This document shows, piece after piece, positions 1 to 64,000 of a stretch of 64,000 bases of DNA. The stretch's first letter is position 1, and each line of letters opens with the position of its first letter. The notes below the pieces were generated by a model, which saw only the letters and a program-made list of their open reading frames with translations, was not told the origin of the DNA and searched no databases. This DNA is from Anaeromyxobacter sp. Fw109-5 (GTDB lineage: Bacteria > Myxococcota > Myxococcia > Myxococcales > Anaeromyxobacteraceae): positions 3,047,001 through 3,111,000 of the forward strand of contig NC_009675.1 in the NCBI RefSeq assembly GCF_000017505.1, given 5' to 3'. The position numbers were made by a program, and so were the translations under genes.

Positions 1-1091
1 GGGGCGCTGACCGCGAGCCCACCCGCCGCCGCGACGGAGGCGAGCGCCGTCAGGACGACGCTCGCCCAGAACGCCCGCGCGAAGGATCGAGTGCGCCCAC
101 TGTCGTGCAGGTGCGCGAACAGCGGAAACATCACCGCTCCGACCGAGGTGGCGACGAGGACGATCGCGTTGCGCCACTGGTTCGCGGCCGCGAAGAGGCC
201 GAGCTCGCGAACGCCGCCCGGCTGGTTGGCGACGACGGCCGAGGTGGCCCACGTGGCGGGCGCGAGGAGGACGTTCCCGAGGGTCGTCGGAATGCTGTAG
301 CTGAAGAGGATGCGCCATTCGCGGAGCGCCTGCCGGTAGACCGGGCGCAACCCGCAGGCGCGCGTCGCGCGGCGAACCGCGACCGCGTACAGGCCGGTCG
401 TCACGGCTGAGCTCGCGACCAGCCCGATCACGCAGCCGAGCGTCCCGCCGAGGAGCGCTCCCCCGATGAGGAGCGGGATGCTCAGGGCCGAGGTCACCGT
501 CGTGACCAGCCCGATGGTCCGGAACCGCTGGAGCCCCATGAGCGTTCCGAGCTGCGTTCCGTTGACGGGCCCGAACAGCAGAAGCACCGATCCTACGCGC
601 AGCGCCGTCGATAGCTGAGGCGCGCCCAGCACGCTCTCGGCGACCCATCCGGCCGAGGCCGCCAGCAGCACGCCCGTCCCTCCGCCGACGAACGCGGCCA
701 CCATTCCCGAGAGCGCAACGACCCTGCCGGCCGCCTCCGGATCGGCGCGGTAGTTTCCGGCCAGATACTTCGTGGCGGTGGTGTTGAGGCCGAATCCGCC
801 GAGCGCCATCAGCATTCCGGCGGTCGTCTGGACGAGGTTGAACTCCCCGAACGCCGTCGCGCCGAGTCGACGTGCGACGGCGATGGACGCCACCAACGCC
901 AGCAGCCGCGCCAGCACGGACCCGAGCAGGCTCCAGAAGGCGTCGGTCGCGAGACGGCGCACCAGCGTCGATGCGGCGACCGCTCGGGCGTGCCGGAGAA
1001 GCCAGCCCCACCGTTGCTGGAAGCCACCCGGACGCGCAGCGCCGGGGCCCACGGCTCCTGACGGAGGGGCGGCGTTGGTGTTCGCGTCCAT
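1..1091 (-). CDS. Polysaccharide flippase (Wzx/MATE-like), 3' end beyond window
   Basis: Reading from an ATG at 1091 towards base 1 gives about 363 residues with no stop, so the C-terminus lies outside the window. After a Pro/Gly/Ala-rich cytosolic leader of about 45 residues come repeated hydrophobic helices. The first contains ARRLGATAFGEFNLVQ, the typical start of the O-antigen/polysaccharide flippase (Polysacc_synt) fold. The family moves lipid-linked oligosaccharide units across the inner membrane. It lies 55 bases downstream of a glycosyltransferase on the same strand, and a second one lies further upstream, so the three probably form one operon read from 3794 towards 1. Family assignment is firm; the substrate is unknown. 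Confidence 0.8.
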   Translation of the reverse strand, partial: MDANTNAAPPSGAVGPGAARPGGFQQRWGWLLRHARAVAASTLVRRLATDAFWSLLGSVLARLLALVASIAVARRLGATAFGEFNLVQTTAGMLMALGGFGLNTTATKYLAGNYRADPEAAGRVVALSGMVAAFVGGGTGVLLAASAGWVAESVLGAPQLSTALRVGSVLLLFGPVNGTQLGTLMGLQRFRTIGLVTTVTSALSIPLLIGGALLGGTLGCVIGLVASSAVTTGLYAVAVRRATRACGLRPVYRQALREWRILFSYSIPTTLGNVLLAPATWATSAVVANQPGGVRELGLFAAANQWRNAIVLVATSVGAVMFPLFAHLHDSGRTRSFARAFWASVVLTALASVAAAGGLAVSA

Positions 1092-1146
1092 TCGGCCGGC
1101 GCCTCTCTCGAGGAGCGCATGTCGGGAGCGCCGCTCGCGACGTACG

Positions 1147-2463
1147 TTAGGTCACCCGTGTTGCCTCGCCGCGGGCCTCGACGGGTTCACCTCGGCGCGC
1201 GCCGTGCAGGATCATCGAGCCCGGACCGCTCGCCGTGGCGCGCCCGATCGAGCTCGGGTCGTTCGTCGCACCGCCTCGCGGGAGGGAGCGTGAGCGCCCC
1301 GCCGCGGCCTTCTCCTGCCAGACGTGCTCGATCCGCTGCAGGAGGGGCTTCGTCTGGCGCTCCCAGGTGTTCCTCCGCGCCACCTCGAGCGCCGCCGCCG
1401 CCATGCGCCGCCGGAGCGCGGGCCGCTCCCTCAGCGTCCGGAAGGCCTCCGCGAGCTGATCCGGTCGATGGACGTCGACGAGCACCCCGGAAATGCCGTC
1501 CTGGACCAGCTCGGGGATCCCGCCGACGCGGGTTCCGACCACCGGGAGCCCCTGGGACATCGCCTCGACGATGACCAGCCCGAGCCCCTCCGTGGCGCTC
1601 GGCAGCGTCAGGACCGACGACTTCCGCAGGATCGCGAACAGGCTCGGCCCCCAGGGGACGTAGCCGCACCACGTCACGCGGCGCTCCAGCCCGAGCTTGC
1701 GGCTCATCGCCTCGAGCTCGGCTCGTCTCGCGCCGTCGCCGACGATGGTGAGCGAGGTCTCCGGGACGAGGGCCACCGCGCGGAGCACATCGTCCACGCA
1801 CTTCTCGGGTGCGAGCCGCCCGACGAAGACGATCTTCAGCGGGCCCTCCGGCTCCTCGGGAAGGGAGGGCAGAATCATGTCTTCGCCGACCTGGCTCTCG
1901 TTGGCAACGAGGAGGTCCATGCGGCCGGCGCCGTACCGTACCGCGAGGTCCCGGCTGACGAACGCGGCCACGTCCGCCCGCGCGTTGATCCTCCTGCAGC
2001 CGCGGGCGACGGCGTGCCGCAGGAGCGCGTAACGCGGATAGTTCAGGACGAGGCCCAGCTCCGCGTCTCCCATCTGCTGACTCACGACGACCTGCGCCGG
2101 GCGGCAGTAGCGGTGCGCGATCAGCGCGTAGACCATGGGTTGCTTCAGCCACACGACATCCGATCTGCGGACGAGCCGCTTCAGCCCGGCGGCGGACTTC
2201 AGCAGCGACCCCGCGTAGCCGAGCGGTCCACCGCGCTGGCCGCGCGGGCCCTCGAAGAAGAGCCGACCCGCCCAGCCGGGAGGCGCGTCCATGGGGAAGA
2301 GGCGGCTCGGATCGCCCGTGTCGTCGAGGCGGCCCCAGAACGTCCAGGTGCCGACGTCGAGCTCCCGGCAGATGTACTCGAGCCTGAAGCTCGCGCTCGC
2401 GTACCACCTGCCGTCGATGCACGAGAACCGCTGGTCCGAGATGTAGGCGACATCCAACGGCAT
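1147..2463 (-). CDS. GT4-family glycosyltransferase
   Basis: This 438-residue protein starts at an ATG with GGGGAGG six bases upstream. It has the GT-B layout: an N-terminal acceptor domain, then a Rossmann donor domain from about residue 215 with KIVFVGRLAPEK, and the GT4 EX7E signature in EGLGLVIVEAMSQGLPVVG near residue 300. Such enzymes add sugars from nucleotide-sugar donors with retention of configuration. The last 50 or so residues are Arg/Gly/Ser-rich and lie beyond the conserved fold. It lies between another GT4 gene and the flippase gene, supporting a role in assembling one repeat unit. Donor and acceptor cannot be read from the sequence. Confidence 0.85.
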   Translation of the reverse strand: MPLDVAYISDQRFSCIDGRWYASASFRLEYICRELDVGTWTFWGRLDDTGDPSRLFPMDAPPGWAGRLFFEGPRGQRGGPLGYAGSLLKSAAGLKRLVRRSDVVWLKQPMVYALIAHRYCRPAQVVVSQQMGDAELGLVLNYPRYALLRHAVARGCRRINARADVAAFVSRDLAVRYGAGRMDLLVANESQVGEDMILPSLPEEPEGPLKIVFVGRLAPEKCVDDVLRAVALVPETSLTIVGDGARRAELEAMSRKLGLERRVTWCGYVPWGPSLFAILRKSSVLTLPSATEGLGLVIVEAMSQGLPVVGTRVGGIPELVQDGISGVLVDVHRPDQLAEAFRTLRERPALRRRMAAAALEVARRNTWERQTKPLLQRIEHVWQEKAAAGRSRSLPRGGATNDPSSIGRATASGPGSMILHGARRGEPVEARGEATRVT

Positions 2464-2567
2464 CCGAGCCTCCCCGCCACGCGAGACGTCGCCTTCGGGT
2501 CACGTCAACGATGGGTTACGACGGCCAAGCGTTCTCTCCGCCTTCTTGGGCTCCGCGGAGTTCGCCG

Positions 2568-3794
2568 TCACCTGGTTCTGCCACGCGACTCCCCTCGTTT
2601 GCCGACGCTGGCGTCGCGCAGGTACTCGGCCTCCAGCGCCCTCCAGAGGCGCTCCTGCTGGAACTCGCGCAGGACCCGCGCCCGCCCGGCTTCGCCGTGT
2701 CGGGCGCGCAGCTCCGGGTCCGCCAGATAGGCGAGCAGCGCGGAGCAGAGCGCCCGATCGTCGCCGGGGCGAACCAGGGTGCCCGTGACGCCGTCGAGCA
2801 CCGCGTCGAGGCACCCCGGGATGCGTGAGGCCACCACCGGGAGTCCCATGGCGGCGGCCTCGATCGAGACCACTCCGAACCCCTCGCGGTAGCTCGGAAG
2901 CGCGAGGACGTCCATCGCGCGGAAGTACCGGGGAGTGTCCCACTCGAAGCCCACCATGAGCACGCGCGGATCGTTCCGGAGCGACGCCGCGACCGCGGGC
3001 GGTACCGGATCCTGTCGCTCGAGTGGACCGACCAGCACGAGTCGCACGTCGGGCAGGTCGCGCCGCAAGGTTCGCCACGCCGCCTCCAGCTCGACGATCC
3101 CCTTCTCGCGGGTGACCCGCCCGACGAATCCGATGACGCGCGCGTCGGCCGGGAGTCCGAGCGCCCGCCGGGCAGCCTGCCGCTCCGCCTGCGTCGGAGG
3201 GGCGAAACGCGCCGTGTCGACGCCGTTGATGCTGCCGGACAGGACCACGCCGAGCTTCGCGGGCGGCGCGATGCCGTCGCGCATCGCGACCTCGGCGAGC
3301 GAGCGGCTGACGCACAGTACGCGGGTCGACAGCGCGGCGGTGAGCTTCTCGACGGACAGCAGGAGCCGCCGCCGGAGGCCACGCGAGGTGACATAGACGA
3401 GGCCGTGCAGGTGGTAGATCCGGATCGGGACGCCGGTCATCCAGGCCGCGAGGATGCCGAGCAGCCCGCCCTTCGGTGTGTGAGCGTCGACGACGTCGGG
3501 ACGTAGCCGCCGCAGCGTCGTACCCAGCCGCAGCAGCGACACGATGTCGCGCAGCGGCGCGATCCGCCGCTCGATCGCCACGGCCCGCGAGGCGATGCCT
3601 TCGGCCGCCGCGAAGCGCCCGAGGCCCTCGCCGGGCGACGAGACCGCGAACACCTCCCAGCCACGTCGCGAGAGGAACCGAGGTTGCCCCGCCAAGAACG
3701 ACAACGTCTCGGGGACCGTCGTGACGTGCACCAGCCGGCGCGAGGGCACCGTCCCGGGTGCGTACTCGCCGCAGGGTGTGCTCACGGCGCGCAT
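2568..3794 (-). CDS. GT4-family glycosyltransferase
   Basis: The 408-residue protein opens with RRLVHVTTVPETLSFLAGQP, a start shared with capsular and N-glycan GT4 enzymes. It carries DAHTPKGGLLG near residue 105 and the donor-site EX7E region EGFGVVSIEAAAMGLPVVA near residue 300. The start ATG has a GGAG sequence a few bases upstream. It is the first gene of the leftward glycan operon and is divergent from the chain-length/tyrosine-kinase gene at 4167. It should transfer a hexose or aminohexose to a lipid carrier or a growing unit in the cytoplasm; the exact sugar is unknown. Confidence 0.85.
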   Translation of the reverse strand: MRAVSTPCGEYAPGTVPSRRLVHVTTVPETLSFLAGQPRFLSRRGWEVFAVSSPGEGLGRFAAAEGIASRAVAIERRIAPLRDIVSLLRLGTTLRRLRPDVVDAHTPKGGLLGILAAWMTGVPIRIYHLHGLVYVTSRGLRRRLLLSVEKLTAALSTRVLCVSRSLAEVAMRDGIAPPAKLGVVLSGSINGVDTARFAPPTQAERQAARRALGLPADARVIGFVGRVTREKGIVELEAAWRTLRRDLPDVRLVLVGPLERQDPVPPAVAASLRNDPRVLMVGFEWDTPRYFRAMDVLALPSYREGFGVVSIEAAAMGLPVVASRIPGCLDAVLDGVTGTLVRPGDDRALCSALLAYLADPELRARHGEAGRARVLREFQQERLWRALEAEYLRDASVGKRGESRGRTR

Positions 3795-4166
3795 GGAGTC
3801 TCCGCGCGCCAGGGCGTTCGTCCGGCTCCCGCGGGCGCGCGCGAGAGCCCGGCGGGAAGATAGTGCGTGCTGCGCCCGGGACGAGCAGTCGCTCCGTCCG
3901 GTACGGACGCCGGCCGCGGCTCACCTGCCCTCCTTCACCCCGCGCGAGCCGCGCGTGTGCACAAACAGTCACTCCAACTGTGGGGCTGCGTTTGCGATCG
4001 CGGCTGCGAACTCTCTCCGAGTCTGCGGCCGAGGGCGTCCACGCCAGGCAACCCGGTCATGCGCGGGGCTGCGTCAAACACGCTCGTCGCGTGTCGACGC
4101 ACCAGCGGATGCCCTGAGGCGCGCCTTGCAGCACGTTGCAGCGTACCAGCACTCGAGGGAGTGAAC
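3795..4166. other. Divergent intergenic region of the glycan locus
   Basis: This 372-bp gap separates the leftward glycosyltransferase operon from the rightward Wzc-like gene and must hold promoters for both. It contains an ACAGT-N7-ACTGT inverted repeat at about 3965-3981 and, immediately after it, a sigma-54-like element described separately. No gene is supported here. Confidence 0.5.
3981..3995 (+). promoter_or_regulatory. Possible sigma-54 promoter for the Wzc-like gene
   Basis: TGGGGC-TGCGT-TTGC has the invariant GG-N10-GC spacing of -24/-12 promoters and an intact TTGC half, but two mismatches in the TGGCAC half. Initiation would be about 160 bases before the start at 4167. Myxobacteria use many sigma-54 promoters, but such motifs also occur by chance in GC-rich DNA. 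Confidence 0.3.
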
Positions 4167-6404
4167 ATGGCAAGCGAGATCGAGAACGTCTCCGCGCCGA
4201 GCGTCCTCGCCACGCCGCTTCCCGGCATTTCGCCGTCGCCCCTCCGAAAGCCGCGCCGCGCCGCAGAGCCGTCGCTGAACGAGATCGCCAGGATCTTGGC
4301 CGGAGGCCGCTGGACACTCGCGGCGGTGACCTCTCTCGCGCTGGCCGCGGTCGCGGTCTACCTCCTGCTGGCGCGCCCGGTGTACCGTTCGACCGCGCTG
4401 ATGCAGGTCGAGGAGCCCCCCACCATCGGCGCCGCGCTCGAGCGACTCTCGCCGCTGCTCGAACAGAAGACCTCCGTCGAGGGGTACGTCGAGATCATGC
4501 GTTCGCGCATGGTGCTCGGCCCGGTCGTCGACGAGGTCGGGCTCGACGTGCTGGCGGAGCCACGCCACCTCCCGGTGATCGGGACCGCGATCGCGCGCCG
4601 CCACCGAGGCGCGCCAGCGACGCCCCGTCTCGGGCTGGAGCGCTTCGCCTGGGGGGGCGAGCGCATCTCGGTGACGCGGCTCCGAGTCCCGGCGGAGCTG
4701 GTGGACCGACCGCTCACGCTGACCGCGCTGGAAGGCGACACCTACCGGCTCCAGGACGAATCGGGCCGAGTCCTGCTCGACGGCCGCGTGGGCGCGCCCG
4801 CCTCGGCAGGAGACGGCGAGCCGCTGGAGCTGCTCGTGTCGGAGCTCACCGCACGCCCCGGGACGGAGTTCCGCATCGAGAAGCGCTCCCGCGATGACGT
4901 CATCGACGCCCTCCAGGCGGATCTCCGCATCGACGAGAAGGCGAAGGACACGGGCGTCATCGTCATCGAGCTGGACGGGCACGAGCCGAGCCGCCTCGCC
5001 TCGATCGTTTCTTCGCTGACCTCGGTGTTCCTGCGAGAGAACATGGAGCGACGCTCCGCCGAGGCGGCGAAGACGCTCGAGTTCCTGGAGTCGCAGCTCC
5101 CCAAGCTGAAGGGTCAGATGGAGAAGGCGGAGACGGCGCTGATCGACTACCGGACGAGGCGGGGGACGGTGGATCTGTCCTTCGAGGCGCGCACGACGGT
5201 CGAGCGGGTGGCCGAGCTCGACAAGGCGGTCTCGGACCTCGAGAGCGAGCGTGTCCAGCTCGCGAAGCGGTACACCGGCAGGCATCCCGACCTCGTGGCG
5301 CTCGAGCGGAGGCTCCAGGCGGTACGCGACGAGCGCGCGGCGCTGAACCCCCGCGTCCGCTCGATGCCCGGCACGGAGATCGGGGCGGCGCGCCTCGTCC
5401 GGAACGCGGAGGTGGCGACGGGCCTCTACGTCCTGCTCTCGAACCAGGCCGAGACCCTGCGGGTCGCCAAGGCCGGGATGATCGGCACCGTGCGCCTCGT
5501 CGACCCGCCCGTCGTGACGCGGCGGCCGATCCGCCCCAGGCCAGTCCCGCTCGTGGCGCTCGCGCTCATCGTGGGGCTGGGCGCGGGCGCCGCGCTCGTG
5601 ATCGGGCGACGGACGTTCGACGACGGTGCCGGCGATCCCCAGGACATCGAGGCCGCCACCGGTCTCCCCGTGTTCGCGACACTTCCCCATAGCGATCGCG
5701 AGTTGCACCTCGACGAACGCCATGCGGCTCGGCGCGAGGTGCTCGCGCTCGCGGCGCCAGACGATCCCGCGACCGAGCACTTCCGCACCCTCCGCACGGC
5801 CCTCGGGTTCGTGCTGAAGGCCCGGGGCAACGTGGTGGCCGTGAGCTCGCCCTCGCCGGGCGCCGGCAAGACGTTCGTGTGCGCGAACCTCGCGCATCTC
5901 CTGGCGGTCACGGGCAAGCGCGTCTTGCTCGTGGACGCGGACCTCCGTCGCGGAGCGCTGCACCGTCACTTCTCGGCCGAACAGGGCCCTGGCCTCGCCG
6001 AGGTCCTCACCGGAAACGTGCAGCTGGAGGGAGCGGCGAAGGCGACGCTCACTCCGGGACTCGACCTTCTCCCACGGGGAGACCTCTCCTCGACGCCTGG
6101 AGAGCTCCTCGCGAGCTCCCGCCTCTCGGACGTCCTCGCCGAGGCGGGGAAGCGGTACGACGTGGTGGTCGTGGACACCCCCCCGATCCTGGCGGTCGCG
6201 GACCCGCTGCTCATCGAGCGCTGCGCGAGCGTGAACCTGCTCGTCGTGAGGGCGCGTCGGGATCGCGTGCGGGACATCGCGCTCGCGGTCGAACGGCTCG
6301 CCCAGAGCGGAATCGTGGTCCACGGCGGCATCCTGAACGATGCCCGGCTGGCGAGCGACTACGGCCGCATGTACTCGCGCGTCGCGAGCGGCGGCAAGGC
6401 CTGA
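4167..6404 (+). CDS. Wzc-like polysaccharide co-polymerase / bacterial tyrosine kinase
   Basis: The start at 4167 follows GAGGGAG; an in-frame upstream extension is not needed. The product of 745 residues has a Wzz domain bounded by two membrane segments (about 49-70 and 459-482), a long periplasmic coiled region (MEKAETALIDYRTRR, ERVQLAKRYTGRHPDL), then a cytoplasmic BY-kinase domain. The kinase has Walker A SPSPGAGKT near 560, Walker A' LLVDADLR near 590 and Walker B VVVDTPPI near 665. These proteins control export and chain length of exopolysaccharide by cycles of tyrosine autophosphorylation. Oddly, the tail DYGRMYSRVASGGKA carries only two tyrosines rather than the usual dense cluster. 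It is divergent from the GT/flippase operon it probably serves. Confidence 0.88.
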   Translation: MASEIENVSAPSVLATPLPGISPSPLRKPRRAAEPSLNEIARILAGGRWTLAAVTSLALAAVAVYLLLARPVYRSTALMQVEEPPTIGAALERLSPLLEQKTSVEGYVEIMRSRMVLGPVVDEVGLDVLAEPRHLPVIGTAIARRHRGAPATPRLGLERFAWGGERISVTRLRVPAELVDRPLTLTALEGDTYRLQDESGRVLLDGRVGAPASAGDGEPLELLVSELTARPGTEFRIEKRSRDDVIDALQADLRIDEKAKDTGVIVIELDGHEPSRLASIVSSLTSVFLRENMERRSAEAAKTLEFLESQLPKLKGQMEKAETALIDYRTRRGTVDLSFEARTTVERVAELDKAVSDLESERVQLAKRYTGRHPDLVALERRLQAVRDERAALNPRVRSMPGTEIGAARLVRNAEVATGLYVLLSNQAETLRVAKAGMIGTVRLVDPPVVTRRPIRPRPVPLVALALIVGLGAGAALVIGRRTFDDGAGDPQDIEAATGLPVFATLPHSDRELHLDERHAARREVLALAAPDDPATEHFRTLRTALGFVLKARGNVVAVSSPSPGAGKTFVCANLAHLLAVTGKRVLLVDADLRRGALHRHFSAEQGPGLAEVLTGNVQLEGAAKATLTPGLDLLPRGDLSSTPGELLASSRLSDVLAEAGKRYDVVVVDTPPILAVADPLLIERCASVNLLVVRARRDRVRDIALAVERLAQSGIVVHGGILNDARLASDYGRMYSRVASGGKA

Positions 6405-6520
6405 TCCCGGCCCCTGGCGCCGGCCGCGAACCGGCGCCCGAGGGCCCGTCGCGGCGGTGACCGCCGGGCGCGCACCCTGATCGTGTGCGCGCCGAGCGCC
6501 GAGCGCGCAGCGCGGAGCTC

Positions 6521-7693
6521 TCAGGCCACGACCGCGGCAGGCATGGCGTCGCCGCGCGCGGCGACGGCGCGGCGCCGCCCGACGCGCCGGACGATCTCGA
6601 CGATGCGCCGCTGGTCGGCGATCGGCAGGCTGCTCGAGCTCGGCAGGCAGAGGCCGCGCTCGAACAGGTCTGCGGCGACCTCGCCGCCGTAGCGCTCGCA
6701 CGACGCGTAGAGCGGCTGGAGGTGCATCGGCTTCCAGAGCGGCCGCGCCTCGATGTCGTCGGCGGCGAGCGCGGCGAGGACGTCGTCGCGAGAGGCCCCG
6801 AGCTCGTCCTCGTCGACGAGGAAGCAGGAGAGCCAGTGGGTGTGAAGCCCGTACGCCGCCTCTGGCATGGGCGTGAGCCCGGAGAGCTCCTCGAAGGCCT
6901 CCCGGTACCGCGCCGCGACGGCCCGCCGCTGCTGTACGCGCTCGTCGAGCACCTCGAGCTGCCCGCGGCCGATGGCGGCGAGCACGTTCGAGAGCCGGTA
7001 GTTGTGACCCATCTCGACGTGCTGGTACGCGGCGCCGGGCTCGCGCGCCTGCGTGGCCCAGTAGCGCGCCTTCTCCACCCATCCCGGCCGTGAGGCGACG
7101 AGCATCCCGCCGCCCGTCGTCGTCACGATCTTGTTGCCGTTGAAGGAGAACGCGGCGACGTCGCCGAACGATCCGGCCGGCCGGCCGCGGTACGTCGCGC
7201 CGAGGGCCTCCGCGGCGTCCTCGAGCACCGGGACCCCGTGTCGCCGGCAGGTCTGGAGGATCGGCTCCAGGTCCGCGCACTGTCCATACAGATGGACGAC
7301 GACGACGGCGCGGACCAGCCGGCCCCGCGCGGCGCGATCCTCGAGCGCCTCGGCGAGGAGCTCGGGGCTCATCATCCACGTCCCGGGATCGCTGTCCACG
7401 AAGACGGGGGTCGCGCCCAGGTAGCGGATGGGGTTCACGCTGGCCACGAACGTCAGGTCGGAGACCAGCACCTCGTCGCCCGGGCCCACGCCGAGGAGGC
7501 GGAGTCCCAGGTGGATCGCCGCGGTGCCGCTCGCGAGCGCCACGGCGGGGCGCCCGACGCGCTTCGCGAACGCCTGCTCGAACGCGTCCAGGTGCGGACC
7601 GACGGACGAGAGCCAGTTCGAGGCGAACGCGTCCCGCACGTATCGCTCCTCGCTCGCTCCCATGTGCGGCACGGACAGGTAGATGCGTCCCAT
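6521..7693 (-). CDS. DegT/DnrJ/EryC1/StrS-family sugar aminotransferase (PglE-like)
   Basis: The 390-residue PLP enzyme begins IYLSVPHMGASEERYV and continues NWLSSVGPHLDAFE, closely resembling the start of UDP-4-amino-sugar transaminases such as PglE. The PLP-binding lysine is in SFNGNKIVTTTGGG near residue 190. ALASGTAAIHLGLR and VLEDAAEALGA supply other cofactor contacts. It should convert a UDP-4-keto-6-deoxy sugar to the 4-amino sugar using glutamate. The membrane 4,6-dehydratase that would make such a keto sugar is encoded nearby at 9158, and an acyltransferase lies between them, a bacillosamine-like set. Substrate identity is inference. Confidence 0.85.
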   Translation of the reverse strand: MGRIYLSVPHMGASEERYVRDAFASNWLSSVGPHLDAFEQAFAKRVGRPAVALASGTAAIHLGLRLLGVGPGDEVLVSDLTFVASVNPIRYLGATPVFVDSDPGTWMMSPELLAEALEDRAARGRLVRAVVVVHLYGQCADLEPILQTCRRHGVPVLEDAAEALGATYRGRPAGSFGDVAAFSFNGNKIVTTTGGGMLVASRPGWVEKARYWATQAREPGAAYQHVEMGHNYRLSNVLAAIGRGQLEVLDERVQQRRAVAARYREAFEELSGLTPMPEAAYGLHTHWLSCFLVDEDELGASRDDVLAALAADDIEARPLWKPMHLQPLYASCERYGGEVAADLFERGLCLPSSSSLPIADQRRIVEIVRRVGRRRAVAARGDAMPAAVVA

Positions 7694-7905
7694 CTGGCGT
7701 CCTCGCGGGAGACGCGTGCACGGCGCGCGCGGCAGACGCGAGAAGCTATGTCATGCCTACTCGGCTGGACAGCCGTGCGGCACCATGGTCCCCACCCGTG
7801 CGCGCGGTCCAGCCCTCACGGCGTCCCTCGTCCGACGTTGCCCGAGCGTGAAGGGGCCCAAGGAGACGCCACCGTCCGCGGCGCGCGCGTCGTACCCTCC
7901 GTCGC

Positions 7906-9039
7906 ATGCGGTATCGCACGCTCGACGCCGCGCGCCCCGACGATCTCGCCGCCTGGCTCGCGCTCTGGCAGCGCTGGCCGGGCCGCGAGGTCCAGGCCCA
8001 CCCCGAGTACGCGCGGCTCTTCGCGCGGACCTGCGACCGGGTCGTGTGCGCCGTCGGCGAGGGCCCTGGAGGTGCGGTCCTCTTCCCGCTCATCCTGCGG
8101 CCCATCGCGGCGGAGCCGTGGGCCCGCCCCGGCGAGCTCCGCTGGGACGCCGTCACCCCGTACGGCTACGGCGGACCCTACACCTGGGGTGAGGAGCCTC
8201 GCGATCACGCCGCGTTCTGGCGCGCGCACGAGGCGTGGTGCGCCGACGAGCGCCTCGTCTCCACGTTCGCGCGGCTGTCGCTCTTCCCGGAGCAGCTCGC
8301 GGCGATGCCAGGGAGGGTCGAGCCGCGCGCGCCCAACATCGCCGTACCGCTCGACGGAGGCTCCGAGGCGCTCTGGCGGGGCTACGACTCGCGCGTCCGC
8401 AAGTGGGTGCGCGTCGCGCAGGCGGCCGGGCTCCACGTGGAGCTGGACCGCGACGCGGCGCGGCTCGACGCCTTCATCGACGTCTACAGGCACACGATGG
8501 AACGAACCGGCGCCGAGCCCTGGTACTTCTTCCCGCGCTCGTTCTTCGAGGCCCTCGTCGCGCGCCTCCGCGGATACTACGCGTTCTTCCACACGCTCCG
8601 CGAAGGCGAGGTCGTCTCCTCCGACCTCGTCCTGTGCTCCGTCGAGAACGTCTACTACTTCCTCGGCGGCACACGCGCGGAGGCGTTCCCGCTCGGGCCG
8701 AACTACCTGCTGAAGCACCACATCGCGTGCTGGGCATCGTCCGAGGGGATGCGCCGGTACGTGCTCGGCGGCGGGTACGTTCCCGGGGACGGTCTCTTCC
8801 GGTACAAGCGGGGCTTCGCGCGCGCGGGCGAGGTCCCCTTCCGCGCCGCGTGCGTGACGCACGACGCGCTCGCGTACGCGGACCTGGTCCGCAGGCGCGC
8901 CGAGTTCGCGTCGCTGACGGGCGCGAGCTGGGAGCCGCGCCCGGGGTTCTTCCCGTCCTATCGCGCGACCCAGGCCGCGAGCGTCGCGCCGACGGAGCCC
9001 GCGTCCTCGCCGCGCGCATCCACGCCGGCGCCGCGATGA
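7906..9039 (+). CDS. FemAB/GNAT-like acyltransferase
   Basis: The 377-residue soluble protein has the double-GNAT architecture of FemAB-type (Acetyltransf_6/BioF2-like) enzymes: an N-terminal half ending near LPLDGG and a C-terminal half with YYFLGGTRAEAF and GPNYLLKHHI, the usual aminoacyl/acyl-transfer signature. It ends in an Ala/Pro/Ser-rich tail. Between sugar aminotransferase and 4,6-dehydratase genes, an acyl or aminoacyl transfer to an amino sugar of the exported glycan is plausible. This is inference from position, since the family also includes peptidoglycan-bridge enzymes. It has its own upstream region of about 210 bases, divergent from the aminotransferase. Confidence 0.7.
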   Translation: MRYRTLDAARPDDLAAWLALWQRWPGREVQAHPEYARLFARTCDRVVCAVGEGPGGAVLFPLILRPIAAEPWARPGELRWDAVTPYGYGGPYTWGEEPRDHAAFWRAHEAWCADERLVSTFARLSLFPEQLAAMPGRVEPRAPNIAVPLDGGSEALWRGYDSRVRKWVRVAQAAGLHVELDRDAARLDAFIDVYRHTMERTGAEPWYFFPRSFFEALVARLRGYYAFFHTLREGEVVSSDLVLCSVENVYYFLGGTRAEAFPLGPNYLLKHHIACWASSEGMRRYVLGGGYVPGDGLFRYKRGFARAGEVPFRAACVTHDALAYADLVRRRAEFASLTGASWEPRPGFFPSYRATQAASVAPTEPASSPRASTPAPR

Positions 9040-9157
9040 GGGGGTGCGCGCCCGGGACGCACGCGTGAAGGTGTGCACCCTTGGTGGAACCTGACACGGG
9101 CACGTGACGCCGGCGAGCGGGGTGACGACCTCGGTGCTGCGAGCCAGGAGGTGGGGG

Positions 9158-17182: not shown

Positions 17183-18052
17183 TCACGGCAGGCGGAGATC
17201 GAGCACGACGGGCTGATGATCGGAGGCGCGCGCCACGTCGGTCCCGCGCTCGACGACGGCGCGGACGATCGCCGCCGCGCTCGCCCGACCGACGAGCAGC
17301 GCGTCGAGCCGCTCGGCGGGTGAGCCCGAGGACCACGTCGTCTCCCAGCTCGGCAGCGGATCGACGTGGGCGCCGTCCCCGGCGAGCGGCGCCAGCGCCG
17401 GTGCCGTGGGCGGATCGTTGAGGTCGCCGCCCACCAGCACGAGCGCCTCGGGGTCCGCCTCGGAGATCGCGTCGGCGATGGCCCGCATGCGGGCCGCCTG
17501 CGCCGCGCGGCGCGTGCCGTCATCGGAGAGGCGCGAGCTGAGGTGGCTCGCGACGATGGCGATCCGCCGGCCGCCCACGCCGAGGTGGACCTCCACGCAG
17601 TCGCGCGGCCACAGCGTGCGCCCGTCCCCGTCGAGCTCGGCGGCGTGGCTCACGTACCGATGGATGGAGGGCCGCGACAGCACCGCCACGTCGATGCCGC
17701 GCGGATCGTTCCCCTCGACCAGCCGCGCCTCGCCGTAGCCGGCGCGCGCCGCCAGGGCGGACGCGAGCGCGAGGGTCTCGACCTCCTGGAGCAGGACCAC
17801 GTCGGCGTCGACCCGGAGCAGGACCTCCGCGACGGCGTCGAGCTTCGCCTTCACCGCCTCGGGGGACGGGAGCGCGTCCTCGGCCCCAGGCGGCAGCAGG
17901 CGATCCTCCGCGTCGAACAGATCGTGGACGTTCCAGGTCGCGACGCGCAGCACAGTTCCCTCGAGCCCAGGGCGCCGGTCCGCGGGAGCGTCCAGGAGCG
18001 GACCGCACCCGGCGACGACGGCCGCGACGAACGTGAGCGCTCGTGACCTCAT
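17183..18052 (-). CDS. Lipoprotein with endonuclease/exonuclease/phosphatase fold
   Basis: The start at 18052 gives 289 residues with a lipoprotein signal (ALTFVAAVVAGC). The mature part has the EEP-fold motifs in order: VATWNVHDLFD, VVLLQEVETLA (metal-binding Glu), IVASHLSSR, VLVGGDLNDPP (catalytic Asp-Asn) and ASDHQPVVLDL (catalytic His). The fold hydrolyses phosphodiesters in DNA, RNA or lipids. A membrane-anchored exported form suggests an extracellular DNase or phosphodiesterase. It lies 38 bases downstream of the beta-barrel gene of the cytochrome operon and may be co-transcribed; whether it serves that system is unknown. Confidence 0.78.
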   Translation of the reverse strand: MRSRALTFVAAVVAGCGPLLDAPADRRPGLEGTVLRVATWNVHDLFDAEDRLLPPGAEDALPSPEAVKAKLDAVAEVLLRVDADVVLLQEVETLALASALAARAGYGEARLVEGNDPRGIDVAVLSRPSIHRYVSHAAELDGDGRTLWPRDCVEVHLGVGGRRIAIVASHLSSRLSDDGTRRAAQAARMRAIADAISEADPEALVLVGGDLNDPPTAPALAPLAGDGAHVDPLPSWETTWSSGSPAERLDALLVGRASAAAIVRAVVERGTDVARASDHQPVVLDLRLP

Positions 18053-18090
18053 GCCGCGGGCACGATTGCAAATCGAGCGCCCGCGGCGAC

Positions 18091-19776
18091 TCAGTAGGTC
18101 GCGTACAGCGCCACGTTGCCGGTGAGGCCCCACGAGGTCGACCCGGCGCCCTCCGCGGTCGTCAGGGGTGAGCGGGAGAGGGCCGAGATCTTCAGGCCCA
18201 GGTGGCGACCGAGGTCCGCCGCCGCGCTCGCCACCACCCCGAGCTCGTCGCGATCGACGCCGAGCGTCTTCGCATGAGACCAGGTGGCGCGGGCGAGCAG
18301 GCGGAGCGGATCCCACGGCCGCGCGACGAGCTGGGCGTACGCGCTGCGGCCGGCGAGCCACCCGCCCTCCTCGAGGTAGCCGACGGTCAGCCCGCCGCGG
18401 CGCCCGAGGAGCCGCGGGATCCCCAGCTCCGGCCCGGCCCAGGCGCGACCGAGGTCGTGCTCCGCGTCCCGGGAGAACCCTCCGGTGGCGCCGAGGCGGA
18501 GGAAGGATCCGAGCTCGACCGCGGCCCAGGCGTCCGCGGCGTCGCTGCGGCCCGGGAAGAGGGCCGGCTCGGTGACCTCGGGCCACGCCAGCCCGGCGTG
18601 ACGGTAGCTCGCGCCCAGGGAGACCGTCCGCGTAGGCCGGGCGGCGACGTCCACGCGCGCCGCGTCGAGGAGGGCGCCCGCCTGCTCCTCGCCGCCCGCG
18701 CCCAGCTGGGCCTCCGCCGAGACCTCCCCCGCGCGCAGCCAGGCGCGTCCGGCCAGCGTCGCCTCGACCCGGGTGCCCAGCTCGGGCGAGCGGACCACGG
18801 CGAGCCGTCCCTCATGCCGAAGCCTCCCGCCACCCAGCGCGCGCTCCAGGGACCAGAACCCGCCGCCGGTCGAGCGCTCCGTGGTGGGCGAGAGCGTGTC
18901 TGGCTCGGGCACCACCCCGCCGAACAGCCCCACCTCGGCGCTGCCTCGCCGGACGGACGCGCTCGCGCCGTCGAAGACCGTCGCCCCGAGCACGTGGTAC
19001 GGCAGGATTCGACCGGCGGAGAGCCGGACGGCGGACACGGGCGCGGAGAGCTGCGCCTGCCACAGGTACAGCCGGGCGTCGTCGTCGGGCCGGAAGCGCG
19101 GGTTCGCGCCCGGAACCCAGCGCTCGGCGCGCGCCTCGAGATCGAGGACCACGTCCGCGCCGAGCGGCGCGCCGCGCAGCGCGAGATCGAGCCGCTCGAC
19201 GGAGAGCGTCGACGCTCCCGTGGAGGCCCAGCTCACGTGCTCGAGCCCCGCCACGGCGATCCGCCGCCGCGCGGGCGCCTCGCGGCGCTCTCCGGGACGG
19301 AACTCGACGCGCACGACGGGCGCCTCGGCCGCGGCTCGGGCGCGCGCGGCCAGCTCCTCGGCGGTGGGGAGCGGGGCCGGCGACGGCGGCGCTGCGGGCT
19401 CGGGAGCCGGCGCGAACGTGACCGTGTCGCCCGGACGGAGCGCCGTCGCGGGGCAAGCGGCGTGGTGCTCTCCCAGCTCGTCCACGGTGCAGCGGCCCGC
19501 CTCGGCGCCCCTGCGTCGGGCCATCACCACGGCCTCGAGAGCGAGCCCATCGGCCGCGCCGACGTCGAGGTAGGCGCGCGCGGCGGTGACGTAGACCACC
19601 GCGCCCGTGCCGCGACGACGTTCGGGGCGGGGCGCGTCGGTCGCCGTTCCGGCGCTGGAAGGGGCCGGCGAGGCCGCGAGCACGACCGCTCGCCCTTCGA
19701 CAGGCTCGGGGCGAGCGGAACCGGTTGCGGGCAGCGCAACGGCGGAGACGACGGCGAGCAGGAGGCAGGCGCGCAT
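18091..19776 (-). CDS. Outer-membrane beta-barrel of the multihaem cytochrome operon
   Basis: The start ATG shares one base with the stop of the 9-haem gene (TGATG). The 561-residue product has a signal peptide ending near residue 20, a short domain with one Cys pair (GRCTVDEL, HHAACPAT), a Pro/Ala linker, and from about residue 150 a run of alternating amphipathic strands with aromatic girdles. It ends in WGLTGNVALYATY, and a C-terminal aromatic is typical of BamA substrates. No known porin family is named with confidence. By position it is the best candidate for the barrel that lets electrons cross the outer membrane. A REP-like palindrome encodes RPEPVEG just after the signal peptide. Confidence 0.6.
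   Translation of the reverse strand: MRACLLLAVVSAVALPATGSARPEPVEGRAVVLAASPAPSSAGTATDAPRPERRRGTGAVVYVTAARAYLDVGAADGLALEAVVMARRRGAEAGRCTVDELGEHHAACPATALRPGDTVTFAPAPEPAAPPSPAPLPTAEELAARARAAAEAPVVRVEFRPGERREAPARRRIAVAGLEHVSWASTGASTLSVERLDLALRGAPLGADVVLDLEARAERWVPGANPRFRPDDDARLYLWQAQLSAPVSAVRLSAGRILPYHVLGATVFDGASASVRRGSAEVGLFGGVVPEPDTLSPTTERSTGGGFWSLERALGGGRLRHEGRLAVVRSPELGTRVEATLAGRAWLRAGEVSAEAQLGAGGEEQAGALLDAARVDVAARPTRTVSLGASYRHAGLAWPEVTEPALFPGRSDAADAWAAVELGSFLRLGATGGFSRDAEHDLGRAWAGPELGIPRLLGRRGGLTVGYLEEGGWLAGRSAYAQLVARPWDPLRLLARATWSHAKTLGVDRDELGVVASAAADLGRHLGLKISALSRSPLTTAEGAGSTSWGLTGNVALYATY
19686..19718. repeat. REP-like palindrome inside the beta-barrel gene
   Basis: Perfect 10-bp arms CCGCTCGCCC and GGGCGAGCGG enclose a 13-base loop. 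Read on the minus strand it encodes RPEPVEG. This short palindrome is a widespread dispersed repeat; here it sits in frame directly behind the signal-peptide region. Confidence 0.65.
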
Positions 19777-20570
19777 CAGCCTTCCACCCGCCCCGCCGGA
19801 TGACACCCGAGGCACGCCGGGGTCTCGTAGCGGTAGTCGGGCTGGTTGTCGTGCCTCCCGTCCGTCTCCGCCCGCACGTGGCACCCCAGGCAATCCGCGA
19901 CGGTGAAGTCCGCGCCGAAGGGCTTGTCGGCGCGCCAGGCGGGGTGACACCGGAGGCAGTCCGCCCGATCGGCGACGTGCTTCGTGCCGGAGCCGATCGG
20001 GAACCCGGTGTGAGTCGACAGGCGATCGACCTGCGAGTCCGCGTGGCAGGCGAGGCAGCGGCGCGAGTCGAAGGCGTAGCCGCCCACCTGGAGGTGGTCG
20101 CCGTCGGCGGTCGCGCGGGTGTGCGGGTGGCACCCGGCGCACGCGAGCGCGGTCCGGTCCGTCGGCGAGAGGTGGCACTCGCGGCAGGAGGTTCCCGCGT
20201 GCGCGCCGCTCGAGATCGGGAAGATGGGCCCGTGGTTCACCCCGGCGCCGTCGGGGTGGCAGCGGTAGCAGGCCTCGCTCGCCCAGGAGAAGTCCTGCAC
20301 CGCGGCGTCGGCGTGCTGCTGCGCCACCTCCGCCTCGCTCGCGTGCGCGCCGGTGTGGCAGTGCAGGCAGTCGAACTGCCGGAAGCTGGGGAAGTCGGCG
20401 TGGCAATCGTCGCAGCTGCACTCCTCGTGCGGCGTGCCCGGCGTGGCCGGGAACGAGCGGGCGGCGTGCTGCTCCGGCGTGGGCATGGTGAGCCAGGGTG
20501 GCGCCGGGTCCCTGCAGCCGGAGAGCGGCGCGAGCGCGAGGCCCAGCGCGACGAGGAGCGCGCGCGTCAT
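19776..20570 (-). CDS. Nine-haem c-type cytochrome lipoprotein
   Basis: The 264-residue product starts with a lipoprotein signal (LGLALAPLSGC, lipobox Cys19) and contains nine CXXCH haem-attachment motifs, the first CDDCH at residues 53-57 and the last CLGCH just before the end. Extra histidines are spaced to act as distal ligands. It is coupled by ATGA to the 30-haem gene before it and by TGATG to the beta-barrel gene after it. A lipid-anchored cytochrome between a large periplasmic cytochrome and a barrel suits electron transfer at the outer membrane; side of exposure and partners are inference. Haem loading needs the cytochrome c maturation system encoded elsewhere. Confidence 0.88.
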   Translation of the reverse strand: MTRALLVALGLALAPLSGCRDPAPPWLTMPTPEQHAARSFPATPGTPHEECSCDDCHADFPSFRQFDCLHCHTGAHASEAEVAQQHADAAVQDFSWASEACYRCHPDGAGVNHGPIFPISSGAHAGTSCRECHLSPTDRTALACAGCHPHTRATADGDHLQVGGYAFDSRRCLACHADSQVDRLSTHTGFPIGSGTKHVADRADCLRCHPAWRADKPFGADFTVADCLGCHVRAETDGRHDNQPDYRYETPACLGCHPAGRVEG

Positions 20571-23170
20571 GGGAGCCCTCCGGGGCGGGCGCGGCCGAGG
20601 TTCTCTCCGCCCCCGTCGTCCGTCGAGAAGCGGTGGCACTCGTAGCAGCGCCGGTCGGCGCAGGCGAAGCCGCCCACCGGCTCGTGCTCGGCGCAGGAGT
20701 GGCAGCGGGTGCAGGCGGCGGTGCCCGACTGGCACGCGAAGGGCTGACCGTAGTCCACGGGAGGGATCGACGTGTGGCAGTCGCGGCAGCGGATCCCCGC
20801 GTGGTGGCCGCGCGTGATCGAGAAGCACTCCTCGTGCGCGGGCAGACCCGCCGGGGCGAACCGCCAGGTGCCGTGGCAGCCGCGGCAGTCCCGCGGGAAG
20901 CCGGCGAGGTCGTGATTCACCGGGGAGGCGCCAGAGGCCGCCCGCTGCCAGTCCGGCTCGTGGCACGCGACGCACTCGCGCGTGGGGCGGGTGAACCCGC
21001 GATCGCGGCGGTCGCCGTGGCAGGACTCGCACGGGGTGACCGCGTGCCGGCCCGTGAGGGGGAACGCGCTCCGCCGGTGCGCGTCGGCGTCGAAGGTCGT
21101 CGTCTCCCAGCCGGTCGCCTCGTGGCACCTCTCGCAGCGCCGGCCGAGCCGCCCCTGGTGCACGTCCGCGTGGCACGCACCGCAGGCGCGCGGCAGCGGC
21201 GTGGCGAACGACGCGTCGGGGTGGCAGCCCCGGCACGACGCCTCGCGGTGCCGTCCCTCGAGCGGGAAGCCCGTGGCGTCGTGCGAGAACGCGACCTTCT
21301 GCCAGCTCTCCGCCGTGTGGCAGCGAGCGCAGCGGGTCTCGCCGTCCTGCCGGAACGCCCCCCGGTGGAAGTCCACGTGGCAGGCCTGGCACTCGCCCGG
21401 GAGGGGCCGGTACCGGCGCACCTCGACCGTTCCCACGCGCGCGGCGGGGTGGCACCTCTCGCATGCGACCCCCCGGTGCTTCCCCTCGAGCGCGAAGGCG
21501 GTGAACGGCTTCCGGTGCTCGAAGCGGAGCGGCGCCGGCGCCTTCCAGCCCTCCGTCCCGTGGCAGCGGCCGCAGTCGGTCCCCTTCCCCTCCGCGGCGA
21601 GCTGTCCCGCGTGCGCGTCGGCGTGGCACGCGGCGCACGAGGTGTCGAGCGGGCGGTAGCGCACCGTCCCGGCCGCGTCGCGCCGGTGGCACGCGCCGCA
21701 CGCGGCCTTCTCGTGCTTGCCGGCGAGGGGGAACCGGCTGTCCTTCGCGTGATCGAACCGCGCACGGCGGAACGACTCCACCAGGTGGCAGCTCGCGCAG
21801 CCCCCCTCCTCGAGGCGTTTGCCGAACTGACCGGCGTGCGGATCGCGGTGACAGGTGCGGCAATCGCGCGCCCTGGGCACGTCGAAGCGCGCGAGGCTCG
21901 CCTTCACCGGCCGCCCCGCGCGGCGGAGCTCGGCCCGGGTTCCGGTCGGGATCGTGCGCTGCTCGTCCTTCGGGTGGCACAGGGCGCAGGCCACCGCGCG
22001 GTGAGCGCCCTCGAGGCGGTAGGCGAGCCGGTCGTGATCCGCGGCCTCGAAGCGCGCCGGGAGCCAACCTTCCAGGCCGTGGCAGGCGTCGCAGGTCCGC
22101 TGCGGGGTGCCTGCCGGCGCCTTCAGCGCCGTCGCCAGCGTCTCGAGCTGCCCCGCGTGCGCGTCGGCGTGGCAGTCGGTGCAGCGGCCGAAGGGCAGCC
22201 CGCGGAAGCGGGCCTTCGCGCCTGCGGTGGAGCCGTGACAGGCCTCGCAGCGCACCGCCGCGTGGGCCCCGCGGAGCGGGTAGCGCGTGCGGTCGTGGAA
22301 GGCGCGCTCGCGCACGGCGCCGCTCACCTTCCTCCAGTCCGCGGGGGCGTGACAGCCCGCGCAGGCCGACCCGAGCCGACCCTGGTGCGGATCCTTGTGG
22401 CAGTCCGTGCAGGCCTGGAACGCGAGCCCCTTGTAGCGCACGAACCCCGACCGCGAGACGGGCGGGGTCTGCCCGGGCGCGCCCGACGGCGGGGCCGGCT
22501 CCGGCTCGCTGCGGTGACACTTCGCGCACGGGATCGTCGCGTGCTTCCCCTCGAGCGGATAGGCCGCCCGCGCGTGGGCGAAGCGCGGAGCGGGCTTCCA
22601 GGCGTCCTCGACGTGGCAGCGCTGGCACTCGGCGCCGAGCTGCCCGCGGTGCTCGTCGAAGTGACACGCGGCGCAGGCGGTGGGCGCCCCGAGCAAGGTC
22701 TCCCGCCCCGGCTGCTTGCCGAGCACCTCGAGGACCGCCGGATCGCGGACCAGGCGGCGATCGTGGCAGCGCGCGCAGTCCACGCGCCGGTGCTTCCCCC
22801 GCAGCTCGAACCCTGCCCGGGCGTGATCGAACCCCTTCCTGCCCGCCCTGCCCCAGTCGACGAGGGGGAAGTCGCGGCCCTGGTGCTCGTGGTGGCACGT
22901 CTCGCAGGCGCGCTCCCTCGGCGGGAGCCGGCCATGGAACCCGCGCCCCTCCAGGACGCGCGCCCGGAGCTCGGTGTGGCACGAGAGGCAGCGGTCCGGC
23001 GAGAGCTGCTCGCCCGCGACGTGGCACCTCGTGCAGCTCGCGAGCCCCTCGAGCGCGCGGTGGGGGCGGGAGAGCTCCCCGGGCGAGAAGACGCTCTGCG
23101 CCCTGGCCACGCTCGCGAGCATGGCCAGGGCGGAGAGGACGAGGGCGGAGGTCGCGCGCGAGGTCGTCAT
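20567..23170 (-). CDS. 30-haem c-type cytochrome with seven tandem three-haem modules
   Basis: The start at 23170 overlaps the preceding stop (ATGA) and begins a signal peptide MTTSRATSALVLSALAMLAS cleaved after VARA. The 867-residue product has 30 CXXCH motifs, about one per 29 residues: four near the N-terminus, then seven tandem modules of three (residues about 166-730), then five at the end. Each module follows the plan CXXCHxDxHxGQL, CXXCH..W, FPLxGKH..CXXCH. A periplasmic nanowire-like role is expected. The 30-haem count makes it one of the larger cytochromes, of a type mostly found in metal-respiring bacteria such as Anaeromyxobacter and Geobacter. No redox partner is proven. Confidence 0.93.
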   Translation of the reverse strand: MTTSRATSALVLSALAMLASVARAQSVFSPGELSRPHRALEGLASCTRCHVAGEQLSPDRCLSCHTELRARVLEGRGFHGRLPPRERACETCHHEHQGRDFPLVDWGRAGRKGFDHARAGFELRGKHRRVDCARCHDRRLVRDPAVLEVLGKQPGRETLLGAPTACAACHFDEHRGQLGAECQRCHVEDAWKPAPRFAHARAAYPLEGKHATIPCAKCHRSEPEPAPPSGAPGQTPPVSRSGFVRYKGLAFQACTDCHKDPHQGRLGSACAGCHAPADWRKVSGAVRERAFHDRTRYPLRGAHAAVRCEACHGSTAGAKARFRGLPFGRCTDCHADAHAGQLETLATALKAPAGTPQRTCDACHGLEGWLPARFEAADHDRLAYRLEGAHRAVACALCHPKDEQRTIPTGTRAELRRAGRPVKASLARFDVPRARDCRTCHRDPHAGQFGKRLEEGGCASCHLVESFRRARFDHAKDSRFPLAGKHEKAACGACHRRDAAGTVRYRPLDTSCAACHADAHAGQLAAEGKGTDCGRCHGTEGWKAPAPLRFEHRKPFTAFALEGKHRGVACERCHPAARVGTVEVRRYRPLPGECQACHVDFHRGAFRQDGETRCARCHTAESWQKVAFSHDATGFPLEGRHREASCRGCHPDASFATPLPRACGACHADVHQGRLGRRCERCHEATGWETTTFDADAHRRSAFPLTGRHAVTPCESCHGDRRDRGFTRPTRECVACHEPDWQRAASGASPVNHDLAGFPRDCRGCHGTWRFAPAGLPAHEECFSITRGHHAGIRCRDCHTSIPPVDYGQPFACQSGTAACTRCHSCAEHEPVGGFACADRRCYECHRFSTDDGGGENLGRARPGGLP
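20981..22675 (-). repeat. Seven tandem three-haem modules within the 30-haem gene
   Basis: Modules begin at the codons for residues near 166, 254, 330, 437, 512, 594 and 663 of the cytochrome. Each has the same order: a haem motif followed by DXHXGXL/F, a second motif followed by a Trp or Phe, a FxHxxxxFPLxGKH-type segment and a third motif. Lengths range from about 65 to 107 residues. The repeats have diverged in sequence but not in plan. Confidence 0.85.
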
Positions 23171-25389
23171 CTGCGGAGGAGCCCGTAGCCGAGGTAGAGC
23201 GAGAGCCCGATGTGGGCGGCGATGGCGAGCACGAGGAAGACCGCCAGGGAGGCGTGGAAGACGCGCCAGCCGCGCAGGAGGCGCTTCAGCGAGCCGTAGA
23301 AGCGGATCTGCCAGCGGAGCCGCGCGAGCCGCACGACCTCGTCGCGCAGCTCGCGGAAGCGGCGCCGGTCCTCGAAGCGGCCGCGCAGGGCGAGCAGCCG
23401 CACGCGCACCGAGAGCGCCTCGAGGGGCATCCGCACGAAGAGCAGCGCGAACGAGCTCGCCTGGACGGGAGCGGTGACCCGGTCCACGAGCGCCCGCGCC
23501 GGAGCGCCGCCGCGCGCGAGCAGCGGCCCGAGGTCGTCGCGCAGCCGCTCGAAGCGGGCGAGCAGGTCCGCGAGCTCGACGGCCTTCCCGCCGTCGGACG
23601 GGACGGCCCCGTAGATGAACCGGCCCACGATGCCCGTGGTCACCACGATGCCGAGCGCGCCGGCCGTGCCGCTCGCGAGGAGGTTGTTCGACTGGAACGC
23701 CGCGTGGAACGCGATGACGAGCGGGCTCATGAACCCCACGAAGACGTGGAAGTCGAGCCAGCCCTTGATCTTCCCGAGCGCCCCGAGCCGCTTCCAGCGC
23801 TTGCGCGCGGCGTAGAGGAAGTTGGAGAGCATGAACGCCGTCGCCGCGATCCCCACCCCGTGCCCCCACGGCCCCGCCGACTTGAGGCTCGGGTGCGCCG
23901 GAGAGCGGAGCCGCTCGACGCGCGACAGCGGGTAGTACTCGTGCCCCTTCCACGCGAGGAAGGCCAGGATGGCCGCGCCGGCGAGGACGTAGAGGACCCG
24001 GAACACGCGCCGCCGGAGGCGCTCGGCCCGCTCCTGGCCCGCCGCGGCGCGGCGTCGCGCCGCCTTGGCGTCGTCGCCGCGCTCGCCGGGCGCCTCCCCG
24101 TGGAAGCGCCGCAAGGCGACGCCGGCCTTCGCGAGGAACTCGAGCGGCAGCTCGCCGCCCACGTTGACGATGACGAAGTCGTTCTCGAGGCTGGTGACGT
24201 GGCCGCCGAGCTCGAGCGAGACCTCGCCCGGGCGGATCTCCCGGACCTGGGACGGCAGGAGCATCGTCACCCGCCCCGCCGCCGCGAGCGCCTCGATCTG
24301 CTTGCGGTTCGCCTCGCGGCAGCGCGCGAGCTCGGCGCCGCGGTACGAGAGCGTCACCTCGGCGTCGCTCTGCCCGGCGAGCTGGATCGCCCCCTCGAGC
24401 GCAGCGTCCCCGCCGCCGACGACGAGGACCTTCGCGCCGTCGTACTGCTCCGGATCGGTCAGGCCGTAGGAGACCTTCGCGAGCTCCTCACCGGGCACGC
24501 CCAGCTTCCGCGGCGTCCCGCGCCGGCCGATGGCCAGCACCACCTTCGCGGCGGGCACGGGGCCGCGCTCGGTCTCCACGACGAAGCGGCCGTCCTCGCC
24601 GCCGATGCCGGTGACCTTCACCCCGTGCTCGACCCGGATCGCGGCCCGCTCGAGGACGCGGCGGAAGTCGGCGAGCAGCTCCTCCTTCGTCATGAGGCGC
24701 CGCCCGAACCGACCGACGAGCGGCAGCTGAACGGTCTCGGTCATCGCGACCTTCTGCCGCGGGTAGTGCGCGATGGCGCCGCCCACCTCGCCTTGCTCGA
24801 GCAGCCGGAACGGCACCCGCCGCGCCTTCAACCCGAGCGCCGTGGCGAGGCCGGCCGGGCCGCTGCCCACCACCACGACCTCGCCGGAACCCGGCGCGAC
24901 GAGCTCGGCGAGCCGCTCGGCCGCCTCGAGCCCCTGCGCGAAGGCGTTCTTGATGAGGCCCATCCCGCCGAGCTCGCCGACGACGTGCACGCCCGGGCGG
25001 GAGGACTCGAAGAACCCGTCCACCTCGGGGAGGTCGACGCCGCGCTCGGCGGTCCCGAACACCAGCCGGATCGCGCCGACCGGACACTCCGCCGCGCAGC
25101 GTCCGTGGCCGATGCAGTGATCGCCGTGCACGAGCCGCGCGGCGCCGTCCACGACGCCCAGGATGTCGCCCTCCGGGCACGCGCGCAGGCAGGAGAGGCT
25201 GCCGATGCAGATGTCCGGGTCGATCACGGGGTGCAGCGAGCGCGGGAGGTGCCCGCCGCGCGCGGATCGCTCGCCGAGCGTGGCCTCGTCACGGCGCTGG
25301 CGCGCGCTGCGCCGCGCCACGTGGCCGCGCGCGAGGAGCCCCACGGCGAGGAGAGAGCCGGCGACGATCACCGCGGAGGCGAGATCCAT
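23167..25389 (-). CDS. Ferredoxin/FAD-oxidoreductase/cytochrome-b-like fusion membrane protein
   Basis: Start chosen at the ATG at 25389, which opens with a membrane helix (LASAVIVAGSLLAVGLLA). The 740 residues hold: two degenerate ferredoxin motifs (C61-C71, C92-C102) with CX5CX3CP spacing; an FAD-binding fold (VVVGSGPAGLATAL near 175) and NAD(P)-binding fold (VLVVGGGDAALEGA near 325) of the thioredoxin-reductase type; and from residue 463 five membrane helices with histidines in LDFHVFVGF, IAFHAAF and WRVFHASL, like a ferric-reductase or cytochrome b module. It could pass electrons between cytoplasmic NAD(P)H and the quinone pool or periplasmic cytochromes. First gene of the four-gene conduit operon. 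Direction of electron flow is unknown. Confidence 0.82.
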   Translation of the reverse strand: MDLASAVIVAGSLLAVGLLARGHVARRSARQRRDEATLGERSARGGHLPRSLHPVIDPDICIGSLSCLRACPEGDILGVVDGAARLVHGDHCIGHGRCAAECPVGAIRLVFGTAERGVDLPEVDGFFESSRPGVHVVGELGGMGLIKNAFAQGLEAAERLAELVAPGSGEVVVVGSGPAGLATALGLKARRVPFRLLEQGEVGGAIAHYPRQKVAMTETVQLPLVGRFGRRLMTKEELLADFRRVLERAAIRVEHGVKVTGIGGEDGRFVVETERGPVPAAKVVLAIGRRGTPRKLGVPGEELAKVSYGLTDPEQYDGAKVLVVGGGDAALEGAIQLAGQSDAEVTLSYRGAELARCREANRKQIEALAAAGRVTMLLPSQVREIRPGEVSLELGGHVTSLENDFVIVNVGGELPLEFLAKAGVALRRFHGEAPGERGDDAKAARRRAAAGQERAERLRRRVFRVLYVLAGAAILAFLAWKGHEYYPLSRVERLRSPAHPSLKSAGPWGHGVGIAATAFMLSNFLYAARKRWKRLGALGKIKGWLDFHVFVGFMSPLVIAFHAAFQSNNLLASGTAGALGIVVTTGIVGRFIYGAVPSDGGKAVELADLLARFERLRDDLGPLLARGGAPARALVDRVTAPVQASSFALLFVRMPLEALSVRVRLLALRGRFEDRRRFRELRDEVVRLARLRWQIRFYGSLKRLLRGWRVFHASLAVFLVLAIAAHIGLSLYLGYGLLRR

Positions 25390-25485
25390 GGGCGGGCGAG
25401 ATCCGGCGTCCACGTTCGCGCGTAACTTCGCTGTCGGGCAAGTACCGGGAACGGGTCGCTCGCACCGTGGGTTCCTGGCCTCCGC

Positions 25486-25514
25486 TTGACAAGCCGACCA
25501 TCCGCTTTTAAAGA
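25486..25514 (+). promoter_or_regulatory. Probable sigma-70 promoter of cysK
   Basis: TTGACA at 25486 is followed after 17 bases by TAAAGA at 25509. Initiation near 25521 leaves a leader of about 55 bases before the cysK start. It lies in the 185-bp divergent gap shared with the cytochrome operon, whose own promoter is not evident. Confidence 0.5.
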
Positions 25515-25574
25515 TGGCCTCCGCTATAACGGACACGGGCCCGCGCGCCGCGGGCCGCTCTCGCGGAGACCCAG

Positions 25575-26507
25575 ATGCGCATCGCGGACGACATCACCCG
25601 GCTCATCGGCAACACGCCGCTCGTGCGGCTCAACCGCGTCATGGACGGCGCGCGCGCCACCGTGGCGGCGAAGCTCGAGAGCTTCAACCCGTGCTCCTCG
25701 GTGAAGGACCGGATCGGCGTCGCGATGATCGAGGCGGCGGAGCGCGACGGGCTCATCAAGCCGGACACGGTCCTCCTCGAGCCGACGAGCGGGAACACCG
25801 GCATCGGCCTCGCCTTCGCCGCCGCCGCGAAGGGCATCCCCATCGTGCTCACCATGCCCGAGACGATGAGCGTCGAGCGGCGCAAGCTCCTCCTCGCGCT
25901 CGGCGCGAAGCTCGTCCTCACCCCCGGGCCGGAGGGCATGAAGGGCGCCATCCGGAGGGCGGAGGAGCTGGCGGCCGAGGACCGGCGCTACCTCGTCCTG
26001 CAGCAGTTCGACAACCCGGCGAACCCGGAGATCCACCGGCGCACGACCGCCGAGGAGATCTGGCGCGACACGGAAGGCCGCATCGACATCCTGGTCGCCG
26101 GCACGGGGACGGGCGGGACGATCACCGGCTGCGCCGAGGTCCTCAAGGCGCGCAAGCCGGGGCTGAAGGTCGTCGCCGCGGAGCCGGCGGACTCGCCGGT
26201 CCTCTCCGGCGGCAAGCCGGGGCCGCACAAGATCCAGGGCTGGGGCCCGGGGTTCGTGCCGAAGGTCCTGAACGCGAACCTGGTGGACGAGGTGATCACG
26301 GTGGGCCACGAGCCCGCCGGCGAGATGGCGCGGCGGCTCTGCCGGGAGGAGGGGATCCTCTCCGGGATCTCTTGCGGTGGCGCCGCCTGGGCCGCCCGAG
26401 AGGTGGCGCGCCGGCCCGAGAACGCGGGCAAGCTCGTGGTGGTCGTGCTGCCCGACACCGGCGAGCGCTACCTCTCGACCTGGCTGTTCGAGGACGGGGC
26501 GCGCTGA
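25575..26507 (+). CDS. cysK: Cysteine synthase A (O-acetylserine sulfhydrylase)
   Basis: The 310-residue enzyme has the complete family set: [16 protein letters not shown] at the N-terminus, the PLP lysine in [11 protein letters not shown] near 43, the asparagine loop [12 protein letters not shown] near 70, the phosphate-binding [10 protein letters not shown] near 178 and [12 protein letters not shown] near 265. It condenses O-acetylserine with sulfide to L-cysteine in the cytoplasm. GGAG lies seven bases before the ATG. CysM or a cystathionine beta-synthase-type activity is possible but less likely given the length and loop sequence. Divergent from the cytochrome operon; a demand for Cys in cytochromes may be coincidental. 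Confidence 0.93.
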
Positions 26508-26546
26508 CGCCCCGTCCGGCAGCGTCCGGCGGCCTCGCCCCCTGAC

Positions 26547-26566
26547 GCGCCGCGGGATCGCGGCGT
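26547..26566 (+). terminator. GC-rich hairpin downstream of cysK
   Basis: GCGCCGCG and CGCGGCGT pair around a GGAT loop 40 bases after the cysK stop. There is no U-run, so intrinsic termination would be weak; it may instead stabilise the 3' end. Confidence 0.35.
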
Positions 26567-26665
26567 CCCGAGGGCTCGAGTCGCGTTGCCGGCGGCGCGG
26601 CTGCCTCCTACCTTCCAAGGGAGGGGCGGCGTCCCGCTCCTCGACCTCGGGAGGCAGCGCCGCTC

Positions 26666-27352
26666 ATGACGCACGCGTCGCGCGAGGAGCTCCGCGCCGA
26701 GCTGACCGGGCGCATCCCCTCGTCCTACTCGCCCTGGCTCCACCTGACGATCCCGACCGTCGGCGGCCTCGCGCTCGCGGCGTTCGCGCTCTCGCGGGTC
26801 GAGGGGCTCGCCGCCTGGGAGCTCCTCGTGCTCCCGCTCTTCTTCGCGGTCGGCAACGCCGTCGAGTGGCACGTGCACCGCGGCCTGCTGCACCGGCGCG
26901 TGCGCTGGCTCGGGGTCTTCTACACGCGTCACACGCCGCAGCACCACATGGTGTTCGCCGCGGACGACATGGCGCTGCGCAACCCGCGAGAGCTGAAGCT
27001 CGTCCTCCTGCCGGCGTACGCGATCTTCGGGATCGTCGTGCTGACGTCCCCGGTCACCCTCGCGCTCGCGTGGCTCGGCCAGCCGAACCTCGCCGCGCTG
27101 TGGGTCGCCACCGTGGTCCTGTACGTGCTCTCGTACGAGTGGCTCCACCTCGCCTATCACCTCCCGGAGCACTCCCTCGTTGGACGGAGCCGGGCGATCG
27201 GGTTCCTGCGCCGCCACCACCAGCTCCATCACGTCACGCATCTCATGCACCGGTGGAACTTCAACGTGACGGTGCCGCTCTGGGATCACGTACGCGGGAC
27301 CGTGTATCGCCCGCGCGCGGTTCCGGCCCATCCCTCGCCCGTCCGGCACTGA
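26666..27352 (+). CDS. Fatty-acid hydroxylase / sterol-desaturase-like membrane protein
   Basis: The 228-residue integral membrane protein carries the histidine clusters of the di-iron fatty-acid-hydroxylase superfamily: EWHVHRGLLHRR near 67, HTPQHHMVF near 88, LHLAYHLPEH near 157 and RRHHQLHHVTH near 178. Four hydrophobic segments are spaced so that the clusters face the cytoplasm. Members hydroxylate or desaturate lipids and carotenoids using O2. The substrate here is unknown. GGGAGG lies upstream of the ATG. It stands between cysK and tRNA-Glu, probably as a single gene. Confidence 0.8.
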   Translation: MTHASREELRAELTGRIPSSYSPWLHLTIPTVGGLALAAFALSRVEGLAAWELLVLPLFFAVGNAVEWHVHRGLLHRRVRWLGVFYTRHTPQHHMVFAADDMALRNPRELKLVLLPAYAIFGIVVLTSPVTLALAWLGQPNLAALWVATVVLYVLSYEWLHLAYHLPEHSLVGRSRAIGFLRRHHQLHHVTHLMHRWNFNVTVPLWDHVRGTVYRPRAVPAHPSPVRH

Positions 27353-27416
27353 CGCTCGTCACAGGCCCTGCGCCGACCCTTTGACACGCGGCTACTTGTC
27401 GGGTACTAGACCGCCC

Positions 27417-27489
27417 GACCCCATCGTCTAGAGGCCCAGGACTCGGCCCTTTCAAGGCCGCAACCGGGGTTCGAATCCCCGTGGGGTCA
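27417..27489 (+). tRNA. tRNA-Glu (anticodon TTC)
   Basis: A complete 73-nt cloverleaf: acceptor GACCCCA/TGGGGTC with discriminator A, anticodon loop CTTTCAA in a CGGCC/GGCCG stem, and T arm CGGGG/CCCCG with TTCGAAT. CCA is not encoded. Its 3' part is the parent of the tandem repeats and att cores that follow, and it stays intact because the mobile element entered the next repeat, not this gene. Confidence 0.95.
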
Positions 27490-27625
27490 ACTCGTCTCTC
27501 CCGCTCGGCCGAATCCCGGGCCTCGTAGCGCCCTGCGGGCGCGGAGACGATGACCCGCATCGGGAGAGCCCAGGATCCTCGGCCCTTTCAAGGCCGCAAC
27601 CGGGGTTCGAATCCCCGTGGGGTCA
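27490..27625 (+). repeat. 136-bp tRNA-Glu-derived repeat, unit 1 (left of the element)
   Basis: The unit holds a 60-bp spacer with the hairpin GCGCCC-TGC-GGGCGC, then a degenerate tRNA-Glu copy. Its anticodon arm, T arm and 3' acceptor strand match the intact gene, but the 5' acceptor (GACCCGC) loses two pairs and the D arm is altered. It is identical to the three units at 37096-37503. The last 24 bases are the left att core. Confidence 0.9.
27602..27625 (+). other. Left attachment core (attL)
   Basis: The 24-bp core covers the T-arm and 3' acceptor strand of the degenerate tRNA-Glu copy, the usual target of tyrosine integrases. To its left is chromosomal repeat sequence; to its right CTTTCTTTC begins the element, nine bases before the integrase stop. 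Confidence 0.85.
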
Positions 27626-27633
27626 CTTTCTTT

Positions 27634-28779
27634 CTAACTGAAGTTGCTGCTGTTTTTCTCGGACGCCTGATTCTGTGCCCGATTTGTGCCCTGGTCCTCC
27701 AGGGCCCTGATCCCCTCGACCGGAGCCGAGGCGGACAGGTGCAGGTAGCGCATCGTCGTCTCCACCGACTGATGCCCTGCGAGTCCCTTGATGGTCAGCA
27801 TCGGGACGTTCCGCGCAGCCAGCCGCGAGCAGAACGTGTGACGGAGGATGTGGACCCTCCCACCCTGCCGTAGCCCTGCCCGACGCTCAGCGACGTCGAT
27901 GAGCCACTTCAGTGGCCACTTCGTGATCGGCTCGATGCCCTCGTAGAGGATGCGAGGGCCCTTCAGATGCCGGTGGGCGTGTAGCGCTGCCTTCAGCCTC
28001 GCGGTCATCGGGACGACTCGCGGCTTGCCGCCCTTTGGCAGGGTCACAGCCCCGTCGCACTCCGACCGCTGGACCTTCATCAGGCCTCGAGTGAAGTCGA
28101 GATCCGACCACTCCAGGGCGAGTATCTCCCCGAGCCGGAGACCGGCGTCACCGCCCAGGAGGACGGCAACGTGGGTGCGGGGATCGACCTTTCCGGCTGC
28201 CGAGACGAGCCGCTCGAGCTCCTCGTCCTCGTAGAACTCGACTACCGGCTTGGCGGACTTGAGGAGCCGTATCCGGCACGGCATCGCCTCGATCACCCGC
28301 CACTCCACCCCGACCTTCAGCATCTTGGAGAGGACGGTGACGACGTTGTTGACGCTCTTCGGCTTCAGCTTCTGCGCCGAGAGCCGCCCCTTCAGCAGCT
28401 GCACCTGGGCGTCATCCACCTCGTCCAGGCGGCGGTCGCCAAGCGACGAAAGGTGCTTTTTCCAGATGCGTTCGTGCGTCGCGATGGTTGAGGGCTTCTG
28501 CTGGTTCGCCTGAGCGTGGCCCTCGATGAACTTGGGCCAGAACTCAGCCAGCGTCAGTACCTCCTTCTTCACCGGAGCTTCGGTCCCGCCCTGGGCCAGG
28601 ATCTGGTCACGCCTCTTCGCTGCCCAGAGCCGAGCCTCTGTCTTGTTCGCCACCTGGGCGACGACTCGCTCCCGGACGATCTGTCCGGATGCCAACCTGA
28701 TTCGGATTTCACAGATCCAGCCGCCCCGCTTACTGCGCGTGTTCGGCTTGACGATGATGCCGTCCTTAGCTTGCGCCAC
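27634..28779 (-). CDS. int: Tyrosine-type site-specific integrase
   Basis: Start chosen at a GTG at 28779 with GGAGG six bases upstream, giving 381 residues; an earlier in-frame start lacks such a site. The N-terminal part is a basic arm-binding region (IIVKPNTRSKRGGW), followed by a SAM-like core-binding domain (LAEFWPKFIEGHAQANQQ). The catalytic domain has GLRLGEILALEW (Arg), LPKGGKPR (Lys), HILRHTF (His-x-x-Arg), GHQSVETTMRYLHL (His and nucleophile Tyr). It should integrate and excise the element at the tRNA-Glu core. It overlaps the excisionase-like gene by 14 bases. Confidence 0.93.
   Translation of the reverse strand: MAQAKDGIIVKPNTRSKRGGWICEIRIRLASGQIVRERVVAQVANKTEARLWAAKRRDQILAQGGTEAPVKKEVLTLAEFWPKFIEGHAQANQQKPSTIATHERIWKKHLSSLGDRRLDEVDDAQVQLLKGRLSAQKLKPKSVNNVVTVLSKMLKVGVEWRVIEAMPCRIRLLKSAKPVVEFYEDEELERLVSAAGKVDPRTHVAVLLGGDAGLRLGEILALEWSDLDFTRGLMKVQRSECDGAVTLPKGGKPRVVPMTARLKAALHAHRHLKGPRILYEGIEPITKWPLKWLIDVAERRAGLRQGGRVHILRHTFCSRLAARNVPMLTIKGLAGHQSVETTMRYLHLSASAPVEGIRALEDQGTNRAQNQASEKNSSNFS
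27674..27690. repeat. Arm-type integrase site, left copy
   Basis: TGTGCCCGATTTGTGCC, itself two TTGTGCC-like half sites, lies inside the 3' end of the integrase gene. An identical copy in the same orientation lies near the right end at 36924-36940. The position of each within about 150 bp of an att core is that expected of arm sites for the integrase N-terminal domain. Confidence 0.6.
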
Positions 28780-28966
28780 CGGAAACCTCCGAAGGCGACA
28801 GCCCACAGGCGACGACCCCTAGCACGTCCTTCCGGCGGAGGTACACGCTCCTCCCCACCCGGACGACGTCGAACTGGCCTCGCTTGATCCGACAGCGCAG
28901 GGCGTTCTCCGTCATCCCCAAGACGACGGCGGCTTCCTTCAGCGGAAGCAACATCGGTTCGGCCAC
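28766..28966 (-). CDS. Excisionase-family helix-turn-helix protein
   Basis: The 66-residue basic protein MAEPMLLPLKEAAVVLGMTE has the winged-helix excisionase/MerR-like DNA-binding fold: LKEAAVVLGMTENALRCRIK as the helix-turn-helix and VVRVGRSVYLRRKDVL as the wing. Placed directly before and overlapping the integrase gene, it is the probable recombination directionality factor, bending the arms for excision, and could also repress int. No repressor gene for lysogeny is evident nearby. Confidence 0.75.
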   Translation of the reverse strand: MAEPMLLPLKEAAVVLGMTENALRCRIKRGQFDVVRVGRSVYLRRKDVLGVVACGLSPSEVSGGAS

Positions 28967-29016
28967 GGCTCACTCGCATCGCCACTCCTCCATGAGATCG
29001 GCGCTAGGGTTGTCAG

Positions 29017-29727
29017 CTACGCTGCCTCGGTCTCATCAGCGGTCTCGTCCTCGTACATCCACTTGTGTTCCTGGAAGTACTCCTCGCACTCGCGGTCCTC
29101 GTACTGCTGGCTGGAGTACCACTCCTCCTGTTGCTCCCAGGTGGCCTTGCGGATGGGTTGGACAAGGGAGGGGGTAGAGTAGCTATTGGCTACTCTACGA
29201 TCCGCGTGGGGGTGCGGATTCCCCAATGTGACCGCAGTGTTGGCCGCGTAGGGCCGCGCAGGGGAAGAGCTGATCCCCTTTACCCCTACGCACCTGAACA
29301 TGACCTTGCGGGCTCTACCGTCGGTGAACGTCATCATCCACTCGAAGGGGTCCTGGTCTCCCTTGTCGTTGTTACACCTGCTGCATGAGGGGACCATGTT
29401 GTCGATGTCGCTGCCGCCTCCGCGCTCCAGCGGGATGAAATGATCGTCTTCCTCGTACTTGCCCCCGCAGTAGAGGCACTTGTTCCCGAACAGCGCTGCC
29501 TTGGTCCTCATCTGCTCTGCGGTGTAGGTGCCCGCCAGCCCAGCTTGTGCGGCCCGCGTGTTGTTCTTGTGGGCCCGCTTGTGCGCCTTCTGCAGACCAG
29601 CTGCGGCCCGACGTTTCCGCGCCTTGTCGTTCTCCTTCTCCTGGCACGGCTGGCACCGCCGACCACAAACGATGGCCGTACCGCAGTCCTTGCACTTCTG
29701 AGCCTTCACTTCCGTCGTCGTGTCCAT
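29017..29727 (-). CDS. HNH endonuclease
   Basis: The 236-residue protein has an N-terminal zinc-ribbon-like CKDCGT...CGRRCQPC pair near residues 12-29 and a Lys/Arg-rich helix. The HNH core follows: KCLYCGGKYEEDDHFIPLER, then NMVPSCSRCNNDKGDQDP, with two CXXC pairs holding a structural zinc and DDH/N/N catalytic positions. The C-terminal third is acidic and Trp/Tyr-rich. HNH proteins of this kind act in phage DNA packaging, homing or defence. It is in a tight three-gene cluster with a 65-residue protein and a helix-turn-helix protein. Confidence 0.8.
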   Translation of the reverse strand: MDTTTEVKAQKCKDCGTAIVCGRRCQPCQEKENDKARKRRAAAGLQKAHKRAHKNNTRAAQAGLAGTYTAEQMRTKAALFGNKCLYCGGKYEEDDHFIPLERGGGSDIDNMVPSCSRCNNDKGDQDPFEWMMTFTDGRARKVMFRCVGVKGISSSPARPYAANTAVTLGNPHPHADRRVANSYSTPSLVQPIRKATWEQQEEWYSSQQYEDRECEEYFQEHKWMYEDETADETEAA

Positions 29728-29729
29728 CG

Positions 29730-29927
29730 CTACTGCCCCGCCTTCTCGTCATCGACCAGGGCCACACCCTCGTAGCCCTCCAGCTGCGCCTTCTTCAGCG
29801 ACTCGAACACTCGCGCTGCCTCGTCACCCGCGAGCCGGCGGACGTCGTCCACGGACATGGCCAAGGCTTCGGGGGTCAGCTTCAGGAACTCGGCCTGCTT
29901 CTTCCTGGGGTAGGGGAACTTGGCCAT
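29730..29927 (-). CDS. Small hypothetical protein of the HNH cluster
   Basis: A 65-residue product (MAKFPYPRKKQAEFLKLTPE...) with an amphipathic helix and an acidic end, no membrane segment. It starts two bases after the stop of the helix-turn-helix gene and ends two bases before the HNH gene, so the three are surely co-transcribed. No family is recognised. Confidence 0.55.
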   Translation of the reverse strand: MAKFPYPRKKQAEFLKLTPEALAMSVDDVRRLAGDEAARVFESLKKAQLEGYEGVALVDDEKAGQ

Positions 29928-29929
29928 CG

Positions 29930-30376
29930 CTATGCCTCCTCCGACGCGGTCTCGGCTGCAGCCAGCTGCGGTGTGTTCCGGGTGACGATGGGCCCGCCGT
30001 TCTTCGCGACCGTCGGCTTCCAGGTCTTGCCCCGGGCGATGTCGTAGACCGTCCCGGGAGCCACACCGAACTTCTTCGCGACCTCGCTGATCGGCCGGCC
30101 CGAGCGCAACTGGCGCAGCATGTCGATGACGTGGACCTCGCTCAGCTTGCTCTTCGCGCAAGCGGCGCCCTTCTTGCGCGGGCTCTGCCGCTTCCTCGGC
30201 GGCGCCGTCCGCTTCAGCGTCTCTTCCATGCTCCACCCACGGACCAGCCGGGACCGGATGACCTTGTAGGTCAGGTCCGTCCTACCCATCGCCTGCGCCT
30301 CCTTCACCAGGGAAGGGATGTCCACCTCCTTCAGGTCCACCTTCGACGGCTTCAGCTTCGTGATCGTGATGCCCAC
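29930..30376 (-). CDS. Helix-turn-helix protein of the HNH cluster
   Basis: A GTG start at 30376, with GGGAG about eight bases before, gives 148 residues. A basic segment (APPRKRQSPRKKG near 60) precedes a clear helix-turn-helix, VIDMLRQLRSGRPISEVAKK followed by FGVAPGTVYDIARGKTWK. This resembles the DNA-binding repeats attached to phage and homing HNH nucleases and resolvase-like HTH_23 domains. It may guide the neighbouring nuclease or regulate the cluster. The long leader upstream contains the palindrome GCGTATACGC at 30511-30520. Confidence 0.65.
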   Translation of the reverse strand: MGITITKLKPSKVDLKEVDIPSLVKEAQAMGRTDLTYKVIRSRLVRGWSMEETLKRTAPPRKRQSPRKKGAACAKSKLSEVHVIDMLRQLRSGRPISEVAKKFGVAPGTVYDIARGKTWKPTVAKNGGPIVTRNTPQLAAAETASEEA

Positions 30377-30828
30377 GGGCCTCGCTCCCTTGATTGCGCG
30401 GATTGTTTGTCACCGCCCCGATACGGACCCACATGTATATGCTTCCGTCCGGAGAGACACAAGACCCATCGAGCTGAACCCGCTGGGACTCAGGCCATCC
30501 GCATGCCATAGCGTATACGCCTGTCCAATCAATCCGGTGCCGTGCTGGCGCGGCGGCTCTGCGTAATATTGGTTCTTTGGCCGCTGGTGCACTGGCATTC
30601 CGACCCAGGATCAGCCTGGGGTTCTCCTGCGAGCCAGCGACACCTTCCGAACCCAAGGCGAGGCCACGGCGATGAAGAACGCCAGGACGGAAGGCGCGGC
30701 GATCCTCTAGGCGATCGGCCTGAAGCCTCACGAGCGGGCGATGGCAGAGGCTTCTGAGTTGGATCGGGGGAGACGCTGCGATTTCAGCGGTGGAGCGGCA
30801 GCGACAGGATCTCGCCCACCCTGCCCTC

Positions 30829-30965
30829 GGCCACGCCTTCAAGTTCTACGCACGCAGCGCCTCAACATCCGCCACATCGACGCGATCAAGGATGGCGATC
30901 AGGTCATCGGGAATCGCGCCCGCGTGAAGGTGGTGAAGAACAAGGTCGTCCGCTGCCACGGCTAA
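30829..30965 (+). pseudogene. recA: recA 3'-end remnant, frameshifted
   Basis: In one frame GGHAFKFYA (30829-30852) and, after a small indel, in the next frame [20 protein letters not shown] and RVKVVKNKV (from 30861) match the end of the RecA core domain, which in most bacteria reads [35 protein letters not shown]. The preceding part of RecA is missing. It is a relic, perhaps of a phage recA, stranded in the element. Confidence 0.65.
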
Positions 30966-30970
30966 GCGGC

Positions 30971-31077
30971 GCCAACGTCTTCACCGCAGCCCCGACCGAG
31001 AAGCAGGCCAACAACGTTTTCCAGCCTGCCAGGAGATGCTTCGCCTGCCTCCCGAGGTGCTTGATGTGTCACATTCC
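30971..31077 (+). pseudogene. Possible terminase large-subunit remnant
   Basis: Directly after the recA relic, [18 protein letters not shown] in one frame and QEMLRLPPEVLDV in another resemble the region after the Walker A motif of phage terminase large subunits (the TAA.T..QA..VF stretch). Only about 35 residues can be read and a frameshift separates them, so the identification is tentative. Confidence 0.35.
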
Positions 31078-31284
31078 GTAAGCTTGTGTGCTGACGGCCA
31101 ACCCTCCGACAGTCCCGTCAGCACTCCACGTCGCCGGTCACCAGTCGCGGCCGGAGCCCGGCGTCGCAGGCGAGATGGCGCCCCGCGCTGATGGGCTTGC
31201 CGCGCCGAGGAACTCCGCCATCGGTCGTCGAGCCCCGGGGCACGTGCCGTCGGGAGCGCGTCTGGCGCGCGCCGCAACTGCCGG

Positions 31285-32388
31285 TCATCGTAGGTGCCGC
31301 ACGAGCTGGTCGGACCGTACGTAGTACACGTACCGGTCGTCGACGCGAGGACTCGTCCATCCGATCATCACCGAGGAGTCGAGGTAGACCTCGCCCGTTC
31401 CATCGGAGCGCGTCAGGCCGGGGCGCGGCCTCGGGTCGGGGTTCCAGCGCGCATTCCACCAGTCGATTGTCGCGTACACGGAGGACCCGTTCACGTCGAA
31501 GTCGGTGTACTTCCCGAGCGTGGTGATCTTCGTTCGCTCGCCGTCCGTCTTTCGCTGCGCCCACACGTCGGAGGCGGCATCGAGGAAGTAGAGGCGCTCC
31601 CAATCCGCACGGATCGCGAACCACCCGCAAGCACGGTCGCTCGCGCAATCGACCACGACCTCGGCAGCGCCGCCGCTCTTCGGAACGCGCAGGATGAAGG
31701 CGCGGTCGCCGGTCCCGTCGAGGTTCGCCGGCGGAGGATCGTCGACGAAGTAGACGAACTCATCGTCGATGGTGAACCCTGTTCGCCATCCCCACATCGT
31801 GAGCCCGTCGTGTAGCACGAGCGGAGACCGGCTCGTGTGCGGGAGCGCGTAGACCGCGCCCGTCCCTGCGCCGCTACCGGGGAAGCTCGCGAAGTAGATG
31901 TTCCGGTCGTCGACGGCGAGATCCGACAGGAACAGCCCGGAGAAGACGACCTCCGCAGCGCCGCCGGATGCCGGCGCGCGGTAGAGCTTCGCGACGGGTC
32001 CGCTGGAGGCGCTCGTCGCCCAGTAGACGAACTGTTCGTTCGCGGCCAGCGCGACCGGGTACTCGGCGCCGACGGAGACGTGCCGCGGAGGCCCACCCGC
32101 CTTCGACACTGCGAGGATCGGATATTCAGCCCGCGTCGACGCAGGCAGTTCCGGCTGATCGACCGTCGCGTAGAAGACCTCGGTGGAGGTCAGGGCGAGC
32201 GCGGACCCCGCGCGTGACGCGAGCGTCACCTCGGTCGCGTCGGGATCGGTGGGTCGCCCGGAGGACGTCTCGGACGACGGGGGCGATGGAGCTTGGGTTG
32301 GGTCCCCGACGGGAGGCGTCGTCGAAGCGGTCCCACCTCCGCACGCCAGCAGCAACGAGACGACCCAGATCACGCGTCGCACGATCAT
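31285..32388 (-). CDS. Lipoprotein with beta-propeller-like repeats (element cargo)
   Basis: The ATG at 32388 follows GGGGGGAGCG and starts a lipoprotein signal (WVVSLLLACGGG). The 367-residue mature protein has a Ser/Thr/Pro linker and then about six repeats with Y/W-rich strands such as VYWATSASSGPVAKLYRAP, IYFASFPG, VYFVDDPPP, LYFLDAASDVW and VYATIDWW, like the DUF5050/TolB-type propellers common in myxobacterial lipoproteins. No enzyme motif is seen. It is more G+C-rich than its neighbours in the element, suggesting it was captured from a myxobacterial chromosome. Confidence 0.65.
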   Translation of the reverse strand: MIVRRVIWVVSLLLACGGGTASTTPPVGDPTQAPSPPSSETSSGRPTDPDATEVTLASRAGSALALTSTEVFYATVDQPELPASTRAEYPILAVSKAGGPPRHVSVGAEYPVALAANEQFVYWATSASSGPVAKLYRAPASGGAAEVVFSGLFLSDLAVDDRNIYFASFPGSGAGTGAVYALPHTSRSPLVLHDGLTMWGWRTGFTIDDEFVYFVDDPPPANLDGTGDRAFILRVPKSGGAAEVVVDCASDRACGWFAIRADWERLYFLDAASDVWAQRKTDGERTKITTLGKYTDFDVNGSSVYATIDWWNARWNPDPRPRPGLTRSDGTGEVYLDSSVMIGWTSPRVDDRYVYYVRSDQLVRHLR

Positions 32389-32740
32389 CGCTCCCCCCGT
32401 CCGCCTGCTCGATGAAGCTAAGACTCGGGCACCGGCGCTGCGCGGCCCTCGAGAGTGCACGCTCGGTCGCGCGGGGGTGTCGCTCGGCCCCCGGATACCC
32501 GGCGACGGGCTCGCGGACATCCTGCCGAGGTGGGCCCCTGCGACAAAAGCCCGGGGGCGGGGGGGGGCATCTGCGGACTGTGCGCCGCGTCGCAGGACCG
32601 CTGGAAGAAGCGCGACAGATGTGACGTTGCTCGCCCCCCCTCACCCGTAGAGATTGAGGGGAGCACGCAGCGCGATTGGCTCTGACGGTCTCGCCGGTCC
32701 CGCGTTGCAGGCGCGACCGTACGAGGGAGGAACGGGTGTC
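32389..32740. other. 352-bp intergenic region in the element
   Basis: Divergent gap between the lipoprotein gene and the 118-residue gene. It includes a G5-C-G9 run near 32556. No gene or clear promoter is seen. Confidence 0.5.
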
Positions 32741-33097
32741 ATGCCTAACACGCTGTCAGCGGAGGCGGTGGCGGCGGCCCTGGCGGCCGGGTGGACCTAC
32801 CAGCCCAAGCGGCCCGGATACAGCTCGGGCGAGGCGTTCATGCTGAGGGGCACGTGGTCCTACGTGGACGAGCGGGGGCGCACGGTGACTGGCCGCGTCC
32901 GCGTCATGAGGGACCGCGGTGAGTGGGTCGTCTACACCCGTGTGCTGCGAAACGGCGATACGTACGGCGGCAACGGGCGCGAGACCAAGTTTCCCGAGGT
33001 CGACCTTGATAAGGCGCTCGCCCACGGGCGCAAGGCGCTCGCCGCGCAGGGCAAGCGGTACGCGGCGAAATACGGTGTTTCCAGCAAGCCCGACTGA
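32741..33097 (+). CDS. Hypothetical protein of the element
   Basis: A 118-residue soluble basic protein. It starts with helical MPNTLSAEAVAAALAAGWTY, then strands with GTWSYVDERGRTVTGRVRVM and WVVYTRVLRNGDTYGG, and ends in a Lys-rich helix (RKALAAQGKRYAAKYG). GGGAGG lies ten bases before the ATG. No family is recognised; the fold looks like a small nucleic-acid-binding or regulatory protein. Confidence 0.5.
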   Translation: MPNTLSAEAVAAALAAGWTYQPKRPGYSSGEAFMLRGTWSYVDERGRTVTGRVRVMRDRGEWVVYTRVLRNGDTYGGNGRETKFPEVDLDKALAHGRKALAAQGKRYAAKYGVSSKPD

Positions 33098-33338
33098 TCC
33101 AGCCAGGGAGACGGCGCCACGACTTCCCTCGGCTGGAGGCGACCACCTCGCCGTGCTTGTCGGACCCGCCCATGACCGTCGAGCGCGGACGAGAGCGCGC
33201 GATGACCGGCGGTACCGTGGCCAACAAACATGGCGCCAGCAGCAGGGTCGGATCTGCACGCCCAGCGCGGCGCACCAGGGTCTGGTCAGGAAGTGTACTT
33301 GTTGACCAAGCCCATGGGCACGGCGTACGCTCCTCGGC

Positions 33339-33941
33339 ATGAACGCGACCGCGTACATCAGGGTGAGCAGCAAGGCTCAGAACCTCGCGATGCAGCGCCA
33401 CGCCATCGAGCAGGAAGCGGCGCGCCGAGGCGACACCATCGTGGAGTGGTACAGCGAGAAGCGGAGCGCGAAGACCTCCCAGCGCCCCGAGCTGGAGCGG
33501 CTCCGCGCCGACATCCGCGCGGGCTGCGTCCGCAAGGTGTACGGCTTCCGCTTCGACCGCTTCCTGCGCACGGGCCCTGCCGACGCGTTCAAGTTCGCGG
33601 AGGAGTGCCACCAGAACGGAGTAGAGCTGGTCACGGTCGCCGACGGGCTGCACCTCAAGCCGGGGAAGGACGATGTCGTCACGAGCGTCCTGCTGTTCGC
33701 GTTCTCGCTCGCCGCCAAGCTGGAGAGGGCAGCCATCAACGACCGGATCGCGGCTGCCCGCGAGCGCTTGGAAGCCGAGGGCAAGCCGTGGGGGCGCCCA
33801 TCCCGGCTGACCTCCGGGGACGTAGCGAAGATCGTCGCGCTCCAAGCGCAGGGGCTCTCGCACCGCGCCATCGCGGTCCGCGTCCACGTCCCGCGTTCGA
33901 CGGTCACCCTGGCATTGAAGCGGGCCGCCGCAGCGGCGTAG
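33339..33941 (+). CDS. Serine recombinase (resolvase/invertase family)
   Basis: The 200-residue protein has the resolvase catalytic domain: AYIRVSSKAQ with nucleophile Ser10, FRFDRFLRTGPADAF near 70 and FSLAAKLERAAINDRI near 130. A linker GKPWGRPSRL and a C-terminal helix-turn-helix (GLSHRAIAVRVHVPRSTVT) complete the Tn3/Hin-like plan. It may resolve dimers or invert DNA within the element. TTGACC and TACGCT 18 bases apart end just before the ATG, so its message could be almost leaderless. A second recombinase besides the tyrosine integrase suggests composite history. Confidence 0.88.
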   Translation: MNATAYIRVSSKAQNLAMQRHAIEQEAARRGDTIVEWYSEKRSAKTSQRPELERLRADIRAGCVRKVYGFRFDRFLRTGPADAFKFAEECHQNGVELVTVADGLHLKPGKDDVVTSVLLFAFSLAAKLERAAINDRIAAARERLEAEGKPWGRPSRLTSGDVAKIVALQAQGLSHRAIAVRVHVPRSTVTLALKRAAAAA

Positions 33942-34060
33942 CGCTCGAAGGCGAGACGAGCGGCAGCGGACCGCCCAGCGCTGGCGTCACGCTTTCCGCA
34001 CCTCCACGACGAGATGCTCGCCACTCGGCCCGCTGACCTCGACAGCCTTCATCGCCGGGC

Positions 34061-34516
34061 TCAGAGAGACATGATGGACTTCGCGGCTTCGCTCGCTTCG
34101 CTGATGGCGGCAGAAGCCGAAGCCTTGCACTCGTCGGTCGCTCCACACGCATCCGCGAACGCATCGAAGGCTGGCTTGACCAGTGCGGCGGCCTTCGCCG
34201 TGGCGGGATGCGAGGACCCATTCTTCATTGCGCTGATGAAGCGGATCGTCAGTTCGGCCTTGAGCCACGCCCGCGCGTTCCGAGCGGACTCGGTTTGCAG
34301 CCCACTCGTTGCGGGCGCATCAGAAGACTCGCTGGACACGCTCGCGGCCCGGTACTTCCGACAAGCCGGGTACTTCGTGACGACGCGCTCCTCCTCCTCA
34401 ACATTTCCGAGGCAGCCAGAGAACAGGTACTTGCAGAGGTTCTCCTGACGTTCCTCGTTGTCTACTTGTCCTCGTCCAGCGAACGGCACAGCTGCCATCA
34501 GCACTGCTAAAAGCAT
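34061..34516 (-). CDS. Small exported protein of the element
   Basis: The 151-residue product starts with a short signal-like MLLAVLMAAVPFAGRG and has cysteines at LCKYLFSGC, KYPAC and ADACGATDEC, which may form disulfides. The rest is helical and rich in Ala, Ser and Glu. GAGGGGG abuts the ATG. Function unknown; it ends near the serine recombinase gene on the opposite strand. Confidence 0.5.
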   Translation of the reverse strand: MLLAVLMAAVPFAGRGQVDNEERQENLCKYLFSGCLGNVEEEERVVTKYPACRKYRAASVSSESSDAPATSGLQTESARNARAWLKAELTIRFISAMKNGSSHPATAKAAALVKPAFDAFADACGATDECKASASAAISEASEAAKSIMSL

Positions 34517-34880
34517 CCCCCTCTTTATCGGTCGGTCCCCCCAGACGGTGAAGCGACCGCCAGTGTATCGCGCACGGGCAAAGAGGCCGATGAGATGAGA
34601 TGCCCCACCCCATGGACTCCGACCGGCTCCGGTGATGATCGACTTCCTCTCGCTCATCACCGGCGTTCCGACGGCGCACGAACATGACGCCGACACCGTG
34701 CATGTTCCTGCCGATCGGTGGCAAGACCGCGTCGCTCTCAACGTCCGCACCGGCTACTTCACCACGCGAGCGCGCGTGATCCTCCTGTGGATACGCGCGA
34801 TTCACGTGGTGGCGCGGTGTTGCGCGCCGTCGCGACAGTCGCCGGGACGTAGGCAGGATGTCGGTAAGGAACACGTCCCA

Positions 34881-34952
34881 TCCACGCGAGATCCACCGGC
34901 TGTCCACAGCGGAATACCCCACGATTCACGAGGTTTTCCACCGCCCATCCAC
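34881..34952 (+). repeat. Phased TCCAC array (DnaA-box-like or iteron-like)
   Basis: TCCAC occurs at 34881, 34892, 34903, 34937 and 34948, with TTCAC at 34925, so copies follow each other at 11 or 12 bases with one vacant slot near 34914. Several resemble the DnaA box TTATCCACA (CATCCACG, TGTCCACAG, TTTTCCACC). Inverted copies lie at 34787 (TGTGGATAC) and 35013 (GTGGA). Sites on one helix face every turn suggest a replication origin or a cooperative operator. Confidence 0.5.
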
Positions 34953-35087
34953 GGTGATCCCGTCGGACGTCGCTGGTAGGCTGTCTCCGCTGCAAATCCG
35001 GCGGCATCAGCGGTGGACGAAAACTAGTTGCCGCTTGACGGTCGCCATCTGTTCGGCAGGATGGTGTGTAGTCGCTGGACGTGAAAA

Positions 35088-35109
35088 GGGCCCGCTGCCA
35101 GGCGGGCCC
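35088..35109 (-). terminator. Rho-independent terminator (minus strand)
   Basis: GGGCCCGC and GCGGGCCC form a perfect 8-bp stem around a six-base loop. On the minus strand the stem is followed by TTTTCACG, giving the U-run. It would stop leftward transcription before the TCCAC array. Confidence 0.7.
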
Positions 35110-35220
35110 CGAGTAGCGAAACAAACAGGGAAGCCCTGCTTGTCACACTGAGCAACTCGGAGGAGACACCTTCCACCGAGGTGATGTCAAGCACGGGCTC
35201 CCTCCACAACTGAGGTGTGC

Positions 35221-35454
35221 ATGACGCTTGACTGGAAGCGCCCGGGGCACGTCTGTCCCGACGGGCCCAACGACAACCTGGAGCAGCAGCTGAACCGGCT
35301 CGCGAAAGCTGAGGGCGTCCCCAAGTACGACCCCAGGATCCGCTGGGTGGCTAAGCAGGCCCGGTGGTGCATGGAGCGCGGCATGACCGCCAGCGAGGCT
35401 GTAGCTGGTGCAGCCGTGATCGCGTTCCGCAAGTACGCGCAGCCGCTGTCGTAG
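35221..35454 (+). CDS. Small hypothetical protein of the element
   Basis: A 77-residue product (MTLDWKRPGHVCPDGPNDNL...) with GAGG five bases before the ATG; an in-frame GTG two codons earlier is possible. It is helical, with Trp/Arg-rich RIRWVAKQARWCMERGMTAS, and has two cysteines. It is followed at once by a hairpin terminator. No family is recognised. Confidence 0.5.
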   Translation: MTLDWKRPGHVCPDGPNDNLEQQLNRLAKAEGVPKYDPRIRWVAKQARWCMERGMTASEAVAGAAVIAFRKYAQPLS

Positions 35455-35466
35455 TCGGCACGGGGG

Positions 35467-35489
35467 GGCCGGTGGGTACCTCACCGGCC
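35467..35489. terminator. Bidirectional hairpin between convergent genes
   Basis: GGCCGGTG and CACCGGCC pair around GGTACCT between the stops of the 77-residue gene and the convergent lipoprotein gene. Both strands could use it, though no long U-run follows. Confidence 0.5.
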
Positions 35490-35506
35490 CTCCCTCAGTG
35501 AATCTT

Positions 35507-36640
35507 TCACCTGAACAGGCCTGGCCACCACCGCCACTCGCACTCGTCGGCAACGCGCGGGTCGTAGGAAGCGCCCATGCCCCCGACGATCACGGTCCCA
35601 TCGCGACCGATGTTCACGTCCCGGGTGTGGGCGACGGACGGGAGCACGACCGTCCCGCAGGACTCGCCGTTCGCGGCGACGATCTCGATCTGCACCAAAG
35701 GGCTGTCCTGGACCACCGCCGGGAGGAGCGCGTGCGCGGTGCCGCCGCGGACGAGGACGATGGACCAGTAGCGGCGACCGCTGAGCCAGCTGGGGGCGGG
35801 CGACAGACGCGTCTCGCCATCGCGGACGACGCTCACCGCCTCACCGCGACCCCACAGCGCGACCGAGCCGTCCGCGAGGCGCATCCCTTCGGGTACATTC
35901 GGCCACTCCACGCCCGGGCTTGGGAACGGGTCGGAGACGGGGCCCGAGGGACCGAGCCAGCGTAGCGTCGTGGTTGGCGCCGAGCCCGCCTCGCTCACCG
36001 CGACGAGCGCGTTGCCCGAGCGGCCGACGCCGACGACCGCGTAGAGCCCGGCGACCGTCGCGGACGCAGTCACCGCGCCGGTCGCTGTCCGCCATTGCAC
36101 CTCGGGTGCCCTAGGCACGCCGGGGGGAACGAAGAACACGACCGAGCCACCGCGCGCGTTCACGCGGACAGTGCTCGAGGGAGCCTCTTCACGCACGATC
36201 TCGTTCCCCAGTTCGTCCACGACGCGGAACTCGTGGTTCATCGTCATCTGGAACCCGCTCTCCATCGGGGCGAGGTACGGCTCGATAGGATACGGCACGA
36301 AGGTGCTGCCCACTGGCTCGCCCCCTGCGATCGGGACGATGTCGAACATCCACCATCGCGGATACCCGTGCCCGAGCGCGACGTACGTTCCCGTGCCGTC
36401 GGCCGTTCCCAGGCAGTTCTCGGAGTACGTGCCGGGTCCGGTCGCCGAGAAGAACGGTCCCGGGGTCGGGACGAGGCCGTCGCATGCGGACGCCGCAGGT
36501 GGCGGAGTCAGGGGCAGTTCGGGCGGTATCTCAGGATCCCCGGGCGAGACCACTGCTGGCGTTCCCGCTGTCTTCGGCTGCGCGCCACAGGAAACCAGCC
36601 ACGCTGCGCACGCGGCGACGCATAGGCCCCGTCCGGACAT
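35507..36640 (-). CDS. Lipoprotein of unknown function (element cargo)
   Basis: The ATG at 36640 has GGAGAGG just upstream; an in-frame GTG at 36652 is the alternative. The 377 residues start with a lipoprotein signal (CVAACAAWLVSC). After a Pro-rich linker come beta-strand-rich repeats, including RWWMFDIVPIAGGEPVG, GLYAVVGVGRSGNALVAVSE and RYWSIVLVRGGTAHALLPAV, again propeller-like. Two Cys pairs lie near the ends (SACDGLV, SENCLG, ESCGTV, DECEWRW). It is unrelated in sequence to the lipoprotein at 31285 but similar in plan. No catalytic motif is seen. Confidence 0.6.
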   Translation of the reverse strand: MSGRGLCVAACAAWLVSCGAQPKTAGTPAVVSPGDPEIPPELPLTPPPAASACDGLVPTPGPFFSATGPGTYSENCLGTADGTGTYVALGHGYPRWWMFDIVPIAGGEPVGSTFVPYPIEPYLAPMESGFQMTMNHEFRVVDELGNEIVREEAPSSTVRVNARGGSVVFFVPPGVPRAPEVQWRTATGAVTASATVAGLYAVVGVGRSGNALVAVSEAGSAPTTTLRWLGPSGPVSDPFPSPGVEWPNVPEGMRLADGSVALWGRGEAVSVVRDGETRLSPAPSWLSGRRYWSIVLVRGGTAHALLPAVVQDSPLVQIEIVAANGESCGTVVLPSVAHTRDVNIGRDGTVIVGGMGASYDPRVADECEWRWWPGLFR

Positions 36641-37071
36641 GTTCCTCTCCACCCTGCTGGCGTTCTCGTTCCCGGCAAAAGATTGTGCGACTAACAGTGA
36701 GTGGAAGCCTCACAACGCCTGCCCTTCGGGAGTGCGCGCTGGTGACGCGCCTGAGGATGGGCGAACGTGCCCGTACATCTGGCCGTCGCGCTGAACTGGG
36801 CCGCCTCATCGGAGGGGTTTGGCGGCGTGTTCGCGCGGCCCTTGAGGCTCTTCTTACGGGACCATTGGGGCCATGCGAGCACGCCGCCCTGACCGCCCCG
36901 TGTCGACCTTCCGTGCGGAGAGTTGTGCCCGATTTGTGCCACGGCTAACGACGAAACCTGACCAGTCGTGACCTACCGGGACCAACCCCTCGGGAGCCCG
37001 AACCTTCCGTCTTCTCTGGTGAATTGGCGGAAAGCTGTGGGCTGTCGCCTAGTTAGTGAGAAGCCGGGTTA
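36641..37071. other. Right end of the element, gene-free
   Basis: 431 bp between the lipoprotein start and the right att core. It holds the lipoprotein promoter region, the second arm-type site and no supported gene. Confidence 0.55.
36924..36940. repeat. Arm-type integrase site, right copy
   Basis: Identical to the 17 bases at 27674-27690 and in the same orientation, 131 bases inside the right core. Confidence 0.6.
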
Positions 37072-37095
37072 GGGGTTCGAATCCCCGTGGGGTCA
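37072..37095 (+). other. Right attachment core (attR)
   Basis: Same 24 bases as 27602-27625. To its left is element sequence (AAGCCGGGTTA); to its right ACTCGTCTC begins the chromosomal 136-bp repeat. Confidence 0.85.
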
Positions 37096-37503
37096 ACTCG
37101 TCTCTCCCGCTCGGCCGAATCCCGGGCCTCGTAGCGCCCTGCGGGCGCGGAGACGATGACCCGCATCGGGAGAGCCCAGGATCCTCGGCCCTTTCAAGGC
37201 CGCAACCGGGGTTCGAATCCCCGTGGGGTCAACTCGTCTCTCCCGCTCGGCCGAATCCCGGGCCTCGTAGCGCCCTGCGGGCGCGGAGACGATGACCCGC
37301 ATCGGGAGAGCCCAGGATCCTCGGCCCTTTCAAGGCCGCAACCGGGGTTCGAATCCCCGTGGGGTCAACTCGTCTCTCCCGCTCGGCCGAATCCCGGGCC
37401 TCGTAGCGCCCTGCGGGCGCGGAGACGATGACCCGCATCGGGAGAGCCCAGGATCCTCGGCCCTTTCAAGGCCGCAACCGGGGTTCGAATCCCCGTGGGG
37501 TCA
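37096..37503 (+). repeat. 136-bp tRNA-Glu-derived repeats, units 2-4
   Basis: Three head-to-tail copies (37096-37231, 37232-37367, 37368-37503), identical to each other and to unit 1. Each has the GCGCCC-TGC-GGGCGC hairpin and a degenerate tRNA-Glu ending in the att core. Perfect identity points to recent duplication or conversion. Each copy is a potential integration target. Confidence 0.92.
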
Positions 37504-37644
37504 CTCGGTAACTTACCCGCCTCTGCTGCACTTCTCCTGGGCGCCTCCCCGTCTCCCTCAGGTCTCCCGCGCGGACCGCGTCGCTCGCGGCGGCGCGGAC
37601 GCGGCGACCTGCGTCCCGGATTTCTCGCCGCACCGGGCTCCGGT

Positions 37645-38832
37645 CTAGTCGCTGCCCGGACGTGGCGCTCCCTCCGGCTCGCACGTCGCCGTCCCGTCCT
37701 CGCCTTCCTCGTCCTCGCCGAACCCGTCCTCGCCGTCCTCGTCCTCGTCGGAATCGCAGGTCGTGCACGCCCGCGGCGGCGGGTCCGGGCAGCGGTAGGA
37801 CGGGTCGACGCCGCCGAGGTCGCGCACGTGCGCGATCCGCTCCGCGAGCTTCGGATGCGTGGAGAGGAGCCCTGGCAGCTCGCCCATCCCGGCCTCGAGC
37901 TCGACGCTCTGGAGCAGGCAGAGCGCGTCCACCATCGGCAGGGCGGAGCGCCCGGCGGCCCGCAGGAAGCGGACCCCGTCCTCGTCCGCCTCGCGCTCGG
38001 CGTCCCGCGAGTAGTCGAACATCGCGAGCGCGGCCGGGATCGCCGCGGCCTGGCCGGAGAAGTCGCCCCAGAGCAGGCTCGCCGCCGCGCCCACCCCGGC
38101 GCTCTTCAGGAACGCCTGCATCGAGTGGCGCCGGGCGACGTGCCCGAGCTCGTGCCCGACGACCGCGACGAGGCGATCGTCGCTCGCGGTGCCGCGCACG
38201 AGGCCGTCGAGCAGGACCACCGTGCCGCCGGGGAGCGCGAAGGCGTTCGTGCTCGGCCCGAACCCGGCGGCGCGGAAGAGGAGCCGATAGCTCACCGCGG
38301 GCGCTCCGAACCGCGCCGCATCGTCGACCCGGGCCTGCGCGGCGCGCTGCTCCTCCTCCGAGAGCGTCGTGGGGCGGAGGAGGTTTCGGTCGAGGACCTC
38401 GAGGACGCCGTCCCCGAGCCGCCGCTCGGCGCTCGGCGGCAGCCTCCCGGCGACCCAGCGGGCCGCGGCGGGGAGCCCGTAGACGTACGCCGAGACGAGG
38501 ACGCCGACGCCCGCGACGACGGCTGCGAGCGCGGCAGGCCAGCGCGCCTCGAGCCGGGCCACGAGCCCGGGGCGCCGGCCCGCCGCAGCGAGCGCGGCGG
38601 TGAGGGCCGAGCCGTCCGCGACCTCGACCACCGCGCCGCCGGGCAGCCCGAGCTGCCGCGGCGCCGTGGCGAACGCCTCGGACACGGTGAGCCGGGAGAG
38701 GCCGTGCTCGAGGAGGAGCACGCCGTCGGGCGTCCTGACCGTGAGGACGCCTCCGGCGATCGAGAGCCGGACCGGCGTCGAGGCGGCGCTTCGCCCGTCG
38801 AAGAGGAGGCCTTCGAGGACGGGTTCGCTCAC
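37645..38832 (-). CDS. M48-family membrane metalloprotease
   Basis: A GTG at 38832 overlaps the stop of the DUF898 gene (GTGA). The 395-residue protein has an N-terminal beta-rich cytosolic part, one membrane helix (AALAAVVAGVGVLVSAYVYG near 105), and a zinc-protease domain with VVGHELGHVARRHS (HEXXH) and the third ligand in AEREADEDGVRF. The C-terminus has Cys residues (CPDPPP, CTTCDSDEDED) and a very acidic tail. M48 enzymes (HtpX, BepA, Oma1 relatives) degrade damaged membrane proteins. Pairing with a DUF898 protein is a recurrent arrangement, so the two probably act together in the envelope. Confidence 0.82.
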   Translation of the reverse strand: MSEPVLEGLLFDGRSAASTPVRLSIAGGVLTVRTPDGVLLLEHGLSRLTVSEAFATAPRQLGLPGGAVVEVADGSALTAALAAAGRRPGLVARLEARWPAALAAVVAGVGVLVSAYVYGLPAAARWVAGRLPPSAERRLGDGVLEVLDRNLLRPTTLSEEEQRAAQARVDDAARFGAPAVSYRLLFRAAGFGPSTNAFALPGGTVVLLDGLVRGTASDDRLVAVVGHELGHVARRHSMQAFLKSAGVGAAASLLWGDFSGQAAAIPAALAMFDYSRDAEREADEDGVRFLRAAGRSALPMVDALCLLQSVELEAGMGELPGLLSTHPKLAERIAHVRDLGGVDPSYRCPDPPPRACTTCDSDEDEDGEDGFGEDEEGEDGTATCEPEGAPRPGSD

Positions 38833-40022
38833 AGGCCGAGGTCCCACCCGAAGAGATCGACCGCGCCCTCGCCCGTCGCGGAGCCCTCCGCCGGAAGGCT
38901 CCCCGCCGCGATGGCCTCCACGGGCGCGCTCGCCTCGACCGTCATGCACTCGAGCCGGTAGCGCGCGATCGCCACCGCCGCCCACGGCCAGTACATCCCG
39001 ACCGTGAGGAGCGTCAGGACACCGTTCACGAGCCAGACGCGCATGAAGCCGCGCGCCGTGACGCTCGTCGAGAAGCGCAACGGGCCGCCGTGGGTGCGGG
39101 TCCAGACGAGCCGCTGCAAGCGCGCGGTGAAGAACGCGCCGGCGAAGGCGTACGCCACGAGGAGCATGGCGTAGGTGACGACCACGATCGGGACGAGCGC
39201 GCGCTTCACGGCCCCCGGGTCCTCGACCCGGCCCGTGGCCGCGAACACGCCGGCGATGGCGATCCCGAACAGCACGAAGAGGGGCAGCGCGAAGAGGAAG
39301 GTCTTGCCGTAGACGCCGTAGAACGCGCCGGTGGATGGCTCGAGCTCGAACGCGAGGTTCCCGTAGCGCGCGCGCCCGTGCTGGTACGCCTTCACGCGCG
39401 CGTGCAGCCAGGGCCAGAGAGTGAAGAGCGCGAGCTCCGCGAGGAGGACCGGCACGAAGTTCGGCTTCTCGCCCGGAGCGATCCGCTGCATGGTCGCGAG
39501 CGAGCCGAGGAAGAGGACGCCGAGCACCACGGCCGGCGCGAGGACCGCGTACGCCTGCCCCACGGTGGAGTCGAACCCGAACCGCAGCCCCCGCCAGCTC
39601 GTGTTCGCGAGCTTGAAGCGCATGGACTTGTAGAAGAACCAGGGGGCGAGCAGCATGAGCACCGCGCCGGCCACCAGGCCCGCGGTGACCGAGATGCGCC
39701 CGGCGACCGAGTACGCGACGAAGAAGGCGCCGGCGAGGAGCCGGCCGCGCAGGATCGCGCCGGGGCTCCCGTGGTACTGGAAGGCCGCGCCGGCGAGCTG
39801 CGTGTTGCTCCAGAAGTAGCGCGTCTTGCGGACCTTCGCCCACGCGGACCAGATCCCGAGCGTCAAGAGGACGAGGAGCAGGTTGACGATCCAGATCCGG
39901 AAGTACTCTCCGCCCGACCCGGTGAACCGGATCGGCAGGGGCTGCGGCCGGGGCGGCGGTGCGGGTGCGCCCGGGAAGGCTTCGGCCGACGCTGCCGGCG
40001 CCGGCACGGCGAGCTCGCTCAT
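38829..40022 (-). CDS. DUF898 (YjgN-like) membrane protein
   Basis: The 397-residue protein has a Pro-rich N-terminus and two related membrane halves. Each carries the hallmark FTGSGGEYFRIWIVNLLLVL or RFSTSVTARGFMRVWLVNGV, followed by TLGIWSAWAKVRKTRYFW or TLLTVGMYWPWAAVAIARYR. About eight hydrophobic helices are visible. The function of DUF898/YjgN is unknown. It is translationally coupled (GTGA) to the M48 protease gene, implying a shared role. Confidence 0.82.
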   Translation of the reverse strand: MSELAVPAPAASAEAFPGAPAPPPRPQPLPIRFTGSGGEYFRIWIVNLLLVLLTLGIWSAWAKVRKTRYFWSNTQLAGAAFQYHGSPGAILRGRLLAGAFFVAYSVAGRISVTAGLVAGAVLMLLAPWFFYKSMRFKLANTSWRGLRFGFDSTVGQAYAVLAPAVVLGVLFLGSLATMQRIAPGEKPNFVPVLLAELALFTLWPWLHARVKAYQHGRARYGNLAFELEPSTGAFYGVYGKTFLFALPLFVLFGIAIAGVFAATGRVEDPGAVKRALVPIVVVTYAMLLVAYAFAGAFFTARLQRLVWTRTHGGPLRFSTSVTARGFMRVWLVNGVLTLLTVGMYWPWAAVAIARYRLECMTVEASAPVEAIAAGSLPAEGSATGEGAVDLFGWDLGL

Positions 40023-40267
40023 GGGTGGTCCCCCTCGATCCGCCGCGGCCCTCTGCGGCGCCAGCGCGGACCCCTAGACCGCTAGCACGGGAGCGGGACT
40101 CCTGCCCAGGGTGAACATCACTCCGAGCATATGAGACGAGGTGCGTGCCTCGCGCCGGCCGCGGCGGATCGTCGCCGACGTCGTGCTCGAGGCGCAGACG
40201 GAGGGTGAGGGATGACTCCGGGTCTCATGCGCCGGCGTGGCCGGCCCGCGACGCGACCAGCGCCGTC

Positions 40268-40657
40268 TCACGACACGGGACGCCGCGCGTGCCGGCCCGC
40301 TCCCCACACCCGGTCGCGCGTCCACCCTCCGCCGCGCCTCACCGGGCCGGCGCCTCGCTGCCACGCGAAGAGGAGCGCGGCGGCGAGCGCATTCGCGGCG
40401 ACACAGGCGAGGAGGGACGCGAGCGCCAGCTCTGCGCTCCGGACGTCGCGCTCGCTCCAGTGCTTCGTGCGCTCGGCGACGCCCCACAGCCCTGCCCAGA
40501 GCGCGACCGACAGGGCCGTCCCCACGAGCCACGCGCGCCACCGGGAGCCGGCCGCGGGAACCCCCGCCAGGTGCGAGCTCGCGAGCGCGTACGCGCCCAT
40601 CCCCGGCGCGACGAACACGAAGAGCATGAAAGCGATGGTGCCTGCGTCCCCCCTCAT
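40268..40657 (-). CDS. Small membrane protein of unknown function
   Basis: The 129-residue product has three hydrophobic segments (TIAFMLFVFVAPGMGAYALA, AWLVGTALSVALWAGLWGVA, ASLLACVAANALAAALLFAW) and a basic tail. A G-rich stretch precedes the ATG. No family is recognised, and the coding call rests on the membrane pattern and codon bias. Confidence 0.5.
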   Translation of the reverse strand: MRGDAGTIAFMLFVFVAPGMGAYALASSHLAGVPAAGSRWRAWLVGTALSVALWAGLWGVAERTKHWSERDVRSAELALASLLACVAANALAAALLFAWQRGAGPVRRGGGWTRDRVWGAGRHARRPVS

Positions 40658-40791
40658 CGGCCCCCCGGCTACCGCGCTGCGTCGACTCTAGACGGCGCGG
40701 CAGGACGACGAGGAGGCCTGGTGGGTTCCGACCGAAGGGCGCCCCCGACGGGCTGTCGCCGCCCGCTCGCCGCGATTCCCTTCACGCGGCC

Positions 40792-43731
40792 CTAGCTCGA
40801 CTTCTCCTCCGTCGCGGAGGACGTCCCGCCCTTCTCGCCCTCGCGGCGGCCGCCGCGGCGCGAGGACACGCCGCGCGCGGCCGAGGGCTGTCGGCGCGGC
40901 AGGGTCACCGTGAACGTGCTCCCCGCGGAGGAAGACGACGACAGCTCCACCGTCGCGCCGATCGCGGCGGCGAGGTCCCGCACCACCGCCAGCCCGAGGC
41001 CGAGGCCCGGGACGAACTGCTCGGCCACGCGCACCCCGCGCTCGAACGGCTCGAAGACGCGCGCGCGATCCTCCGCGGCGATGCCCGGTCCGGAGTCCCT
41101 GACCTCGACGCGCAGCTCGTCGCCGCGCCCCTCGACCCCGACCTCCACCACGCCCGCGGCGGTGAACTTCACCGCGTTCCCGACGAGGTTCGAGAGGATG
41201 AGCTTGAGGAAGCGCGGCTCGGTCTCCACCCACGGCACGTGGTCGCGCGCGCGGAGCCGCAGCGCGAGCCCCTTGTCGTCGGCCAGCGGGCGGTGCTCCT
41301 CCACCACCTTCGCGACGAGCGCGCCGAGATCGACGTCCTCGACCGCCACCGAGAGGCGGCCGCTCGCGAGCTGCGCCTCGTGCAGCAGCGCCTCGACGAG
41401 CCCGGTGAGCCGCGTGGCCGCGAAGCTCCCTCGCCGCACGATCTCGCGCTGGTGCGGTTCGAGCGGGTGCTCGGTGTCGCGGGTGAGCCGCTGCAGCTGC
41501 AGGTGCAGGGTGGTGAGCGGCGTCCGCAGCTCGTGCGACACCAGCCGGAGGAAGTTCGTCTTGACCGCGCTGGCCCGCTCCGCCTCCTCCTTGGCGAGCC
41601 GCGTCACCTCCAGCGCCGCCTCGAGCTCACGCTTGCGCGCGGCGACCTCGCCGGCCAGCGCGACCACGTCGCTCGTCTGCGTCCTCAGCTCGCGCTGCAG
41701 CACCTCGCGCGCGAGCTTCACCGAGACGAGGTTCGCCGTGCGCGCGCGCAGCTCCTCCGGCGAGAACGGCTTCATGAGGTAGTCCTGCGCCCCGTCGCGC
41801 AGGAGCTGCGCGCGCAGGGCGTCGTCGGCCCGCGCGGTGAGCACCAGGACCGGCACGCCGGCGAGGGCGTCGTGGCGGCGCGCGGCGCGGACGAGCTCCT
41901 CGCCGGACATGCGCGGCATCATCATGTCCGTGACGACCGCGTCGGGGGGCCGCGCCAGCGCCGCGGCGAGCCCGGCCTCGCCGTCCGGCGCGGTGGCGAC
42001 CTCGAACTCCCCGGAGAGCGCGTCGCCGACGAAGCGGCGCATGTCGGGGTTGTCCTCGACCACGAGGACGAGCGGTCTTCCGCGCTCCCCCGTCGCGGCG
42101 GGCTTCGTCGCGCGCGAGCGGAGCTCCTCGACCACGCCGGCCCCGTACTCGGAGGCGCCCTCGCCCGTGCCCTGCCCTGCCGGCGCGCCGGCGGCCGCCC
42201 GCAGCGGGAGGTGAACGCTGAAGATCGCTCCACCCTCGGGCGCCTCGCCGAGCGCGATCCGGCCCCCGTGGAGCTCCACGAAGTCCCTCGTGATCGCGAG
42301 GCCCAGGCCGGTCCCGCCCACCCGGCGGGCCGTGTCGTCGTCGCCGCGCGTGAAGCGCGCGAACACCGTCTCCCGCTCCGCCGGCGGGACGCCCGGCCCG
42401 CTGTCCGCGACCTCGATCGCGAGGTCGGGGGCCGAGCCCGCCCCCTCGGGCTCGACGCGCAGCGTGCAGCGGACCTTCCCCGCCTCGGGCGTGAACTTGA
42501 ACGCGTTCGAGAGGAGGTTGAACACCACGCGCTGGAGCTTGTCCGGATCCACGCGCGCGGCGAGCGTCGCGGGCGCCTCCACGGAGTAGGCCATCTCCCG
42601 GCTCGCCGCGAGGGCGTCGAAGTGGGCCGCCACCAGCCGGACCAGCTGCGCGACGTCCACGTCCGAGAGCTCGAGCGCCATCTTCCCGGCCTCGAGCTTC
42701 GCGACGTCGAGCAGGTCGTTCACGTGCTTCGCGAGCGTCCGCGCGTTCCGCGCGATCACCTCGACGTCGCGGCGCGGCCCTGGCGGCAGGTCCGAGGCGA
42801 GGAGCTCGTCGGCGGGACCGAGGATGAGCGCGAGCGGCGTGCGCAGCTCGTGGCTGACGTTCGCGAAGAACTGGGTCTTGAGCCGCTCGAGCTGCTGCGA
42901 CTTGTCGTACGCCGCGCCCAGCTCCTCGAGCGTCGCCTGGAGCTGCGCGTGCAGCCGCGCCCGGTCCTCCTCGGCGCGCTTGCGCTCGGCGACGTCCCGG
43001 ATCGCCGTGATGGCGAGCAGGCCGTCCGCCGTCTCGAGGGGCGAGAGGCTGATCTCCGCGGGGAACTCGGTGCCGTCCTTCCGCAGGCCGTACAGCTCCA
43101 GTCCGCCCGCCCCCATCGGACGCGGCCGCGGCTCGTCGAAGTAGCGGGTGCGGTGGGCGGGGTGCGCGGCGCGGAACCGCGGCGGGATGAGCGCCTCGAC
43201 GCGCTGCCCGAGCAGCTCCTCCCTGGTGTAGCCGAAGAGCCTCTCGGCCTGGGCGTTCACGAGGAGCACCTTGCCGCGCCGATCCGCGATCACCATCGCG
43301 TCCGGCGCCGCCTCGAGGAGCGCCTTGGTGTGCGACTCGAGCTTCCTGCGCACCGTCACGTCGCGGATGGCGGTGATGGCGAACATCCCATCCTCGGTCT
43401 CGAGGGGCGAGAGGCTGATCTCGGCGGGGAACTCGGTCCCGTCCTTGCGCAGGCCGAACAGCTCCACGCCGCCCGCGCCGCCCATCGGGCGCGTCCGCGG
43501 GTCGAGGAAGTACCGGTTGCGATGGTGGGGGTGCGCCGTCCGGAAGCGCTCGGGGATGAGCGTCTCCACCGGAGAGCCCAGCAGCTCGCCGCTGCCGTAG
43601 CCGAAGAGCCGCTCCGCCTCGGAGTTGACGACGACCATCCGGCCGACGCGATCCGTGATCACCATCGCGTCCGGCGCCGCGTCCAGCACCGGCTTGAACT
43701 GCAGCGCCACGCTGGGGCTCCAGTCGGCCAT
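40792..43731 (-). CDS. Hybrid histidine kinase, PAS-PAS-HK-REC-HK
   Basis: The 979-residue cytoplasmic protein has two PAS domains (about 15-125 and 138-247) that are near-copies: both end in GLRKDGTEFPAEISLSPLET. A first kinase follows with H294 in ANVSHELRTPLA and its ATPase (N box near 405, GTGLGLAI near 475). Next is a receiver with the phosphate-accepting Asp602 in VVTDMMMPRMSG and Lys in YLMKPFSPEE. A second kinase has H733 in LVSHELRTPLT and GLGLGLAVV. There is no membrane segment. The central receiver between two kinases allows the first to control the second. No cognate regulator gene is adjacent, which is common in myxobacteria. Confidence 0.92.
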   Translation of the reverse strand: MADWSPSVALQFKPVLDAAPDAMVITDRVGRMVVVNSEAERLFGYGSGELLGSPVETLIPERFRTAHPHHRNRYFLDPRTRPMGGAGGVELFGLRKDGTEFPAEISLSPLETEDGMFAITAIRDVTVRRKLESHTKALLEAAPDAMVIADRRGKVLLVNAQAERLFGYTREELLGQRVEALIPPRFRAAHPAHRTRYFDEPRPRPMGAGGLELYGLRKDGTEFPAEISLSPLETADGLLAITAIRDVAERKRAEEDRARLHAQLQATLEELGAAYDKSQQLERLKTQFFANVSHELRTPLALILGPADELLASDLPPGPRRDVEVIARNARTLAKHVNDLLDVAKLEAGKMALELSDVDVAQLVRLVAAHFDALAASREMAYSVEAPATLAARVDPDKLQRVVFNLLSNAFKFTPEAGKVRCTLRVEPEGAGSAPDLAIEVADSGPGVPPAERETVFARFTRGDDDTARRVGGTGLGLAITRDFVELHGGRIALGEAPEGGAIFSVHLPLRAAAGAPAGQGTGEGASEYGAGVVEELRSRATKPAATGERGRPLVLVVEDNPDMRRFVGDALSGEFEVATAPDGEAGLAAALARPPDAVVTDMMMPRMSGEELVRAARRHDALAGVPVLVLTARADDALRAQLLRDGAQDYLMKPFSPEELRARTANLVSVKLAREVLQRELRTQTSDVVALAGEVAARKRELEAALEVTRLAKEEAERASAVKTNFLRLVSHELRTPLTTLHLQLQRLTRDTEHPLEPHQREIVRRGSFAATRLTGLVEALLHEAQLASGRLSVAVEDVDLGALVAKVVEEHRPLADDKGLALRLRARDHVPWVETEPRFLKLILSNLVGNAVKFTAAGVVEVGVEGRGDELRVEVRDSGPGIAAEDRARVFEPFERGVRVAEQFVPGLGLGLAVVRDLAAAIGATVELSSSSSAGSTFTVTLPRRQPSAARGVSSRRGGRREGEKGGTSSATEEKSS

Positions 43732-43948
43732 CTCCGCATAGACCTCGCCCGAAGTGCTGCCGGCTCGCCACGGGCGATGCCATCACCTCTCGGGGGCGTA
43801 AGCGGGCGACGACGACGACGCGCGCCCTGCAGCGGCACGCCCGTCCCCAGGGCGTCTGGCGCGGCGGCCATCGCGAGGGCCTTGGCGCGCGCGAGCAGGG
43901 AGCGTTAGCTCTGGCTCGTACCTCCATGCCCGAGCCCGGAGATCCCGT

Positions 43949-44398
43949 ATGTCCGTCGCGAGCCGCCTGATGATCGGCATCACGCTCCTGACCGTGCCGA
44001 CCATCGTGTTCGGAGGGCTCACGGTGCTCGGCGTCGTCACCGCCGGCGAGGCCGGCCTCCCGGGCCCCGCGCTGACGCCGCTGCAGGCGACGCTGTACCG
44101 CGCCGGCCACGCGCACGCGGGCGTCCTCGTGATCCTGTCGCTCGTGCTCCAGCTCCTGCTGGACCACGCCAGGCTCGGCCAGGGGACGGCCTGGAGCGCG
44201 CGGGTGGCGGCGCCGCTCGCGGCGATCCTGGTGCCGGGGGGCTTCTTCGGGCTCGCCCACGCCCCGCCGCTCCGGGTGCTGCTCTACGCCGGCGCTGCGC
44301 TCATCGCCTACGCGACGCTCACCGCCGGCGTCGGGCTCCTGCGGTCGCTCCGGAGGGAGACCGGGGCGATGCCCGCGCAGCGGGCGGTCCCGGCTTGA
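43949..44398 (+). CDS. Four-helix membrane protein of unknown function
   Basis: A 149-residue product with four hydrophobic helices: LMIGITLLTVPTIVFGGLTV, AGVLVILSLVLQLLLDHARL, AAPLAAILVPGGFFGLA and VLLYAGAALIAYATLTAGVG. YRAGHAHAGVLV between the first two has histidines that could bind metal or haem. No family name is given with confidence. It is divergent from the hybrid kinase gene. Confidence 0.6.
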   Translation: MSVASRLMIGITLLTVPTIVFGGLTVLGVVTAGEAGLPGPALTPLQATLYRAGHAHAGVLVILSLVLQLLLDHARLGQGTAWSARVAAPLAAILVPGGFFGLAHAPPLRVLLYAGAALIAYATLTAGVGLLRSLRRETGAMPAQRAVPA

Positions 44399-44427
44399 GC
44401 GGACGGCCTCCCCTGGTCCGGCCACGA

Positions 44428-45552
44428 TCAGGGGGCCATCACCGTCGTCCAGCCGGGATCGTCCGCGACCATCAGCTCGAGCCAGTCGGCGAGCGTCCGG
44501 CCACCCTCCTCGTGCGAGGCCACGTAGGACGCCGAGCCTGACGGCGTCGCCGGCGTGAGCAGCATGTGCGCGTCGAGCTGGCCGCCGTCGGCGTCGTAGA
44601 ACACCCGCGCGTTGGAGGTCGGCGCGAAGACCGCCGCCTCGAGCTGGCGCAGGTCGTCCGCGAACCCGCCCGGCGTCGAGAGCAGGAACGCCGACATCAC
44701 CGGATCCTGCGCGTGCGAGAGGAAGGCGATCCGGTCCTGGGGGTGCAGCTCGGCCAGCTCCCGGTACGCGGCCGACAGGTCGGTGCGGCAGTCGAGGCAG
44801 ACGGGGTCGAGCGCCTGATTGAGCCCCCACGAGCGGTAGAATGCGTCGCGCAGGTCGGCGGGGACGTCGTTCCTCACGAGCGCCGGGCCGGAGTCGTCCA
44901 CGAGGTAGCCCTGCGCCTCCGGCCAGTACCAGCGGAACGCCTCGTAGCTCACGAGCGCGCCGAACCCGCCCGCGGACGATCCGGCCACCACGAGCTTGCG
45001 CGGCGACGGGAACGTCGGGGCGAGCCGCGCGAGGAAGGCGAGCACGTTCGCGTGCCCGACGTGGTTCCAGGTCTCGGACACGAAGTCGTTCCCGTACCTC
45101 TTCACGTTGCTGCCGCCGTGCACGTCGCCCGTGCAGTACGGGACGAACACGATCGTGGCGCCTGCCAGCGTGGGCGGCAGGTGCGCCCGCTCGGTGAGGG
45201 AGCTCGGGACGTAGTCCCGCAGCTCGACCTCCCACTCCGCCGGGCCGTAGCGATCGTCCACCGCCGTGCCGGCCACGCAGGTGAGGTAGTCCCAGCAGGC
45301 GCCGCCCCCGTCGAAGAAGACGAGCAGGTCGGGTCCGCTGCCGCGGTTCACGGCGAGGCCCGTGGTCGAGCCGTCGGCGCACGTCGCGTCGTCGAACGGG
45401 ATCCACGCCCAGCTCTCGAGCGGCAGCTCCGCCTCCGAGATGGCGACGCCGAGCGGGGGCTTCCCCGTGTAGCCCTTCTCCTCGATGGGGGTCGTGTTCT
45501 GCGCGCAGGCGGCGAGCGAGAGGACGGCGAGCGTGGCGAGCAGGCGGCGCAT
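44428..45552 (-). CDS. Pectin-acetylesterase-like lipoprotein
   Basis: The 374-residue product has a lipoprotein signal (LLATLAVLSLAAC) and an alpha/beta-hydrolase-type body with pectin acetylesterase/NOTUM-family motifs: VFFDGGGACWDYLTC, VFVPYCTGDVHGGSN, VVAGSSAGGFGALVSYE (nucleophile Ser) and a late DADGGQLDAHMLL with the likely His. Family members remove acyl groups from polysaccharides or lipidated proteins. As an outer-envelope lipoprotein it may act on extracellular glycans. The substrate is not known. Confidence 0.78.
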   Translation of the reverse strand: MRRLLATLAVLSLAACAQNTTPIEEKGYTGKPPLGVAISEAELPLESWAWIPFDDATCADGSTTGLAVNRGSGPDLLVFFDGGGACWDYLTCVAGTAVDDRYGPAEWEVELRDYVPSSLTERAHLPPTLAGATIVFVPYCTGDVHGGSNVKRYGNDFVSETWNHVGHANVLAFLARLAPTFPSPRKLVVAGSSAGGFGALVSYEAFRWYWPEAQGYLVDDSGPALVRNDVPADLRDAFYRSWGLNQALDPVCLDCRTDLSAAYRELAELHPQDRIAFLSHAQDPVMSAFLLSTPGGFADDLRQLEAAVFAPTSNARVFYDADGGQLDAHMLLTPATPSGSASYVASHEEGGRTLADWLELMVADDPGWTTVMAP

Positions 45553-45631
45553 GGTCGATCACTCCGAGTGACCGCGATGGTCGCCTCCGGGCGGGTGTGC
45601 ACTCAAGCCCGGGCGTCCCACACGCGACGCG

Positions 45632-46027
45632 TCAGTGCGGGCGGCTCGCTTCCTTCGCCTGGCGGCGCGCCTCGGCGCGCGCGTGGACCCTGCGGAACTC
45701 GGCCTCGAGCTGGGCGAGCTCCTCGTCGGTCGCGTGCTCGAGGTCGGCGAAGATGTTCCTCGCCCGCCGCTGCGCGCGGATGAGCTCGTCGAGCTTCAGG
45801 TGCAGCGCGCGCGTCTCGCGGTTCTGGGTCGCCTGGATCAGGAACACCATGAGGAACGTCACGACCGTGGTGCCGGTGTTGATGACGAGCTGCCAGCTGT
45901 CGCTGAAGTGGAAGACCGGGCCGCTCAGCCCCCACACCACGACGAGCGCGAGCGCGAGCAGGAACGCGCGGGGCGTCCCCACGACCTCCGAGATGGCGAG
46001 CGCGAACCGGGCGAAGCGGTCGTTCAC
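45632..46027 (-). CDS. Low-affinity iron permease-like membrane protein
   Basis: A 131-residue protein from a GTG at 46027, with two membrane helices (FLLALALVVVWGLSGPVFHF, VINTGTTVVTFLMVFLIQAT) and a charged coiled tail beginning NRETRALHLKLDELIRAQRR. This is the classic layout of the bacterial low-affinity iron permease (DUF/Iron_permease) family, although transport of iron is unproven in bacteria. The start is uncertain because the upstream site is weak. Confidence 0.72.
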   Translation of the reverse strand: MNDRFARFALAISEVVGTPRAFLLALALVVVWGLSGPVFHFSDSWQLVINTGTTVVTFLMVFLIQATQNRETRALHLKLDELIRAQRRARNIFADLEHATDEELAQLEAEFRRVHARAEARRQAKEASRPH

Positions 46028-46076
46028 CTTCTGAAGATAAGGCCGCGGGCAGCCGCGGCGGGGGCCGGGGGAACGC

Positions 46077-46979
46077 TCAGCCCCTCCACGGCTCGCTCGC
46101 CCGGAGCGCGGCGACGATGGCGCGCGTCGAGGTCGAGCGGTTCAGCGTGTAGAAGTGGATCCCCGGCGCCCCGCCGCGCAGGAGCTCGGCGCACTGCAGC
46201 GTCGCGTACGCCACGCCGAGGTCGCGCGCGGAGTCCGGATCCTCGCGGCGGACCTCCATCGCGGCCCGCAGCCGCGGCGGGATCGCCGCGCCGCACATGG
46301 CCGTGAAGCGCTCCGTCTGGTCGACGTTCGTGAACGGCATGATGCCCGGGATGATCGGCAAGGCGATGCCGGCCGCCCGCGCCCGCTCGACGAAGCGGAA
46401 GTACTGCGCGTTGTCGAAGAAGAGCTGCGTGACCAGGAAGTCCGCGCCCGCCTCCACCTTGAGCTTGAGGTTCGCGAGGTCGGCCGCGAGGTCCCGCGTC
46501 TCGACGTGGCCCTCCGGGTACGCGGCGGCGCCGAGGCAGAACCGCCAGCGCTCCGGGCGCGAGCGGATGAAGGCCACGAGCTCGCTCGCGTACCGGAAGC
46601 CCTCAGGGTGCGGCGAGAAGCTGGTCTCTCCGCGCGGCGGGTCGCCCCGGAGCGCGAGCACGTTCTGGATCCCGGCCTCGGCGAGCTCGTCGAGCACCGC
46701 CGCCAGCTCCTCGCGCGAGGCGCCGACGCAGGTCAGGTGCGCCATCGCCTCGACCTCAGTGTCCCGCTTCAGGCGCTTGACGAGCTCGAGGGTCCGCTGC
46801 CGCGTGGAGCCCCCCGCGCCGTAGGTGACGGATACGTACGCCGGCGCGAGCGGCCGGAGCGCCTCGACGGTCTCGAAGAGCTGGCGCACCCCGTCGTCCG
46901 TCTTCGGGGGAAAGAACTCGAAGGAGAAGACGGGTTCGCCGCGCTCGCGGGCGAAGCGGAGGAGGTCGCTGATGCGCAC
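46077..46979 (-). CDS. metF: 5,10-methylenetetrahydrofolate reductase
   Basis: The 300-residue TIM-barrel enzyme has FSFEFFPPKTDDG at the N-terminus (the Glu near residue 22 is the proton donor), YVSVTYGAGGSTRQRT, LTCVGASREEL, NVLALRGDPP and FLVTQLFFDNAQYF. These bind FAD and folate. It makes 5-methyl-THF for methionine synthesis. It starts at GTG with no clear Shine-Dalgarno, and only 17 bases separate it from the divergent greB start. Confidence 0.93.
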   Translation of the reverse strand: MRISDLLRFARERGEPVFSFEFFPPKTDDGVRQLFETVEALRPLAPAYVSVTYGAGGSTRQRTLELVKRLKRDTEVEAMAHLTCVGASREELAAVLDELAEAGIQNVLALRGDPPRGETSFSPHPEGFRYASELVAFIRSRPERWRFCLGAAAYPEGHVETRDLAADLANLKLKVEAGADFLVTQLFFDNAQYFRFVERARAAGIALPIIPGIMPFTNVDQTERFTAMCGAAIPPRLRAAMEVRREDPDSARDLGVAYATLQCAELLRGGAPGIHFYTLNRSTSTRAIVAALRASEPWRG

Positions 46980-46996
46980 GGTCGACGGAGGTTACA

Positions 46997-47506
46997 ATGA
47001 AGGCCGTCCCGTCCGCCATGACGAAGCCCCGCTACATCACCCCAGAAGGCTTCCGCCGGCTCGCCTCGGAGCACGAGCGGATCTGGTCCGTGGACCGTCC
47101 GAAGATCGTCGCCGAGGTGGAGGCGGCGGCCGCGCTCGGCGACCGCAGCGAGAACGCCGAGTACGTCTACGGCAAGAAGAAGCTCCGCGAGCTCGACCGG
47201 CGACTCCGCTTCCTGTCGGAGCGCATGGACGCCCTCACCGTCGTCGACCCGCGGCCTCACCCGCACGGCCGCGCGTTCTTCGGGGCGTGGGTGACCATCG
47301 AGGACGACGAGGGCGAGGCGCGCACGTTCCGGCTCGTCGGGCCCGACGAGTTCGACGTCGCGGCGGGCCTCATCAGCGTGGAGGCGCCCCTCGGCCGGGC
47401 CCTCCTCGGGAAGCAAGAGGGCGATACGGTCCTCTTCCTCCGGCCCGCGGGCGAGGCGGAGCTGACCATCATGGCCGTCCGCTGGTCACCCCCGGAGGAG
47501 ACATGA
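46997..47506 (+). CDS. greB: Transcription elongation factor GreB
   Basis: The 169-residue protein has a coiled-coil with the acidic tip DRSENAEYVYGKKKLRELDR and a C-terminal FKBP-like domain (LIGRALLGKQEGDTVLF-type), which rescues backtracked RNA polymerase. KPRYITPEGFRRL matches the family N-terminus. GGAGG at 46987 favours the ATG at 46997, although family alignment fits the ATG at 47018 equally well. It is coupled by ATGA to the next gene. Confidence 0.9.
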   Translation: MKAVPSAMTKPRYITPEGFRRLASEHERIWSVDRPKIVAEVEAAAALGDRSENAEYVYGKKKLRELDRRLRFLSERMDALTVVDPRPHPHGRAFFGAWVTIEDDEGEARTFRLVGPDEFDVAAGLISVEAPLGRALLGKQEGDTVLFLRPAGEAELTIMAVRWSPPEET

Positions 47507-48018
47507 CCGCCGTGAAGGACCGGGCGGCCCAGCGCGCGCTCATCGAGCGCTTCGTCCACGAGCGGCCGGGCGCGCTCCTCCTCGACGCCTCGACCCCCGC
47601 CCTGCTCGACGTGGCCTCCGGCAAGACGCTCGCCCTCGACCTCGCGCGCCTCGCCGCCGCCGAGGAGCGGAAGGACGCCGAGAGCGGGCGCCCGTACCTC
47701 GCGCTGCTGCGAGACGACGGCGCGGAGGTCGCGCTCACCGACGCCGGCATCGCCTTCCCGCCCATGACCGCGGGGACCGGGCCGCTGCCAGGCCTCCCGG
47801 CCGCCGTCTGCCTGCGAGATCTCGCCGGCGCAGAGGCTCAGCTCACGCACTTCCTCCGCGATCACCCGGGCGAGCGCCCCGAGCGCGCGCACGTCGACCT
47901 GTTCATGTTCTGCCTCGCCGTCGTGGATGGGGCGCGCGCGGCCGGGTTCGACGTCGCGCGGGAGGAGCGGCGGCTCGAGCGCATCCTCGGCGAGCTCGAG
48001 GCGCGCCGCCGCGGCTGA
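47503..48018 (+). CDS. Hypothetical soluble protein downstream of greB
   Basis: GGAGGAG precedes the ATG, which overlaps the greB stop. The 171-residue product is cytoplasmic, helical and rich in charged residues (LALDLARLAAAEERKDAESG; AEAQLTHFLRDHPGERPERA), ending EERRLERILGELEARRRG. No family is recognised. Coupling to greB suggests co-regulation only. Confidence 0.65.
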   Translation: MTAVKDRAAQRALIERFVHERPGALLLDASTPALLDVASGKTLALDLARLAAAEERKDAESGRPYLALLRDDGAEVALTDAGIAFPPMTAGTGPLPGLPAAVCLRDLAGAEAQLTHFLRDHPGERPERAHVDLFMFCLAVVDGARAAGFDVAREERRLERILGELEARRRG

Positions 48019-48102
48019 TGGGTGGCGAGGACGTCGCGCGTCCTACCTTGTGGAGGTGAGCCGCGAGGCACCACTCCGCCTCCCGCCGGGAGGGGCGGCC
48101 CC

Positions 48103-48885
48103 GTGAGGATCCTGAGCTGGAACGTGCACTCGCTGCGCGGGACGGACGGCCGGCGCGATCCCGAGCGCATCGCGCGCGTGATCGCCGACCTCCGTCCGGA
48201 CATCGCCGGCCTGCAGGAGGTGGGCGGGGAGCTCGCGGCCGACGGGCCACGGGACGTCGCGGAGGCGCTCGCGAGCCTCACCGGGATGCGGAGCACCTTC
48301 GGGCCGACGATGAGCTTCCGCGGCCATCCCTACGGGAACGGGATCCTCACGCGCCACCCGATCGAAGCGACGCGGACGTACGACCTCTCCGTGCGCGGGC
48401 GCGAGCCCCGCGGCTGCCTGCGCGCGGACGTGGAGGTGGGCGGCGTCCGGGTGCACTTCTTCTCGGCGCACCTGGGACTCCACTGGCGCGAGCGCCGCAA
48501 GCAGGCGGCGCAGCTCCTCTCGGCCGACATCCTCCGCGACACGGCCCTCGCGCACCCCCTCGTCCTCGTGGGCGACTTCAACTCGCTCTCGAACCGCTCG
48601 GCCGTGCCGCGCTGGCTCCGCCGGCAGCTCGTCGACTGCGCCCACGCGGCTCGCAACGAGGCCCCCACCTTCCCCTCCCGCTTCCCCCTGCTCCGGCTCG
48701 ACCGCGTCTTCGTCGATTCGGCCTTCCGGGTCGTGGGGTGCGAGGTCGTCCACACCCCGCTCGCCCGGCGCGCCTCCGATCACCTGCCGCTCGTGGTCGA
48801 TCTCGAGCCAGCGGAGTCGGCGCGGCGCCCGCCCGCGCCCCGGGCGATCGAGGTAGCGGGCGTCACGACGACCGTCGCCCCCTGA
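48103..48885 (+). CDS. Endonuclease/exonuclease/phosphatase-family protein
   Basis: A GTG at 48103 behind GGGAGGGG gives 260 residues. EEP-fold motifs run in order: RILSWNVHSLRG, IAGLQEVGG (metal Glu), FFSAHLGLHW, LVLVGDFNSLS and ASDHLPLVVDL (catalytic His). There is no signal peptide, so it is cytoplasmic, unlike the lipoprotein of the same fold at 17183. Substrates of the family range from DNA to phospholipids; here it is undetermined. Confidence 0.82.
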   Translation: MRILSWNVHSLRGTDGRRDPERIARVIADLRPDIAGLQEVGGELAADGPRDVAEALASLTGMRSTFGPTMSFRGHPYGNGILTRHPIEATRTYDLSVRGREPRGCLRADVEVGGVRVHFFSAHLGLHWRERRKQAAQLLSADILRDTALAHPLVLVGDFNSLSNRSAVPRWLRRQLVDCAHAARNEAPTFPSRFPLLRLDRVFVDSAFRVVGCEVVHTPLARRASDHLPLVVDLEPAESARRPPAPRAIEVAGVTTTVAP

Positions 48886-49019
48886 AGCGCGCCTCCCGGG
48901 AGCTCCGCCTCGCGAACGGCCCACCGGAGCGGCGGAAGTCCGCCCCGCGGGGTGAATGTGAGGGACGGCGACGCGTGCGCAGCCTTAGTGCGTCGCCCGA
49001 GGCGGGCGGGAGGGACTCG

Positions 49020-49319
49020 ATGAACCAGAACCTGAACTGGAAGCAGATGAGCAAGTACCTCGAGCGCGACGCGCTCCTACGGCGGATGGGGCTCGAGGAG
49101 CGGACCCCGACGAGCGACGTCTTCACGGGGCTCGGACTGTTCGCGGTGGGCGTGCTCGTGGGCGCCGGCCTGGGCCTCATGTTCGCACCCAAGCGCGGGG
49201 ACGAGATGCGGCAGATGGTCGGCGAGGCGTGGAAGAGCCGGGGCCGCACCGGCCAGGAGTTCCAGCGGGAGATGGGGGTCGACACGGGGATGCCGCCGAC
49301 GACCTCTGCGGGCCACTGA
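49020..49319 (+). CDS. YtxH-domain small membrane protein
   Basis: A 99-residue product with one membrane helix rich in Gly (FTGLGLFAVGVLVGAGLGLM) followed by FAPKRGDEMRQ, the YtxH/gas-vesicle-GvpP-like signature. The rest is polar. Members are linked to stress; the mechanism is unknown. It lies alone with its own upstream region. Confidence 0.75.
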   Translation: MNQNLNWKQMSKYLERDALLRRMGLEERTPTSDVFTGLGLFAVGVLVGAGLGLMFAPKRGDEMRQMVGEAWKSRGRTGQEFQREMGVDTGMPPTTSAGH

Positions 49320-49342
49320 GCGGCGGATCTCCGGCGGGCGCG

Positions 49343-49993
49343 CTACGCGCCGGCCCCGGCCGGCGCGGGCGCCCCCTCGTCGGTGGCGGCGGAGGCGATG
49401 CGCGCCCACAGGGCGTCCGTGCCGGTCCCCTCGACCGCAGAGAAGGGCACCGCCTCGCCCTTGGCGAGCGCGAGCGCCCCCTCGACCGCGCGGAGGGCGG
49501 CCCCACGCCGCGTCTTCGGGAGCTTGTCCATCTTCGTGGCCGCCACGAGCACGCGGCGCCCCGTCGCGCGCAGGAACGCCGCGGCGTCCACGTCGCTGTC
49601 CGAGGGGGCGTGCCGGGCGTCCACGATGAGCACCACCGCCCGCAGCACGTCGCGGTCGCGGAGGTAGTCCTCGATCATCGCCGCCCAGCGATCGCGCTCC
49701 TCGCGCGAGACCTTGGCGTACCCGTAGCCGGGCAGATCGCAGAAGCGCACGTGGCGCGGCCGCGCCGCCGGCGTGGGACGGTACGCGACGTCGAAGAACT
49801 GGAGCGCGCGGGTGCGACCGGGGGTCGCCGAGACGCGCGCGAGCCCCTTCTTGCGGGTGAGCGCGTTCAGCATCGAGCTCTTCCCGACGTTCGAGCGCCC
49901 GACGAAGGCGAGCTCCGGGGTCTGCCCGCGCGGCCACTCGGGAGGGCGCGTCGCGGTCTTCACGAACTCCGATGAGACGACCTGGACCGGCAC
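49343..49993 (-). CDS. engB: Ribosome-biogenesis GTPase EngB/YsxC
   Basis: The GTG at 49993 starts one base after the stop of the tetrahaem gene, giving 216 residues. GTPase motifs: G1 GRSNVGKSSMLNAL, G2 TPGRT, G3 DLPGYGYAK, G4 TKMDKL and G5 SAVEGTG. EngB helps assemble the large ribosomal subunit. The C-terminus adds a short Ala/Gly/Pro tail. Confidence 0.92.
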   Translation of the reverse strand: MPVQVVSSEFVKTATRPPEWPRGQTPELAFVGRSNVGKSSMLNALTRKKGLARVSATPGRTRALQFFDVAYRPTPAARPRHVRFCDLPGYGYAKVSREERDRWAAMIEDYLRDRDVLRAVVLIVDARHAPSDSDVDAAAFLRATGRRVLVAATKMDKLPKTRRGAALRAVEGALALAKGEAVPFSAVEGTGTDALWARIASAATDEGAPAPAGAGA

Positions 49994-49994
49994 G

Positions 49995-50441
49995 TCAGCG
50001 CCCCTTCCGTTCTTCGACCCAGTGCTCGATGAGCGGGAGCTTCTTCTTCGGGTCGAAGCGCTCCAGGCTCGGCGTGGACTCCGTGTGACACGCGCCGCAC
50101 GAGCGCGCACCCGGCTCGACGAGGCCGAGCGCCCGCGAGAGCTCGGGGTCGCGCATCACGTAGCTCGCCGCGTAGAGCGCGCCCGGCCCGTGGCAGGCCT
50201 CGCAGCTCACGCCCGAGATGCCGTCGGCGGCGTCGGGCGCGTGGCAGCCGAGGCAGCGCCGGTCCTCGCGGCGCTCCAGCGGGAGGCTCTCGCGGGCGCG
50301 TGCGTGAGGCCCGGCGCTCCAGCGCGCGTAGGCAGCGGGGTGGCAGGCCTTGCATGTCTCGGGGCCGACGCGATCGCCCGCGAGGGCGACGGCGGGCAGC
50401 GCGAGGGCGCACACGAGGAGGAGACGGACGGGGGCGGGCAC
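49995..50441 (-). CDS. Tetrahaem c-type cytochrome
   Basis: Start chosen at GTG 50441, which opens a signal peptide (VRLLLVCALALPAVALA) and lies just downstream of a minus-strand TATACT; an ATG at 50465 would precede that promoter. The 148-residue product has four CXXCH motifs (CKACH, CLGCH, CEACH, CGACH) and the layout of the cytochrome c554-like family. It is probably periplasmic and may feed electrons to other multihaem proteins. Its stop is one base before the engB start, so the two are coupled, an unusual pairing. Confidence 0.82.
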   Translation of the reverse strand: MPAPVRLLLVCALALPAVALAGDRVGPETCKACHPAAYARWSAGPHARARESLPLERREDRRCLGCHAPDAADGISGVSCEACHGPGALYAASYVMRDPELSRALGLVEPGARSCGACHTESTPSLERFDPKKKLPLIEHWVEERKGR

Positions 50442-50450
50442 GGGCCACGG

Positions 50451-50458
50451 AGTATAAT
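50451..50458. promoter_or_regulatory. Overlapping divergent -10 elements
   Basis: TATAAT at 50453-50458 reads rightward and TATACT (50456-50451) reads leftward in the same bases. Initiation would fall about on the ATG at 50464 and three bases before the GTG at 50441. No good -35 boxes are visible. Confidence 0.55.
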
Positions 50459-50463
50459 GCCTC

Positions 50464-50964
50464 ATGCGTCTCGTCCACCCTGCTCTCCTGGTCCTCGCCG
50501 CCCTGGCGCCGTCGATCGCGCAGGCGCGCCCCTGGCAAGGCATCCAGCCCGGCGTGAGCACCCAGCGCGAGGTCCTGGAGCGCTTCGGCGAGCCCGCGAC
50601 GCGCGCCAAGCGCGGCGCCCGGACCGTCCTCGCCTACCACGGCGAGCGCGCGCCGGCGGGGACGCGCCAGGCGCAGTTCCACGTGGACGGCTCCGAGCGC
50701 GTCCAGGAGATCACCGTCTTCCTCACCGCCCAGCTCGACGCCGAGACCGTGGAGGGGACCTACGGGAAGCCCCCGCAGCGCACGTTCGTCGAGGACACGT
50801 TCCAGAAGGTCTGGCTCTATCCGGCGAGCGGGGTGGCCGTGTACTTCGGCAAGGACGGCAACGTCGAGGCGATCACGTATTCGGCGGGCAAGCCGGCCCG
50901 CGCGTCACCCGCTGCCGGCGCGGCCGCGGCCCCCGAGGGCGGCGCGTCGCAGGCGCGGCCGTAG
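50464..50964 (+). CDS. Exported protein with SmpA/BamE-like start
   Basis: The 166-residue product has a signal peptide (LVHPALLVLAALAPSIAQA) and then WQGIQPGVSTQREVLERFGE, the helix-turn typical of the SmpA/OmlA-like fold, followed by strands. The tail is Ala/Pro-rich. Periplasmic location is expected; function unknown. It is followed one base later by coaE. A TATAAT ends five bases before its ATG, so its message is probably leaderless. Confidence 0.6.
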   Translation: MRLVHPALLVLAALAPSIAQARPWQGIQPGVSTQREVLERFGEPATRAKRGARTVLAYHGERAPAGTRQAQFHVDGSERVQEITVFLTAQLDAETVEGTYGKPPQRTFVEDTFQKVWLYPASGVAVYFGKDGNVEAITYSAGKPARASPAAGAAAAPEGGASQARP

Positions 50965-50965
50965 C

Positions 50966-51598
50966 GTGCGCGTCGTCGGGCTCACCGGCGGGATCGCCAC
51001 CGGCAAGAGCACCTTCGCCGCGGCGCTGCGCGCGCGGGGGGTCCCGGTGGTCGACGCGGACGCGCTCGCGCGAGCGGTGGTCGCGCCCGGCACCCCCGCG
51101 CTCGCCGAGATCGCGCGCGCCTTCGGGCCGGACGTCCTGGACGCCGCGGGTGCGCTCGATCGCCGCAAGCTCGGCGCCATCGTCTTCGCCGATGCCGGCG
51201 CCCGCCGCAGGCTGGAGGCGATCACCCACCCCGCCATCCGGGCCGCCATGGTGGACGAGACCGCGCGGCTCGCGCGCCTCGGGCACGACCTCGTCTTCTA
51301 CGACGCCCCGCTCCTGTTCGAGGTCGGCCTCGACGCGGCCCTCGACTGCGTCGTGGTCGTGTGGGCCCCCCGGGACGTCCAGCGCGCGCGGGTGGTGCGG
51401 CGGGACGGGATCTCCCCCGCCGAGGCGGACGCCCGGCTCGCCGCGCAGCTCCCCGTGGACGAGAAGGCCGCGCGCGCCGACCTCGTGGTGGACAACGCCG
51501 ACGAGGAGGACCTCGGTCCGAAGGCCGAGCGGCTCCTCGACGACCTCCGGCGGGGGCTCGGGCGGAGGCTTCCCAACGCCGCGCCCGTGCGTTATTGA
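50966..51598 (+). CDS. coaE: Dephospho-CoA kinase
   Basis: A GTG one base after the preceding stop gives 210 residues. P-loop GLTGGIATGKSTFA near 5, VVDADALARAVV, and RRDGISPAEADARLAAQLP (lid region) are diagnostic. It phosphorylates dephospho-CoA in the last step of CoA synthesis. Confidence 0.93.
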   Translation: MRVVGLTGGIATGKSTFAAALRARGVPVVDADALARAVVAPGTPALAEIARAFGPDVLDAAGALDRRKLGAIVFADAGARRRLEAITHPAIRAAMVDETARLARLGHDLVFYDAPLLFEVGLDAALDCVVVVWAPRDVQRARVVRRDGISPAEADARLAAQLPVDEKAARADLVVDNADEEDLGPKAERLLDDLRRGLGRRLPNAAPVRY

Positions 51599-51605
51599 CC
51601 GCGCG

Positions 51606-52727
51606 ATGTCCTCGCCCGAGCGCGTGCAGCTCGTCACCGGCTACCCCGGCTTCATCGGCAAGCGGCTCGTCCGCCGGCTCGTGCAGGCCGAGGCCGACGG
51701 CGCCCGGCTCGTGCTGCTCGTCCAGCCGAAGCACGCCGCGGCGGCGCGCGCCGAGCTCGCGTCGCTGGGGGCGCGCCGCGCCGAGGTCGTCGAGGGCGAC
51801 GTCGAGCACATGCACCTCGGGCTCTCGGGCGCCGAGTTCAAGGCGCTCGCCGCCGGCGTGACCGAGGTCTGGCACCTCGCCGCGATCTCCTGGCTCGGCG
51901 CCGACCCGCGCTACGTGAAGCGCGTGAACGTCGAGGGCACGCGCAACGTCCTGGAGCTGGCCCAGCGCGCGCCGCGCCTCCGGCGCCTGAACCACTTCTC
52001 GACCGCCCTCGTCTCGGGCGACCGGAGCGGCGTCATCCTCGAGGACGAGCTGGCCATGGGCCAGCGCTTCCACAACGCCTACGAGGAGAGCAAGCACCAG
52101 GCCGAGCTGCTCGTGCGCCGCGCCCAGGCGGAGCTGCCCGCCACCATCTACCGGCCGAGCATCGTGGTGGGGGACTCGCGCACCGGAGAGATCGACCGCT
52201 TCGAGGGGCCGTACGCGCTCGCGATCCTGCTGGTCGCGTCCCCCCTCGCCGTCCCCCTGCCGCTCCCGGCCGGCGGCGCGGCGCCGCTGAACGTCGTGCC
52301 CATCGACTTCGTCGTCGAGGCGGCGCTGTCCCTCGCGCGGAACCCGGCGGCGGCCGGCAAGACGGTGCACCTCGTGGATCCCGCTCCGCTCTCCGCGCGC
52401 CGCGTGTACGAGCTCATCGCCGCGCGCACCGGGAAGCGGCTGGCGTCCCTGTCGCTCCCCTCCCGCGCGTTCCAGGCCTTCCTCCAGCTCCCGGGCCTGG
52501 AGCGGCTCGCGCGGGCGCAGCGGCCCGCCATCGACTACCTGAGTCACCTCGCCATCTACAACTGCCGGAACCAGCTCGACCTGCTCGACGGCACCGGCAT
52601 CCGCTGCCCGCCCATCACGGGGTATCTCGAGCGGCTCATCGAGTTCGTGCAGAACACCTTCGCGCGGCGGCGCGAGGAGGCCGCGGGCGGCCGGGAGGCG
52701 GACGATCCGCTCGACCCGCGCGAGTGA
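51606..52727 (+). CDS. SDR-family reductase, fatty-acyl-CoA-reductase-like
   Basis: The 373-residue protein has an extended SDR fold: LVTGYPGFIGKRLVRRL near 8, VWHLAAISWLGADPRYVKRV near 83, and the catalytic YEESKHQAELLV (YXXXK) near 160. It then has TIYRPSIVVGDSRTGEIDRF, resembling the male-sterility/thioester-reductase NAD-binding family. It may reduce an acyl thioester or sugar. It begins eight bases after coaE, and hydratase genes follow, so a lipid role is plausible. Confidence 0.75.
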   Translation: MSSPERVQLVTGYPGFIGKRLVRRLVQAEADGARLVLLVQPKHAAAARAELASLGARRAEVVEGDVEHMHLGLSGAEFKALAAGVTEVWHLAAISWLGADPRYVKRVNVEGTRNVLELAQRAPRLRRLNHFSTALVSGDRSGVILEDELAMGQRFHNAYEESKHQAELLVRRAQAELPATIYRPSIVVGDSRTGEIDRFEGPYALAILLVASPLAVPLPLPAGGAAPLNVVPIDFVVEAALSLARNPAAAGKTVHLVDPAPLSARRVYELIAARTGKRLASLSLPSRAFQAFLQLPGLERLARAQRPAIDYLSHLAIYNCRNQLDLLDGTGIRCPPITGYLERLIEFVQNTFARRREEAAGGREADDPLDPRE

Positions 52728-52849
52728 CCGAGACCGGGCGGCGCGCGCGAAGCGCGTCCGCAAGTCACCCAGCCCCTGACGCGCGGCGTCAGGGACGCGG
52801 GCGGGGCCCGAGACTTGTGCTGCCGGCCGCTCTCCCTTACAGGGATGGA

Positions 52850-53257
52850 ATGAAACGCCTCCAGGACTTCACCGTGGGCGATACCTTCGAGCTCGTCCGG
52901 GAGGTCGACCCGTACCGGCCGGTCTACTACGCGGGTGCCTCCGGGGACTACAACCCGATCCACATCGACCCGGCGGTGGGGCGCGCCGCCGGGTACCAGG
53001 GCGTCATCCTCCAGGGGATGTGCACCTTCTCGTGGCTGTCCGACACGTGCGTCGGGTACCTGGGGGATCCCGCCCGGCTCCTGCGCCTGCGGGCGCGCTT
53101 CACGAAGCCGGTGCAGGTGGGCGACGTCATCCGGATCGAGGGACGCTGCGTCGCCGTGGAGGGCGCCGCGGTGAAGCTGGAGCTCTCCGCGCGCAACCAG
53201 CGCGGCGAGGACGTGCTGAAGGGCGCGGTGGCCGAGGCCCGCGTCGGGGAGAGGTGA
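52850..53257 (+). CDS. MaoC-like hydratase subunit (HadB-like)
   Basis: A 135-residue hot-dog-fold protein with the hydratase-2 motif in YYAGASGDYNPIHIDPAVGR (the active Asp-x4-His) and GVILQGMCTF. Its partner follows with GTGA or near-GTGA overlap. Together they resemble the split (3R)-hydroxyacyl-ACP/CoA dehydratase of actinobacterial HadAB. A role in fatty-acid or polyketide dehydration is inferred. Confidence 0.82.
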   Translation: MKRLQDFTVGDTFELVREVDPYRPVYYAGASGDYNPIHIDPAVGRAAGYQGVILQGMCTFSWLSDTCVGYLGDPARLLRLRARFTKPVQVGDVIRIEGRCVAVEGAAVKLELSARNQRGEDVLKGAVAEARVGER

Positions 53258-53259
53258 GC

Positions 53260-53739
53260 GTGCCCGTCGACAGGAAGCACCTCGGCCGCCGCTACGGGCC
53301 GTTCCGGTTCCAGGTGAGCGTCGAGCAGATCCGGGACTTCGTCGCCGCCACCGGCGGCGGCGTCCCCGGCCACGCGTTCCCGAGCCCGCCCGACCGCTAC
53401 CATCACCCGTGGACCTGGGACGAGGAGGCCGCGAAGGCGTCGCCCCACGGCGGCATCGTCGCCCCCCCGGCGTTCGCGACCACGTTCGCCATCGAGCCCT
53501 TCGCGCGCGCCTGCTCGGACCCGGAGCTCGCCGTGAACGTGCTCCGGCTCGTCCACGGGGAACAGGAGTTCGAGTTCCACGAGCCGGTCCGTCCGGGCGA
53601 CGTGCTCGAGACCGAGGGCGAGATCACCCGCCTGCAGGAGCGTGGAAACCTCGACTTCGTCGAGGTGACCACCACCACGCGCAACCAGCACGGCCGCCTG
53701 GTCGTGAAGGGCGTCTGGACGGCCATCATCAGGAACTGA
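53260..53739 (+). CDS. FAS1-like dehydratase-domain partner (HadA-like)
   Basis: The GTG at 53260 has GGGGAGAGG at a good distance; the GTG at 53254, overlapping the previous stop, is the alternative. The 159-residue product starts RKHLGRRYGPFRFQVSVEQI, typical of the MaoC N-terminal dehydratase domain, with FVAATGGG and IVAPPAFATTFA. It lacks the complete Asp/His set of the active partner and should form the heterodimer. Coupled to the preceding gene. Confidence 0.8.
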   Translation: MPVDRKHLGRRYGPFRFQVSVEQIRDFVAATGGGVPGHAFPSPPDRYHHPWTWDEEAAKASPHGGIVAPPAFATTFAIEPFARACSDPELAVNVLRLVHGEQEFEFHEPVRPGDVLETEGEITRLQERGNLDFVEVTTTTRNQHGRLVVKGVWTAIIRN

Positions 53740-53798
53740 GCCCGGCTCGGCGTGGCCGCGGGCGGGAGGCGCGGCCACGGCCGGTCGCGGACCGGGGA

Positions 53799-54005
53799 TC
53801 AGCGCCGGGCCATCGACTGGCGGTGCGCCTCGCTCGACTCGTCGTGGATGAGCCCCCTCACCGTCTCGGTGAGCTCCTGGGTGACGGTCATCCCGTGCGC
53901 CTGCTGCGCGTGGCGCCCCGCCTGCTTCACGATCTCGTTCTCGTCCTCGCCCCGCGCCACGAAGTCGCAGTTCAACCCCACGTCTCGGCAGTGTAGGTCC
54001 TTCAC
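53799..54005 (-). CDS. DUF1059 small protein
   Basis: The GTG at 54005 has AGGAGG six bases upstream. The 68-residue protein matches DUF1059: KDLHCRDVGLNCDFVARGED, then EIVKQAGRHAQQAHGM. The conserved cysteines and His suggest metal binding or redox sensing. Function unknown. Confidence 0.82.
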   Translation of the reverse strand: MKDLHCRDVGLNCDFVARGEDENEIVKQAGRHAQQAHGMTVTQELTETVRGLIHDESSEAHRQSMARR

Positions 54006-54286
54006 GGGCCACCTCCTGTGGTCGGTGGCGCATACCGGCGCCGCGCCGCGGTGGCGACCGCACGACGGGTTCCCCCGCTGTCGTGCTCGCGCGGCCGCAC
54101 GGGCGCACGCCGGGGAGGTCGCCGGTGGCCGCGGCAGGCGCCGCGCGCGCGAAGCGACGGAGGCCCGCCTGGACGCGGGCGCGGCAGAGGCAACCCGCCC
54201 AGCGGCCGCGTTCGGCCCGCCGCGCTCGGGGAGCCGAGCGGGCGGTGGTGCGGGAGCTCATCGCCGGGCGGAGGATGGCGGCGACG

Positions 54287-56352
<2,066 letters not shown>

Positions 56353-56431
56353 GGCCGGAGCTTATCACCCGTGGCGACGAGCGGGTTCACCTTCCGGCGA
56401 AGTCGCCTCCGCGAGCGGCCGCGCCCGGGCG

Positions 56432-57232
56432 CTACACCGCGATGACCCCGTCCGCGAGCAGGCGCGCGAGGATGCGCGCCGTGTCGAGCCGAGGCAGCCC
56501 GGAGAGCGCGAAGAGCGCCTCGTAGTCCACGGTCCCGTCGATCTGGGCGAGCAGGAACCCCGCGCGGTGATCGAGGTTCAGCCAGAGGACCTCCTCGGGC
56601 CGGACCGCGAGGCGCGGGACGCCCGACGTCGCGCCGAGCTTCGACTCGTACATGGCGACGAGCGTCGACTCGTTCTGCGCGAGGTACGCACGCGCCTCGG
56701 GGTGGTCCGGCTCGACCTGGAGGACCTTCTCGATGAGCTCGAGCGAGCCGGTGAAGTCTCCGAGCGCCAGCAGCTCCTTGGCCGCGGCGAGCCAGGCGCC
56801 CACCTCGTCCCGCTCGCCGGCCGCCGCGGAGGCCGCGGGGATCCCCTCGGGGACGAGCGACTGCAACCCGGACTTCTCCGAGACGGCGGCGAGGTCGAGC
56901 CCGCCGCCCGCCTCCACCACGTAGGTCGCCGACGCGGCCGGGCCTTCGTCCCACGGGGAGGGCGCGAACTCGTGCGCGGGCTCGGGCCGGAGCTGCGCCG
57001 GGAAGGGCCGCGGGGTCACCGTGCGCCCGCCGGGGGGCGGCGTCACGGCGCGGTGCGTGCCCGGGAGCGGGGTCGAGGAGGGAGTGACCGCGTGGATCCG
57101 GACGATGTAGCCACGCGCCTTGGCGTTCCCGGGGTCCAGGGTGAGGACCTCCTGGAAGGCCGCGAGCGCGTCCTTCACGCGCCCGGCGAGGTACGCCTTC
57201 ACGCCGCGATCGATGAGCTCCGCCACCGTCAT
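56432..57232 (-). CDS. TPR protein of the Hsp70 operon
   Basis: Coupled by ATGA to the Hsp70 gene. The 266-residue product starts with a TPR-like helix pair (MTVAELIDRGVKAYLAGRVK, DALAAFQEVLTLDPGNAKAR), has a Pro/Thr-rich linker, a second TPR near 165-205, and ends in a small winged-helix-like domain (VDYEALFALSGLPRLDTARI). It probably acts as an adaptor of the chaperone pair. Confidence 0.75.
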   Translation of the reverse strand: MTVAELIDRGVKAYLAGRVKDALAAFQEVLTLDPGNAKARGYIVRIHAVTPSSTPLPGTHRAVTPPPGGRTVTPRPFPAQLRPEPAHEFAPSPWDEGPAASATYVVEAGGGLDLAAVSEKSGLQSLVPEGIPAASAAAGERDEVGAWLAAAKELLALGDFTGSLELIEKVLQVEPDHPEARAYLAQNESTLVAMYESKLGATSGVPRLAVRPEEVLWLNLDHRAGFLLAQIDGTVDYEALFALSGLPRLDTARILARLLADGVIAV

Positions 57233-59100
57233 CGCTCGGCGCCCCCCGCAGGCCCGCCGCCCGTGGCGAGCCCCTGGTACAGCGCCAGGGTGCGCTCGAG
57301 GGGCTCGACCTCCGCGGCGAGCGCGTCGCCGTCCCGCCCTTCCATCGCCGCCCTGGCGCGGGCGAGGACCGCCTCCGCCTTGCGCAGGGCGTCGCCCCCG
57401 AAGCGGGTCCGCTCGAGCGCGCCCCGCGCCGCGGGCCCGAGCGCCTCGATCTCCCGCACCATCCGGGAGACCCACTGGCGCCGCTCCTCGATCTCGCGGG
57501 TGGAGTGCTTGCGCTGGAGCTGCTCGTCGAGCTGCTCGTCCAGGATCCGCCGCAGCTCCTCCTCCGTGAGGCCCGAGGTCGCGGTCACGGTGATCGACTG
57601 CCGCTGGCCCGTCGCGACGTCCTTCGCCGAGACGCCGACGATCCCGTCCGCGCTGATGTCGAAGGTCACCTCGATCGACACCTCGCCCCGCCGCGCGGGC
57701 CGGATGCCGTCGAGGACGAACTCGCCGAGCAGCTCGTTGTCGATGGCGCGCTCGCTGCCGCCCTGGAGCACGGCGATGCGGACCGAGGTCTGATCGTCCG
57801 TCACCGTGGTGAAGAGGTGCGTCTGCGAGGTGGGGACGGTGGTGTTCCGGGGGATGACGGTCTGGAAGTAGCCGCCCACGACCAGCAGCCCGAGGTTCTG
57901 GGGCGTGACGTCGAGGAGGAGGACCTCGTCGCCCTTCGCGGCCGCGGTGAGCGCCTGCGCCTGGATGGCCGCGCCGAGCGCCACCACCTCGTCCGGGTGG
58001 ACGCCCTTGCACGGCTCGCGGCCGAAGAACTCCCGCACGGCGCGCTGCACGCGCGGCATGCGCGTCATGCCGCCCACGAGGATCACCTCGCCCACCTGCG
58101 CCGGCCGGACCCCGGCGTCCCTGAGCGTCCGCTCCGTCACCGCGATGCAGCGATCCACGAGATCCTTGGTGAGCTCCTCGAGCCCCTCGCGCGAGAGCTG
58201 CCGATCGAGGTGGAGGGCGCCCTTCCCCTCCCCTCCGCCGATCAGGAACGGCAGGTGGATGGGGGCGCTCGTCGCGGACGACAGCTCGCACTTGGCGCGC
58301 TCCGCCGCGTCGCGCACGCGCTGGAGCGCCATCTTGTCCTGGCGGAGGTCGACCCCGCCGTGCTCCTTCGCGAAGCCGAACGTGAGCCAGTCCATGACAC
58401 GGCGATCGAAGTCCTCGCCGCCGAGGTAGGTGTCGCCGCCCACCGCGACGACGTCGTAGACGCTCCGGCCGACGTCGAGCACCGACACGTCGAAGGTGCC
58501 GCCGCCGAGGTCGAACACGACCACCTTGCTCCGCACCTGACGCCCGAACCCGTACGCGAGCGCCGCGGCCGTCGGCTCGTTCACGATGCGCAGCACCTCG
58601 AGCCCCGCGATCCGCCCGGCGTCCTTCGTCGCCTGCCGCTGCCCGTCGTTGAAGTAGGCGGGGACCGTGACGACCGCGCGCCGCACCGGCTTGCCCAGGA
58701 ACGCCTCGGCGTCCGCCTTGAGCTCGGCGAGCACGAGGGCGGAGAGCTCCGGCATGGAGACGGCGCGCCCGCCCAGCTGAACCCGGACGTCGTTCCCCTC
58801 CGGGCCCGCCACGAGCTCGTACGGCAGCGCCTTGCGGGCGTCCTCGACCTCGCTCGATCCCCAGCGCCGGCCGATGAGCCGCTTGGCGGCGAAGACGGTG
58901 CCCTCCGGGTTCGTGATCGCCTGCCGCTTCGCGAGCGCGCCCACGAGCCGGCGGCCGTTCTTGGCGACGGCGACCACCGAGGGCGTGAGCGGCTGGCCGG
59001 TGCGGCCGGGGATGACGCGCGGCACGCCGTCCTGGACGGTCGCCACGACGGAGTTCGTCGTGCCGAGGTCGATCCCGACGACGGGCCCGTGGTCGCTCAT
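57229..59100 (-). CDS. Hsp70-family chaperone (DnaK paralogue)
   Basis: The 623-residue protein has the ATPase with GIDLGTTNSVVATVQ, AVVTVPAYFNDGQRQATK, FDLGGGTFDVSVLDVG and GGMTRMPRVQ. The substrate-binding part follows with VTPQNLGLLVVGG, NTTVPTSQTH and DISADGIVGVSAKD. A lid helix ends in an unusual Gly/Ala-rich tail. grpE is not adjacent and its operon is J-protein, Hsp70, TPR, so it is a specialised paralogue rather than the housekeeping DnaK. Confidence 0.9.
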   Translation of the reverse strand: MSDHGPVVGIDLGTTNSVVATVQDGVPRVIPGRTGQPLTPSVVAVAKNGRRLVGALAKRQAITNPEGTVFAAKRLIGRRWGSSEVEDARKALPYELVAGPEGNDVRVQLGGRAVSMPELSALVLAELKADAEAFLGKPVRRAVVTVPAYFNDGQRQATKDAGRIAGLEVLRIVNEPTAAALAYGFGRQVRSKVVVFDLGGGTFDVSVLDVGRSVYDVVAVGGDTYLGGEDFDRRVMDWLTFGFAKEHGGVDLRQDKMALQRVRDAAERAKCELSSATSAPIHLPFLIGGGEGKGALHLDRQLSREGLEELTKDLVDRCIAVTERTLRDAGVRPAQVGEVILVGGMTRMPRVQRAVREFFGREPCKGVHPDEVVALGAAIQAQALTAAAKGDEVLLLDVTPQNLGLLVVGGYFQTVIPRNTTVPTSQTHLFTTVTDDQTSVRIAVLQGGSERAIDNELLGEFVLDGIRPARRGEVSIEVTFDISADGIVGVSAKDVATGQRQSITVTATSGLTEEELRRILDEQLDEQLQRKHSTREIEERRQWVSRMVREIEALGPAARGALERTRFGGDALRKAEAVLARARAAMEGRDGDALAAEVEPLERTLALYQGLATGGGPAGGAER

Positions 59101-60062
59101 GCGAGGAACCTCCAGCGCAGCTTCCTGAGCCGCTCCTTCGCGGAGGCGAGCCCGGGTTCCAGCTCCACCGCCCGCTCCAGCGCGCGGCGGGCCTCCTTCC
59201 GATCGCCCTGCGCCTCGAGGACGTGCGCGAGCGCCTCGTGAGCGACGCCGGCGCGCGGCCCGGCGCGCACCGCCGCGTCCGCGAGCGACCGCGCCCCCGC
59301 GACGTCGCCCGCGGCGAGCGCGGCGCGCGAGCCGGCCACGGCGGCGCGGACGTTGCCCGGCTCCGCCTCCAGCGCCTCGCGGTACGCCTCCAGGGCGGCG
59401 CCCGGGCGCCCGGAGCGCTCGGCCTCGGCGCCCTCCTCGACGAGCCGCGCGGCCCGCTGCGCGCCGGCCCGGCGACGCACCTCCGGGGCGAGCCGCAGGG
59501 CCTCGGCGTGGCGGGGGTCCGCGCCGAGCGCGAGCTGCAGCTCGTTCCAGGCCTGCCCGAACCGCCCGTCGGCCATCGCCTGCCGCGCGCGCTCGACGTG
59601 CTCCGCGACCCGCGCGGCCCGTCCCAGGATCGGGTTCTGACGCGCGAGCCGGGCCCGGCGCTCGCCGGTGCGGCGCTCGTCCTCGAGGCGGCGCGCCTCC
59701 AGCTGGGCGCGCGCCTCGGGCGGCGCCGTCGCTCGCGCGTAGGCGGCGCGTCGCTCCTCGTCCCCGAGCACGTCCCGCGCCTCGGTGATCCGGCGAAAGA
59801 CGCGCTCGAGCTTCTCCCGGTAGCTGCCGAGCCGCTGCCCCGCGTAACGATCGGGATGGAACAGCCTCACCTTCTCGAGGTAAGCCGTCCGGGCGGCGTC
59901 TGCCGTGGCATTCCAGGTCAGTCCGAGCGCCTCCCAGTGGGTCCAGGTGGAGGCGCGCGCGGCGGCCGAGCGGATCTCCTCACGCCGGGCGGCGTCGAGA
60001 TCGACGTCGTCGCCCTGCCCGCTGGGAGCGGCCCTGGATGTGCTGTGCCCCTCGCTGCTCAA
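59097..60062 (-). CDS. J-domain protein with TPR repeats
   Basis: Reading from a TTG at 60062 gives 321 residues; no nearer ATG exists, so the start is tentative. The J-domain (HWEALGLTWNATADAARTAY and FHPDRYAGQRLG, with the HPD motif) lies at 40-110. TPR-like helices follow (LQLALGADPRHAEALRLAPE, YREALEAEPGNVRAAV). It stimulates Hsp70 ATPase. Coupled by ATGA to the Hsp70 gene. Confidence 0.82.
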   Translation of the reverse strand: MSSEGHSTSRAAPSGQGDDVDLDAARREEIRSAAARASTWTHWEALGLTWNATADAARTAYLEKVRLFHPDRYAGQRLGSYREKLERVFRRITEARDVLGDEERRAAYARATAPPEARAQLEARRLEDERRTGERRARLARQNPILGRAARVAEHVERARQAMADGRFGQAWNELQLALGADPRHAEALRLAPEVRRRAGAQRAARLVEEGAEAERSGRPGAALEAYREALEAEPGNVRAAVAGSRAALAAGDVAGARSLADAAVRAGPRAGVAHEALAHVLEAQGDRKEARRALERAVELEPGLASAKERLRKLRWRFLA

Positions 60063-60180
60063 GCCAGATGACCCCCGCCACCCGCTGGCTCAGCCGACAT
60101 TACGGCCTGATCGGGGGAGGGTCAACGCGGCGCACCACGGACGGTGTGCGTCTCACGGCGCCCACCGCTCCCGGGAGACC

Positions 60181-61110
60181 TCAGCGGGGCGCGAGGAGCA
60201 GCTCGAGCAGGGCCTTCTGCGCGTGAAGCCGGTTCTCGGCCTCGTCGAACACCGCCGACTGCGGCCCCTCGAGCACGGACTCCGAGATCTCCTCGCCGCG
60301 GTGGGCGGGCAGGCAGTGCAGCACGATCGCGTCGGGCCTCGCGGCGCGCATCAGCGCCTCGTCCACGATGTACCCGGCGAACTTGCGCTTGCGCTCCTCC
60401 GCCTCCTGCTCCTGCCCCATGCTCGCCCACACGTCGGTGTTCACCACGTGCGCGCCGGCCGCGGCCTCCGCGGGCGAGCGGACCACGCGGCCGCGGCCGC
60501 CGGTGCGCGCCAGCAGCTGCGGGTCGGGGTCGTAGCCCTCCGGGCAGGCGAGCCGCAGGTCGAAGCCGAGCAGCACGCACGCCTCGAGCCAGCTGTTCGC
60601 CATGTTGTTGCCGTCGCCGATCCAGGCCACCGAGAGGCCGCCCTTCGCGAGCACGTCGGCGCCGAAGCGCTCCGTCACCGTGAGCAGGTCGGCGAGGAGC
60701 TGGCACGGATGCGACGAGTCGGTGAGGGCGTTCACCACCGGCACCGAGGCGAAGCGCGCCATCTCCTCGAGCTTGGAGTGCTCGAACGTGCGCACGACGA
60801 GGCAGTCGAGGTAGCGCGACAGCACCCGGGCGGTGTCGCGGATGGGCTCGCCGCGCCCGAGCTGAGTGTCGCGCGGCGACAGCATGAGGGTGTCGGCGCC
60901 GAGCTGGTGGGCGGCCACCGTGAAGGAGACGCGCGTGCGCGTCGAGGCCTTCTCGAACACGAGACCGATGGTGGAGTGCTCGAGCGGTCGCGGGCCCCGC
61001 TTGCCGAGGAGCTTCCACTCCGCGGCGCGCTCCAGGAGCTCGAGGAGCTCGGACCTGTCGAGATCGGTGAGGCGGAGGAAGTCGCGCTTCGTGCCGGTCG
61101 GGCGGGCCAT
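60181..61110 (-). CDS. argF: Ornithine carbamoyltransferase
   Basis: The 309-residue enzyme carries FEKASTRTRVSF (carbamoyl-phosphate site), LGADTLMLSP, SHPCQLLADLLT (ornithine site) and HCLPAHRGEEIS. It makes citrulline. It follows argD by 18 bases and both are read leftward, so they form one arginine unit. Confidence 0.94.
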   Translation of the reverse strand: MARPTGTKRDFLRLTDLDRSELLELLERAAEWKLLGKRGPRPLEHSTIGLVFEKASTRTRVSFTVAAHQLGADTLMLSPRDTQLGRGEPIRDTARVLSRYLDCLVVRTFEHSKLEEMARFASVPVVNALTDSSHPCQLLADLLTVTERFGADVLAKGGLSVAWIGDGNNMANSWLEACVLLGFDLRLACPEGYDPDPQLLARTGGRGRVVRSPAEAAAGAHVVNTDVWASMGQEQEAEERKRKFAGYIVDEALMRAARPDAIVLHCLPAHRGEEISESVLEGPQSAVFDEAENRLHAQKALLELLLAPR

Positions 61111-61127
61111 GGGAGCCTCCGGAGGGT

Positions 61128-62336
61128 TCAGGGCTTCGCGGGCGCCGCCGCGATCGCCGCGGCGAGCCGCTCGACGGCGAGGTCTGCCTCGGCCGCCGTG
61201 AGGGTGAGAGGGGGGGCGAGGCGGAGCACGTCCTCGCCGATGGCGTTCACGATCAGGCCGCGGGCGCGGGCGGCCTTCATCACCTCGGCGGCCGACACGC
61301 CCTTCACCACCACGGCGAGCAGCATGCCCCGGCCGCGCACCGAGGCGACCCGGCCACCGGCGGCGAGCCGCTCGAGGCCCGCGCGCAGCCGGGCGCCCAC
61401 CTCGCGGGAGCGCTCGAGCACGCCGCCCTTCAGCTCGGCCAGCACCGCGAGCGCCACCGCGCAGCCGAGCGGGTTGCCGCCGTAGGTGCTGCCGTGGCTC
61501 CCCGCGGAGAGGTGCTGGCCGACCTCCTCCGAGGCGAGGAGCGCGCCGATGGGGAAGCCGCCGCCGAGCGACTTCGCGCTCGACATGAGGTCGGGGGTGA
61601 CGCCGGCCCACTCGTGCGCCCACAGCTTGCCGGTCCGGCCCACGCCGGTCTGGACCTCGTCGAGGCAGAGCAGCGCGCCCTTCCTCCGCGTGAGCTCGCG
61701 CGCCGACTTCAGATACCCCTCGGGCGCCGGGATCACGCCCGATTCGCCCATGATCGGCTCCACGATGAAGGCCGCCGCCGTGTCGTCGAGCGCGGCCTCG
61801 AGCGCCGCGAGGTCGCCGTACGGCACGTGCCGTACCCCGGGGACGAGCGGCGCGAACCCCTCCCGATACTTCGGCTGACCGCCCACCGTGACGGTGAACA
61901 GCGAGCGGCCGTGGAAGGAGTCGTCGCACGCCACGATGACGTTGCGCTCGGGGTGACCGAGGTCGTGGTGGTGCTTGCGCGCGAGCTTCAGCATCGCCTC
62001 GTTCGCCTCGGCGCCGCTGTTGCAGAAGAAGGCGCGGGCGGCCCACGGCGTCACCGCGAGGAGCGCCTCGGCGAGCTCCACCTGGCGCGGGATGAAGTAG
62101 TGGTTCGAGACGTGCCACACCGTGCGGGCTTGCTCCTCGAGCGCCTTCACCAGCGCGGGGTGGCAGTGCCCCAGCACGTTCACGGCCACGCCGCCCAGGA
62201 AGTCGAGGTACTCGTTTCCGTCGGCGTCCCACACGCGGACGCCCTCGCCCCGCACGAGCGCCACCGGCTGCTGCCGGTAGTTCGGGGTGAGCACCTGCTG
62301 CGCTCGCCGGGCGATGGACTCGTTGTTGCCGGTCAT
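61128..62336 (-). CDS. argD: Acetylornithine aminotransferase
   Basis: The 402-residue class III PLP enzyme has FFCNSGAEANEAMLKLAR near 105, LCLDEVQTGVGRTGKLWAHE near 200 (Asp and Gln contact PLP) and the Schiff-base lysine in SSAKSLGGGFPIGA near 233. The N-terminal ARRAQQVLTPNYRQQPVALV is typical of ArgD. Coupled with argF; could also act as succinyldiaminopimelate aminotransferase, as ArgD does in some bacteria. Confidence 0.93.
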   Translation of the reverse strand: MTGNNESIARRAQQVLTPNYRQQPVALVRGEGVRVWDADGNEYLDFLGGVAVNVLGHCHPALVKALEEQARTVWHVSNHYFIPRQVELAEALLAVTPWAARAFFCNSGAEANEAMLKLARKHHHDLGHPERNVIVACDDSFHGRSLFTVTVGGQPKYREGFAPLVPGVRHVPYGDLAALEAALDDTAAAFIVEPIMGESGVIPAPEGYLKSARELTRRKGALLCLDEVQTGVGRTGKLWAHEWAGVTPDLMSSAKSLGGGFPIGALLASEEVGQHLSAGSHGSTYGGNPLGCAVALAVLAELKGGVLERSREVGARLRAGLERLAAGGRVASVRGRGMLLAVVVKGVSAAEVMKAARARGLIVNAIGEDVLRLAPPLTLTAAEADLAVERLAAAIAAAPAKP

Positions 62337-62412
62337 CCCGGGCTTATAGCAGCGCCGGGGCCGGGGTTTCCAGCACGGGGAACCGCGCGCGGCCGCCCAT
62401 CCGGCGCGGCGC

Positions 62413-63810
<1,398 letters not shown>

Positions 63811-63812
63811 GG

Positions 63813-64000
63813 CTAGAGCTCCTCGAAGGTGAGGTTCGCGTTCGTGTAGATGCAGATCTCCGCCGCCAGCTTCATGGCCTCCTCCGCGACCTGCCGGGCG
63901 GGCAGCGCCGAATGGCCGAGCAGCGCCCGGGCCGCCGCGACCGCGTAGGGCGCGCCGGAGCCGATGGCGACCACCCCGCCGCCCGGCACGGGGTCGGGCT
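63813..64000 (-). CDS. hslV: ATP-dependent protease subunit HslV, 3' end
   Basis: The 5' part is outside the window. The visible C-terminal 61 or so residues, [19 protein letters not shown] and [20 protein letters not shown], ending [11 protein letters not shown], match the end of the HslV threonine protease. It is followed two bases later by hslU. Confidence 0.93.

Follow-up and report, generated by a model that had tools for sequence, protein, structure and literature searches.

A candidate PCC3-type electron conduit with its inner-membrane protein fused to an Fe-S flavoprotein in Anaeromyxobacter sp. Fw109-5

The window analyzed here is a 64,000-nucleotide stretch of the Anaeromyxobacter sp. 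Fw109-5 genome. Four consecutive genes lie on its minus strand: gene A (25389-23167), encoding a 740-aa Fe-S/FAD/NAD(P)/cytochrome-b fusion protein; gene B (23170-20567), encoding an 867-aa protein with 30 CXXCH motifs and, as judged by eye, a signal peptide; gene C (20570-19776), encoding a 264-aa protein with nine CXXCH motifs and the lipobox LSGC; and gene D (19776-18091), encoding a 561-aa beta-barrel protein, again with a signal peptide recognized by eye. The genes overlap by ATGA (A/B and B/C) and TGATG (C/D). A preliminary description had presented four coupled genes with an oxidoreductase built into the conduit and one component for each layer of the cell envelope, and we recovered all of this: the coordinates, the overlaps, the 30 and 9 CXXCH motifs, the fused domain content of A, and an outer-membrane barrel for the outermost layer.

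The N-terminal portion of A consists of a membrane anchor, two 4Fe-4S motifs (C61/S64/C67/C71 and C92/H95/C98/C102), and an FAD and NAD(P) domain (residues ~168-430) that was identified in Pfam/NCBIfam searches as a YpdA/TrxR-like oxidoreductase. Both Fe-S motifs lack their second cysteine and have Ser64 and His95 in its place, residues that were invariant in all 20 fused proteins aligned. The protein scored 142.9 bits as a YpdA/Bdr bacillithiol reductase, against an NCBIfam cut-off of 339.9, indicating a related fold only. When the model of the whole protein was used in a structure search, the matches listed were exclusively flavoenzymes, spanning residues 167-428; the flavin domain filled the results, and neither a cytochrome b nor a ferric reductase was among the matches listed. 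Positive charge is conserved directly behind TM1, ahead of TM2, and in the loops joining TM3 to TM4 and TM5 to TM6, and because of this pattern around the transmembrane helices we predict that the Fe-S/FAD part lies on the cytoplasmic side.

The C-terminal domain of A (residues ~456-740) has five helices, two WX3HX13H motifs (W544-X3-H548-X13-H562 and W708-X3-H712-X13-H726), and an SGXXG motif (SG573XXG), the inner-membrane signature given for PCC3 and PCC4 by He et al. (2017). From these motifs, the domain is predicted to bind two b hemes. It aligned with stand-alone membrane proteins of ~300 aa that adjoin 18-24-heme cytochromes; some membrane-protein members gave weak matches to DUF4405, Ferric_reduct, or cytochrome b561 (Ferric_reduct in only 5 of 19). 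The cytochrome-b part named in the preliminary description is therefore backed by the two conserved WX3HX13H motifs and by the weak family matches of relatives, but not by any Pfam match in the window protein itself. Besides the four heme ligands, two histidines near the periplasmic side, H499 and H510, are conserved. A search of the window's genome for a further copy of the membrane protein found none.

Both B and C are class III/c7 multiheme cytochromes according to Pfam/NCBIfam. Although B does contain 30 CXXCH motifs, its earlier portrayal as a single 30-heme unit did not hold, as it comprises a 20-heme part (residues 1 to ~607) and a 10-heme part (residues ~608-867) that are encoded by two genes in most Myxococcota relatives. 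The 20-heme part corresponds to the 18-24-heme periplasmic cytochrome of PCC3: residues 1-628 aligned end to end, in one register and mostly at 28-33% identity, with the 18-24-heme cytochromes found beside the stand-alone membrane protein (E 1e-48 to 1e-117), whereas alignments of B to the neighboring extracellular-type cytochromes of Pseudomonadota were weaker (best E about 1e-23) and fell in several registers. Matches of C and of the last 10 hemes of B to PCC3 extracellular cytochromes from Pseudomonadota were likewise spread over several registers. C is predicted to be a surface or outer-membrane lipoprotein cytochrome; many relatives lack it or carry a substitute, with 27-56-heme neighbors taking its place in other Myxococcota.

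D had no family match in Pfam/NCBIfam. Its model (mean pLDDT 81) places a small periplasmic beta domain (residues 57-120) after the signal peptide, followed by a 22-strand outer-membrane beta-barrel (residues 173-560), so the outer-membrane porin proposed earlier passed the modeling test set for it. BtuB-type receptors aligned with this model (Z 15.6-18 over 330-350 residues), and in a profile comparison D matched, over 300 columns, the porins encoded at PCC3-type loci (E 7.6e-6, probability 84). Barrels resembling D also sit in Pseudomonadota clusters.

Conservation in relatives had been set as a second test of the four-gene unit, and this test too did not refute it. Relatives of A were present in 55 of 195 Myxococcota genomes, and 31 of 40 loci around A from other Myxococcota kept the order A-B-(C)-D, with A, B, and D on one strand, which argues that the arrangement is not due to chance. 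In nearly all of these loci, B is split into two genes, one with 20 and one with 10 hemes. Most of the other nine loci are truncated where a contig stops, or are complete but for D, for which no gene was detected. Within Anaeromyxobacter, A is absent from four of nine genomes and is thus not the core metal-respiration system of the genus. Searches of the open-access literature for PCC3 and Myxococcota, or for extracellular electron transfer, Myxococcota, and porins, found no paper.

The preliminary description knew of no system with this composition, a claim that we could not sustain: a porin, a large periplasmic cytochrome, an extracellular cytochrome, and a di-heme-b protein are the four components listed for PCC3 (He et al. 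2017, PMC5566968), which is also treated in a Gallionellaceae pangenome (PMC10734462). In the original account, the periplasmic multiheme cytochrome has a median of 21 hemes and the extracellular cytochrome a median of 34, and the inner-membrane protein, with five helices, two WX3HX13H motifs, and SGXXG, is encoded by its own gene of about 300 aa. The window's locus has a porin in the cluster (D), a large periplasmic multiheme cytochrome (B 1-628), and the inner-membrane signature (the C-terminal domain of A). Judged by sequence, the cytochrome-b half of A and the first ~20 hemes of B are the counterparts of PCC3 parts, and D probably corresponds to the PCC3 porin. The locus differs from PCC3 in the extra 10-heme unit of B, in its small extracellular candidate (C, with nine CXXCH motifs and a lipobox), and in the length of D, which at 561 aa is shorter than the porins of ~690-870 aa in the PCC3-type loci compared. 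Moreover, in the window and in its Myxococcota relatives the inner-membrane protein is not a separate ~300-aa product but is joined to an Fe-S/FAD/NAD(P) enzyme, and we therefore filed the locus as a fused variant rather than as plain PCC3. The flavoprotein is what is new relative to described PCC3.

Several other known systems were compared with the locus. PCC4 (He et al. 2017) has the same inner-membrane signature, associated Fe-S/redox genes, a porin, and multiheme cytochromes, but is set apart by its description, with three periplasmic cytochromes of 4, 5, and 10 hemes and no extracellular one; the heme numbers of B and C differ from these. MtrCAB, MtoAB, and PioAB also have a porin threaded by a multiheme cytochrome, often with a surface cytochrome, but there electrons are supplied by the quinone pool or by a photosynthetic chain, and membership was rejected as B, C, and D gave no MtrB/PioB- or DmsE-type NCBIfam match up to E 0.1. 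The porin-cytochrome principle is common to Geobacter Pcc (OmbB-OmaB-OmcB) and to the Pcc of Anaeromyxobacter, the same genus, yet the latter has periplasmic cytochromes of 12-14 hemes and 338-344 aa, without a surface cytochrome (Shi et al. 2014, PMC4245776), compared to 30 motifs and 867 aa for B, and was rejected on these grounds. An operon of syntrophic sulfate reducers combines a beta-propeller, 16- and 26-heme cytochromes, and a peptidyl-prolyl isomerase (PMC5539420); it was rejected, as its heme numbers differ and the four genes had no propeller or isomerase match. Finally, A resembles NADPH oxidases and ferric reductases, in which a cytoplasmic NAD(P)H-FAD unit feeds two transmembrane b hemes with paired HX13H motifs. 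Those proteins have Ferric_reduct followed by an FNR-type FAD/NAD domain, whereas the flavin domain of A is N-terminal, TrxR/YpdA-like, and accompanied by Fe-S motifs, with a proposed output to a multiheme wire; we retained this likeness as an analogy and not as membership.

Outside Myxococcota, the flavoprotein is encoded by a separate gene of ~435 aa, in most cases oriented divergently to that of the PCC3 inner-membrane protein; its association with PCC3-type conduits beyond this phylum had escaped the preliminary description. Of 398 evenly drawn Pseudomonadota genomes, six carried the membrane protein, and the full-length flavoprotein occurred in the same six. Among 369 Gammaproteobacteria, 40 had both, 1 had only the membrane protein, 2 had only the flavoprotein, and 326 had neither (Fisher p = 5e-50, a value that overstates independence, as the genomes are related and the profile for the membrane protein derives from loci found via the flavoprotein). 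The flavoprotein was on the same contig at 40 of the 46 gammaproteobacterial membrane-protein loci, within 1.8 kb at 36 of those, and the five genomes with two copies showed a 2:2 ratio of membrane protein to flavoprotein.

We consider it fairly probable that the locus encodes a fused PCC3-type conduit, in which the di-heme-b protein is joined to a cytoplasmic electron-input enzyme, NOX/ferric-reductase-like, and exports NAD(P)H electrons across the whole envelope. We infer NADPH as the donor, along with the cofactor order, assembly, surface position, direction, and physiological substrate of the conduit. In the cytoplasm, electrons would pass from NAD(P)H to FAD (and the two Fe-S clusters), then cross the inner membrane through two stacked b hemes, with H548/H712 on the cytoplasmic side and H562/H726 on the periplasmic side. 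The 20-heme part of B would bridge the periplasm, the 10-heme part of B and/or C would thread barrel D, and lipoprotein C would hand electrons to an extracellular acceptor. Outward use, as a reductive discharge, is probable. The preliminary description allowed for transfer in either direction, and here its case is weaker than claimed: with a cytoplasmic flavin domain, inward transfer to NAD(P)+ opposes the membrane potential and would be uphill for most extracellular donors, making inward flow less likely than stated.

Electrons might instead be exchanged between the b domain and the quinone pool, to which He et al. pointed electron flow in PCC3 (PMC5566968), with the flavoprotein feeding or draining that pool or playing a side role (for example, as an NAD(P)H:quinone oxidoreductase or in redox sensing). 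The conserved H499 and H510 would be consistent with such an arrangement, as would the weak DUF4405, Ferric_reduct, and cytochrome b561 matches, some of these families including quinone-reactive proteins. However, the flavoprotein is either fused to the membrane protein or inherited together with it at a nearly 1:1 ratio, and because it tracks membrane-protein copy number it is unlike a dispensable quinone reductase; we regard a quinone link as rather unlikely. Uptake from Fe(II), Mn(II), or a cathode, running through D, C, and B to A and reducing NAD(P)+ or quinone, is improbable. PCC3 is known from Fe(II) oxidizers and was proposed to act in oxidation (PMC5566968), and the inner-membrane gene of PCC3 copy 2 rises in iron-oxidizing Sideroxydans CL21 (PMC12442390), but both PCC3 clusters of S. 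lithotrophicus ES-1 are lower on Fe(II) (PMC8788666), and bioenergetically NAD(P)+ reduction from Fe(II) is uphill, with inward electrons opposing the membrane potential. Least probable of all, NAD(P)H could charge B for periplasmic reductions, as an electron store or detoxifying reductase with which D and C are loosely associated. Thirty hemes could hold charge and C is missing from many relatives, but D accompanies A-B across the phylum, and the similar barrels in Pseudomonadota clusters also argue against it.

PCC3 is little studied and occurs in many bacteria, both iron-cycling ones and ordinary aerobes; it has been depicted with a link to quinones, and Fe(II) oxidation is the role mainly discussed for it. 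The fusion of the flavoprotein in one phylum, and its inheritance in equal copy number with the membrane protein in another, point to a missing PCC3 component and suggest that NAD(P)H, and not only membrane quinones, generally supplies PCC3 conduits. The export reading predicts that cytoplasmic NAD(P)H is coupled directly to extracellular acceptors, which, if true, would alter the ways in which cells could balance their redox state and would link NAD(P)H and an electrode through the products of one operon. More tentatively, and with chances that we put a little short of even, PCC3-type conduits as a class may be NAD(P)H-driven, quinone-independent trans-envelope exporters, a surface-wired bacterial counterpart of the NADPH oxidases, with the Fe-S flavoprotein as an overlooked core component that is separate in Pseudomonadota and fused in Myxococcota. 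In a quick tree, the fused forms all fell on one side of a single branch (support 95).

The genes of the candidate trans-envelope conduit, A (25389-23167), B (23170-20567), C (20570-19776) and D (19776-18091), all on the minus strand, match the preliminary description exactly in the window sequence, both in their coordinates and in the overlaps ATGA, ATGA and TGATG that couple them. The genome is a single contig of 5,277,990 bases, in which the window spans positions 3,047,001-3,111,000. On one side of the operon is a divergent gene for a PLP-dependent enzyme of the cysteine synthase type (25575-26507); downstream lies an endonuclease/exonuclease/phosphatase gene (17183-18043). Outside the operon, a 186-nt unit with tRNA-Glu occurs as one copy on the left (27442-27627) and three in tandem on the right (37048-37505). 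The interval between them holds genes for a tyrosine integrase (27634-28806) and an HNH nuclease (29017-29727), and the arrangement looks like an integrated element of ~9.6 kb at tRNA-Glu.

Protein A joins an Fe-S/FAD flavoprotein part to a putative di-haem-b domain. Pfam gave no match for the cytochrome-b region of window A itself, which carries the motifs W544-X3-H548-X13-H562, SGTAG (573) and W708-X3-H712-X13-H726. H548, H562, H712 and H726 are invariant across 20 aligned relatives; SGXXG is found only in some Myxococcota relatives. The WX3HX13H/SGXXG signature is that of the inner-membrane proteins of the porin-cytochrome conduit classes PCC3 and PCC4, proteins that He et al. liken to ferric reductases and NADPH oxidases (He et al. 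2017, PMC5566968). In the remainder of A, Pfam and NCBIfam recognise a pair of 4Fe-4S motifs together with a Pyr_redox_3/YpdA-like domain; the nearest solved relatives are Bdr/YpdA and thioredoxin/ferredoxin-NADP reductases. Its GxGxxG (FAD) and GxGxxA (NAD(P)) motifs and the invariant R350 and R356 suggest, without proving, that NADPH is the nucleotide. From the charges of its loops, A is predicted to have both the Fe-S/FAD domain and the large 595-706 loop on the cytoplasmic side. Both Fe-S motifs of window A lack the second cysteine; Ser64 is invariant among the fused proteins and His95 in every aligned protein, fused or separate. The second motif reads CIGHGxCxxxCP, its histidine being invariant in all aligned fused and separate proteins (the L099-L157 flavoproteins among them), which suggests an unusual His-ligated or 3Fe-4S cluster.

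Among 195 Myxococcota genomes, A is present in 55 (E 1e-30 or better, with some of the weaker matches partial). A, B and D lie on the same strand in 31 of 40 fetched loci; the others are mostly cut at contig ends or without only a detected D. Of nine Anaeromyxobacter genomes, four have no A, and three of these four are near complete. One genome holds a second fused A-type gene (L068; G047:C26) with no B or D nearby and only a 14-haem gene resembling C ~4 kb away.

Scanning named genomes with two conserved segments from the Fe-S/flavoprotein half of A yielded >570 relatives, and 80 loci outside Myxococcota were kept. In most of these the flavoprotein is a separate gene of ~435 aa. It is often divergent from the gene of a ~300-aa membrane protein that has a pair of WX3HX13H motifs, and this membrane-protein gene is followed by an 18-24-haem cytochrome, another cytochrome and a porin. 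This is the PCC3 layout, exemplified by Bradyrhizobium sp. SSBR45G (L139). Separate genes that follow the window's order (L099, L117) occur in candidate phyla such as KSB1. Where the flavoprotein is separate (54 loci), the fetched stretch includes the membrane protein at 41, and residues 1-628 of B align collinearly with the 18-24-haem cytochrome.

The partnership of the two proteins was counted with separate profiles in two genome draws, unselected for the system except for each centre genome; the genomes are related by descent, and one (G244) belongs to both draws. Among 398 Pseudomonadota, the membrane protein (E <1e-68) and full-length flavoprotein (E <1e-187) occur in the identical six genomes, the centre genome included. 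The two lie on different contigs in two of the six, and all six have the 18-24-haem cytochrome beside the membrane protein. Of 369 Gammaproteobacteria, 40 have both proteins, one the membrane protein only, two the flavoprotein only and 326 neither; these counts leave out G209, whose partial match is limited to the oxidoreductase fold. The flavoprotein shares a contig with 40 of 46 membrane-protein loci in this draw, within 1.8 kb for 36, and the five genomes with two of one protein have two of the other. Because the membrane-protein profile was made from loci found through the flavoprotein, partner-free PCC3-like membrane proteins could be under-counted. In a quick tree one branch has all fused forms on the same side, which is consistent with fusion having happened once.

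From its fusion and its copy-for-copy co-inheritance, the flavoprotein is likely to be the partner that exchanges electrons with the b cytochrome. A wider claim, on PCC3 as a class, is of more interest than the window's system alone. The PCC3 papers covered (PMC5566968, PMC12442390 and PMC8788666 among them) give the system four components and name no flavoprotein as part of it; He et al. mention other redox genes for PCC4, among which a related protein may already have been noticed (PMC5566968).

As in an NADPH oxidase, cytoplasmic NAD(P)H/FAD would feed two stacked b haems, with B and D-C added as a wire instead of diffusion. Both the NAD(P)H potential and the membrane potential favour outward flow; inward flow from Fe(II) to NAD(P)+ would be uphill against both. 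This direction agrees with the reduced expression of PCC3 in S. lithotrophicus on Fe(II) (PMC8788666) but not with strain CL21, in which one PCC3 membrane gene rises (PMC12442390). He et al. model PCC3 electron flow to the quinone pool (PMC5566968), and quinones may be involved as in their scheme.

Protein B carries 30 CXXCH motifs in one gene, a form shared by a few other lineages. Three other Anaeromyxobacter genomes have its counterpart as two genes (20 + 10 haems), as do most other Myxococcota. C has nine CXXCH motifs and a lipobox, with equivalents of 8-14 haems in some relatives. Cytochromes with 27-56 CXXCH motifs adjoin the operon in Myxococcota without C (L046, L048, L051, L060-L063, L065-L067), perhaps as its replacement. 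The D model (mean pLDDT 81, pTM only 0.61) has disordered residues 1-49, a small beta domain at 57-120 and 22 barrel strands at 173-560. In structural alignment with it, 22-strand BtuB-type receptors score Z 15.6-18 (330-350 residues aligned) and OprD types Z 17-18 (~270 residues), and profile comparison of the barrel with PCC3-type porins is suggestive (probability 84). In the periplasmic 57-120 domain ahead of the barrel, cysteines 96 and 108 are nearly invariant, and two relatives show weak FlgT_C similarity there.
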